A stretch of DNA of 39,244 nt from Clostridia bacterium (GTDB lineage: Bacteria > Bacillota > Clostridia > Oscillospirales > CAG-272). Positions 1-39,244 of the stretch are shown one piece after another. The stretch covers positions 1-39,244 of the forward strand of contig JAFVWS010000024.1 in assembly GCA_017501545.1 (NCBI GenBank), written 5' to 3'. The notes under the pieces are model-generated. The model was given only the letters and a program-made list of their open reading frames with translations. It did not search any database and was not told the DNA's origin. The position numbers were made by a program, and so were the translations under genes. Numbering within the stretch: position 1 is the stretch's first letter; every line of letters begins with the position of its first letter.

Positions 1-142
1 CCTTGCGTGTTTGCTCTTTCTGCTTGTAATATGGGTTTGGGCTTAGCCCATAATGCGTTTGACCAGTCAAATGCGATGCTCGCACTTAACGGAGTTTTTC
101 AAATTCTCCGCTAAGAACATCACCCATTAGTCGCCTTTTTTG
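1..142. other. Non-coding edge with hairpins
   Basis: No convincing gene. Three small inverted repeats are visible: GGGCTTAGCCC near 40-50, GCGTTTGACCAGTCAAATGCG-like pairing near 53-73, and AGCGGAG/CTCCGCT-type pairing near 90-115. The stretch lies downstream of the esterase gene and could hold its terminator, but none has a clean T-run. It is cut by the window edge. Confidence 0.4.
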
Positions 143-1666
143 TTAATTAGACTGTGAAAATAGCCATTCTGCCATTTCGGTGCTTTTGCCAACCACGTCC
201 CAAACGTTATGGCCGTAGTTTTGCATTGAATCAAATTTATATACGGTGCTTCCAAGCTGACCAAGCTCCTGACACATAGCTTGCGTGCCAGCATAAGGAA
301 CTGATGGGTCAGAGGTGCCGTGAATTGCCCAAATTGGCATATTTATAAGGCTTTTGGCTTGGCTTACGTCAGCACCGCCACAAATACAAATTGCCCCTGC
401 AAAGGTGTCCGTGTGGCGCATAATTAAATCCCACGTGCCAAAGCCACCCATGGATAGACCCATTACGTAATATCTGTCCGTATCAACGGAGTAGTTGCTT
501 TTTGTCCAGTCAAGTAGGTCGTGTACTGCCTTAAGCTCATTTGACTCGGGCACGCTTTCAATGCTATAATTTCCTTTCTCCCAAGGGGTGTCAACCCACT
601 TATTATCCGAAGGACATTGAGGCGCAATTACAATTGCATCAAGATATTTTGAATTTTCCTGGCTAAAGAGGTGTGGCACCATATTTTTAAGCTGGGATTT
701 GTTGTCCGTGCCACGCTCGCCTGCGCCGTGCAAGATTGTCACAACGGGGTATGAGCGCTGTGGGTTATAGTCGCTTGGAACGTAAATTCTATATGGCAAG
801 GTGGTTACGCCGTCGTTTGCAAGATATGACCCCTCCTCAAAAAGGAGTAAAAGCGTTTCGTAGCTGATACTGCCGTTCTTTGCCTTTAGGTATTCGGCAA
901 AGCTTTTGTCCTTGTGGGCAGAGGCTGAAAGAATAAATGACTCCTCGGGCTCAATTACAAGCTCAGTACCGCTTACAAAAAGGTCCTTGAACATTGTCAC
1001 CATATAAGAGTAGAGATAATCGTTTGGAGCGTATAATGCAAGGTCGTTTCCAAGCACGTCAATTGCAAAGTCGCCCGTGTCGTTTACCTTGCTTTTAACA
1101 AAATTAATGCTTTCGTGCGCACTGCCGAAGGAAATAATATACTCGGCATCCTTTGGCGCGCGTCTTGAGGAGTAAACTGTAATATTTACGCCATACTGTG
1201 CGCTTATATCCTTAGATAGCTGATTTGCATATTTTTGCTGTGTGGAGTTGCCATTTTCATATACGATAATATATGATGAGGCGCCGTCCTTAATAATATT
1301 CAAGACCTCGTCAGTTGGGTCAACCGGCTCGGGCTCGGGTTCAGGCTCGGGCTCAGGCTCGGGTTCAGGTTCAGGCTCGGGTTCAGGCTCTGGCTCAGGC
1401 TCGGGCTCAGGCTCGGGTTCGGGCTCCGGTTCTGGTTCAGGCTCTGGCTCGGGTTCAGGCTCAGGTTCTGGCTCTGGGTTTGGCACTTGACCTTGGCTTG
1501 TATCGGTCTCTGTGCTATCCTTGTCGGGCTTGGTGCTATCCGTGTCACTATCGACAATACCATCGTCGGCGTTTTGGTTTGTGTCATCGCCTGTGCCACA
1601 AGCTATAAGCACAAATAGCATACTAAAAACAAGAAGAAGTGAAATTAAAATTTTAAAGCTCTTCAT
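143..1666 (-). CDS. Secreted lipoprotein alpha/beta-hydrolase (esterase) with Pro-Glu linker
   Basis: The 507-residue product starts with a lipoprotein signal (hydrophobic residues 5-22, lipobox LIAC with Cys23), then an acidic Thr/Asp-rich stretch, then about 50 residues of Pro-Glu repeats (about 63-114), which look like an extended cell-wall-spanning stalk. Residues about 120-245 resemble the small N-terminal domain seen before some glycosidases and esterases (inference). The C-terminal domain (about 285-507) is an alpha/beta hydrolase of the feruloyl esterase / PHB-depolymerase-like group: 'LHGAGERG' oxyanion region, nucleophile elbow GLSMGG with Ser405, Asp453 in HGTSDPSVP, His486 in YGHNVW. 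All three triad residues are present. It probably removes acyl groups from plant polysaccharide outside the cell. The exact substrate is unknown. The start is the only Met before the signal peptide. Confidence 0.85.
1324..1487 (-). repeat. Imperfect hexamer repeat encoding (Pro-Glu)n
   Basis: About 160 bp of degenerate 6-bp units (ggctcg / ggttca / ggctct on the + strand) encode the Pro-Glu linker of the lipoprotein esterase. Long open frames on both strands here are by-products of the repeat, not genes. Copy number may vary between strains by slippage in multiples of 6 bp without breaking the frame. Confidence 0.9.
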
Positions 1667-1728
1667 AAAAACTCCAAATAGTTTATTTATACCTTAATGG
1701 TATCACAACAAGAGGAAAAAGTCAAATA

Positions 1729-1756
1729 AAAAAGCCACTTAGCTGTGGCTTTTTTT
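1729..1756 (-). terminator. Intrinsic terminator of ribU
   Basis: AGCCAC/GTGGCT hairpin followed on the minus strand by a T-run; the ribU stop codon TAA lies in the loop, so the gene ends inside its own terminator. T-runs on both sides suggest it may also work for the plus strand. Confidence 0.8.
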
Positions 1757-2383
1757 GTATGAAATATATTCGTTGCACGCAATTATTCGTGGTGACTTAG
1801 GCGCTGGTGTGAGGACGGGTTGCTTTTTTCTTGGCAAAAGCTTTATTCGGCGCAGTGCCTTAACGATAGGCTTATAAAATACTGCAACAATTACCGTATT
1901 CATAAGGCATTTAAGTGCGTTAAATGGCAAAAACACAGGAAGAAGCATATCAGAAACAGCCTCTCTTGGCACGTGCATATAAAGTGGCGTGATTAGATAG
2001 TTCCAAAGTAGCATAACAACAACGGTCAAGACTGAGGAAATAGTAAGGGCAAACAGCGCAGATTTAAACGTGCGTAGCTTTTTATACATAAGCGACGGAA
2101 TAAGCGCGTAGCATATGCTTGAAAGCACGTTCATAATAAAGCCTATTATGCCAGTTGAGCTGATTGTAAGCATCTCTATAAAGGAAACTATAACCGAAAT
2201 TGCCACGCTTGCCCACGGGCCAAGTGCAAAGCCTGCAATGACGATAGCCACGTCCTTTGGGTCAAAGGAAAGAAAGCCTGCAAAGCGCACAGGTATTAGG
2301 TTTCCTAAATTAGTAAGGGCGTATGCAAAGGCGCAAAAAACGCCAGTTGAAACAATCCATTTAATTCTATCTTTTGCTTTCAT
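1739..2383 (-). CDS. ribU: ECF transporter S component, riboflavin (RibU-like)
   Basis: 214-residue polytopic membrane protein with five to six hydrophobic segments. The 'SFDPKDVAIVIAGFALGPWASV' region matches the RibU family signature in which an Asp-Val pair precedes a Gly-Phe-Ala-x-Gly-Pro turn. RibU binds riboflavin/FMN and works with the shared EcfA-A'-T energizing module encoded elsewhere. The assignment is strongly supported by the FMN riboswitch directly upstream. The C-terminal tail is basic and cytoplasmic. The ribosome site AAAGGA sits 6 bases before the ATG. It is a single-gene transcript ending in the terminator that overlaps its stop codon. When FMN is plentiful the riboswitch should favour the terminator and shut expression. 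Confidence 0.9.
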   Translation of the reverse strand: MKAKDRIKWIVSTGVFCAFAYALTNLGNLIPVRFAGFLSFDPKDVAIVIAGFALGPWASVAISVIVSFIEMLTISSTGIIGFIMNVLSSICYALIPSLMYKKLRTFKSALFALTISSVLTVVVMLLWNYLITPLYMHVPREAVSDMLLPVFLPFNALKCLMNTVIVAVFYKPIVKALRRIKLLPRKKQPVLTPAPKSPRIIACNEYISYKKSHS

Positions 2384-2412
2384 AAAAATCCTTTCAAAAG
2401 GGGGCTAAAAAA

Positions 2413-2440
2413 CAAAAAAATCCGCCAAAAAAGGGGCGGA
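2413..2440 (-). terminator. Riboswitch expression-platform terminator
   Basis: On the minus strand TCCGCC / GGCGGA form a six-pair stem followed by seven T, placed between the FMN aptamer and the ribU ribosome site. This is the arrangement of a transcription-attenuating riboswitch. A second short GGCGC/GCGCC hairpin at about 2454-2467 is probably part of the alternative pairing. Confidence 0.8.
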
Positions 2441-2472
2441 AAACAGGGAAAACGGCGCAAGAGCGCCATTTT

Positions 2473-2582
2473 GATATCTTCTCCCATTCAGACTATACTG
2501 CCGGTTTCGGAATTACACCGAATCTGCCAAAAAAGCTCGCGGACTTTACCGCCGATAAGGAATTTCACCTTGCCCCGAAAAC
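2473..2582 (-). promoter_or_regulatory. FMN riboswitch (RFN element)
   Basis: The minus strand carries the conserved RFN blocks in order: TTCGGGGCAAGGTGAAATTC near 2580-2561, then GGCGGTAAAGTCCGCGAGC, then GCAGATTCGGTGTAATTCCG, then CAGTATAGTCTGAATGGGAG near 2500-2481. These match the universal FMN aptamer almost base for base, including the closing TTCGGGGC / GGGAGAAG strands. It controls ribU by FMN sensing. Confidence 0.97.
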
Positions 2583-2637
2583 ATCATATTTATTATATGG
2601 ATATTTTATCGTTAAAATATCATTTTGTTACGTAGAC

Positions 2638-2666
2638 ATTTTATCACCAAAATTCCTATATGTCAA
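2638..2666 (-). promoter_or_regulatory. Promoter of FMN riboswitch-ribU
   Basis: TTGACA (2666-2661) and TAAAAT (2643-2638) separated by 17 bases on the minus strand; predicted start about 2630, some 50 bases before the aptamer. Confidence 0.75.
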
Positions 2667-2669
2667 GTA

Positions 2670-2698
2670 TTTACAAAAAGAAATCTTTATGTTAAAAT
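2670..2698 (+). promoter_or_regulatory. Promoter of ansA
   Basis: TTTACA (2670-2675), 17-base spacer, TAAAAT (2693-2698). Its -35 box lies 3 bases from the -35 box of the divergent riboswitch promoter. Confidence 0.7.
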
Positions 2699-2731
2699 AA
2701 TATTATATATTATTACCTTAAAAGGAAAATT

Positions 2732-3745
2732 ATGAAAAAACGTATTTGCTTAATCCACACAGGTGGAACAATTGGCATGGTAAAGGGCGAAAATGGATAT
2801 TTGCCTATGGCGGGATATTTAGAGGGAGTGCTTAAAACAATTCCCGATTTAAAATCACCCGAAATGCCAGAGCTTGATTTTTATGAAATGTCACCACTGC
2901 TTGACTCATCTGATATGGCAGTTGACGACTGGAACCGTATAGGTGAGGAAATTGCAAAAAGATACGAGGGCTATGACGGCTTTGTGGTGCTTCACGGTAC
3001 GGACACAATGGCGTACACGGCAGCAGCCCTTTCATTTATGCTTGAGGGGCTTAAAAAGCCAGTTATACTAACAGGGTCACAAATTCCACTTTGCGAAATT
3101 AGAAGTGACGGAGTTGACAACCTTGTCACCTCACTTTTAATTGCTGGCAGTGGCAAGGTTGACGAGGTTTCACTTTACTTTGGCGGCAGGCTTCTTCGTG
3201 GCAACCGCGCGACAAAAATGTCGGCTGACGGGCTTTTGGCGTTTGACTCGCCAAACTGTCCACGCCTTGCCGAGGCAGGAATTAGCGTAAGATATTTGCC
3301 ATACGCAAAAAGTGGCGAAAGAAAAAATGAGGAGTTTTCCCTTTGCACCCTTAAAAACGTACCTATTGGCGTTTTAAAGATTTTTCCAGGCATTAATTTC
3401 CCTATTTTTGATACACTTATGACCGAAAAATTAAAGGGAATCGTGCTTGAGACCTTTGGCGCTGGCAATATCCCAGGAGAGGGCAAGTCGCTTCTTCCTA
3501 TTATCAAAAAGGCGTTTAAGGCAGGCTCAGTTGTTGCAGTTTGCTCTCAATGCCCACAGGGCACGGTTACACTTGGCGCGTACGCAACCAGCTCACCACT
3601 TGCAAAGGCAGGTGCAGTAAGTGGCTACGATATGACAACAGAGGCATCAGTTGCCAAGCTATATTACCTTTTCTCAAAGGGATATTCCACTGAGAAAATA
3701 AAAATCCTTATGGAAGAAAACCTTTGCGGAGAATTGACTAAATAA
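2732..3745 (+). CDS. ansA: L-asparaginase, type I (cytoplasmic)
   Basis: 337 residues, the usual length for type I asparaginases, with no signal peptide, so it acts in the cytoplasm. It hydrolyses L-asparagine to aspartate and ammonia. The N-terminal HTGGTIGM motif gives the nucleophile Thr13, and HGTDTMAYTA gives the second catalytic Thr-Asp pair (Thr90, Asp91). 'GSQIPLCEIRSDGVDN' is also characteristic of the AnsA branch. Ribosome site AAAGGA is 7 bases before the ATG. It is transcribed alone, divergent from ribU, and ends in a strong terminator. Some archaeal GatD proteins share the fold, but no GatE partner is adjacent, so asparaginase is the better call. Confidence 0.92.
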   Translation: MKKRICLIHTGGTIGMVKGENGYLPMAGYLEGVLKTIPDLKSPEMPELDFYEMSPLLDSSDMAVDDWNRIGEEIAKRYEGYDGFVVLHGTDTMAYTAAALSFMLEGLKKPVILTGSQIPLCEIRSDGVDNLVTSLLIAGSGKVDEVSLYFGGRLLRGNRATKMSADGLLAFDSPNCPRLAEAGISVRYLPYAKSGERKNEEFSLCTLKNVPIGVLKIFPGINFPIFDTLMTEKLKGIVLETFGAGNIPGEGKSLLPIIKKAFKAGSVVAVCSQCPQGTVTLGAYATSSPLAKAGAVSGYDMTTEASVAKLYYLFSKGYSTEKIKILMEENLCGELTK

Positions 3746-3747
3746 AA

Positions 3748-3774
3748 AAAGCACCCGAAAAGGGTGCTTTTTTA
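3748..3774 (+). terminator. Terminator of ansA
   Basis: AAAGCACCC / GGGTGCTTT hairpin with GAAA tetraloop followed by a T-run, 3 bases after the ansA stop codon. Confidence 0.92.
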
Positions 3775-4147
3775 TTGTTGTATAACGAAAACCACGCGAC
3801 TATCGCGTGGTTCAAAAGAGGTTTAACCGATGAGCAAAAAGTAAGCAAGAGAGACAAGAAATATTTTGAGAAAGGCTCCTTTGAAAAGGGAGCTGTCAGC
3901 TTTGCTGACTGAGGGATTATCTGTTAAAATTCGAATATATTGAAAGGCAAAACTGTAAGAATTAGAATATAGTTTATATAAATAAATCCCTCCGTCTGCC
4001 TAACGGCATCCACCTCCCTTTACAAAGGAGGCATGAAAGTCAAACCCATTTATGGGTAATAAGTAGCAAACGCATGGCTGGCAGGCCAATTTGGGGGCGC
4101 ACTTGTGCGTGGCTAATAGTCTCTAGGGCTATGCCCGAAAATGAAAT
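3775..4147. other. Gene-free stretch with hairpins and a repeat element
   Basis: No coding region. It holds an ACCACGCG/CGCGTGGT hairpin at about 3791-3812, the interspersed inverted-repeat element at 3873-4033, and a G-rich stretch at about 4070-4140 with GCGCAC/GTGCG pairing. The last part has no recognizable RNA family. Confidence 0.6.
3873..4033. repeat. Interspersed inverted-repeat element (MITE/REP-pair like)
   Basis: Left arm 3873-3917 and right arm 3987-4033 are inverted copies: each has a CTCC..GGAG hairpin, then a second short hairpin (GTCAGC tttGCTGAC on the left, GCC..GGC on the right), then GAGGGATT, around a 65-bp AT-rich centre. The build (hairpin, TGTCA, hairpin, TGAGG) is the same as in the repeats flanking the DUF559 gene at 38.5-39.2 kb, so this is probably a gene-less member of the same superfamily. 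Confidence 0.75.
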
Positions 4148-4175
4148 ACCACCCGTTTTCACGGGTGGATATTTA
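4148..4175 (-). terminator. Terminator of mscL
   Basis: CCACCCG / CGGGTGG stem with TTTTCA-type loop just after the mscL stop; on the minus strand the following bases are T-rich but broken by A, so it is of moderate strength. Confidence 0.65.
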
Positions 4176-4832
4176 TTAGTTTTGCTTTTCCTTCATTGTA
4201 GCTAAGATTTCCTTGAGTAGGTCCTCGGTAGTTGGGTTGTTGAGTCTTTCAAGAGCTGCTGCCTCTTCGGCTGCCTTAGCTGCTTCCTCAGCTGCCTTAG
4301 CCTTTTGCTCACGATAAATCTCAACGTCTGCTTTGCTTCTGAAGTTGAGGCCTTGCGCCTTCATTTCAAGCTTTTCTTCCTTTGTAACCTTACCGTTTAC
4401 AAGAAGGTTTGCCATCTTATCGTGTCCCTCTCTTACGGAGTTAATAATCTTAACGATTACGAAAAGAACAACTGCGATAAGAATAAAGTTGATAATTGCA
4501 CTGATGAATGCGCCCCAGTCAATGTAAATCGAGTTTGCAAGGTCATAAACCTGCTCCATAATTACATTGCCATCTGCGTCAAGCAAAGCTTGTCCGTCCT
4601 CACCAAGCTTTTCAACCCACTTGTATTCCATTGAAAGTGGAGTGATTGCGCCTGAAAGACCGTCCTTGCCGATGATAAGAGCCAAAATCCAGTTAATGAT
4701 TGGTTTGAGTATGTAGTTTGAAAGTCCGTTTACAACACCGGTGAACGCACCGCCTATAATAACGCCGACAGCCATGTCAACAACGTTACCACGAGTTATA
4801 AAGGTCTTAAACTCGCCAATGATTTTTTTCAT
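4176..4832 (-). CDS. mscL: Large-conductance mechanosensitive channel MscL
   Basis: The start is set at 4832: AAAGGAG lies 8 bases upstream, whereas an in-frame ATG at 4874 overlaps the promoter -10 box. The 218-residue product begins with the MscL hallmark 'EFKTFITRGNVVDMAVGVIIGGAFTGVVN' amphipathic helix plus TM1 (Gly-rich pore helix). TM2 is about residues 105-130 (SAIINFILIAVVLFVIVK). It forms the pentameric pore that opens under membrane tension during osmotic downshock. It is longer than the usual 130-150 residues: the external loop (about 50-100) is extended and acidic, and the C-terminus ends in an Ala/Glu/Lys-rich helix (about 165-205) likely to form a coiled-coil bundle. Transcribed alone. 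Confidence 0.95.
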   Translation of the reverse strand: MKKIIGEFKTFITRGNVVDMAVGVIIGGAFTGVVNGLSNYILKPIINWILALIIGKDGLSGAITPLSMEYKWVEKLGEDGQALLDADGNVIMEQVYDLANSIYIDWGAFISAIINFILIAVVLFVIVKIINSVREGHDKMANLLVNGKVTKEEKLEMKAQGLNFRSKADVEIYREQKAKAAEEAAKAAEEAAALERLNNPTTEDLLKEILATMKEKQN

Positions 4833-4865
4833 AGCCTTTCTCCTTTTTTTGTTTTTTACAAAAGA

Positions 4866-4894
4866 ATTATACACTTTTATAATAAAATTGTCAA
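4866..4894 (-). promoter_or_regulatory. Promoter of mscL
   Basis: Perfect TTGACA (4894-4889), 17 bases, perfect TATAAT (4871-4866) on the minus strand. Confidence 0.85.
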
Positions 4895-4954
4895 TAGAAT
4901 TTTGAATTTTGTCACACTCTGGCGAAATTTGCTATTTAAAATTCCCATATAAGA

Positions 4955-4983
4955 TTGATTTTTATATCACTTAGTGATATACT
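4955..4983 (+). promoter_or_regulatory. Promoter of heparinase gene with palindromic operator in the spacer
   Basis: TTGATT (4955-4960), 17 bases, TATACT (4978-4983). The spacer contains a perfect palindrome, ATATCACT-T-AGTGATAT, at 4964-4980. A repressor bound there would block RNA polymerase directly. No regulator gene is adjacent, so it would be encoded elsewhere. Confidence 0.75.
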
Positions 4984-5022
4984 AAAATTGTCAAATACAA
5001 ATTTTACATATTGGAGAGAACT

Positions 5023-6753
5023 ATGTTAGAGCTTGCAAAGGACAAAAAATTTTGGGAAAGAGTGCGCACAAGTGACGACTACAAAAGGCTAAGAGATGAC
5101 CTTTTGGAGGAATATAATAAGAATAATACTGAGCCACCAAGACCAAGAAGTGCCAAGGAGATTTTGAATAATGAGGACCACGGCACGTACTTCAGAAATA
5201 TAAATCAGCTTGAGTATGCTGCGCTTATGGCACTTATATATCCAGACGAGGAGAAATATTACAACCACTTGGTTGACATAATTTGGGCGTACTGTAACGA
5301 GTACACCTGGGCGCCACTTGGCCACTATAACGATTACTATAATCGTACCCCTGCCGACTATGACCCGGGGCTACTTGATATTTTTGCTTGCTCCGTTGGC
5401 TTTTCAATGGCAGAGATAAAGCATATTTTTAAGGATAAATTCCCTAAGCTACTCGTTGACCGTATGACTGCGGAGATAAGACGAAGAACTATTGAGCCAT
5501 ATATTAATCGTAATTTCTTCTGGGAAAAGCACGATAATAACTGGACTGCTGTTTGCACAGGCTCAGTTGGTGCAGTTTTAATGTATGAGGCACCAGATTT
5601 ATACTACAAATATCAAAAGAGACTACACGACTCTATGGAGTGCTACTTAGCGCCTTATCGTGATGACGGTATGTGCGTTGAGGGAAGCGCTTATTGGGGC
5701 TTTGGCTTCGGCTTCTTCTGCAACTACGCATTGCTTGAGCGTGAGTTTACAAATGGAGAGGTTGACTGGTTTAAGCGCGATAAGGTTAAGGCAATTGCAA
5801 CCTACATTCAAAGAATGTACCTTCAGCCAAACGTTGTTGCATCGTATGGTGATTGCAACTTCAAGGAGGTTTACTGGTATGGTCTTGCGCATATATTAAG
5901 AAAGGTTTATCCAAGGGCAGTTGAAAAGCTTCCTATGCTAAACGTAAACCTACTCAGCTACGTTCACTTTTCCTTTGGTCTTCGTGCTTTCTTGTACTTT
6001 GACCCTAAAAACGTAACCGAAAAGCTTGAAAACGGCACATATTATGCTAAGGACTGCTCATACTTTACAAAGAGAACCGACAGCTACGGCTTTACCTGTA
6101 AGGGTGGAGACAATGGCGAAAGCCACAATCATAACGACGTTGGCTCATTTATTTTCGCAAGAAACAATAAACAGCTACTTTGCGACTTTGGCTACCCAGG
6201 ACCAACGGCAAAAACACCAGGCTATCACGGACACAGAAGATATGAGTATTTTAACCCATCATCCTTCTCACACAACGTGCCATACTTTGATGGCAAGGGT
6301 CAGGACGGCTGTCGTCGCGCGCCTGTATTTGTAAAATACAATAAGAAAAACGACGCAGCTTATATGGACTTTACGGGTGGCTACGGCGTTGAGGGGCTTT
6401 TAAAGGCGGAAAGAACCTTCTATTTTGGCGAAAATGAAATTATCCTAAAGGATAATTATAAGCTAAGCAAGAATTTAAAGATTACTGAGCGCTTTGTTTC
6501 AACTGTTAAGCCAAGAGTTAAGGGCAACACCGTGCATATTGACGACGTATATTTAATAGGAAGTGACAATTCCACCCTTAAAATTGCAGAGGTTCCATAT
6601 TCGGCACAGTTCCCAGACGAAAAGGGCTCATTTGACCAAATTTGCTACTGCTTTGACTATCAGCTAAACGAGGGAGAAACCGAATTTACTTTGAAAATTC
6701 AAATCGGCAGAGGCGAGGAAAAGAAGGAGCAAGACTCCCAGCTTAAAAAATAA
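5023..6753 (+). CDS. Heparinase II/III family polysaccharide lyase-like protein
   Basis: 576 residues from the ATG at 5023, which has GGAGAG 5 bases upstream; the TTG at 5011 is inside that ribosome site and is rejected. No signal peptide, so it is probably cytoplasmic. Residues about 60-330 form an (alpha/alpha) toroid-like helical region with 'HDNNWTAVCTGSVG', and the C-terminal half is the beta-sandwich heparinase II/III domain with the conserved SHNHNDVGSF motif (His368, His370, Asp372). Family members cleave uronate-containing polysaccharides by beta-elimination; which one (glucuronan-, alginate- or glycosaminoglycan-like oligomers) cannot be read from the sequence. It is transcribed alone from a promoter with a candidate operator. 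The product would be an unsaturated uronate, in keeping with the uxu operon in this window. Confidence 0.85.
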   Translation: MLELAKDKKFWERVRTSDDYKRLRDDLLEEYNKNNTEPPRPRSAKEILNNEDHGTYFRNINQLEYAALMALIYPDEEKYYNHLVDIIWAYCNEYTWAPLGHYNDYYNRTPADYDPGLLDIFACSVGFSMAEIKHIFKDKFPKLLVDRMTAEIRRRTIEPYINRNFFWEKHDNNWTAVCTGSVGAVLMYEAPDLYYKYQKRLHDSMECYLAPYRDDGMCVEGSAYWGFGFGFFCNYALLEREFTNGEVDWFKRDKVKAIATYIQRMYLQPNVVASYGDCNFKEVYWYGLAHILRKVYPRAVEKLPMLNVNLLSYVHFSFGLRAFLYFDPKNVTEKLENGTYYAKDCSYFTKRTDSYGFTCKGGDNGESHNHNDVGSFIFARNNKQLLCDFGYPGPTAKTPGYHGHRRYEYFNPSSFSHNVPYFDGKGQDGCRRAPVFVKYNKKNDAAYMDFTGGYGVEGLLKAERTFYFGENEIILKDNYKLSKNLKITERFVSTVKPRVKGNTVHIDDVYLIGSDNSTLKIAEVPYSAQFPDEKGSFDQICYCFDYQLNEGETEFTLKIQIGRGEEKKEQDSQLKK

Positions 6754-6760
6754 AATAAAA

Positions 6761-6790
6761 AAATGCCCGTTTTATACGGGCGTTTTTATT
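6761..6790 (+). terminator. Terminator of heparinase gene
   Basis: GCCCGT / ACGGGC hairpin with a TTTAT-type loop, followed by a T-run; a preceding A-run could make it work in both directions. Confidence 0.85.
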
Positions 6791-6803
6791 ATAAAAATTA
6801 CCA

Positions 6804-6832
6804 TTTACAAATAAAAAACGATGTGATATAAT
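6804..6832 (+). promoter_or_regulatory. Promoter of small membrane protein gene
   Basis: TTTACA (6804-6809), 17 bases, TATAAT (6827-6832), 31 bases before the start codon. Confidence 0.75.
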
Positions 6833-6863
6833 ATAATTACTAAAGGGAAAGGGAGGAAAAATT

Positions 6864-7355
6864 ATGGATAATAAATACGAGATTAATGATGAGCTTGATT
6901 ATGAAAAGCTCGAGGCAAATGCGCAGGTCCTTTCGGGTGTGAACTACGTGCCACTGCCAGCACCAAAAAAACAGCTTGGCTTAAAGATTTCTGCCACTAT
7001 ATTATACGCACTTATAACTATCATAGCCTTTCCTATAAATATTTCCCTTCTGATAGATGTAATTGTTAACGTTTCAAGGGAAACAGAGGGCTGGGATGGC
7101 CTTGGCGTTGGAATAGGTCTTGCGCTTGTTATAGTGCTTTCTGTAATTGTCACGGCTGTGGCTGTTGTGCTTTATCAAATTCCTGGCGTTTTGTGTATAA
7201 CAGGCTTTTGCTTATCGTTTACAAAAACGAAGCTTAAGGGAAAAAGACAAGGAAAAATTTGGTTTCCTGTGCTTGGCTTACTAATTGTAATAAGTGAAAT
7301 ACTTATAATTTTGCTTTTTGTGGCAATTATATTATTAATTCAGTTTGCTAACTAA
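6864..7355 (+). CDS. Small polytopic membrane protein, function unknown
   Basis: 163 residues; not recognized. An acidic soluble N-terminus (about 1-40) precedes three to four hydrophobic segments at about 45-65, 80-105, 110-125 and 138-160. No catalytic or binding motif is visible. It has its own promoter, a strong GGGAGG ribosome site and a terminator, so it is a stand-alone expressed gene. Confidence 0.75.
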   Translation: MDNKYEINDELDYEKLEANAQVLSGVNYVPLPAPKKQLGLKISATILYALITIIAFPINISLLIDVIVNVSRETEGWDGLGVGIGLALVIVLSVIVTAVAVVLYQIPGVLCITGFCLSFTKTKLKGKRQGKIWFPVLGLLIVISEILIILLFVAIILLIQFAN

Positions 7356-7386
7356 AAGAGTGTCGCTTGGCGACACTCTTTTTTTT
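7356..7386. terminator. Bidirectional terminator between convergent genes
   Basis: AAGAGTGTCG / CGACACTCTT stem with CTTGG loop and T-runs on both strands; serves the small membrane protein gene and the GH127 operon. Confidence 0.92.
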
Positions 7387-9199
7387 ATTCAACTAAGGAC
7401 CAAACCTGCATAGACGATTCGCCACGATTAGCAAATGCGTAGTATGGAATCAAGGTTGCCTTGATTCTTTTGCGCTCGGTGCTAAATTGTGAGTATAGCG
7501 AGCTTGAGGCTGGCTTGGCAAATGCATCAACTGTTATGGTTTTTACACCAAGCTCATCGTTATAGCCAAGGTCAAAGGACGTATTTTTATCAATGCGAAT
7601 ATTAAATATGTCCTCGTCGTTGTCAATTTGTTCAAGGCAATAAACAACGGGGCCGTGCACAACTGCCACCTTGCCAGCAGAGTCATAAACGCGTGCGTTT
7701 GCTTCAATTAGCATGGTTGGAATTTCAAAATCAATTGATTTTTCGCATCCTGCCTTTAAATTAAGGGGGATGTATCCGTTTTTCGATATTTTTCCTGAGT
7801 CAAGGTATTCTGGCACACGCACAAAAATAGTTAAATCATCACTTGCAACAAAGGAAATTTTGCCACTGTCTGGATAGCTGGTTTTTTGAGTAAGAGTAAT
7901 TTCCTTGCCACCTATATTAAATTTTGCGCTTGATGAGGCAAACTGCTGTACGTAAACTGCGTTTTCGTTATATGTATAGATTAGTGACGCAAGTGAGCCT
8001 AAAAATCTAACAATGTTAGGTGGACAGCAGGAGCACTCAAACACCTCAAAGCGATGCATAGGTGGGAGAGGGTCGCTGTTCTTAACCGATGCGTGTCTTG
8101 TGTGATTAGCCTTTACAATTTCAAGAGGGTTTACGTAGAAATAGGATTTTCCATCAAGCGAGGTCGAGGACAAAAATCCGTTATATAAAACTCTTTCAAT
8201 TACGTCAGCGTATTTTTTCTCGCCAGTTAAAATAAGCATTCTTTGCGCAAAGAAAACAAGACCAATTGCGGCACAGCTTTCTGAATACGCACCCTCACTT
8301 GGAAGGTCATATTCCTTAGTAAACGCCTCGCCGATGTGGGTTGAGCCGATGCCACCGGTTATGTACATTTTATGCTTTACTATATCGTCAAAAATTTTCT
8401 CACAAGCAACCTTAAGCTCGTTATCCCCGTCGCGAAGGGCAAGGTCAGCCATTGCACTGTAAAGATATACCGCGCGCACGCTATGTCCCTCTGCAGTGTC
8501 CTGGTTTTTCGGCTCTGCGTGTGACTGGCTATATTTTGAATCAGCCCAGTCAAGAAAATGTCCGTCCTCAAGCGATTTTCCACGCTCGATGACAAAGAAT
8601 CTTGCAAGGTCAAGGTGCTTTGGGTCCTTGGTGAGGTCATATAAGCGCACAAGCGCAAGCTCAATTTCCTCGTGCCCAGGGGTAACAAAGCATGTGTCAC
8701 GGTCAATTTTAAAGCGCTTTTCAATGTAGTCAACGTATTTAAGCATAAGCTTAAGTAGCTTGTCCTTACCAGTTGCTAAATAGTAGGCAACTGCTGCCTC
8801 GATTAGGTGCCCTGCACAGTAAAGCTCGTGACAGTCGCGATATTTAAAGATATTTTGTGGCTCCTTAGCTATATAAAAGCTGTTAAAATATCCACAGGGT
8901 AGCTGATTTTTTTCAATGTCTAAGACTACCTCGTCAACTATTTTTTCAAGCTCTGGCTCTTTTTCATTTTGGGTGAGGTAAGCAACACCCTCAATCCACT
9001 TTGCAACGTCACTGTCCCAAAATATATGGGGCGCAATCTTGGCATTTGGGTTGCACTTAAATGCGTCAAAGCGTCCGGTTTCCTTGAACCTGTTGTAAAC
9101 AGCATAGACGGTGGTTTTACGTAGCATTTCTTGCTTTTTTTGCCAAAATCCGTCTGTAATTTCTACGTCATTTATGCTTAAGGCTTTAAAAAATTCCAT
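7385..9199 (-). CDS. GH127 beta-L-arabinofuranosidase family (DUF1680)
   Basis: 604 residues, no signal peptide, cytoplasmic. It matches the GH127 layout: N-terminal (alpha/alpha)6 barrel with 'IAPHIFWDSDVAKWIEG' and C-terminal beta-sandwiches. Compared with the characterised Bifidobacterium HypBA1, the catalytic and zinc residues all have counterparts: GEAF Glu291 (acid/base), Glu307 and Cys309 in SESC, and the Cys391-Cys392 pair in CSCCPPN (nucleophile and zinc ligand). It would release beta-linked L-arabinofuranose from imported oligosaccharides; GH146-like or other specificity in this clan is possible. Its start overlaps the end of the upstream chromate transporter gene by 14 bp, and its ribosome site (AGGAG) lies inside that gene, so translation is probably coupled. 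Confidence 0.9.
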   Translation of the reverse strand: MEFFKALSINDVEITDGFWQKKQEMLRKTTVYAVYNRFKETGRFDAFKCNPNAKIAPHIFWDSDVAKWIEGVAYLTQNEKEPELEKIVDEVVLDIEKNQLPCGYFNSFYIAKEPQNIFKYRDCHELYCAGHLIEAAVAYYLATGKDKLLKLMLKYVDYIEKRFKIDRDTCFVTPGHEEIELALVRLYDLTKDPKHLDLARFFVIERGKSLEDGHFLDWADSKYSQSHAEPKNQDTAEGHSVRAVYLYSAMADLALRDGDNELKVACEKIFDDIVKHKMYITGGIGSTHIGEAFTKEYDLPSEGAYSESCAAIGLVFFAQRMLILTGEKKYADVIERVLYNGFLSSTSLDGKSYFYVNPLEIVKANHTRHASVKNSDPLPPMHRFEVFECSCCPPNIVRFLGSLASLIYTYNENAVYVQQFASSSAKFNIGGKEITLTQKTSYPDSGKISFVASDDLTIFVRVPEYLDSGKISKNGYIPLNLKAGCEKSIDFEIPTMLIEANARVYDSAGKVAVVHGPVVYCLEQIDNDEDIFNIRIDKNTSFDLGYNDELGVKTITVDAFAKPASSSLYSQFSTERKRIKATLIPYYAFANRGESSMQVWSLVE

Positions 9200-9761
9200 A
9201 AAAAATTGCTCCTAACACTCCTGAAAATAGAATTAAAATTATAGGGGAGATTGATTTTTTTCTTATTTTTTGATAAACAAATGATACCGTGGCGACAAGC
9301 GCTAAGATGATAACGCCAAAGATGTCAAGGCTGAATTTTGAGGACACGGTTTCGATGCCGAAGAAAAGATTAAGTGACAAAATAACGCTCATACCAAGGA
9401 TAAGTCCGACAATTGCCGGGCGCATACCCTCAAGGGTCTTATTTACGGCTGTTAGCTTTAAAAAGCCCTTAAGAAGTGAGGCTATTATAAGAATAATTAT
9501 AAATGAAGGAAGCACAACGCCAATTGTGGCAAGCAGTGCGCCGAAAAAGCCACCGACATCAGAGCCGACAAAGGTTGCAATGTTAATTGCAATAGGTCCA
9601 GGGGTGGATTCTGCCACGCCGACAAGATTTAATAGCTCCTCCTCAGTTAGCCAGCCGTTGCCAATACACTCATCGCGTATTAGCGAAATCATACCAAGCC
9701 CACCACCAAAGGAAAGCGCGCCTATTTTTAGAAAGGACCAAAAAAGCTCAAGATAAATCAT
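9186..9761 (-). CDS. chrA: Chromate transporter, half-size CHR family protein (second of pair)
   Basis: 191 residues; one CHR domain of about five to six membrane segments with the family signatures 'FGGGLGMISLI' near residue 18 and 'AESTPGPIAINIATFVG' near 50-66. Short-chain CHR proteins work as heteromeric pairs, which fits the tandem arrangement with an ATGA overlap with the upstream copy. The family exports or exchanges chromate or related oxyanions; in Clostridia the real substrate is unknown and may be sulfate or another anion. Confidence 0.9.
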   Translation of the reverse strand: MIYLELFWSFLKIGALSFGGGLGMISLIRDECIGNGWLTEEELLNLVGVAESTPGPIAINIATFVGSDVGGFFGALLATIGVVLPSFIIILIIASLLKGFLKLTAVNKTLEGMRPAIVGLILGMSVILSLNLFFGIETVSSKFSLDIFGVIILALVATVSFVYQKIRKKSISPIILILFSGVLGAIFYGIF

Positions 9762-10339
9762 TTCTTGCCCTCCCCATTCTTAAGACTCTGAATAAGATAA
9801 ATAACAAGGGCAAGTCCACCACTGACAACAATATAGAAAATGGCGGAGAAGCTGACTGAAAGAAGGCTGAAGGCAACCATTAAAACGCTTGTCACAATAA
9901 GGACAATGATATTAAAGGGTGTCTTTTTTAGTTGCTTTAGCATCTTTATTCCCGCAGATAAAATTAAGTAAATTACGCACATTTGAATTCCACGAAAGGC
10001 GTTTGCAACCCACGTAATTTCAAGGAAGCGGTCAAAGAATAGTGAAATAACAAAGATTATAATAAAGGAGGGCAGACACATACCAAGGGTTGAAAAAAGT
10101 GCGCCTAAAAAGCCACAGCGCTTGTAGCCTATATAAGTCGCCATATTAATTGCAATAGGTCCAGGGGTGGATTCAGCTATTGCAACAATATTCATAAACT
10201 CGTCATGCTCAAGATATCTACGCTTTTCAACAAACTCAGTGTGTAGCATGCTTATCATTGCATAGCCACCACCAAACGTGAAAAGCCCAGTTTTCATCAT
10301 AACAAGCATAAGAATAAGCGAGTTAAGAAGCTTTTTCAT
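9758..10339 (-). CDS. chrA: Chromate transporter, half-size CHR family protein (first of pair)
   Basis: 193 residues; CHR domain with 'FGGGYAMISML' near residue 22 and 'AESTPGPIAINMATYIG'. First gene of the three-gene operon from the promoter at 10372-10400, with an AGGAGG ribosome site before the ATG. It pairs with the following half-size copy, with which it shares the PGP loop but only moderate overall identity, as expected for the two differently oriented halves of the complex. Confidence 0.9.
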   Translation of the reverse strand: MKKLLNSLILMLVMMKTGLFTFGGGYAMISMLHTEFVEKRRYLEHDEFMNIVAIAESTPGPIAINMATYIGYKRCGFLGALFSTLGMCLPSFIIIFVISLFFDRFLEITWVANAFRGIQMCVIYLILSAGIKMLKQLKKTPFNIIVLIVTSVLMVAFSLLSVSFSAIFYIVVSGGLALVIYLIQSLKNGEGKK

Positions 10340-10371
10340 AAAACCGCCTCCTTTTAAAATCTACTAAGGCT

Positions 10372-10400
10372 ATTATATCATTACGAATAAAATAATGCAA
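10372..10400 (-). promoter_or_regulatory. Promoter of chrA-chrA-GH127 operon
   Basis: TTGCAT (10400-10395), 17 bases, TATAAT (10377-10372) on the minus strand. Confidence 0.75.
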
Positions 10401-10403
10401 CAA

Positions 10404-10428
10404 AAAAAGCACCTAAAAGGTGCTTTTA
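10404..10428 (-). terminator. Terminator of zinc-ribbon protein gene
   Basis: AAAGCACC / GGTGCTTT hairpin with TAAAA loop; T-run on the minus strand. It separates the zinc-ribbon gene from the chromate transporter promoter, which begins only 4 bases further on. Confidence 0.88.
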
Positions 10429-10430
10429 AA

Positions 10431-10778
10431 TTAGTTCATTTCAAATACAAGCTTGCCAGAAAGCTTTAATAGCAAGGAAAGGTTAACGTTTGAGTCAACA
10501 GTAATTGTTAGCTCTGCCTTTTTAGTTGCGTAGCGAGCCCTAACGGTGTAAACACCAGCAGGCACAGTAAACACAGCACCCTCACGGTTTGGCAAGGAAA
10601 TGGATTCCTCAACGCCATTGCCAGAAACGGAGTAGGTTGTAGGAATTGACCAAGGAATGTTTTTTTGAGTTTTTAGAATTGTGATAGTGTAAAGCTCACC
10701 GTTTAAGCTTGCACCACAAATTGGGCACACGTATGCGCCGTCTTCAATTTCTGAAGAGCAGGAAGGACAAATAATCAT
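10431..10778 (-). CDS. Zinc-ribbon protein with C-terminal beta domain
   Basis: 115 residues. An N-terminal zinc ribbon (CPSCSSEI..CPICGASL, Cys4-Cys7 and Cys18-Cys21) is followed by about 85 residues of predicted beta strands resembling the small carbohydrate/PEGA-like beta-sandwich domains ('AVFTVPAGVYTVRARYATKKAELTITV'). There are no membrane segments. The role is unknown; such proteins often bind at the inner membrane face or act as adaptors. It has its own promoter and terminator and an AGGAG ribosome site. Confidence 0.75.
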   Translation of the reverse strand: MIICPSCSSEIEDGAYVCPICGASLNGELYTITILKTQKNIPWSIPTTYSVSGNGVEESISLPNREGAVFTVPAGVYTVRARYATKKAELTITVDSNVNLSLLLKLSGKLVFEMN

Positions 10779-10811
10779 AAAAAATCTCCTATCAAAAGTT
10801 CTTATAATAAT

Positions 10812-10840
10812 ATTATAGCATTACAGAAAAAGGATTTCAA
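10812..10840 (-). promoter_or_regulatory. Promoter of zinc-ribbon protein gene
   Basis: TTGAAA (10840-10835), 17 bases, TATAAT (10817-10812) on the minus strand. Confidence 0.75.
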
Positions 10841-10852
10841 GGGCTTGCAAAA

Positions 10853-10884
10853 AAAGAGGCTGTTTTTGCAACAGCCTCTTTTTA
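10853..10884 (-). terminator. Terminator of the uxu operon
   Basis: AGAGGCTGTT / AACAGCCTCT hairpin with T-runs on both sides, just after the stop codon of the Gfo/Idh/MocA gene, the last of six co-directed genes. Confidence 0.92.
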
Positions 10885-10891
10885 TAAACAA

Positions 10892-12076
10892 TTATTTCAT
10901 ATGATAATGGTCCTTAACGAAGGATGCGTTCATATCAACTGTGCCAACCTCACGTGTGGTGGTTTTACGACGTGATGAGGCAATGCGCTTCTTTAATTCC
11001 TCGTAAAATAGCTCGCTATCGAAGTTGGTTAGGTCAACCTCCTTGCCAAGCCAAGATGAAAGGTGCATTGCGTTTGAAATAGTAAGGCCGTTTATGCCCT
11101 CCTCACCACGTGCAACAAGCTCACCACCGTGTAAAATAGCATCAGCAAACTGATTTAATACGCCTGCATGCTGTGGATTTTCACCATCGGTTTCAACCTC
11201 GGTAAAGGTAAAGTTAGGGCGCGCAAATGGGTTGTCGTTTGTCTTTGAAAATTCCTTTTCGCTAACCTCGTTTTCCCACATAAGAAGCTTGCCATTCTCG
11301 GCAACAAGCTTACCCTTTTCAAGAGTAATTTCAAAGCGGTTTGTGCCTGGGGTGTCACCAGTTGTTGTTACAAAAACGCCAGTTGCGCCGTTTGCATATT
11401 CGCAGTATGCGCTAACGTCGTCCTCGATTTCAACGTCATGCCACTTGCCATAGTGTAGTTTTGCGTGGATTTTAGTTGGCATACCACAAATCCATTGCCA
11501 AAGGTCAAGGTTGTGTGGGCATTGGTTAAGTAAAACGCCACCACCCTCGCCGGACCAGGTTGCACGCCAGTCACCTGAATCGTAATAAATTTGAGGTCTA
11601 TACCAGTCGGTAATAATTAGGTTGGTGCGCTTAATTTCACCAAGAGCACCGCTTTTTACAATTTCTCGCATTTTGCGATAGATGCAGTTTGTACGTTGGT
11701 TCATCATTATACCAAACACAACGCCAGCATCCTTTGCTACCTCGTTCATTTCAATAACCTGCTTTGTGTAAACGCCAGCAGGCTTTTCAATTAAAACGTG
11801 AAGCCCCTTTTTCATTGCCATAATAGCGTATTTTGGGTGGTCATAGTGAGGCACTGCAACCAAAACAGCATCTATTTTACCTGAGTCCATCATCTCCTCG
11901 GCATCGTGGAATAGCGCCACGTCCTTAACCTTTTCCTTGATTGCCTCAAGCTTTTCGTCCTTTAAATCGCATGCGGCAGCAAGTATAACCTCAGGGCATT
12001 TGCCATTTGCAATATTATCTGTGTGGACAACACCGATGTTGCCACAGCCGATAAGTCCAAGTCTTAGTTTTTCCAT
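10892..12076 (-). CDS. Gfo/Idh/MocA family NAD(P)-dependent dehydrogenase
   Basis: 394 residues. Rossmann fold at the N-terminus (GLIGCGNIG, residues about 7-15), the EKPAG motif carrying the catalytic Lys at about 97, and the C-terminal alpha/beta domain with 'GGGVLLNQCPHNLDLWQW', whose His is the usual substrate-binding residue. The family oxidises or reduces sugar hydroxyls, often as one of a set with TIM-barrel isomerases. It is the last gene of the uxu operon, one base after the stop of the preceding isomerase. The substrate is unknown; the context suggests a uronate- or inositol-like sugar acid feeding into the UxuA/UxuB route. Confidence 0.9.
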   Translation of the reverse strand: MEKLRLGLIGCGNIGVVHTDNIANGKCPEVILAAACDLKDEKLEAIKEKVKDVALFHDAEEMMDSGKIDAVLVAVPHYDHPKYAIMAMKKGLHVLIEKPAGVYTKQVIEMNEVAKDAGVVFGIMMNQRTNCIYRKMREIVKSGALGEIKRTNLIITDWYRPQIYYDSGDWRATWSGEGGGVLLNQCPHNLDLWQWICGMPTKIHAKLHYGKWHDVEIEDDVSAYCEYANGATGVFVTTTGDTPGTNRFEITLEKGKLVAENGKLLMWENEVSEKEFSKTNDNPFARPNFTFTEVETDGENPQHAGVLNQFADAILHGGELVARGEEGINGLTISNAMHLSSWLGKEVDLTNFDSELFYEELKKRIASSRRKTTTREVGTVDMNASFVKDHYHMK

Positions 12077-12077
12077 A

Positions 12078-12833
12078 TTATAATCCCATCGCTTTCAAGT
12101 TTTTATAGCTTCTCTTTAAGCAATCAAACGGACACTCACCGTGTGTATCGTCCTGCTCGATTAAAAGGTGCTTAGTGCCAGCACTTTCAAAAAGAGGAAG
12201 TAGCTTTTCAAAATTAATATTACCCTCGCCGACAACTGCCATTGATGGGGCATTGTCAACGACTGCCAAATCCTTAAGGTGCACGCATTCAAGACGTCCC
12301 TTCAGCCTTGGAATCAGGTCGGAAAGCTCCATTCCTGCAAGTGCAGCCCAGTAGGTGTCAAGAGTAATACTTAATTCCTCAGGAGTAAAGGCGTTTAAAA
12401 TTTTATCAAAGTAGTATTCGCCATCAGGACAGCGACTGAATTCAAATGCGTGGTTGTGGTAAAAGAACTTTGCGCCACTATCCTTAATTAGCTTAGCCGG
12501 CTCCTTAAAATCACGAGCAAAGGCAACGTAGTTTTCCCAGCTAACCCAGCCTGGCATAACGCCAATTCCAATGTTGTCACAGCCGAAAATCTTATGCTTT
12601 TTAATAACCTCGGCAGTGTTATCTCTTACGTCCTCAGCGCCCCAGTGTGTCAAAACGCACTTAAGACCGTTTTTCTTAAGCTCGTCCCTTAGCCATTCTG
12701 GCTCGTACTGGCAAACGCCAGAAATTTGCACCTCGCGAAAGCCAATGTCTGCAATGCGAGCAAGTGCATCACTAAAATCCTTAATATTAGTGCATTTATC
12801 TCTTAAAGTATAAAATTGTGCTCCAATTTCCAT
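12078..12833 (-). CDS. Sugar phosphate isomerase/epimerase-like TIM barrel (second of pair)
   Basis: 251 residues from the ATG at 12833, which has GAGG 6 bases upstream; a TTG four codons earlier overlaps the previous stop and is rejected. Xylose-isomerase-like TIM barrel (AP endonuclease 2 superfamily): 'GFREVQISGV' with the first metal-ligand-type acid, 'FFYHNHAFEF' and 'HLKDLAV' bearing the conserved His/Asp metal ligands, and 'LLIEQDD' with a final Glu. Family members include 2-keto-myo-inositol dehydratases and 3-keto-sugar epimerases/hydrolases that act with Gfo/Idh/MocA dehydrogenases, and it lies directly before such a gene. The exact reaction is unknown. Confidence 0.85.
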   Translation of the reverse strand: MEIGAQFYTLRDKCTNIKDFSDALARIADIGFREVQISGVCQYEPEWLRDELKKNGLKCVLTHWGAEDVRDNTAEVIKKHKIFGCDNIGIGVMPGWVSWENYVAFARDFKEPAKLIKDSGAKFFYHNHAFEFSRCPDGEYYFDKILNAFTPEELSITLDTYWAALAGMELSDLIPRLKGRLECVHLKDLAVVDNAPSMAVVGEGNINFEKLLPLFESAGTKHLLIEQDDTHGECPFDCLKRSYKNLKAMGL

Positions 12834-12841
12834 ATTACGCC

Positions 12842-13663
12842 TCAATATTTCAAATTTAATTTATCAAGTATTGCCTTGAGTGCATCTGTACCAGCATCAA
12901 ATGCTACGTTTGTATCATCATATACTGGAATTTGGCTAAGGCTTTCGCCATTTTCAAGCTCGGAAAGACCCTTAAACTCCATTAGGTGTGGCTCAAGGGT
13001 TAATACCTTTCCACCTATTTTTGAATATTCGCTAATTAGGTATTCAAGGTTGCCAATTCCGTACCCTGCGCGCACAACGTGCTTGCTTTTTAGGGCGTCC
13101 TTTACGTGCATATAATCAACGTAAGGGCTAAGCAGTGCCCAAGCCTTTTTAGTATCAACGCCACATTGAACAAAGTTTGCAGGGTCAAAAACCGCCTTGA
13201 TTTCACTATATTCCTTGTGAATTTTCAGGCACGAGAGTGCGTCGTCACCAAAAATGCCCTTTTCGTTTTCGTGGCATAGGGTAATTCCATTTGGTGTATT
13301 CTTAAGTAGCTCCCCAAGGCGCTTCATAACAAGCGCTTCATTTTTTGAGAAGAAGCTGAACATTCTGATTTTTTCAGCACCTAAAATCTGCGCACTTTCG
13401 CACACGTGCTTAAAAACCTCAATTTGCTTGTCGAAATTATTCTCAGGGTCGTTTTTTCCAATAGGTGAGCCAACAGACCAAACCTTTATTCCGTTTTCAT
13501 CAAGCATTTTTTTAATTTCCTTGACCTTAGCGTGGGAAATTACGCTTATGTTTTCGCCGTCAACGCCTCTTATTTCAAGGTGAGAAATTCCGTTTCTTTT
13601 AAGGGCGACAATTTGTCCCTCTAAGCTTTCGCTTGCCTCATCGGCAAATGCACAAAGTCTCAT
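12842..13663 (-). CDS. Sugar phosphate isomerase/epimerase-like TIM barrel (first of pair)
   Basis: 273 residues from the ATG at 13663, one base past the uxuB stop and preceded by a GGGGG-containing ribosome site; a longer reading into uxuB is rejected. Xylose-isomerase-like TIM barrel with 'HLEIRGVDGEN' (first Glu), 'GITLCHENEKGIFGD', 'AVFDPANFVQCG' (Asp), 'YMHVKDAL' (His-Lys-Asp) and 'LTLEPHL' (Glu): all four metal-binding positions of the superfamily are recognizable. It differs clearly from the second barrel in the operon, so the two are likely to act on different intermediates or to catalyse successive steps. Confidence 0.85.
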   Translation of the reverse strand: MRLCAFADEASESLEGQIVALKRNGISHLEIRGVDGENISVISHAKVKEIKKMLDENGIKVWSVGSPIGKNDPENNFDKQIEVFKHVCESAQILGAEKIRMFSFFSKNEALVMKRLGELLKNTPNGITLCHENEKGIFGDDALSCLKIHKEYSEIKAVFDPANFVQCGVDTKKAWALLSPYVDYMHVKDALKSKHVVRAGYGIGNLEYLISEYSKIGGKVLTLEPHLMEFKGLSELENGESLSQIPVYDDTNVAFDAGTDALKAILDKLNLKY

Positions 13664-13664
13664 A

Positions 13665-14492
13665 TTATACCCCCGAATATGCGCTGAAGCCACCGTCAAC
13701 AGGAACAACAATTCCAGTTACAAAGCCCGACGCGTTATTGTCAACAAGCCATAAAAGCGTACCAAGAAGCTCCTCTGGCTTTCCGAAGCGACCCATAGGG
13801 GTAGCGCGTAAAATTTTTTCAGTACGTGCAGTTGGCACGCCGTCCTTAAATAGTAGGGACTCATTTTGCTTAGTTACAAAAAAACCAGGTGCGATTGCGT
13901 TTACACGTATTCCAGCCTTAGCAAAGTAAACTGCAAGCCACTCAGTAAAGTTAGAAACTGCGCCCTTTGCTGCACTGTATGCAGGGATTTTTGTAAGAGG
14001 TCTAAATGCGTTCATTGACGAAACGTTTATAATAACGCCGTCACGATTTAGCATATCAGGAGAGAAAACCTGAGAGGTAAGAAGAGTGCCCATTAAATTC
14101 AGGTCAAACACAAAGGTAAAATCATCCTTGTCGAGGTTGAAAAACGTCTTTATATCGTTTGCTACCTCGTCGCCCTCTTCGTAGTATTCCTTATTTAGGG
14201 TTGCGCGTGGGCTGTTTCCACCTGCGCCATTAATTAAAATGTCGCACTTGCCAAAGTCACGTAAAATCTCTGCGTGCACAGCCTCAAGTGAGGATTTATC
14301 AAGCACGCTACAGCCGTATGCCTTTGCCTTGCCACCGTCCTTTATAATTTCATTTGCAACAGCCTCGGCACTGTCCTTGTTTATATCAAGTAAAATTACA
14401 ACCGCGCCCTCGCTTGCAAGACATTTAGCAAAGGATGAGCATAAAACGCCACCAGCGCCTGAAATTACAGCAATTTTATTATTTAGCTTCAT
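13665..14492 (-). CDS. uxuB: D-fructuronate (mannonate) oxidoreductase, SDR type
   Basis: 275 residues of the short-chain dehydrogenase type found as UxuB/YjmF in Bacillus. Cofactor motif SGAGGVLCSSFAK (11-23), LINGAGGNSP (87-95), catalytic Ser158/159, Tyr172 and Lys176 (SSMNAF..AYSAAKGA), and a C-terminal 'PMGRFGKPEELLGTLLWL' plus 'PVDGGFSAYSGV' ending that is specific to this clade. It reduces D-fructuronate to D-mannonate with NADH. AAGGAG lies 7 bases before the ATG. It overlaps the esterase gene upstream by 14 bp and shares the operon with uxuA, giving two consecutive steps of glucuronate breakdown. Confidence 0.93.
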   Translation of the reverse strand: MKLNNKIAVISGAGGVLCSSFAKCLASEGAVVILLDINKDSAEAVANEIIKDGGKAKAYGCSVLDKSSLEAVHAEILRDFGKCDILINGAGGNSPRATLNKEYYEEGDEVANDIKTFFNLDKDDFTFVFDLNLMGTLLTSQVFSPDMLNRDGVIINVSSMNAFRPLTKIPAYSAAKGAVSNFTEWLAVYFAKAGIRVNAIAPGFFVTKQNESLLFKDGVPTARTEKILRATPMGRFGKPEELLGTLLWLVDNNASGFVTGIVVPVDGGFSAYSGV

Positions 14493-15468
14493 TTAAAATC
14501 TCCTTAAATTTTGTCATATACATATTCCAGTCGTATCTTGATAAAAAGTGTGAGCCCTCGCGGGTGTAAACGTAAGCGCCACTCTTGTTATACAAATCCC
14601 AAGCGCCCCTTGCGTACTCGGCGCAAAGATAAGCACCCTCGTTGTCAGCCCACAAATCCTCCTTAGCACAGCCGATTGCAACGTCACGTGGTGCGATTAA
14701 TGCAAGAAGCATATGCTGGTCAAATGAAAGAGAATTTTCCTTGCCGACAAGTCCTTTAAAGCCAGAAGTAAACCAAAATGGGAAAACGTCAGTTATCTCC
14801 TTTATTTTTTCGCACTCATCTCCCTTGCCGTGGAAAAGAGAAGCGCCACAGCAACCACTATTGTTGATGCAGGTAAAAAAGAAGCGAGTGTCAAGGGCTG
14901 AGGTCAGCATTGCAGTTTTTCCAAGACGCGAGTGACCGATAACTGCATATTTGCCAAGACCACCTATTGTATCAAGATAGCTTGCCATTTGTCTTAGCAT
15001 ATAGGACCAAACGGAGATTTTGCCATAATCGCCCTTGCCAAAAAGAGCGCAAAGACCATTTTCAAAATCGCCATTGTCAGTGGTTACGTCCTCGTAGTAA
15101 ACCTTGAAAATGCCAAAGCCACCGTCTAAAATTTCCTCAACGGGCAGGTACTTGCTTGGGGTCTCCTTGGAAAAGTCAATATAGACAAATACGGGTATAT
15201 TTTCTTTGTTCTTTGGTAGAATCAATTCCGTCCTTACAGTGTGGCTTTTTTCGCCGTTTGTAAACTCGAAAAATACTGCCTCCCACTCTGCCTTGCCTGC
15301 AAAATTTACAGGCTGACTCTCTTTAGTGGTTTTATACGTAAGCTCACAGGGGAGTGCGCCATACTCGGTATCAAGAAAGAATTTTTTAAGCTCGCAACGA
15401 TATTCCTCCCATTTTTCAGTGGAGGAAAGCTTATCGCCAAAGAAATTTGGTATAGCTCTATTTTTCAT
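14479..15468 (-). CDS. CE15-like (glucuronoyl esterase-type) alpha/beta-hydrolase
   Basis: 329 residues from the ATG at 15468 (AAGGAG 6 bases upstream); the in-frame TTG at 15492 lies upstream of that ribosome site and inside uxuA. The nucleophile motif GHSRLGKTA, followed by 'INNSGCCGASLFHGKG', is typical of the CE15 / acetyl-xylan-esterase-like group, in which Ser-Arg-x-Gly-Lys surrounds the catalytic Ser. The later 'REGSHFLSRYDW' holds the likely catalytic His. Unlike fungal CE15 enzymes there is no signal peptide, so it would act in the cytoplasm on short oligosaccharides, for example by freeing esterified glucuronic acid that then enters the UxuB-UxuA route. Its position between uxuA and uxuB supports this, but an ordinary acetyl esterase is possible. 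Confidence 0.8.
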   Translation of the reverse strand: MKNRAIPNFFGDKLSSTEKWEEYRCELKKFFLDTEYGALPCELTYKTTKESQPVNFAGKAEWEAVFFEFTNGEKSHTVRTELILPKNKENIPVFVYIDFSKETPSKYLPVEEILDGGFGIFKVYYEDVTTDNGDFENGLCALFGKGDYGKISVWSYMLRQMASYLDTIGGLGKYAVIGHSRLGKTAMLTSALDTRFFFTCINNSGCCGASLFHGKGDECEKIKEITDVFPFWFTSGFKGLVGKENSLSFDQHMLLALIAPRDVAIGCAKEDLWADNEGAYLCAEYARGAWDLYNKSGAYVYTREGSHFLSRYDWNMYMTKFKEILNEAK

Positions 15469-16513
15469 AGGTGACTCCTTGCGACTTTTCAATTCCCTCG
15501 AAAAGTCCAGCTATATAGGTTGCACCAAGCGCACGGTCAAAAAGTCCGTAGCCGTAGCGACCATGCTCACCCCAAATCATACGTCCGTGGTCTGGGCGCA
15601 CGTAGCCGTCAAAGCCGTTATCAACAAGCGCCTTAACGATTCCAAACATATCTATTGAGCCACACTCAGTTGGGTGTCCAACCTCGTAAAACTCACGTGG
15701 GGCAGTGATTTTTATATTGCGTAGGTGTAAGAAATGAATTCTATTTGCAAATTTGCCTGCCATTTTAACAAGGTCATTATCAAGGCTTGCACCAAGAGAG
15801 CCTGTGCAGAAGGTAAGTCCATTTTCCTTCATAGGCACGATATTTAAAAATCTTTCAAGGTTTTCCTCGTTTGTAATAATTCGAGGAAGCCCAAAAATAT
15901 CCCACGGTGGATCATCAGGGTGGATAGCCATATTGACGCCACATTCGTTGGCAACAGGAATGACAGCCTTTAAAAACACCTCAAGGTTTTTCCAAAGCCC
16001 CTCCTTGCCGATTTTTTTGTATTTCTCGATAAGCGCGCTAAGCTCCTCCTTAGAGTAGCTTTCGTCCCAACCAGGCAACGAAAGGGAGCTTGTAAGTGGG
16101 TTTAGAGAAAGCACGGTTTCCTCGTTGTAGGCAAGAGAATTTGCGCCGTCCTTATGCTTCATCTCAAGCTCACTTCTTAGCCAGTCGAAAACAGGCATAA
16201 AGTTATAGCAAATGCACTTAACCCCTGCCTTGCCTAAGCGACGCACGTTTTCACAGTAGTTTTCAATCAGTCTTGGCGCATTTTTCGTGCCAAGCTTTAT
16301 TTCCTCAGGCACTGGCACGCTTTCAACCACCTCAAATTCAAGGCCGTTTTCGTTTGCCATGCTCTTTAGCGATAAAATGCTTTCATTTGACCAAACCTCG
16401 CCAGGCTTAACGTCGTAAACTGCTGAAACAATTCCACTCATTTTTGGAATTTGGCGAATTTTGTCAAGTGTAACAGGGTCATTTTGACCGTACCAACGAA
16501 ATGTAAGCTTCAT
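15458..16513 (-). CDS. uxuA: Mannonate dehydratase
   Basis: 351 residues from the ATG at 16513, with a perfect GGAGG 6 bases upstream. TIM-barrel UxuA family: 'FRWYGQNDPVTLDKIRQIP' start, 'KCICYNFMPVFDW', 'NMAIHPDDPPWDIFGLPRI' and 'FLHLRNIK' with the metal-binding His/Asp/Cys set ('TFCTGSLGAS'), and 'DGYVRPDHGRMIWGE' near the C-terminus. It dehydrates D-mannonate to 2-keto-3-deoxy-D-gluconate, using Mn2+ or Fe2+. First gene of the operon read from the promoter at 16547-16575. Its product is the substrate of the KdgK encoded at 37.4 kb. Overlaps the next gene by 11 bp. Confidence 0.95.
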   Translation of the reverse strand: MKLTFRWYGQNDPVTLDKIRQIPKMSGIVSAVYDVKPGEVWSNESILSLKSMANENGLEFEVVESVPVPEEIKLGTKNAPRLIENYCENVRRLGKAGVKCICYNFMPVFDWLRSELEMKHKDGANSLAYNEETVLSLNPLTSSLSLPGWDESYSKEELSALIEKYKKIGKEGLWKNLEVFLKAVIPVANECGVNMAIHPDDPPWDIFGLPRIITNEENLERFLNIVPMKENGLTFCTGSLGASLDNDLVKMAGKFANRIHFLHLRNIKITAPREFYEVGHPTECGSIDMFGIVKALVDNGFDGYVRPDHGRMIWGEHGRYGYGLFDRALGATYIAGLFEGIEKSQGVTYEK

Positions 16514-16546
16514 TTTTTCCTCCATATAAAAAGCCTTCATACGTAT

Positions 16547-16575
16547 ATTATATAACAAACATTTTTACAATACAA
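16547..16575 (-). promoter_or_regulatory. Promoter of the uxu operon
   Basis: TTGTAT (16575-16570), 17 bases, perfect TATAAT (16552-16547) on the minus strand, 34 bases before the uxuA ATG. Confidence 0.82.
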
Positions 16576-16604
16576 TTGCTTTTTATATCAAAATATATTG
16601 TATT
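16569..16604. promoter_or_regulatory. Inverted repeat overlapping the uxu -35 box: candidate operator
   Basis: AATACAAT (16569-16576) and ATTGTATT (16597-16604) form a perfect 8-bp inverted repeat with 20 bases between, centred in the gap between uxuA and the divergent AraC-type gene. Half-sites about 28 bp apart centre-to-centre suit a dimer on one DNA face over nearly three turns. Confidence 0.55.
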
Positions 16605-16606
16605 TC

Positions 16607-16637
16607 TTGTCATTATGTGATAAATTATAGCTATAAA
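16607..16637 (+). promoter_or_regulatory. Possible promoter of the AraC-type regulator
   Basis: TTGTCA (16607-16612) and TATAAA (16632-16637) are 19 bases apart, which is long; the boxes are plausible but the spacing is not ideal. Confidence 0.4.
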
Positions 16638-16657
16638 AGGGCAAGGGGGCTTAGAAA

Positions 16658-17464
16658 ATGGGAGTATTAAGAGAGATAAGCGGTAAGGGCATAAGGCTTT
16701 CACATTCGCTTGATAAGATGCCTAAAAAGGACGATTTTGAGTCACACATTCACGATAATTATGAGCTTTTTTGTCTTGTGCGTGGAGACGTTGATTATAT
16801 TGTTGAGGGTAATTTATATAAGCTTCATTCGGGCGCCATTATGCTAATGCGCTCAAGCGAAACGCATCGCCTTATCGTAAATAAAAGCACAGAGTATGAA
16901 AGATACGTGCTTAATTTTTCACCGTCCGTTATACTAAGCGCTGGCGTTTCACAGGATATACTTGCACCATATCGTGCAAGGGCGCTTGGAGAGAGAAATA
17001 TGTATAAGGAGGGGGAGCTTTTTGGCACAAGCGCGATAGCTTGCCTTGAAAAGGCATTTGAGAATAGTAAGTATATAGAGTCAAGAGATGCTATTTTGTC
17101 CTCGCTTCTTTCGTTGCTTTGTGATATTTTGCGCGCCTTTAACGAAAAGGGAGAGGGAACTGAAAGGTCAGAGCCATATCGTGAAATAATTTCATACGTA
17201 AATGAGAATTTGACAACTGATATAACAATAGAAAAAATAGCAAGCCATATGCACGTTAGCCCCACGCAGGCGTCGAGAATTTTCAAAAGCGCAACTGGCG
17301 CCTCGGTGCATAGCTACATAATAGCAAAGCGACTGATTTTGTTTAACAAAAAGCTCGCACGCGGCAAGGGCGTAATTGAAGCCTGTCACGAATGTGGCTT
17401 TCGCGACTATTCCTCGTTTTATCGCCTTTACAAAAAGCGCTTCGGAAAGGCACCAACACAATAA
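16658..17464 (+). CDS. AraC-family transcriptional regulator
   Basis: 268 residues. N-terminal cupin-like sensing domain (about 15-100: 'ESHIHDNYELFCLVRGDVDYIVEGNLYKLHSGAIMLMRSSETH', a typical cupin His pattern) and a C-terminal double helix-turn-helix of the AraC/XylS type (about 172-268: 'ITIEKIASHMHVSPTQASRIFK' and 'VIEACHECGFRDYSSFYRLYKKRFGKAP'). Placed divergently from the uxu operon with a shared 145-bp gap, so it is probably that operon's activator, responding to a uronate or a derived sugar (inference). Ribosome site AAGGGGG. Ends in a strong terminator. Confidence 0.92.
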   Translation: MGVLREISGKGIRLSHSLDKMPKKDDFESHIHDNYELFCLVRGDVDYIVEGNLYKLHSGAIMLMRSSETHRLIVNKSTEYERYVLNFSPSVILSAGVSQDILAPYRARALGERNMYKEGELFGTSAIACLEKAFENSKYIESRDAILSSLLSLLCDILRAFNEKGEGTERSEPYREIISYVNENLTTDITIEKIASHMHVSPTQASRIFKSATGASVHSYIIAKRLILFNKKLARGKGVIEACHECGFRDYSSFYRLYKKRFGKAPTQ

Positions 17465-17496
17465 AAAAGACGCCGTTTGGCGTCTTTTTTTTTATT
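17465..17496. terminator. Bidirectional terminator
   Basis: AAAGACGCC / GGCGTCTTT hairpin with GTTT loop and T-runs on both strands, shared by the AraC-type gene and the convergent phosphodiesterase operon. Confidence 0.92.
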
Positions 17497-18211
17497 CAAG
17501 TATATTTGAGGTGATAATGTCAATGCCCCAGCTTTCAAGCTCCTCTGCCTTTTTAGGGTCATCAACTGTCCAGCAGTTTACCTTTAGGCCTGCCTTGTGG
17601 CACGCCTCAATTTGCTCCTTGGTTAACTCAACCACCCATACGTCTACATCTATTTTATCACGCACAAGACGCTTTATTTCCTCGTCGGTTACCTTCCAAA
17701 ACAGGTATTGACAGCTTTGCTCTGGCAGGATAGATTTTATTTTTGTTAAATTATCGTATATGAAGGAAATAAAGGTTGTGTTTTCCAAATAGTCATAGGA
17801 TTTTACTATTTCGATAATTTTTGCAATTTCCTCGATTGAAAAATTGGATTTTAGCTCGATAATAGCATGCTTTTCGTATTTTTTAACTATTTTTAGATAG
17901 GTTTCAAGGCGTGCAGGGCGTAAATCGGCTCTGATTTTAGTTCCGTCCTTGTCAAAAAATACTACCTTTTCTAAAGCTTCAAGAGTTTCCCTTTCAAGAT
18001 AAATTTCCTCGCCGGATATTCTTTTGTAGTTGTCGTCGTGACCTATTACGAAATTGCCGTCGGCAGTCTTATATATATCGGTTTCAATTCCCCAGTAGCT
18101 TCGGTTTCCGGCTGCAACAAAGGCAGAGTTTGTGTTTTCAACCTCTATGCCACTAAGCCCTCTGTGCGCGACAACTCTTACGTTTTTCTTGTCAAATTTT
18201 ATAGTATTCAT
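17492..18211 (-). CDS. Glycerophosphodiester phosphodiesterase
   Basis: 239 residues; complete GDPD TIM barrel without signal peptide. 'VVAHRGLSGIEVENTNSAF' gives His16, Arg17 and Glu25, 'GIETDIYKTADGNFVIGHDD' gives the Glu-Asp metal ligands and second catalytic His, 'HAIIELKS' gives the later Glu-Lys, and the barrel closes with 'KVNCWTVDDPKKAEELESWGIDIITSN'. It hydrolyses glycerophosphodiesters to glycerol-3-phosphate plus alcohol in the cytoplasm. It overlaps the upstream membrane-protein gene by ATGA, so the two are translated together. Confidence 0.93.
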   Translation of the reverse strand: MNTIKFDKKNVRVVAHRGLSGIEVENTNSAFVAAGNRSYWGIETDIYKTADGNFVIGHDDNYKRISGEEIYLERETLEALEKVVFFDKDGTKIRADLRPARLETYLKIVKKYEKHAIIELKSNFSIEEIAKIIEIVKSYDYLENTTFISFIYDNLTKIKSILPEQSCQYLFWKVTDEEIKRLVRDKIDVDVWVVELTKEQIEACHKAGLKVNCWTVDDPKKAEELESWGIDIITSNILE

Positions 18212-18762
18212 TTTCCCTCACCAATCTCACCCTTAAGTGATTTTATTTCTTTTTCTCTTTGTGCCTCTGTAAGCCTTGAGGCTAAATATCCCATAAGAAG
18301 AGTCAGACCCTCAAACAAGATGTAGACAAATATAAATAGTAGCTTTGGCACATCGCGCATGCTTTCAACCTCTGGGTTGATGAGGTATTTTGTCAGCTTA
18401 ACGCCAGCTTCTAAAACTCCCATTCCCGCCGAGAAAGCAGCAAAGCTTGTAACAAAGGAGAAAATCAGCCTTATTCCAAACGACATTGCAAAGCCACCGG
18501 CAAAATAAGCAAAAGATAGTCGTTTGTTGTTTTTAAAAAGCACGAAAAAGATTATAAACCTAAATAAAAGCTCAATAAAAACAAGGATTATAGCTTCTAA
18601 AGAATCTCGAATAAATCCCTCGTCAAAAATGAAGCGAACAGGATAAACGGCAAAGGTCAAAACAAACGCTGTGACAAGCACCTCTATTTCGATAAAGAGA
18701 GTGTATAAAAGTCCACCTCGCCAGTTGAAACGCGCACGCTCATTCTTTTCCACCTGCTTCAT
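18208..18762 (-). CDS. Polytopic membrane protein, partner of phosphodiesterase
   Basis: 184 residues; not recognized as a known family. Four hydrophobic segments at about 18-40, 50-80 (two close helices) and 85-115, with another near 140-165. The C-terminus is charged (RLTEAQREKEIKSLKGEIGEGK) and probably cytoplasmic. It is the first gene of a two-gene operon with the phosphodiesterase, so a role in phospholipid or lipoteichoic-acid turnover is a guess from context only. Confidence 0.75.
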   Translation of the reverse strand: MKQVEKNERARFNWRGGLLYTLFIEIEVLVTAFVLTFAVYPVRFIFDEGFIRDSLEAIILVFIELLFRFIIFFVLFKNNKRLSFAYFAGGFAMSFGIRLIFSFVTSFAAFSAGMGVLEAGVKLTKYLINPEVESMRDVPKLLFIFVYILFEGLTLLMGYLASRLTEAQREKEIKSLKGEIGEGK

Positions 18763-18797
18763 ATTATGCTCCTTTTGGGAAAATATCTCTTAAATTA

Positions 18798-18826
18798 ATT
18801 TTAGCATAGCTAATAATAAATGTCAA
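18798..18826 (-). promoter_or_regulatory. Promoter of membrane protein-phosphodiesterase operon
   Basis: Perfect TTGACA (18826-18821), 17 bases, TAAAAT (18803-18798) on the minus strand. Confidence 0.8.
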
Positions 18827-18835
18827 TTGTAGCTT

Positions 18836-18862
18836 AAAAGCACCAAAAAGGGTGCTTTTTTA
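18836..18862 (-). terminator. Terminator of mgtC-like gene
   Basis: AAGCACC / GGTGCTT hairpin with an A-rich loop after the mgtC stop; T-rich on the minus strand. Confidence 0.75.
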
Positions 18863-18883
18863 TAAGAAAGCTTGAAGTTAAAG

Positions 18884-19567
18884 CTACTCCTGCACTGCAA
18901 ATGCAATTCCGTCTATTGCTTCGATTTTTTTGCGGTCGGCGTCGGTGCTTTGCGTGCTTGCAGTGATGTATAGACCAATGTTTCCCACAGTGCCGCTTCT
19001 TGGCCTTGACACCTCAATTAGTGCCTCGTGCCCAAGCAAATCACGTATTTGGTCAGTAATATTTCCAGCCTCGCTTGATTTGTTAATCTCGGCATAAATA
19101 TGCATAGACTTTTTTCTGCGTCTTTCAAGTCTGGTAAGCACAGCGGCGGTAAAGATGCATGCGCCGGTGCCAACAAGTGCGCCAAGATAAAAGCCGTAGC
19201 CAAGCGCAATTCCGATAGTTGCAGTTGCCCACATACCAGCAGCCGTGGTAAGACCGGTAATTACGTTGTTCTTTTTAACAATAATCATACCAGCGCCAAG
19301 AAAGCCTATGCCAGAAATTACCTGTGCAGGAATTCTTGTAATATCGTCAAAGCCACCAGCCTTGGCAGCATAAACACTAATAAGCGCAGTCATAGCAGAG
19401 CCAAGACAAACAAGAATGTGCGTCCTAAGACCAGCAGGGCTACCACTTCTGCCTCTTTCGCTACCGATTAATCCACCAACCAAAACGGCAAGAACTAATC
19501 TTAGAATTATGGATACCCAGCTAAGGTCTAAAATATAGACCCTTAGAAATTCAAGAAAATTCTCCAA
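18884..19567 (-). CDS. MgtC/SapB family membrane protein
   Basis: 227 residues. N-terminal MgtC domain with four to five membrane helices and the family motifs 'GGLIGSERGRSGSPAGLRTHILVCLGSAMTALIS' and 'GIGFLGAGMIIVKKNNVITGLTTAAGMWATATIGIALG'. A C-terminal ACT-like cytoplasmic domain (about 150-227) follows. In pathogens MgtC acts under magnesium limitation and inhibits F-type ATPase; in commensals its role is not known. Single-gene transcript from a strong promoter whose leader holds a perfect palindrome. Confidence 0.92.
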   Translation of the reverse strand: MENFLEFLRVYILDLSWVSIILRLVLAVLVGGLIGSERGRSGSPAGLRTHILVCLGSAMTALISVYAAKAGGFDDITRIPAQVISGIGFLGAGMIIVKKNNVITGLTTAAGMWATATIGIALGYGFYLGALVGTGACIFTAAVLTRLERRRKKSMHIYAEINKSSEAGNITDQIRDLLGHEALIEVSRPRSGTVGNIGLYITASTQSTDADRKKIEAIDGIAFAVQE

Positions 19568-19580
19568 AATAGCCTCCGTT

Positions 19581-19599
19581 TAATATATCTAATATATTA
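19581..19599. promoter_or_regulatory. Palindrome in the mgtC-like leader
   Basis: TAATATAT-CTA-ATATATTA, a perfect 8-3-8 palindrome located 3-21 bases downstream of the -10 box, at or just after the predicted transcription start; candidate operator or AU-rich leader hairpin. Confidence 0.55.
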
Positions 19600-19601
19600 A
19601 C

Positions 19602-19630
19602 ATTATAGCAAAAGCTTAAAATAATGTCAA
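19602..19630 (-). promoter_or_regulatory. Promoter of mgtC-like gene
   Basis: Perfect TTGACA (19630-19625), 17 bases, perfect TATAAT (19607-19602) on the minus strand. It begins 2 bases after the rhaM stop codon. Confidence 0.85.
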
Positions 19631-19631
19631 T

Positions 19632-19949
19632 TTATCTAAAGGAAAAGACCCTTTTAAGCTGTGGCTGTGCGCCGGTTTGGGGATCCATTTCCATAATTAA
19701 AATGTCCTTCATATATTCGTTCCATTTGTCAACCACAGGGCTTTCTCTTTGCACCCTTGTGGCGTATTCAATGCCCTTTTCACATTCGTAATAGCCAAAA
19801 AGCTCATTACCTACGTTCCAAATGGTATAATTTACAATGCCAGCGCGAGTAAGCACGTTTTTCATCTCGTCCCAAATTTCATTATGACGTCTTACGTATT
19901 CGTCAATTGCACCGTCAACAATTTTTGCCTTCCATGCGTATTTTTCCAT
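19632..19949 (-). CDS. rhaM: L-rhamnose mutarotase
   Basis: 105 residues, against 104 in E. coli RhaM. The dimeric alpha+beta barrel pattern is intact: 'KIVDGAIDEYVRRHNEIWDEM' with catalytic His22 at the same number as in E. coli, 'NYTIWNVGNELFGYYEC' with the conserved Tyr/Trp pocket, and 'VVDKWNEYMKDIL' with the conserved Trp. It interconverts alpha- and beta-L-rhamnose. No rhamnose isomerase or kinase is next to it; it stands alone, with a GGTGGTG-type ribosome site and a TATAAT at about 19969-19974. No clear terminator follows before the mgtC promoter. Confidence 0.93.
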   Translation of the reverse strand: MEKYAWKAKIVDGAIDEYVRRHNEIWDEMKNVLTRAGIVNYTIWNVGNELFGYYECEKGIEYATRVQRESPVVDKWNEYMKDILIMEMDPQTGAQPQLKRVFSFR

Positions 19950-20008
19950 AAAAACACCACCTTTTTAAAAATTATATCACAAAAAAATTAAAAAGAAAAG
20001 ACTAATTC

Positions 20009-20037
20009 TTGCTAAAAGCAAGGATAAGTGATATAAT
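20009..20037 (+). promoter_or_regulatory. Promoter of DUF4886 gene
   Basis: TTGCTA (20009-20014), 17 bases, perfect TATAAT (20032-20037), 20 bases before the ATG. Confidence 0.7.
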
Positions 20038-20056
20038 TAAGCAAGAGGTGATTAAA

Positions 20057-20797
20057 ATGAAGATTTTATCTATAGGAAACAGCTTTTCAGTTGATGCACA
20101 CGCGTATTTAAGCACCCTTGCCAAGGACGCAGGCGAAGATATAACTGCGGTTAATCTCGCAATAGGTGGCTGTAGCTTGAAAACGCACTGGGAAAACATA
20201 GAGTCAAACGGTAAGAAATATCTCCACCTAATAAACGACAACGGCTGGGGCGACCCACTTGTCACCGTAGATGAAATAATAAAGGGTGAGAAATTTGACG
20301 TGGTAACGCTTCAGCAGGTAAGCCATTTTTCTGGTCAGTATGAAACGTATCAGCCATACTTAAATAACTTAATTGACTATGTAAAAAAGCATCAGCCAGA
20401 GGCTAAGCTATATTTCCACAAAACCTGGGCGTATGAAATAGACTCAAAGCATAGCGAGTATCCAATATACGACTGTGACCAAGAAAAAATGTACGCTTCA
20501 ATTTGCAGTGTTAGCAAGAGGGTGTGCGATGAAACAGGTCTTTCTCCAATTTTGTCAGGCGACGTAATACAAGCAATGCGCACACGCCTACCCGAATTCG
20601 ACTATAAAAATGGAGGCATGACACTGTGCCTTGATGACGGCTTTCATATGTCGCGCACCTACGGCAGATACGCCGTAGCCCTTACTTGGCTTGCCACCTT
20701 GACAAAAAAGCCAGTCGCCCCAACACCATTTAGTGACTTAGATGAAGCACTGTGCGCAAAAATCTGCGATATCGTAAACGAGATAGTGTTTAAATAA
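20057..20797 (+). CDS. DUF4886 (SGNH-hydrolase-like) protein
   Basis: 246 residues from the ATG at 20057; the upstream in-frame TTG at 20009 is the promoter -35 box. The DUF4886 pattern is clear: 'ILSIGNSFSVDAHAYL' with Ser9 in the block I (GDS-like) position, 'GGCSLKTHW', 'VVTLQQVSHFSG' and 'LDDGFHMSRTYGRY' with the C-terminal Asp/His197 pair. The fold is that of SGNH esterases, so it may deacetylate sugars. No signal peptide, so it is cytoplasmic. It is divergent from rhaM, which suggests a shared carbohydrate role. Confidence 0.85.
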   Translation: MKILSIGNSFSVDAHAYLSTLAKDAGEDITAVNLAIGGCSLKTHWENIESNGKKYLHLINDNGWGDPLVTVDEIIKGEKFDVVTLQQVSHFSGQYETYQPYLNNLIDYVKKHQPEAKLYFHKTWAYEIDSKHSEYPIYDCDQEKMYASICSVSKRVCDETGLSPILSGDVIQAMRTRLPEFDYKNGGMTLCLDDGFHMSRTYGRYAVALTWLATLTKKPVAPTPFSDLDEALCAKICDIVNEIVFK

Positions 20798-20798
20798 T

Positions 20799-20826
20799 AA
20801 AAAGGACACCGATTTGGTGTCCTCTT
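20799..20826 (+). terminator. Terminator of DUF4886 gene; left copy of a 28-bp direct repeat
   Basis: GGACACC / GGTGTCC hairpin with GATTT loop and T-rich tail, right after the stop. The whole 28 bases occur again, identically, at 24312-24339. Confidence 0.88.
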
Positions 20827-20963
20827 GTTTTGTGTTGTGTGGCCAATTTAGATGCACACAGATTTTGCAGAGGGTAGACTCCCCCATTGGTGATGATGGG
20901 AGTTAAAAGGTTTCGCGTTCTACCGGACTTTTAACGCCATGCTTGTAACGAGTCCTATGTAAA
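20827..20963. other. Gene-free stretch with three hairpins
   Basis: No gene. Inverted repeats GTGTG/CACAC (about 20835-20857), ACTCCC/GGGAGT (about 20879-20904) and TTAAAAG/CTTTTAA (about 20903-20934) follow one another. No known RNA family is recognised. Confidence 0.4.
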
Positions 20964-21290
20964 TTAAACACCGCCACTGTGGTGAACAAAAAAGCATACA
21001 GCTAAAAACCAAAATAGCACTATCAAAGCAGGAGAAATAATCGTCCATATTAAAATTTTCTTTGATTTTTTTAAATCAGAGGAAAAGCAAGCAATAAATA
21101 TGATGATTGTTCCAATCAGCCCCATTGGGTTAAATGTGGAAACGAAAGTAAGAATCTCTCCTATTCTAAAGCATATTTCTCCGAATGTTGTCGTATAAAA
21201 TGCAGTGTACAAAGGCATACATATCACAACTAACAAACAACAGAAGCAGTAAATTAGTTGTAATATTGTTCCTACTTTAAATAATTTCAT
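20964..21290 (-). CDS. Small membrane protein, function unknown
   Basis: 108 residues from the ATG at 21290, which has AAGGAG 9 bases upstream and a promoter at 21316-21344; a longer reading would start inside the promoter. Three hydrophobic segments (about 8-32, 45-65, 78-100) and a short tail. No recognizable family. It lies inside the stretch bounded by the 28-bp direct repeats. Confidence 0.65.
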   Translation of the reverse strand: MKLFKVGTILQLIYCFCCLLVVICMPLYTAFYTTTFGEICFRIGEILTFVSTFNPMGLIGTIIIFIACFSSDLKKSKKILIWTIISPALIVLFWFLAVCFFVHHSGGV

Positions 21291-21315
21291 ATAGATCATC
21301 TCCTTTAGTTTCTTT

Positions 21316-21344
21316 ATTATACCACAACTTTGTAAACATTTCAA
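21316..21344 (-). promoter_or_regulatory. Promoter of small membrane protein gene
   Basis: TTGAAA (21344-21339), 17 bases, perfect TATAAT (21321-21316) on the minus strand. Confidence 0.75.
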
Positions 21345-21430
21345 CCGTTTCGCTGGTTCGAATCTGTCGAGGGATCCGAAACCCTAGAAATGCATCTACA
21401 AAATTTTGAAAAACTTCAGAGTCGAAAAAA

Positions 21431-21475
21431 TGAAATCGTGCTTCGCACGATGAAATCCTCACTCCGTTCGGATTA
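21431..21475. repeat. Short palindromic repeat with TGAAATC spacers
   Basis: TGAAATCGTGC-TTC-GCACGATGAAATC followed by an ATCC..GGAT hairpin. The perfect ATCGTGC/GCACGAT stem flanked by direct TGAAATC copies looks like the short dispersed palindromes found between genes in many Clostridia. Non-coding. Confidence 0.6.
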
Positions 21476-21536
21476 GGTCTTTCTTGGCAGAGCGTTTTGT
21501 TTGTAATTTGAACCGATAATTGTACTTTTAAATGTT

Positions 21537-22220
21537 TTATGGAATGTTTATCGGGTCTTTTTTGACAATGTCAATTTTATATTCGGTTGGGTTTGAGTTG
21601 GCATCAAAAATTTGTATGTTATTTTTAAGAGCATACAGCATCAAGTGACCTTTGTTAATTTTATCTTCACTAAAAAGGTCTATTTGTTCGCCGAAAATAA
21701 TACCAACACACGAATTAGTAGGTATGTAATCACCTTCCATATCAACCACTATTCGCCACTCTTGTTCATAACTCCAATCGAGAGCTTTAGTGAAATAGCA
21801 TTCAAAATTTCCACTATCTGTTCTGTATTTTGAATAATTCACTTTATACGCTTTAGAAAAAAACGCGGGGTCTTTTTCTGTATCAAAACACAAGCAAACA
21901 CCTCTAAGATTATCAGTATAATGAGCCCACATTAACAAAGAGTCATTACACTCCGAAAAACAAGTTATTTTGTTGTTGAAAGCACGAGCATTTTTTATTT
22001 GTTTAAGAAGTACTTTTTTTGCTTGATTTGAAATGTCACTTGGAATTCCATTTTCTGTCAAATGATTAAAAAGCGTTAAAATAGTATATTTATCATCTTC
22101 AACGCTTTCAAGTATGTTTCTAACTTGTTCCTTAAAATCTATATGGAAAACAAAAACAATTTGACTCAACAAGCCTTTGTGATAAGGGGCTCTGTTCAAA
22201 ATTTTATCATCAGCAATCAT
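21537..22220 (-). CDS. DUF2971 protein (N-terminus uncertain)
   Basis: 227 residues from the first available ATG. The DUF2971 core is plain: 'ITCFSECNDSLLMWAHYTDNLRGVCLCFD' and 'FTKALDWSYEQEWRIV'. The function of the family is unknown; members occur singly in many bacteria and sometimes in defence or mobile regions. The reading frame continues 53 codons upstream without a stop to 22379, and those codons spell a normal DUF2971 beginning ('FRNLDFAYDALTNKRVHFE', 'PSEYNDIFDS'). At that point there is an AAAGGTG ribosome site but the codon is ATA, with a TAA directly before it. No ATG, GTG, TTG or CTG exists in between. So either ATA is the start or the start codon has been lost and the protein is truncated. 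Confidence 0.8.
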   Translation of the reverse strand: MIADDKILNRAPYHKGLLSQIVFVFHIDFKEQVRNILESVEDDKYTILTLFNHLTENGIPSDISNQAKKVLLKQIKNARAFNNKITCFSECNDSLLMWAHYTDNLRGVCLCFDTEKDPAFFSKAYKVNYSKYRTDSGNFECYFTKALDWSYEQEWRIVVDMEGDYIPTNSCVGIIFGEQIDLFSEDKINKGHLMLYALKNNIQIFDANSNPTEYKIDIVKKDPINIP

Positions 22221-22446
22221 TGCGCTATCAAAAATGTCGTTGTATTCGGAGGGAAGTTCAAAATGAACTCTCTTATTTGTAAGGGCATCATAAGCAAAAT
22301 CTAAGTTTCTAAAATACTTATATAGATATTTTGGAGGTTTGGCTACAAACGTTCTATATGTTATGGGATTACTTGGTATTTAGTTCACCTTTCAAAATTA
22401 TTTATCCAAATTTTTACGCATTTTAGACAATTGTATATAACATTAA

Positions 22447-23460
22447 CTAGTCTGAATTAACAACGTGGTTGTACATACTTGCAACGCTATCGTTCATATT
22501 TATGGGTATAAGTTTAACATTAGGGTGTGCGTTTTGATAAACGACAAATATTTGATGTGCAAAACCTTGTCCCATCCAGCTAACATTATCAAAATCAAAA
22601 ATAACTTCCTCAAAGTTGTCTAATCTGTAACAAACTCTTTTCGCTTGTGAACGAGATATAGGGGCAGAATCAAAAATACTTTTAATAGGAATTTTCGTAG
22701 TTGTAAACGCTCCGTCAGTATCGGAAAAAGAGTCGAATACCTCTTTTGCAGTTCTGTTAGTAAAATTTGAAAGCGACATCACGACACAAGTTCCCGACGA
22801 GGAATCATTTAAGTCAAACACCTGTTCGTTATTGTATTTAGTTGTCGCGAACACTTTTCCGCTCGATGCAATCAAAAAGGTATCCATCATTTTGGATGTA
22901 AAGAAAATACCCTCTCCAGAGTGATTTTCTTTATCTGTAGTCAACTTACCTTTAAAAAGCTCACAAATTGCTTCATCCAAGCTTGCAAGGGCAAAGTGAT
23001 TTTTAATTTTTTCAAAAATCCCTACACCATTATCCGATATAATAACGCCTGTTCTTAAATAGTTTTGTGTTATAATAACCTGCATGTTTTCAGCTGTAGA
23101 GTGGTCTATAACGTTGTTAACCATTTCGCTTACTGCATATGCCCATATATGTTTAATATTTTCAGATAAATGTGATATCTTTTTGTCAAGACACGATTCA
23201 TATACAATCGTATCGGAAGAAAGTTCCCCTTGGCTACGTTTGAAATCGTATGTTTCTTGGATTGTAACAAGCTTATATTCGCCACGCTTTTGTTTAGTAA
23301 TTATGTTATCATCGATTAGCTCATTTAAATATGTGTGAACCGTGTTTGGGCTCATACCAAAAGCTTCTGACACTTCTTTCGAAACACTTTTAGAGCCAGC
23401 TGATATTTTATCTAGTATATATAAAATTATGGTTTGCTTTTTTTCTTTTGAAAGTTTCAT
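22447..23460 (-). CDS. HTH - GHKL ATPase - DUF4325 (STAS-like) fusion protein
   Basis: 337 residues in three parts. Residues 1-70 are a winged helix-turn-helix ('VSKEVSEAFGMSPNTVHTYLNELIDDNIITKQKRGEYKL'). Residues about 90-245 are a GHKL/HATPase_c domain with an N box (Glu112, Asn116, His120 in SEMVNNVIDH), a G1 box (Asp143-x-Gly-x-Gly in ISDNGVGIF) and a G2 box (HSGEGIFFTSK, 180-190). Residues about 263-331 match DUF4325, a STAS-like domain ('EEVIFDFDNVSWMGQGFAHQIF'). This joins in one chain the parts that act separately in anti-sigma partner switching (SpoIIAB-type ATPase and SpoIIAA-type STAS) plus a DNA-binding head. No phospho-accepting His domain is present, so it is not a classical sensor kinase. 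Own promoter; an AGGAGG site precedes the ATG. Confidence 0.82.
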   Translation of the reverse strand: MKLSKEKKQTIILYILDKISAGSKSVSKEVSEAFGMSPNTVHTYLNELIDDNIITKQKRGEYKLVTIQETYDFKRSQGELSSDTIVYESCLDKKISHLSENIKHIWAYAVSEMVNNVIDHSTAENMQVIITQNYLRTGVIISDNGVGIFEKIKNHFALASLDEAICELFKGKLTTDKENHSGEGIFFTSKMMDTFLIASSGKVFATTKYNNEQVFDLNDSSSGTCVVMSLSNFTNRTAKEVFDSFSDTDGAFTTTKIPIKSIFDSAPISRSQAKRVCYRLDNFEEVIFDFDNVSWMGQGFAHQIFVVYQNAHPNVKLIPINMNDSVASMYNHVVNSD

Positions 23461-23483
23461 ATAAAAGCCTCCTCTTTTAATTT

Positions 23484-23512
23484 ATTATAATGTAGTTTTA
23501 TCTATTTGTCAA
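23484..23512 (-). promoter_or_regulatory. Promoter of HTH-GHKL-DUF4325 gene
   Basis: Perfect TTGACA (23512-23507), 17 bases, perfect TATAAT (23489-23484) on the minus strand. Confidence 0.83.
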
Positions 23513-23557
23513 GAAATATTCCTTAAAAACGCAAAATCATTACTAATTATTTTATTA

Positions 23558-23612
23558 GTTATTACTGATAAGCTCAATTTTATTACCTCAAATTCGTTTT
23601 ATCAGTAATAAC
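23558..23612. promoter_or_regulatory. 14-bp perfect inverted repeat upstream of the GHKL gene
   Basis: GTTATTACTGATAA (23558-23571) and TTATCAGTAATAAC (23599-23612), 27 bases apart, 46 bases upstream of the -35 box. The neighbouring ACTAAT..ATTAGT (about 23542-23559) adds a second short inverted repeat. Possible operator for the adjacent HTH protein, or remnant end of a small element. Confidence 0.55.
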
Positions 23613-23652
23613 GACAAATCTAATATAGTTCATATTACTTACGCAAAAAACA

Positions 23653-23680
23653 AAAGACAGGATTGAAACCTGTCTTTTTG
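23653..23680 (-). terminator. Terminator of lipoprotein gene
   Basis: AAAAGACAGG / CCTGTCTTTT hairpin with ATTGAAA loop; T-run follows on the minus strand. Confidence 0.85.
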
Positions 23681-23688
23681 TTTATAAG

Positions 23689-24216
23689 TTATGGGAAATA
23701 AAAGAAGTCTTCAATGTAGGAGTCTAAATCGTCTAAGGAATCCAAGTCAAAATCGTAATAAAACAAATAACAAATTTTATAGTTAGTGTCGTCCAAGCCT
23801 ATCAGCAGTCCCATTTTCATTGTAGAGTATTCATATTCATCCTTTACTAATTGGATATTGTAATCTTCAATAGTAGCATCACAGTCGGAGTCCAAGCTCT
23901 CATCACCAACTGAAAAGAACTTGTAATCAGAAAGAATAGCGTTTTTTTGAGAATTATATTCGTATTCATTATACGATAAAAACAAGCCAACGGTATATAC
24001 GTCAAAGAATATTAGGTATTCGTGCTTATAAGTGGCAGTCGCTGAGGAATAATTCCCACACCACGCCATGCTTGGCATGTAATCTTCAGAGTATTCAACC
24101 TTAGATAAATAATTTTCATATTCAGCTTCATCGGTTGTTTTTTGCTTTCTCCTTGTGCAAGAGGAAAGAGAAAGCAACATTACAATGAGAACAGAAATAG
24201 ATAATACTTTTTTCAT
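23689..24216 (-). CDS. Small lipoprotein, function unknown
   Basis: 175 residues from the ATG at 24216 (AAGGAG 8 bases upstream); the longer reading from 24258 is rejected because it places residues before a proper signal peptide. Lipoprotein signal: KK start, hydrophobic 4-17, lipobox LSSC with Cys20. The mature part is acidic and Tyr/Asp-rich, ending in 'YYDFDLDSLDDLDSYIEDFFYFP'. No known domain. Last gene of the stretch bounded by the direct repeats. Confidence 0.7.
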   Translation of the reverse strand: MKKVLSISVLIVMLLSLSSCTRRKQKTTDEAEYENYLSKVEYSEDYMPSMAWCGNYSSATATYKHEYLIFFDVYTVGLFLSYNEYEYNSQKNAILSDYKFFSVGDESLDSDCDATIEDYNIQLVKDEYEYSTMKMGLLIGLDDTNYKICYLFYYDFDLDSLDDLDSYIEDFFYFP

Positions 24217-24311
24217 ATAAGATACTCCTTGACATAGAAAAATGTAAAAATAGGGCATCGTCTAATATAATAATAACACAACACAATAGCTATTTCAAGC
24301 CAAAACAAAAC

Positions 24312-24339
24312 AAAAAGGACACCGATTTGGTGTCCTCTT
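24312..24339 (+). repeat. Right copy of a 28-bp direct repeat (orphan terminator)
   Basis: Identical over 28 bases to 20799-20826, including the GGACACC/GGTGTCC hairpin. Here no plus-strand gene ends in front of it, so it looks like a duplicated boundary sequence rather than a working terminator. Confidence 0.85.
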
Positions 24340-24570
24340 TAGCTGTTAAAAAAGCCTGTGGATGGCTTCTTGCCACAGGCGAGAGCAAATCTCCCAACAT
24401 AGCAAGGCGCGAACGCATCTTAGATGGATGGAGGCTTTTTGCCAAGGCAAAAAGAACTTCGGCGAGCCTCTCGCTTGCAAGCAGACTTCGGCTCTTGCCT
24501 CGTTTGCGAACCACATTTGTGTTTGCAAAGGCAAACACAAATATAGTTCGAACGCACCATCCCACCAAAA
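24340..24570. other. Hairpin-rich non-coding block next to tRNA-Gln
   Basis: Open frames of about 75-125 codons occur in almost every frame here with no ribosome site and no protein-like composition, so the block is taken as non-coding. It contains consecutive stems: GCCTGTGG/CCACAGGC (24354-24380), GAGGC..GCCTC (24431-24470) enclosing CTTTTTGCC/GGCAAAAAG, and an 11-bp TTTGTGTTTGC/GCAAACACAAA stem (24516-24541). It could be an array of dispersed repeats or a structured RNA. Confidence 0.55.
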
Positions 24571-24634
24571 GAAAGAAAAACAGACCATCGATTGATGGTC
24601 TGTTTTTCTTTGGCTGGGATGGATGGGTTCGAAC
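24546..24634. repeat. Long imperfect inverted repeat that copies the tRNA-Gln 3' end
   Basis: Arm 24546-24589 and arm 24594-24634 are inverted copies with a few indels: both contain GTTCGAAC (the tRNA T-loop), ATCCCA (acceptor strand), CCAAA and the AAAAACAGACCATC terminator stem. The inner part is a strong tRNA terminator, and the outer part is an inverted copy of the last 25 bases of the tRNA. Confidence 0.8.
24571..24610 (-). terminator. Terminator of tRNA-Gln
   Basis: AAAGAAAAACAGACCATC pairs perfectly with its reverse complement around an AATC loop; T-rich on the minus strand just after the tRNA. Confidence 0.85.
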
Positions 24635-24686
24635 CATCGAAATGCCAGAGTCAAAGTCTGGTGCCTTACCGCTTGGCTACATCCCA
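24611..24686 (-). tRNA. tRNA-Gln(TTG)
   Basis: 76 nt on the minus strand including encoded CCA. Acceptor TGGGATG/CATCCCA with discriminator G, D-arm with AGCGGTAAGGC, anticodon stem CAGA/TCTG around loop CTTTGAC (anticodon TTG, reading CAA), T-arm with GGTTCGAACC. U1-A72 is normal for bacterial tRNA-Gln. Confidence 0.96.
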
Positions 24687-24699
24687 ATATTGCTTTAGT

Positions 24700-24728
24700 A
24701 TTCTATCATATTTTATTTTAGTTGTCAA
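24700..24728 (-). promoter_or_regulatory. Promoter of tRNA-Gln
   Basis: Perfect TTGACA (24728-24723), 17 bases, TAGAAT (24705-24700) on the minus strand. Confidence 0.78.
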
Positions 24729-24797
24729 GCACTTTATTAAAAAATTTATTTTTTACAAAAAAATGCGTAAGCATCAGCTTAAATATACCACAAAAAC

Positions 24798-24826
24798 TTG
24801 CTTTTTATTCGGGAACAACCTATAAT
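24798..24826 (+). promoter_or_regulatory. Promoter of GH29 gene
   Basis: TTGCTT (24798-24803), 17 bases, perfect TATAAT (24821-24826), 36 bases before the ATG. Confidence 0.72.
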
Positions 24827-24862
24827 AATATTAGAAATTACGCTTGACGGTGAGGAACTAAA

Positions 24863-26503
24863 ATGACTATTTATGAAAAGCTTGGTGCTAAGCGCGAGGC
24901 GCAAGTGCCAAACAAAAGACAAATGGAGTGGTATGAGCGAGAAAGAAGCATATTTTTCCATTTTGGAATGAACACCTTTACAGGCAAGGAGTGGGGAGAT
25001 GGCAGTGAAAGTCCTTCTCTTTTCAATCCTACGGAATGTGATGTTGATAGCTGGGTTGAAGCAATTTCCAAGGCAGGCTTTGCCTGTGCGATTTTAACTG
25101 CCAAGCACCACGATGGCTTTTGCCTTTGGCAAACTAAATATACGGAGCATTCAATCAAAAATTCACCATATAAAAACGGCAAGGGCGATATTGTAAGGGA
25201 GTTTACCGATGCTTGTAAAAAATATGGCGTAAAGGCAGGTATTTACCTCTCACCATGGGACAGACACGAGCCAAGCTGGGGCACGCCTGACTATAATGAT
25301 TACTATGCCAACCAGCTAACTGAGCTTATGAGTAATTATGGCGAAATATGGGAATGCTGGTGGGACGGCGCAGGTAGCACAGAGGCAAGCTATGATTGGG
25401 AGCGCTGGGCAGGTATAGTCCGCACTCTACAGCCAAACGCAGTAATATTTGGCTCTCTTGGGGCAACACCTTGGGTTGATATAAGATGGGTTGGAAACGA
25501 AAAGGGCGATGCAGGTGTGCCCTGCTATGCAACAATTGATGCGCGCTCTCTTGAGGTTGAAACTTTAGATGAATTAAATCACGGAAAAATCGGCGGAAAT
25601 CGATTTATTCCGGCAGAAACAGACGTTTCAATAAGGCCGGGCTGGTTCCACCACGATGACCAAAATGACCTTGTACGCTCACCATCAAATTTAATGGAGC
25701 TGTACTTTCAGTCGGTTGGCCGTGGCTCTGGGCTGCTGCTTAATATTCCACCAAACAGAAAGGGACAGCTAAGCGATAGTGACAAGCGCGCAATTTTTGA
25801 GTTTGACAAAATGCTAAAAAAAGCATTTGAAAAAAATCTTTTAAAAGGGGCTACCCTAAGCGTTAGCTCTGAGATAACGCAAGCGGGCGCTTTGCTTGAC
25901 GGTGGCTTTTATATGCCAAAGGAAAACGATACTTGTCCTACACTGTGCTTTAAGCTACCAAATCAAGAAAAAATAAATGCACTTGTGCTCTCGGAGGCAA
26001 TCGAGCTTGGACACAAAATAGTTGGCGCAAGGGTAAGCTGTAAGGAAAACGGCGCTTGGCGCACGCTTTGTGAGGTGGAGGTCGTTGGCTACAAGCAAAT
26101 AATGCGCTTTGATGCTGTCTATACAGATGAAATTAAAATAGAGCTAACAAAATGCCTTGACACACCCGTGATAAAAGGCGTTGGTGCGTACTTTATTAAA
26201 GGTGGCGCACAGACGGAAAAAAGGCTAGTGAAAATCACCCCTGTTTCAACAAAAATAGACGGGGGAGTGGTTGAAATTGACTTGGGAGGCATATTCACCT
26301 TTGATTTAATATCTGGAGAAAACCTTGGGGAGCAGGGCTACAAGCTTTACCTATTCAACGGCACAGATTATGACCTTGTCAAGGAAGGAAAAACAAGGGG
26401 CTTTTTCAAATGCAAGCTTGATACCCCATCCGATGGTGCATATAGACTAAAAATTGTATTCGAACACGAAATACCAAATTGGGTTACCTTCGAGCTTGAA
26501 TAA
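24863..26503 (+). CDS. GH29 alpha-L-fucosidase
   Basis: 546 residues, no signal peptide, cytoplasmic. The GH29 catalytic TIM barrel (about 15-320) begins 'RQMEWYERERSIFFHFGMNTFTGKEWG' and has 'AILTAKHHDGFCLWQTKYTEHSIKNSPYKNGKGDIVREF', the family's fucose-binding His-His segment. The nucleophile is Asp168 in WECWWDGAG. A C-terminal beta-sandwich (about 330-546) follows, as in GH29 subfamily B-like enzymes with a carbohydrate-binding tail. It would release alpha-linked L-fucose from imported glycans by a retaining mechanism. The ribosome site GGTGAGG is moderate. Single-gene transcript between a promoter and a terminator. Confidence 0.92.
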   Translation: MTIYEKLGAKREAQVPNKRQMEWYERERSIFFHFGMNTFTGKEWGDGSESPSLFNPTECDVDSWVEAISKAGFACAILTAKHHDGFCLWQTKYTEHSIKNSPYKNGKGDIVREFTDACKKYGVKAGIYLSPWDRHEPSWGTPDYNDYYANQLTELMSNYGEIWECWWDGAGSTEASYDWERWAGIVRTLQPNAVIFGSLGATPWVDIRWVGNEKGDAGVPCYATIDARSLEVETLDELNHGKIGGNRFIPAETDVSIRPGWFHHDDQNDLVRSPSNLMELYFQSVGRGSGLLLNIPPNRKGQLSDSDKRAIFEFDKMLKKAFEKNLLKGATLSVSSEITQAGALLDGGFYMPKENDTCPTLCFKLPNQEKINALVLSEAIELGHKIVGARVSCKENGAWRTLCEVEVVGYKQIMRFDAVYTDEIKIELTKCLDTPVIKGVGAYFIKGGAQTEKRLVKITPVSTKIDGGVVEIDLGGIFTFDLISGENLGEQGYKLYLFNGTDYDLVKEGKTRGFFKCKLDTPSDGAYRLKIVFEHEIPNWVTFELE

Positions 26504-26535
26504 CCTCAGCCAAATTGAGAATACAAAGCAAAAGA

Positions 26536-26562
26536 AAAAGCCGACCATTTGTCGGCTTTTTA
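26536..26562. terminator. Bidirectional terminator between GH29 and BspA-like genes
   Basis: AAAAGCCGAC / GTCGGCTTTT hairpin with CATTT loop and T-runs on both strands. Confidence 0.92.
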
Positions 26563-26572
26563 CTATTATAAT

Positions 26573-28456
26573 TTATATGGAGTTATAGCTAACTGCAACT
26601 GCCTTTTTCGTTTCGGCTTCGCCAAGATAAGAAATATTGTTCCCTGCGATTGCATAGCCAGAGCAGTAAACTAAAAGGGCCTTTTGGGCATCGTTTTTAA
26701 TGCCTGTTACCTTAATATTATAAAGCGAGAATTTGTCAAGATCCATTTTTGAGAAATTGATATTTACAAAATTTTCAATTAATGAGTTTGCGTCCTTGTC
26801 AATAATATCGCCATTTGAGTCTGCAAGATATGTACCAACGATAACGCCATAGCTTACATCCTCACCTGTCTTTTCGGTATATACACGAAGAGATTCACTA
26901 TCAAGTGAATATCCATAAGCAAAGAACGAGCCACCAGTAGCCTCCTCTTTAGAGTAGCCGAGAATTTTTATAATAGGAGCATATTCCTTAGCCACATCGG
27001 TATAACCACAGCTTGCACATGTTTTTTGGTCGTACATTTTGCTTGTGAAGCCGAAGAAATCAAATTCGAAGCTTGCTGTGTCAACGTCGCTACAACCACC
27101 GCAGTTGCTTGTTCCATAAACAATGGTTTTTGTTTCATAGCCTGAGAATTCAACATTTTTTAAGTTTGCTAAATGCTGTTCATATGATACAAAATTTGTA
27201 AAGCTTGAAAGCTGAGAAAATCTTGTTGTTAAAGTGGTTGGATCTTTTCCTGCATAAAATACAAGCTTGATGTTGCCACAGTTGCTGAAGAGAGTGTTGG
27301 TGTATGCTGAAACATCGCTGTTTGCAAATACTACTGTATTGAGTGTAGATACGCTATTAAAAATATCCTTTTCTGTTGTGGTAAGTGTTGCAGGTAAAAT
27401 AATACTTGAAATCTTTGTGCCTTGGAAACAGTTGCCCCCAAATGTTGTTACTGCGTTAGACATTTTAACACTTGTAAGACCACAACCTTGGAAAGCCATA
27501 TAACCTATTGAAGTAACTGAATCGGGAATTATAATAGATTTTATTTTAGAATCGCTTTGGAAAGCATATTGTCCAATAGTCGATACTCCATTGTGAATCA
27601 CAACAGATTCAAGCGCATAGCAGTTTTGGTACGCGTAATTTCCTATTGAGGTGTATCCACTTGGAACTATAATTGAAGTTGCCTTTTCACATTCACGGAA
27701 AGCATTTTCGCCAATATATGTTAGATTTGTACAAGCAGAAAAATCAATTGATGTTGCTGATTTTGCACCATAGAAAGAGTGATTTGATACACCGCTAATT
27801 GTTCCGCCTATCTTAACAGCTGAAATAGATGCACATCCTCTAAATGCAGAGCCGCCAAGTGTTTTAAGATTTGGAAGATTTATAGCTCCTGTTAATTTTT
27901 TACACTCACGAAAAGCATCACCATCAACAACGGTAACTGTTTCTGGTATCTCAAATGTTACAAGATTAGAGCAGTAATAAAATACATTTCCACCTATCTT
28001 TGTAAGTGCGGTTGGATTTGCAAGCTCAACCTTTGTAAGAGCTGTGCATTGATAAAACTCTGCATTGTTAAAGCTTGAAATATTGCCAAGGAATTTAACC
28101 TCTTGAAGTCCCTTATAATTTCTAAAAAGATGTTCTGGCACACTGTTAACTGTTGCAGGGAGCTCAACCTTAATAACAGAATTGATATATTCATTGTTGT
28201 CTGGCCAGCTTCTGCCTCTTGTTACGCCTGCAACTGTGTAAGTTGTGCCATTGTAGGTAATTGTTTCTGGAATTTTTAGAGTGCCAAGGGCCGTGTCATC
28301 TGTTGGATCATTTGCATTAAAGTTTACTGTTGAGCTGCTTGTGATTTCATACTTGATATTATCAACTGTTATGATATCACCGGCAAAAACAGAAATTGCA
28401 AAAACACACAAAAGTGCAGAAAGGATAAGCGCGAAAATAAGAACTTTCTTTTTCAT
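26573..28456 (-). CDS. Secreted BspA-like leucine-rich repeat surface protein
   Basis: 627 residues from the ATG at 28456 (AAGGAG 5 bases upstream). Signal peptide KKKVLIFALILSALLCVFAISVFA with cleavage after the AxA-type site. Residues about 70-400 are about a dozen LRR_5 (Treponema/BspA-type) repeats of about 23 residues with the pattern 'I.YI...AF..C..L..V.IP..V..IG'. The C-terminal region (about 430-627) has two CxxC pairs (CGGC, CASC), possibly binding metal, and an unassigned beta-rich domain. No LPxTG or S-layer motif is visible at the end. Such proteins are abundant in gut Clostridia and are linked to adhesion to host or substrate. Confidence 0.88.
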   Translation of the reverse strand: MKKKVLIFALILSALLCVFAISVFAGDIITVDNIKYEITSSSTVNFNANDPTDDTALGTLKIPETITYNGTTYTVAGVTRGRSWPDNNEYINSVIKVELPATVNSVPEHLFRNYKGLQEVKFLGNISSFNNAEFYQCTALTKVELANPTALTKIGGNVFYYCSNLVTFEIPETVTVVDGDAFRECKKLTGAINLPNLKTLGGSAFRGCASISAVKIGGTISGVSNHSFYGAKSATSIDFSACTNLTYIGENAFRECEKATSIIVPSGYTSIGNYAYQNCYALESVVIHNGVSTIGQYAFQSDSKIKSIIIPDSVTSIGYMAFQGCGLTSVKMSNAVTTFGGNCFQGTKISSIILPATLTTTEKDIFNSVSTLNTVVFANSDVSAYTNTLFSNCGNIKLVFYAGKDPTTLTTRFSQLSSFTNFVSYEQHLANLKNVEFSGYETKTIVYGTSNCGGCSDVDTASFEFDFFGFTSKMYDQKTCASCGYTDVAKEYAPIIKILGYSKEEATGGSFFAYGYSLDSESLRVYTEKTGEDVSYGVIVGTYLADSNGDIIDKDANSLIENFVNINFSKMDLDKFSLYNIKVTGIKNDAQKALLVYCSGYAIAGNNISYLGEAETKKAVAVSYNSI

Positions 28457-28494
28457 AAAATCTCCTTGTATAATAAAAGGGTTTGTACACAATT

Positions 28495-28524
28495 ATTATA
28501 TAATATACTAAGCACAATTGTCAA
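28495..28524 (-). promoter_or_regulatory. Promoter of BspA-like gene
   Basis: Perfect TTGACA (28524-28519), 18 bases, perfect TATAAT (28500-28495) on the minus strand. Confidence 0.78.
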
Positions 28525-28545
28525 TACTGAAATTGAATTTTACAC

Positions 28546-28574
28546 TTTACACACGCGCGCGTTTGTGCTATACT
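28546..28574 (+). promoter_or_regulatory. Promoter of SGNH-RAYT-MFS-GH3 operon
   Basis: TTTACA (28546-28551), 17 bases, TATACT (28569-28574). The spacer is unusual for this AT-rich region: it contains the alternating tract CACGCGCGCG. Confidence 0.75.
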
Positions 28575-28603
28575 CTTAGTGAATGATTTTCGAGGAGGAC
28601 TTT

Positions 28604-29605
28604 ATGCTATATTCATACAAGGATGCGCCTATTAAGGTTTTTGGAGTGCCTAATATTGAAAAGACTGGCGTTTTTGAAAGAGTGCCAAGCGACGTGCGAA
28701 AGAAGCTACCTTCTCTTGAATTTCTTGGAAGGCGCACACCTGGTGCGCGCGTTTGCTTTAAAACTGACGCGCCACGCTTTACCTTAAAAATAGAGCTTGA
28801 AAGCGTTTCAGTTGACATAGGCATGTCAATTTACTCCTGCCAAAGCGCGTACGTTTATCTTGGAAAACGGCAAAATTCCAAGCTTTTACGCATTGTAAAC
28901 CCGCCAAATTATGGCGTTACCTCGTTTGAGGGCGTTATAGAAAAGGGCGAGGGCGTGGACGAAATTACTATTTGGCTACCACGTAATGAGGTTATAAAAA
29001 ACGTAGAAATTTTAATGGCTGATGAGTATAAAATCTACCCACCAACCGAGTATAAATACAGCGTGCCTGCAATTTATTATGGCTCGTCAATTACTGAATG
29101 TGCGCTTGCCTCAAATCCTTGCGCATCATATAATGCATTAATTTCAAGGCATCTTGACCTTGACTATTATAATTTCGGCTTTTCGGGAAGCTGTAAGGGC
29201 GAGGACGAAATGGCAGACTACATAAACACGCTTGAATTTTCTCTTTTTGTTTATGATTATGACCATAACGCACCAACGCCTGAGCATCTTGAAAAAACAC
29301 ACGAGAGATTTTTCAAAAAAATCAGAGAGAAAAATCCATTTGTGCCAGTGATTATGATTTCGCGTCCAACTGCCACCTTTGGTGAGGATGAAAAAAGAAG
29401 ACGCGACATAGTCAAAAAAACATATGAAAATGCACTTAAAAATGGCGATAAAAACGTTTATTTTGTAGATGGCGAGGAATTTTTCAAGGATTTTGAGGAT
29501 AGAGAGGTGTGCTTTACTGATACAGTGCATCCAACCGACCTTGGATTTTACAAAATGGCAGAAAAAATTGAGCCGGTGATAATAAAGGCGCTGGCAGAAA
29601 AATGA
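28604..29605 (+). CDS. SGNH/GDSL hydrolase with N-terminal beta-sandwich (CE2-like esterase)
   Basis: 333 residues from the ATG at 28604, which has GAGGAGG 5 bases upstream. The N-terminal part (about 1-145) is beta-rich, like the jelly-roll domain found in front of SGNH esterases of the CE2/CE20 kind. The SGNH domain follows: 'YYGSSITECALASNP' with nucleophile Ser162, 'FGFSGSCKGEDEMADYI' with the Gly/Asn block, and 'CFTDTVHPTDLGF' with Asp306 and His309. All catalytic blocks are present. It probably removes acetyl or other acyl groups from oligosaccharides in the cytoplasm, as it has no signal peptide. First gene of an operon with the MFS transporter and GH3 enzyme, which fits a saccharide-import role. 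Confidence 0.87.
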   Translation: MLYSYKDAPIKVFGVPNIEKTGVFERVPSDVRKKLPSLEFLGRRTPGARVCFKTDAPRFTLKIELESVSVDIGMSIYSCQSAYVYLGKRQNSKLLRIVNPPNYGVTSFEGVIEKGEGVDEITIWLPRNEVIKNVEILMADEYKIYPPTEYKYSVPAIYYGSSITECALASNPCASYNALISRHLDLDYYNFGFSGSCKGEDEMADYINTLEFSLFVYDYDHNAPTPEHLEKTHERFFKKIREKNPFVPVIMISRPTATFGEDEKRRRDIVKKTYENALKNGDKNVYFVDGEEFFKDFEDREVCFTDTVHPTDLGFYKMAEKIEPVIIKALAEK

Positions 29606-30102
29606 ACGAGTTGCTTAAAAGAAAGCCAAATAGATTAAAGGACTTTGACTATGGCGCTACTTATTCATATTTTATAACCATTTGCGCAAAGAATAGAGAG
29701 AAGATTTTATCAAATATCACCGTAGGGACAGGCGTCCTCGACTGTCCGAAAGTGGAGCTTACCTGTTTTGGCGAAATTGCAGAAAAATACATAAAGCAAT
29801 TAGATAATTTCTATGAAAGCATTTCTGTAGATTATTATGTTATAATGCCGAATCACATTCATATGTTGATTTCAATTTATGATGAAAGCGGACAGTCGGG
29901 GACGCCTGTCCCTACAAGGCAAAGCACCGCTTTATCAAGATTTGTTTCCACATTTAAAAGATTTTGCAATAAGGAGCTTGGCTTTAACCCTTGGCAAGGT
30001 CGGTTTCACGACCACATAATAAGAAACAAAGAGGACTATGAAGAGGTGTCAAAATACATTTATAATAACCCTTTAAACTGGGAAGCGGATGAGCTTTACT
30101 AA
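29602..30102 (+). CDS. REP-associated tyrosine transposase (RAYT, Y1/HUH family)
   Basis: 166 residues. Y1 transposase domain: 'ATYSYFITICAKNREKIL' start, HUH metal motif His85-x-His87 in MPNHIHMLI, and the C-terminal 'WQGRFHDHIIRNKEDYEEVSKYIYNNPLNW' that is standard for TnpA_REP proteins, with the likely catalytic Tyr in that helix. RAYTs are single-copy, domesticated relatives of IS200/IS605 transposases that act on REP palindromes. The ATG overlaps the upstream stop as ATGA, and the gene sits in the middle of a sugar-use operon. Two REP-like hairpins lie inside its reading frame (codons 41-50 and 97-105), one on each side of the HUH motif. Confidence 0.92.
   Translation: MNELLKRKPNRLKDFDYGATYSYFITICAKNREKILSNITVGTGVLDCPKVELTCFGEIAEKYIKQLDNFYESISVDYYVIMPNHIHMLISIYDESGQSGTPVPTRQSTALSRFVSTFKRFCNKELGFNPWQGRFHDHIIRNKEDYEEVSKYIYNNPLNWEADELY
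29722..29748 (+). repeat. REP-like hairpin 1 inside the RAYT gene
   Basis: GTAG tetranucleotide followed by GGACAG..CTGTCC stem (inner GCGTCCTCGA). This is the classic 'GTAG plus hairpin' form bound by RAYT proteins. 26 of 27 bases match the inverted copy at 29889-29915. Confidence 0.82.
29889..29915 (-). repeat. REP-like hairpin 2 inside the RAYT gene (inverted)
   Basis: Reverse complement of hairpin 1 with one difference (C for T in the loop); its GTAG head is on the minus strand at 29915-29912. Together they form an inverted pair, like a BIME or REPIN, with 140 bp between. Confidence 0.82.
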
Positions 30103-30111
30103 GGAGAAAAA

Positions 30112-31353
30112 ATGGCAAAGGTAAAAGGTAAGGTAAGGGCAATTGCTTGGCTCTTATCGCTTGTATATTTTGCAAGCTACATAATGCGAATAAACTTTAC
30201 AGTCTTGATTGTAAAGGTGTGTGGCGAGCTTGGGCGCGAAAAAAGCGAGCTTGCAATAATAGTTACCGCGCTTACAATTACGTATGGTCTTGGGCAGATA
30301 ATTTGTGGCATTGTGGGCGATAAAATAAAGCCTAAAACAATGATTTTATCTGGAATAGTGCTTGCTGCTGTATGCAACATATCATTTATATTTACAAGCA
30401 ATATAATTTTAATGACCGTAATTTGGGGCATAAACGGCCTTGCGCACGCAATGTTTTGGCCACCTATTGTAAGGCTGATGGCACAAAGCCTTACTGAGGC
30501 TGAGTATTCATACGCATCAGTTAGGGTAACGTGGGGCTCATCCCTTGCGACGATTCTACTCTATCTTTTGTGCCCTGTGCTACTCTTATTTATGAGCTGG
30601 CGACACATAATGCTCCTTTGCGCTGTGCTTGGGCTAATTATAATGGTTGCCTGGGTGATTTTGGCACCTAAGCTTTTTGAAAAAACGCCAAATATCAACA
30701 CTCCTTTGCCAAAATCTAACGAGAAAAATAAAAAAGAGGGTGTGCCTCTACCGAAATACGTAATACTTCCACTTGCGCTTATTATGCTTGGCATAGTAAT
30801 TCAAGGCTCACTTCGTGACGGGGTTACAACCTGGATGCCTTCTTACCTAAACGAGGTATTTAACCTTGGCGAGGAGTTTTCAATCTTCATTACAGTAATT
30901 TTAGCAATCTTCAGTATGATTAGCTTTACGGTGTTTGACTTTATAAACCGTCGCTTCTTTAAGGACGAGGTTTTAACCGCAAGTGTTATATTTACCATAG
31001 CCGCAGTATGTGGCGTGGCACTGTATCTAACAAATATTTTCGGAATAGCAACGCTTTCAATTCTGTTTATGTCGCTTTTGGTTGCTTGTATGCACGGCAC
31101 CAACCTAATGCTGATTGCAATAGCGCCAAAGCGCTTTAAAAATACAGGCAAGGTATCAACCTATTCGGGAATTATGAACGCGTGCACGTACGTTGGCGCA
31201 TCAATTTCAATATACGGCTTCTCTGCACTTAGCGATTGGGGCGCGACAATATTAATTTGGGCATTTATTTCAATTTTAGCAACGATAATTTGTCTCTTTG
31301 CAGTTAAGAGATGGCGCAAATTTAGAAAAGAATACGATGAAAAGGATGAATAA
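30112..31353 (+). CDS. Major facilitator superfamily transporter (OPA/GlpT-UhpT-like)
   Basis: 413 residues with 12 predicted membrane helices and a central charged loop (about 185-220, 'KLFEKTPNINTPLPKSNEKNKKEG'). The first helices 'LLSLVYFASYIMRINFTVLIV' with an Arg in TM1 and 'YGLGQIICGIVGDKIKPKTMI' (the MFS loop 2-3 motif GxxGDxxxxK) resemble the organophosphate:phosphate antiporter branch. Substrate unknown; the operon suggests a glycoside or sugar acid. AAGGAG precedes the ATG, and GH3 starts 2 bases after its stop. Confidence 0.87.
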   Translation: MAKVKGKVRAIAWLLSLVYFASYIMRINFTVLIVKVCGELGREKSELAIIVTALTITYGLGQIICGIVGDKIKPKTMILSGIVLAAVCNISFIFTSNIILMTVIWGINGLAHAMFWPPIVRLMAQSLTEAEYSYASVRVTWGSSLATILLYLLCPVLLLFMSWRHIMLLCAVLGLIIMVAWVILAPKLFEKTPNINTPLPKSNEKNKKEGVPLPKYVILPLALIMLGIVIQGSLRDGVTTWMPSYLNEVFNLGEEFSIFITVILAIFSMISFTVFDFINRRFFKDEVLTASVIFTIAAVCGVALYLTNIFGIATLSILFMSLLVACMHGTNLMLIAIAPKRFKNTGKVSTYSGIMNACTYVGASISIYGFSALSDWGATILIWAFISILATIICLFAVKRWRKFRKEYDEKDE

Positions 31354-31355
31354 AA

Positions 31356-33512
31356 ATGGACACAAAAGAAATTCTTAAAAAAATGACACTTGATGATAAA
31401 ATTTATCACCTTGTGCAAATGACAACAATGACCTATCTTAAGGCTGACGGCACGGATATCGTAACTGGGCCAAACAGCACAATGAAGCTTGATAAGGAGT
31501 ATATCTACGACGTAGGTACGCTTTTAAACCTTGTTGGCGCACAAACAATGATTGACGCGCAAACAAACTTCTTAAATCACAGCAAAAAGAAAATCCCACC
31601 TATTTTTATGCAGGACGTAATCCACGGACATCGTACTCTTTACCCTGTCAACTTAGGTATTGCCGCATCCTTTGATAGACAGCTTGCGCACGACGTTGCA
31701 AAAATGGCGGCATATGAGGCAAGCCTTGACGGTGTTAGCGTTGCGTTTGCACCAATGGTTGACCTTGTGCGTGACCCTCGTTGGGGACGCGTTATGGAGT
31801 CAAGCGGTGAGGACCCATACCTAAACTCAGAAATGGCATATGCAACCGTTAAGGGCTTCCAAGGTGATATGGGACCACATAATGTAGCTGCCTGTGTAAA
31901 GCACTACGCTGCTTATGGTGCAGCCGAGGCAGGACGTGACTATAATACCGTTGATATGAGTGAGCGTACGCTTCGCCAGTTCTATCTCCCACCATATAAG
32001 GGTGCTGTTGATGCTGGTGTAAAGATGGTTATGACAGCATTTAATATTGTTGACGGTGTGCCTTGCTCTGCTAACAAGCACCTAATCAAGGAAATTCTTC
32101 GTGAGGAATGGGGCTTTAACGGCGTAGTTATCAGTGACTATAGCGCATATGAGGAAATGAGAGACCACGGCTACTGCGCTGACCGTAAGGAATGTGCATA
32201 TCTTGCTATGGACGCAACCTCTGATATTGAAATGATGTCACCTTGCTATGCAAACCACCTAAAGGAGTTAGTTAGCGAGGGCAAAATTACAGAGGAGCAA
32301 ATTGACAAGGCTGTTTTGCGTATACTTGACTTGAAAAACGACCTTGGTGTGCTCGACAACCCATATCGCTCCGTTAACTTAGAGGAGTCTAAGCGCGTTC
32401 AGGTTGGTCCTGAGCACAGGGCAATTGCCAGATACGCAGCTGAGCAAAGTGCAGTTTTACTTAAAAATGATGGCATTTTGCCTCTTAGCAAGGATATAAA
32501 GAGCGTGGCTGTAATAGGTCCAAATGCTAATACAGGCGCTATCCACGGCAACTGGCCTTGTGGTGGTAAGATAGAAGAAACAATTACAGTTTTAGAGGGT
32601 GTAAAAAATATCGTCGGTGACAGAGTGTCTTACGCTAAGGGCTGTAATATTGAATATGATTCAACTGATGAATCTATGATTGATGAGGCTGTAGAGCTTG
32701 CATCTCGTGTTGATGCAGTTATTCTCTGCTTGGGTGAGCATCAAGACTACTCAGGAGAGGGCGACAGCCGTACATATATTGATATTCCAGATGTACAATA
32801 CAAGCTACTTGACAAAATCTTAGAGGTAAACAAAAATACTGCCGTTGCACTTCTTGCAGGTAGACCTCTCACAATTTCAAGGCTTGATGAAAAAGCACCA
32901 GCAATTCTTGATATGTGGATGCCCGGTACTGAGGGTGGTAACGCGTGTGCTAACCTTATCTTTGGTAACGCAGTTCCATCTGGTAAGATTACAATGACCT
33001 TCCCACGCGTGCTTGGTCAGGTGCCAATTTACTATAACGCATATATGACAGGCAGACCAAAACTTGAGGAAGACGACTTCAACCGTGTGCGCTTTACCTC
33101 ATCCTATCTTGATATGGCAAATAGCCCACTTTACCCATTTGGCTATGGTCTAAGCTATACTGATTTTGAGTATAGCGACTTCAAGCTAAGCGCTGACACA
33201 ATGCAAAGGGGAGATGTCCTTACTGCATCAGTTAAGGTTAAAAACACGGGTAAATACAAGGCAAAAGAGGTTGTACAGCTTTACATTCGTGACCTTGTTG
33301 GCTCAGTTGTGCGCCCAGTTAAGGAGCTTAAGGGCTGGGAAAAGATAGAGCTTGATATAGGTGAAGAAAAGGAAGTTAAGTTTGAAATCAACGAGGAGAT
33401 GCTTAAGTTCTGGACAAAGGATATGAAGTTTGAGGCTGAAAACGGCACCTTTGATGTCTTTATCGGAAAGAACTCCGCTTGCCACAAATTCGCAAGCTTT
33501 GAGCTAAAATAA
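31356..33512 (+). CDS. GH3 beta-glucosidase/beta-xylosidase family glycosidase
   Basis: 718 residues, no signal peptide, cytoplasmic. Three-part GH3 architecture: N-terminal TIM barrel ('MQDVIHGHRTLYP', 'FAPMVDLVRDPRWGRVMESSGEDPYLNS'), nucleophile Asp261 in GVVISDYSAYEE, (alpha/beta)6 sandwich with 'AVIGPNAN' and the acid/base Glu in 'GEHQDYSGEGDSR', then a C-terminal fibronectin III-like domain (about 620-718). The sequence is closest to the BglX-type beta-glucosidases; beta-xylosidase activity is also possible. It is the last gene of the operon with the transporter and SGNH esterase. Confidence 0.94.
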   Translation: MDTKEILKKMTLDDKIYHLVQMTTMTYLKADGTDIVTGPNSTMKLDKEYIYDVGTLLNLVGAQTMIDAQTNFLNHSKKKIPPIFMQDVIHGHRTLYPVNLGIAASFDRQLAHDVAKMAAYEASLDGVSVAFAPMVDLVRDPRWGRVMESSGEDPYLNSEMAYATVKGFQGDMGPHNVAACVKHYAAYGAAEAGRDYNTVDMSERTLRQFYLPPYKGAVDAGVKMVMTAFNIVDGVPCSANKHLIKEILREEWGFNGVVISDYSAYEEMRDHGYCADRKECAYLAMDATSDIEMMSPCYANHLKELVSEGKITEEQIDKAVLRILDLKNDLGVLDNPYRSVNLEESKRVQVGPEHRAIARYAAEQSAVLLKNDGILPLSKDIKSVAVIGPNANTGAIHGNWPCGGKIEETITVLEGVKNIVGDRVSYAKGCNIEYDSTDESMIDEAVELASRVDAVILCLGEHQDYSGEGDSRTYIDIPDVQYKLLDKILEVNKNTAVALLAGRPLTISRLDEKAPAILDMWMPGTEGGNACANLIFGNAVPSGKITMTFPRVLGQVPIYYNAYMTGRPKLEEDDFNRVRFTSSYLDMANSPLYPFGYGLSYTDFEYSDFKLSADTMQRGDVLTASVKVKNTGKYKAKEVVQLYIRDLVGSVVRPVKELKGWEKIELDIGEEKEVKFEINEEMLKFWTKDMKFEAENGTFDVFIGKNSACHKFASFELK

Positions 33513-33516
33513 AAAG

Positions 33517-33553
33517 AAAAACGGACACTTCAAAAATGAAGTGTCCGTTTTTT
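33517..33553. terminator. Bidirectional terminator between GH3 and zinc-ribbon cluster
   Basis: AAAACGGACACTT / AAGTGTCCGTTTT hairpin with CAAAAATG loop and T-runs on both strands. Confidence 0.93.
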
Positions 33554-33554
33554 G

Positions 33555-34298
33555 CTATTCATTATAATCCGATATGAATTGATTAATTATTCTTTTTCTT
33601 CTTACTTTTTTTATTATAGTTGATGCTATAAAGCATGCTAATGTAAGAAATGAAAGAGAAAGGAAAACGATTAGCGCAAGCCACGGAAAGGATGGCACAA
33701 ACATCGTATTTTCATCGCTATATTTTAAATCGTTATAGTATATAGAAAATTCAACAATTAACCAAATTAAAGATATATCAGTGACAACGCCTAATAAGGA
33801 TAGTACCAATCCGTGTATAAATTGATATATAGACCATATAGGCTTTACAGCAACGGATAGAGAGTCTATAACGAGGGCGCTTTCCTTGTCAAGGCCGTCC
33901 TTGCGGGCACGCAAAGCAACAGTTCTACAATTAATATTATAATTATTAATCCAATCTGACAGGCTTATAATGCAAAAGCTTTTTATAAGCGAAAGCACAT
34001 ATGCATAGCCAATTGTAAATATTAAAAAAGCCAAAAAAATGCAAGCATATATAATAATAGTATAATCTAAGACGTAGCTATAATCGGCTTCGTTTAGATA
34101 TACACCAAACAAGCTAAACATACAGGTTAGAAAATTGCCTATATAAAACACTAAGGTGGTAACAATAAATACAACGGTTAAAGCCTTATGTGCTTTCCCT
34201 ATTTTCTTTTCTTGCTTCCAAAACTTTATTATTTGATTTGCAGATTTAAAGCTTGTTTGCGGATCAAGATATTCATATGCATCATTATATCCATACAT
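33555..34298 (-). CDS. Polytopic membrane protein, paralog of the neighbouring zinc-ribbon protein
   Basis: 247 residues; no named family. About five hydrophobic segments (about 40-65, 78-110, 150-185, 210-235) around a conserved loop 'SLSDWINNYNINCRTVALRARKDGLDKESALVID'. The same loop occurs in the next gene upstream ('LKELRAWITKNNVNCRAIVKNERAEPDKALILA'), so the two are clearly paralogs, but this one lacks the N-terminal zinc ribbon. Last gene of a three-gene operon, 18 bases after its neighbour. Confidence 0.75.
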   Translation of the reverse strand: MYGYNDAYEYLDPQTSFKSANQIIKFWKQEKKIGKAHKALTVVFIVTTLVFYIGNFLTCMFSLFGVYLNEADYSYVLDYTIIIYACIFLAFLIFTIGYAYVLSLIKSFCIISLSDWINNYNINCRTVALRARKDGLDKESALVIDSLSVAVKPIWSIYQFIHGLVLSLLGVVTDISLIWLIVEFSIYYNDLKYSDENTMFVPSFPWLALIVFLSLSFLTLACFIASTIIKKVRRKRIINQFISDYNE

Positions 34299-34316
34299 AA
34301 GATTTCTCCTTAACGG

Positions 34317-35162
34317 TCAAGCGTGGTTTTGATAGAAATTGTTCCTTGCCTTCTTTTTAAGGCCTGCGCCTGCAATAGCTTTTGGAATATTAAATATCAA
34401 TATGAGAATTATAAAAATTATAACGGCAATAAAGGCGCAAGGGAAAAGGAGGATGTAGCCCTCTTCAGCGGAAGTGAAAAGCCCCGATTCAATAAGCGGA
34501 ATGGATATTATATACGAAAGAAACGACAACACTGCAAGCCACACGCCAAAGAATTGGAAGCATAGCGGATAGAATATAGTCGCTAAAATATTACTTGTGT
34601 TTAATTTCTTTTCTTTTTCAGGATGCTCTATTATATAGGTCGCCAGTATCAATGCTTTGTCAGGCTCGGCTCTTTCATTTTTTACTATGGCTCTACAGTT
34701 GACATTGTTTTTTGTTATCCAAGCGCGAAGCTCTTTTAAAGAAATGAGTTCAAAAATGCTTCCGGGAATAAATAAAGCGCTTGTCAGCCACATAAATAAA
34801 AGAGATAATGCAATTAAGGCAATGGTGATAAATGAGTATTCCTCGTCGTACAAGGTGAAAAAGCTTATTGCCCATATGCCAATGCTAAGTAACAGTGAAA
34901 GCATTACTGGAAAAATAGAAGCAATCCTAAGCTTATTATACAAACAGCTTTTGTTAAATGCTGACAATGCTTCATCGGCTGTTTTATACGAAGGGACGCT
35001 TGCCTTTCCTTGCTCATTCTCTGTTGATTCTGTGTTGAACGCTTGATTTTCCTTATCGTTATGCGATATAGGCGTTGCATCCGTACTAATTTCGTATGCT
35101 GTTCCGCACCATGAGCAAAATCTTCCTTCGCCTATTTCTTTTCCACAATTTCTACAAAACAT
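34317..35162 (-). CDS. Zinc-ribbon membrane protein
   Basis: 281 residues. N-terminal zinc ribbon (CRNCGKEIGEGRFCSWCG, Cys3-Cys6 and Cys16-Cys19) on the cytoplasmic side, a Ser/Thr/Glu linker (25-70), then about five membrane helices with the 'NNVNCRAIVKNERAEPDKAL' loop shared with its downstream paralog. Such zinc-ribbon plus membrane proteins are common in Clostridia; function unknown. Starts 75 bp after the DUF4190-like gene and is probably co-transcribed with it. Confidence 0.75.
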   Translation of the reverse strand: MFCRNCGKEIGEGRFCSWCGTAYEISTDATPISHNDKENQAFNTESTENEQGKASVPSYKTADEALSAFNKSCLYNKLRIASIFPVMLSLLLSIGIWAISFFTLYDEEYSFITIALIALSLLFMWLTSALFIPGSIFELISLKELRAWITKNNVNCRAIVKNERAEPDKALILATYIIEHPEKEKKLNTSNILATIFYPLCFQFFGVWLAVLSFLSYIISIPLIESGLFTSAEEGYILLFPCAFIAVIIFIILILIFNIPKAIAGAGLKKKARNNFYQNHA

Positions 35163-35236
35163 AATAATTACTCCTGATTTCTATTTTAGTAATAGTAGTA
35201 CAACCCATTCATCATACTGGTTCCTGTTTCAATCAT

Positions 35237-35629
35237 TTATATTATCATAGGCAAAATTACTGTGAAATAAAATGCTGAATAAACAATGCAGATTGGAATT
35301 GATAAAGTTGATAGGATAAGCCCTGCAGTTGCCTTGCCCTTGGGTTGACCACTCTTAGTAAGTGCTACGATAGAAAGAATAAATCCTATAATCCCAAATA
35401 TTGCGCCCAAAACACCACTCGTGCAAGCGATAATTCCCATCACCATACCACCAACGCCGTTGCCTTTGTTAATAGAAGGGGCTTGATTTCCCGAGCTACT
35501 GCGTTGATAGCCTTGGCTTTCATCTCGGTAGCTATAGGTTGGAACATTGAAGTTTTGGGTAGGCATACCACACTCAGGACATTGCTTTAAATTGTCGCGT
35601 ATTTGACGACCACAGTGATTACAGATCAT
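35237..35629 (-). CDS. Zinc-ribbon DUF4190 membrane protein
   Basis: 130 residues. N-terminal zinc ribbon (CNHCGRQIRDNLKQCPECG, Cys3-Cys6 and Cys17-Cys20), a polar linker (about 25-58), and a DUF4190 domain of two membrane helices with Gly-rich 'GMVMGIIACTSGVLGAIFGIIGFILSIVALTKSGQPKGKATAGLILSTLSI'. First gene of the operon behind a promoter whose spacer holds a perfect palindrome. Function unknown. Confidence 0.82.
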   Translation of the reverse strand: MICNHCGRQIRDNLKQCPECGMPTQNFNVPTYSYRDESQGYQRSSSGNQAPSINKGNGVGGMVMGIIACTSGVLGAIFGIIGFILSIVALTKSGQPKGKATAGLILSTLSIPICIVYSAFYFTVILPMII

Positions 35630-35667
35630 AAAAATACTCCTTGACTAATCAAAATGTTTATATTTAT

Positions 35668-35697
35668 ATTATAATCTATTCAAAATAGATATGTCAA
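35668..35697 (-). promoter_or_regulatory. Promoter of zinc-ribbon operon with palindromic operator
   Basis: Perfect TTGACA (35697-35692), 18 bases, perfect TATAAT (35673-35668). The spacer contains ATCTATT-CAA-AATAGAT (35674-35690), a perfect 7-3-7 palindrome that fills it. The divergent XRE gene starts 74 bp away, so it is the obvious candidate to bind here. Confidence 0.78.
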
Positions 35698-35770
35698 CAC
35701 TTTTTAATGAAATAATTAGTTATTATTAATGCTTGTGTATAGTACAATTATAAAAGAAGGAGGGATTGAA

Positions 35771-36079
35771 ATGGAAAAGGAAGCCTTTATAAGGCGCTTG
35801 GTTGAATTAAGAATGAACAAGGGCGCCTCAGCCAGAGATATGAGCTTGTCTCTTGGGCAAAGCCCAAGCTATATAAACAATATAGAAAATGGTGTGAATC
35901 TCCCTTCAATGACTGTCTTTTTTTATATTTGTGAGTATTTTAAAATTACACCAAAGGAATTTTTTGACATAGATGACAAAAACCCTCAAAAAACCAAGGA
36001 GCTAATAAGCGCCACCAAGGGAATGAAAAACGAAGAGCTTGAGCTTTTAATATCGGTCGCAAAGGGACTAAAAAAATAA
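35771..36079 (+). CDS. XRE-family helix-turn-helix regulator
   Basis: 102 residues from the ATG at 35771, which has AAGGAGGG 6 bases upstream; the longer reading from 35729 would run through this ribosome site. The HTH_3 domain fills residues 5-62 ('LVELRMNKGASARDMSLSLGQSPSYINNIENGVNLPSMTVFFYICEYF'), followed by a short helical tail, a usual build for a small dimeric repressor. Divergent from the zinc-ribbon operon and probably its regulator. Ends in a strong terminator. Confidence 0.9.
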   Translation: MEKEAFIRRLVELRMNKGASARDMSLSLGQSPSYINNIENGVNLPSMTVFFYICEYFKITPKEFFDIDDKNPQKTKELISATKGMKNEELELLISVAKGLKK

Positions 36080-36081
36080 AG

Positions 36082-36109
36082 AAAACGGACACACCTGTGT
36101 CCGTTTTTT
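36082..36109. terminator. Bidirectional terminator
   Basis: AAAACGGACACA / TGTGTCCGTTTT hairpin with T-run, shared by the XRE gene and the convergent PH-like gene. Confidence 0.92.
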
Positions 36110-36114
36110 GATTT

Positions 36115-36603
36115 TTATACCGATGTTTTGTCTAAAAGCTCTTTTATTTTTGGGGATTTGTCCTTTGCGTACATTTCAAGCGCTGAGTAGCTTTTTTTGT
36201 TTATGGCGAGTTGAATTTTTTCTCCTTTGGAATTGTAAATATGTATATACGAATTAAGGACAATATATCTATTGCTAATAGAGATGGCGCTACGGCGCCA
36301 TTTAACCTTGGTTTCCTTTAATTCTACAAGGTCAACATCCTCCCACTTAATTTCCAGCTTCCTTGTGCTAATTTTATTTTCATCCATTTTAATAGTATAA
36401 AACGCGCGATGATAAATTCCATAAAAAATAAAGAAAAATGCTATGCAAGGAAACTCACCAAAAATAAGGAAAAGAATGGGGCTGTCAGAAAAGAAAACAG
36501 GGATTAGAAAAAATATTCTAAAGGCGCAAACAAATATTAAGGTATAAATAAACAGCTGCTTGTGCGCCATCATTTTAATTTCATTTGATTGCTTCACTGT
36601 CAT
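36115..36603 (-). CDS. Membrane protein with possible bacterial PH-like domain
   Basis: 162 residues. Two membrane helices (about 16-37 and 42-63) are followed by a beta-rich cytoplasmic region (about 68-150: 'YTIKMDENKISTRKLEIKWEDVDLVELKETKVKW..ISNRYIVLN'), the layout of bPH (DUF304-like) proteins, though the match is by pattern only. It starts one base after the stop of the zinc-ribbon gene upstream, so they form one transcript. Function unknown. Confidence 0.7.
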   Translation of the reverse strand: MTVKQSNEIKMMAHKQLFIYTLIFVCAFRIFFLIPVFFSDSPILFLIFGEFPCIAFFFIFYGIYHRAFYTIKMDENKISTRKLEIKWEDVDLVELKETKVKWRRSAISISNRYIVLNSYIHIYNSKGEKIQLAINKKSYSALEMYAKDKSPKIKELLDKTSV

Positions 36604-36604
36604 A

Positions 36605-37360
36605 TTATATTTTTGGATTAAGAGCTTTTTTGATTACAGCCTTTTCAATTACTGCAAGCACTCCGCCGAGTATGGCAGGGATTGCAACGGAAAGCACTAA
36701 TTTGAACACGCATTCCAAGAGGAAAATCATAAGTCCTAACTGTATTCCTTCACCATATGATAAGGAAATAAGGTAAGCGTACAAGGGCCAAAGTGCGGCT
36801 TGACAAAATGCGATAAAAAACCAAATTAGCGTTGGCACTAAAAACGCGCAATGCAATTTAAAGCATTTTTTGCTTTTTGCAAAGTGGCAGGCGTTTACGA
36901 GAAATGAAAGGCTTTCGCTTGCGGTCAAATCAAGTCCGTGCTTTTCGCAAAACGGCTTTGCGCTGAATATAAGCGTAAATTCATTATAAATAACAAACGG
37001 AAATGCAACGCACGCCAATATAAGCGAAATTGCCGAGGATACGAGTGACAGTATTAAAACGTTGTCGCTGTTTGCGGTGATGAAAAGAATAATCACCTCT
37101 GCAATTAGCGATAAAGCAATTGAAACGCAAAACGAAATCAAAAGAACCGCGCTTATTTTGTTGAACGGAGCAACAAGTCTGCCTGCCTTGGTTTCAGTCC
37201 TCCATTTTCTGTAAGCAACAACAGGGTCGTTTAAATCCTCACCTTGCATATCGTCAAACGACTTTTTTTCAGCATTAACAGGCTCACATATAGCGCCACA
37301 GCCCGGACACATATCGTTGGTCACGGTGCAACCGCATTTGTCACAAATAACTGTTTTCAT
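36605..37360 (-). CDS. Zinc-ribbon membrane protein
   Basis: 251 residues from the ATG at 37360 (AAGGA 10 bases upstream); a longer reading from 37456 would run back into kdgK and is rejected. N-terminal zinc ribbon (CDKCGCTVTNDMCPGCG, Cys6-Cys9, Cys18-Cys21), polar linker, then five to six membrane helices between about 65 and 245. Its topology is like the zinc-ribbon membrane protein at 34.3-35.2 kb, and the loop 'KHGLDLTASESLSFLVNACHFAKSKK' takes the place of that protein's conserved loop. 49 bp downstream of kdgK with no terminator seen, so read-through from kdgK is possible. Confidence 0.75.
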   Translation of the reverse strand: MKTVICDKCGCTVTNDMCPGCGAICEPVNAEKKSFDDMQGEDLNDPVVAYRKWRTETKAGRLVAPFNKISAVLLISFCVSIALSLIAEVIILFITANSDNVLILSLVSSAISLILACVAFPFVIYNEFTLIFSAKPFCEKHGLDLTASESLSFLVNACHFAKSKKCFKLHCAFLVPTLIWFFIAFCQAALWPLYAYLISLSYGEGIQLGLMIFLLECVFKLVLSVAIPAILGGVLAVIEKAVIKKALNPKI

Positions 37361-37409
37361 AATGTTAATCCTTCTTTGATAGGTGGATTTTTTTTGTGTA
37401 AATTTATAT

Positions 37410-38435
37410 TTATCTTTGTACTCTACCGCTTCCGCCGCCCTTGATAAGACCCTCAACCTCTTTTACGCTGACTAAGTTATAGTCACCGATGATTGTGTGC
37501 TTTAGGCAGGATGCAGCAACTGCAAATTCAATTACGTCTTGGCTGGACTTCTGCATAAGTGAAGCGTAGATAAGTCCGCCACCAAATGAGTCGCCACCGC
37601 CAACACGGTCAACGATGTGAATGTTGTAGGAGCGTGAGAAGTAGTATTCATTCTCCGTCTTGTCATAAAGCATAGCAGCCCAAATGTTGTCATTTGCTGA
37701 AATGCTTGTTCTAAGTGTGATTGCAACACGCTTAAAGCCAAAGCGTTCTGAAAGCTGGCTTGCAACGCTCTTATATCCCTCGTGGTTAACAACGCCAGCA
37801 TCAACGTCGGTGTTTTCAGCCTTGATGCCGAATACCTTTTCAGCATCCTCTTCGTTTGCAATGCAAACGTCAACAAGCTTCATAAGCTCGCCCATTACAC
37901 GGCCAGCCTCCTCAGTTGACCAGAGGTTTTTACGATAGTTAAGGTCACAGCTTGTGGTAATGCCCTTCTTACGGCATACCTTAAGTGCGTCCATGCAAAT
38001 TTCAGGAAGCTCACCACCGAGTGCTGGAGTAATTCCTGTAAAGTGGAACCAGTTAGCGCCGTCAAGGATTTTCTCCCAGTCAAAGTCGCTTCTCTTTGCA
38101 AGAGCAATGGCAGAATAAGCACGGTCATAAATAACCTTTGATGGTCTTTGTGATGCGCCTGTTTCAAGGTAGTAAATACCAACTCTATCGCCACCTCTTA
38201 CAATATCGCTTGTGTCAACACCATAGCGACGAAGTGAGTTTACTGCGCTTTGACCGATTTCGTGGCTTGGGAGCTTTGTAACATAGGAAGCATCAATGCC
38301 ATAGTTAGCAAGTGATACAGCAACGTTAGCCTCACCACCACCGTATGTAGCGCCGAATGTATCTGTTTGAATAAATCTTGTGTAGCCAGCTGGATTAAGT
38401 CTAAGCATAATCTCGCCAAAGCAAACCGTTTTCAT
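37410..38435 (-). CDS. kdgK: 2-keto-3-deoxygluconate kinase (PfkB family)
   Basis: 341 residues. PfkB/ribokinase fold: 'FGEIMLRLNPAGYTRFIQTD' start and 'GGGEANVAVSLANYG' (substrate and Gly-Gly switch), 'GITPALG' and 'CDLNYRKNLWS' in the middle, and the catalytic signature VDRVGGGDSFGGGLIYA with base Asp282. The start and the 'FTGITP..DLNYR' block are typical of KDG kinases rather than fructokinases. It phosphorylates 2-keto-3-deoxygluconate, the UxuA product, to KDPG. Single gene with its own promoter, 21 kb from uxuA. KDPG aldolase is not in the window. Confidence 0.9.
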   Translation of the reverse strand: MKTVCFGEIMLRLNPAGYTRFIQTDTFGATYGGGEANVAVSLANYGIDASYVTKLPSHEIGQSAVNSLRRYGVDTSDIVRGGDRVGIYYLETGASQRPSKVIYDRAYSAIALAKRSDFDWEKILDGANWFHFTGITPALGGELPEICMDALKVCRKKGITTSCDLNYRKNLWSTEEAGRVMGELMKLVDVCIANEEDAEKVFGIKAENTDVDAGVVNHEGYKSVASQLSERFGFKRVAITLRTSISANDNIWAAMLYDKTENEYYFSRSYNIHIVDRVGGGDSFGGGLIYASLMQKSSQDVIEFAVAASCLKHTIIGDYNLVSVKEVEGLIKGGGSGRVQR

Positions 38436-38470
38436 AATATAAACCTCGTATAATAAAATTTGTCAATAAA

Positions 38471-38499
38471 ATTATATAACAATTAAAACCTTTAGTCAA
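38471..38499 (-). promoter_or_regulatory. Promoter of kdgK
   Basis: TTGACT (38499-38494), 17 bases, perfect TATAAT (38476-38471) on the minus strand. Confidence 0.78.
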
Positions 38500-38528
38500 G
38501 GCTTTGGTTGTATTTTTCGTAATAAAAG

Positions 38529-38765
38529 CCTTCCCCTTGAGGGGAAGGTGTCATCCTTTGATGACGGATGAGGTGTTGATATGCTTTAATATGTCTTTGC
38601 AAGCATGCCTTCCCCTTGAGGGGAAGGTGTCATCCTTTGGTGACGGATGAGGTGTTAATGTGCTTTAAAATGTCTTTGCAAACATGCCTTCCCCTTGAGG
38701 GGAAGGTGTCATCCTTTGATGACGGATGAGGTGTTAATGTGTTTTAAAATGTCTTTGCAAACACC
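38529..38765. repeat. Array of three 79-bp units at the 3' side of the DUF559 gene
   Basis: Units begin at 38529, 38608 and 38687, exactly 79 bp apart. Each has CCTTCCCC/GGGGAAGG hairpin, TGTCATCC..GGATGA hairpin, then about 35 bases (GTGTTAATGTGCTTTAAAAT and on) that are copies of the last codons of the DUF559 gene. The third unit is itself the 3' end of that gene, supplying its last codons and stop. Confidence 0.93.
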
Positions 38766-39077
38766 ATCAAAGTTCTTATCAATATCATAATTTGAATAAC
38801 GCAGAACCTTAAGACCAAGGCTACTTAAGAAAGCATCTCTTTCTTTGTCTTTAATTTGCGCTTTTTCTTCGTAGTGCTGTGAGCCATCAAGCTCGACAAC
38901 AATTTTTGCACTTGCGCAATAAAAGTCAACAACGTATTTACCGATAACCTTTTGTCTGTTTATAGTAATGGGAAGCTTTTTGAAGAAATCATACCAAAGT
39001 CTTTTTTCTTCGAGGGTCATATCTTTCCGAAGGGATTGGGAAATGTTGGTCAAATATTTGTTAGCTTTTCCGTTCAT
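38709..39077 (-). CDS. DUF559 protein (Vsr/restriction-endonuclease-like fold)
   Basis: 122 residues, usual length for the family. DUF559 signature: 'MTLEEKRLWYDFFKK' helix, 'NRQKVIGKYVVDFYCASAKIVVELDGSQHYE' with the Asp51 / Glu62-x-Asp64 acidic set and His68 of the Vsr-like nuclease core, then 'KERDAFLSSLGLKVLRYSNYDI'. It is related in fold to very-short-patch repair and type II nucleases; catalytic action is unproven for the family. The ribosome site GAGGTGG and ATG belong to the flanking repeat on one side, and the last eight codons (NTSSVIKG) plus the stop belong to the repeat on the other, so gene and repeats form one unit. Confidence 0.9.
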   Translation of the reverse strand: MNGKANKYLTNISQSLRKDMTLEEKRLWYDFFKKLPITINRQKVIGKYVVDFYCASAKIVVELDGSQHYEEKAQIKDKERDAFLSSLGLKVLRYSNYDIDKNFDGVCKDILKHINTSSVIKG

Positions 39078-39244
39078 TACACCACCTCATCCACCACTGG
39101 GTGGTCCCCCTTCCCCTCAAGGGGAAGGCAGATACTATCTTTTTCGTTCATTACACCACCTCATCCACCACGAGGGTGGTCCCCCTTCCCCTCAAGGGGA
39201 AGGCAGATATTAGCTTTTTCGTTCATTACACCACCTCATCCACC
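39072..39244. repeat. Array of 74-75-bp units at the 5' side of the DUF559 gene
   Basis: Units marked by GTTCATTACACCACCTCATC start at 39072, 39146 and 39221 (cut by the window end). On the minus strand each unit reads: ribosome site GATGAGGTGG, TAATGAACGAAAAAG (a copy of the gene start), then the CTTCCCC/GGGGAAG hairpin and GACCACC. The array continues beyond the window. Confidence 0.92.

Follow-up and report, generated by a model that had tools for sequence, protein, structure and literature searches.

The locus studied here raises the question of whether a small gene of the DUF559 family belongs together with the palindromic repeats that surround it, and whether such a pair can move as a unit. 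Few non-coding sequences are as common in bacterial genomes as palindromic repeats, and to our knowledge RAYT is the only enzyme family that has been tied to them. The window, that is, the whole stretch of DNA that was analyzed (39,244 nucleotides), is all of contig C21 of a Clostridia genome of 1.86 Mb in 49 contigs. The DUF559 gene lies close to its right end between two arrays of short repeated units (Table 1). Its protein matched the Pfam family DUF559 (PF04480) with 110 bits, against a gathering score of 20.6.

Table 1. Features of the DUF559 locus in the window.
Feature	Position	Strand	Basis and remarks
DUF559 gene, 122 aa	38709..39077	-	Open reading frame; PF04480, E = 6.9e-32; stop codon within second hairpin of 3' end
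Inner 3' end: palindrome 38687-38706, second hairpin 38707-38724, third arm GATGAGGTG 38725-38733	38687..38733	+	Sequence; palindrome search; folding of the first unit's end
Inner 5' end, inverted: CACCTCATCC 39083-39092, partial second hairpin, palindrome 39109-39128	39083..39128	-	Sequence; palindrome search; folding
3' array: three 79-bp units, each an end plus a copy of the gene's 3' end	38528..38764	+	Repeat analysis
5' array: ~2.5 units of 74-75 bp, each an end plus a copy of the gene's 5' end	39062..39244	-	Cut at contig end
Target duplication, one copy (3' end of ogg-like gene)	38504..38527	-	Other copy at start of C43, 22/24 letters alike

The inner unit on each side is an inverted end of ~50 bp, composed of a palindrome, a full or partial second hairpin and GGATGAGGTG facing the gene. 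The palindrome CCTTCCCCttgaGGGGAAGG, with arms CCTTCCCC/GGGGAAGG, is common to the units of both arrays. In the 3' array, each unit runs from GCCTTCCCCTTGAGGGGAAGG through the hairpin TGTCAtcctttgaTGACG (one letter of which is changed in the middle unit) and GATGAGGTG to ~30 bp copied from the 3' end of the DUF559 gene, and identity to unit 1 is 94% for unit 2 and 92% for unit 3. The 5' array has palindromes at 39109-39128 and 39184-39203 and three copies of the stretch with the ribosome site and start codon. Single-strand folding of the two ends, compared with shuffled sequences, gave z-scores of -5.5 and -3.2. A search of positions 38400-39244 against Rfam returned nothing at a family's gathering score, and five weak matches were taken as chance.

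The repeat structure described in the original prediction is real, as judged by unit coordinates, identities, folding and a reversed-pattern control, and its view of the gene as the inner part of a palindrome-capped unit was supported. One detail had to be changed. The three 3' units of 79 bp with a copy of the gene end are present, but the copied part comprises ~17 codons plus the stop codon instead of 12 codons, because the stop codon falls inside the second hairpin. The 5' units have the expected length of 74-75 bp and carry the ribosome site and start codon, and they number ~2.5; the third is incomplete because the window is the entire contig C21 and the unit is cut at the contig end. Another contig, C43, starts with a unit of the 5' array type followed by an ogg-like gene and is therefore probably the other side of the break. 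The first 60 bases of C43, before the array unit (L019, 1-60), appear unrelated to C21, possibly an assembly artifact at the repeat. Elsewhere in the window, positions 1332-1480 hold a tandem repeat with 12/18-bp units, GGCTCAGGCTCGGGTTCA.

The same ends occur elsewhere in the genome. When the whole genome was searched for the palindrome with at most two mismatches, 14 forward hits were found at four places (C21, C20, C34 and the start of C43), whereas the reversed pattern gave none; together with the folding z-scores, this argues that the palindrome is not due to chance. On C20, a row of units lies between a gene and a tRNA gene. On C34, there are four 97-bp units, each consisting of an end and ~49 bp copied from the 3' end of the esterase-like gene that precedes them. 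A second DUF559 gene, located on C43, has a different palindrome, CTCCCTCtgacGAGGGAG, as its cap, and beside it the 3' end of a histidine kinase (HK) gene is partially duplicated (123 bp by alignment). The window arrays thus represent one case of a general pattern in which an end and a duplicated flank are repeated in tandem. The arrays had been viewed as partial copies of the DUF559 gene in particular. This has to be corrected to a tandem of the palindromic end and duplicated neighboring sequence, which is not specific to the DUF559 gene because similar units (the four on C34) adjoin an unrelated gene.

In an alignment of 38 proteins, with the window protein as the first row, T21, E24, W28, Q42, D51, F52, D64, G65, H68, D77, R80 and R93 are invariant, and E24, D51, D64, H68 and D77 may form the active site. 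When the profile of these relatives was compared with solved chains, it matched 3hrl at E = 2.1e-23 and 3r3p at E = 1.4e-5, the former being named endonuclease-like and the latter being a mobile intron protein; matches to defense nuclease profiles were weak. Excerpts of earlier reports assign DUF559 to the EDxHD homing endonuclease family (PMC9403480) and describe a Caulobacter DUF559 protein as Vsr-like and tied to DNA damage in cells without a methyltransferase (PMC12907096). In a phylum-wide sample, many weak DUF559 matches lay within open frames of 1,000-1,800 residues, so that a DUF559-like nuclease domain also occurs in large proteins.

We searched 146 genomes of the same family for DUF559 and found 137 matches in 68 genomes. 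Two sets of loci were used in the analysis of flanks. Set 1 comprised 91 of the 137 matches, from 53 of the 68 genomes and mainly from the top of the list, and left out weak, truncated and some contig-edge matches. Set 2 comprised 80 of 562 confirmed named loci of another collection, among the matches listed, two of which were letter-for-letter repeats of set 1. A palindrome with the pyrimidine arm first was present within 250 bp of DUF559 at 79/91 loci of set 1 (control genes, 9/49) and, among the matches listed, at 77/80 loci of set 2 (control genes, 25/128), leaving 12 and 3 loci, respectively, with no such palindrome at this distance. Purine-first palindromes, which served as a built-in control, were found beside DUF559 at only 4/91 and, among the matches listed, 1/80 loci. 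Palindromes with mixed arms were about as frequent (33/91 and, among the matches listed, 25/80) as near control genes (11/49 and 44/128). A third, purine arm was found near the palindrome in 99/153 and 114/172 cases, compared with 27.7 and 41.3 expected from letter shuffles.

The two flanks of the gene were also compared with each other. In set 1, the upstream flank and the inverted downstream flank aligned with a score of at least 30 at 45/90 DUF559 loci versus 2/134 control genes; when upstream flanks were paired with inverted downstream flanks across genomes, 12% of the pairings reached this score. The corresponding numbers for set 2, among the matches listed, were 44/79 and 4/128. Thus, the pairing of DUF559 with palindromes holds for most homologs, as had been predicted. 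The gene lies between two inverted palindromic repeats that are also found loose, and the loose forms include doublets (~135-170 bp) that have inverted ends but lack the gene. In a viral collection, 58 of 80 loci were analyzed (22 weak or repeated loci were left out), and pyrimidine-first palindromes within 250 bp were detected at 24/58 DUF559 loci and were absent from the remaining 34.

Palindromes were then counted in whole genomes with two palindrome patterns, the figures being transcribed by hand between steps. The 68 genomes with DUF559 had a median of 21.5 palindromes, whereas the 78 genomes without it had a median of 1 (p = 1e-13), and at least five palindromes were present in 64/68 and 24/78 genomes, respectively. 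After four palindromes had been subtracted for each gene match, the medians were 14.5 and 1 (p = 1.4e-6). Among genera holding both kinds of genomes, those with DUF559 were richer in palindromes in 23/27 genera (p = 5e-5, shuffling within genera), and in 20/27 after the same subtraction (p = 2e-4, shuffling within genera). These data agree with the expectation that the hairpins are far rarer where DUF559 is lacking. However, at least 10 palindromes were also found in 17/78 genomes without a DUF559 match, many of which are incomplete MAGs; it is possible that the gene was lost from such genomes or that another mover is involved. The subtype of the caps agreed only moderately with the subtype in the rest of the genome (13/19 and 14/21, p = 0.028).

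In the phylum-wide sample, in which one palindrome pattern was used, two genomes had a strong DUF559 match and no copy of the pattern. In two genomes of one family, G200 and G315, which lack a strong stand-alone DUF559 match, there were 11 and 8 CCTTCYCC palindromes. Reading six DUF559 places of this sample revealed a pyrimidine-first palindrome at three and none at the other three.

The analysis was extended to 25 records of other origin, 24 from a plasmid collection (Alpha-, Beta- and Gammaproteobacteria, Deinococcus and Cyanobacteria) and one phage-collection contig; L319, in which DUF559 is within a long protein, was dropped. On one or both sides of the gene, a pyrimidine-first palindrome lay within 250 bp in 19/25 records, compared with 7/228 random windows of the same loci, and a purine-first palindrome by DUF559 in none of the 25. 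In a Sphingomonas, a DUF559 gene is located between sufB and sufC and another in a transhydrogenase cluster, and the sufB/sufC regions of Xanthomonas and Azospirillum records align without the gene. In the hpa cluster of three Deinococcus species, it occupies three different places (L318, L364 and L372); at the hpaE junction, Deinococcus NW-56 has a DUF559 gene, and the genes overlap by four bases in D. proteolyticus. The DUF559 gene of E. coli, ycjD, was matched in 3365/5426 genomes. A strict palindrome test found none near it, and an imperfect element-like stretch lies ~185 bp downstream. Two E. coli genomes without ycjD have efflux genes beside sapF and not an empty site.

A comparison of filled and empty sites, which had been proposed as a check and was run across sister species, found both states at three genes of one genus (ogg-pfkB, esterase and HK). 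In the source genome, an insert occupies the gap that separates the ogg-like gene from pfkB. Of the 15 loci of the genus that were read, two others hold a different insert or the remnant of one, and 12/15 have no such palindrome by eye, one of the 12 having another repeat. Between ogg and pfkB of G167 (L125), there is a different inverted repeat, tcagccctcagccgtcagcagtcag. On either side of the window's insert lies a copy of the ogg 3' end, and the two copies agree in 22/24 letters, provided that C43 joins C21.

The loci compared numbered 12/20 for the esterase gene and 9/20 for HK. At the esterase gene, four solo units are present in G000, one solo end in G165 and a doublet in G167, and a complete DUF559 element of a different subtype is found in G150 and G158: the complete elements are capped with CCTTCTCC and the solo units carry CCTTCCCCTTGA. 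Seven of the 12 loci compared have no insert. The nearest of them is that of G168 (86% protein identity), and the six others are more distant, with different downstream sequence. At the HK gene, a DUF559 element is present in G000, G158 and G165 and only ends in G150, and nothing is inserted in 5/9 loci compared. Direct duplications surround several of these inserts: 66/67 letters around a complete 438-bp element at HK in G165, 42/42 around a 509-bp element at the esterase gene in G150, 42/49 around a 516-bp element at the same gene in G158, and 38/44 at the solo end in G165. No direct duplication was found around the full element at HK in G158. Among 91 loci palindromic on both sides, outer-flank direct repeats scoring at least 30 were detected at only a minority (16/91), compared with 0.3% by chance, and most of these 16 loci are hairpin arrays. 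Two further loci have clean direct repeats adjoining the ends (40/43 and 35/40).

Copies of the element were also compared. G140 carries, on separate contigs, a pair of identical DUF559 match stretches, which lie in a module of 701 alignment columns with 95% identity and unrelated flanks. This module of ~700 bp (L066 and L067) contains a promoter-side hairpin and an embedded doublet, and its two copies in the genome are recent. In one subtype, 17 copies from many genomes share a sharp common left end, outside of which the sequence differs, and many of them have a further repeat in common on the right. The CCTCCCTTGTG-subtype copies (L027, L028, L034, L040, L053 and others) share ~150 bp on the right side with further hairpins and CCTTTAGAGT. 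The same ~150-bp repeat, possibly the end of another mobile element, adjoins the gene-less doublets L129-L131.

The observed capped layout, statistical pairing, filled and empty sites and duplications are best explained by a single-gene mobile element of ~440-510 bp, formed by the DUF559 gene and two inverted palindromic ends and driven, as we infer in part, by its nuclease. We give this reading a probability of roughly two in three. The element inserts at gene 3' ends and leaves long direct duplications of variable length (24, 42, ~49 and 67 bp). A plausible mechanism is that DUF559, as a Vsr/EDxHD-like nuclease, recognizes its own palindromic ends and nicks opposite strands of the target at positions separated by tens of bases; the long duplications would then result once the element is joined and the gaps are filled. 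The element-encoded nuclease would be the obvious candidate for the two distant nicks. Single ends and doublets without the gene would be non-autonomous offspring moved in trans, and tandem arrays might form through slippage, unequal exchange or renewed insertion that amplifies a unit of end and duplicated flank. A broader proposal, which we put slightly below even odds, is that bacterial palindromic repeats have in DUF559 a third type of enzyme behind them, namely a minimal nuclease moving or copying itself and its ends by two distant nicks, and that the large ownerless classes of palindromes with pyrimidine arms, seen in Clostridia, Alphaproteobacteria, Deinococcus and others, descend from it as non-autonomous offspring.

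The main rival explanation is homing into pre-existing palindromes. DUF559 would then be a free-standing homing endonuclease that targets the palindrome, repair would copy the gene into the cut repeat, whose halves become the caps, and the ends would spread otherwise. This would account for genes located between inverted ends and for the co-occurrence of gene and palindromes, it fits the placement of DUF559 in the EDxHD family in the cited excerpt (PMC9403480) and the profile match to a mobile intron protein in the PDB, and the esterase and HK genes do carry only ends in some species and the full element in others. However, the full elements and solo units at the esterase gene differ in subtype and do not appear to represent one repeat that was halved, and complete elements have their own target duplication, which is expected of insertion and not of repair of an old repeat. 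Homing also leaves the spread of the ends unexplained, and we consider it unlikely. That the gene and palindromes have no mobility of their own is very improbable. The GC-rich palindromes would be terminators or binding sites at gene ends, where DUF559, a Vsr-like repair or defense gene, happened to land; the location of the ends at gene 3' ends, the weak match to defense nuclease profiles and the Vsr-like description of the Caulobacter protein in part of its report (PMC12907096) are in line with this, but control genes in the same loci seldom have such palindromes, the two sides are inverted copies of one another, and insertions with duplications were observed, the filled and empty sites already straining such an account.

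Alternatively, DUF559 might be a passenger whose ends are moved by another enzyme, for example an IS200/IS605-type (Y1) or a DDE transposase. DDE elements produce a short target duplication of fixed length, whereas the duplications of DUF559 elements vary in length. According to a portion of PMC2817692, IS200/IS605 elements give no larger target duplication, in contrast to the 24 to 67 bp seen here; the duplications therefore fit neither mode. The same portion names RAYT enzymes, which are Y1 transposases, as the known partners of REP palindromes. Y1 matches were detected in 55/146 genomes, and these genomes have somewhat more palindromes (median 15 vs 5, p = 0.018), but the link is weak within genera (15/26, p = 0.18) and is gone once the genomes are split by DUF559 (p = 0.41 and 0.63). 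The Y1 transposase, the family chosen for comparison, is thus a weak candidate for the mover, with no link to palindromes beyond that of DUF559. The further 150-bp repeat on the right side is shared by copies of one DUF559 subtype, and part of the spread may therefore ride on another element. Overall, a passenger role appears improbable.

The single-gene element has features in common with several known systems. The gene-less DUF559-type doublets resemble MITEs and small interspersed repeats (RIME of rhizobia, for example) in size (~135-170 bp) and inverted ends; unlike them, the doublets have an identified candidate autonomous partner with the same ends. REPtrons and BIMEs are described in parts of PMC2817692 and PMC3733652 as a small gene between inverted palindromic repeats, with loose repeats at gene 3' ends, arrays and patchy presence. 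DUF559 elements similarly consist of one small gene capped by inverted palindromes, and show loose single or paired repeats, arrays and patchiness. However, the enzyme is DUF559 (PF04480) and not a Y1 (PF01797) tyrosine transposase, no GTAG tag was seen, and the palindromes have the pyrimidine arm first and a third, purine arm, with long direct target duplications. The element was not filed as a REPtron because the Y1 transposase, a defining feature, is absent.

An excerpt of PMC3733652 also reports CGTC-tagged REPs, a large palindrome class without a dedicated transposase. They are similar in that their palindromes are located at gene ends in several phyla and have no known mover, and one hairpin of the DUF559 ends starts with CGTC on the outer-to-inner reverse strand. 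The identity of the two was rejected: CGTC before an 8-9 bp stem starting with AT was absent from loci L001-L227, and the others searched gave one stray match. EDxHD homing endonucleases such as I-Bth0305I have a kindred nuclease domain, by profile match (3r3p), but the DUF559 element has no intron or intein, carries palindromic caps and uses many insertion sites with target duplications. The Vsr mismatch endonuclease is alike in the fold stated for the Caulobacter DUF559 protein in the excerpt of PMC12907096, and differs in that the DUF559 gene is part of a capped mobile unit. We found no account of DUF559 in a palindrome-capped mobile element in the literature searched, most subscription journals and preprints being outside this search.

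The DUF559 gene may thus be an unrecognized source of bacterial palindromic repeats, and the origin of another large palindrome class becomes directly testable with one protein of 120 residues. The tandem arrays account for pieces of host genes that are duplicated at gene ends. The long and variable duplications point to a mode of DNA insertion unlike that of known bacterial transposases. If the nuclease is shown to drive the movement, DUF559 elements would be a new kind of system.
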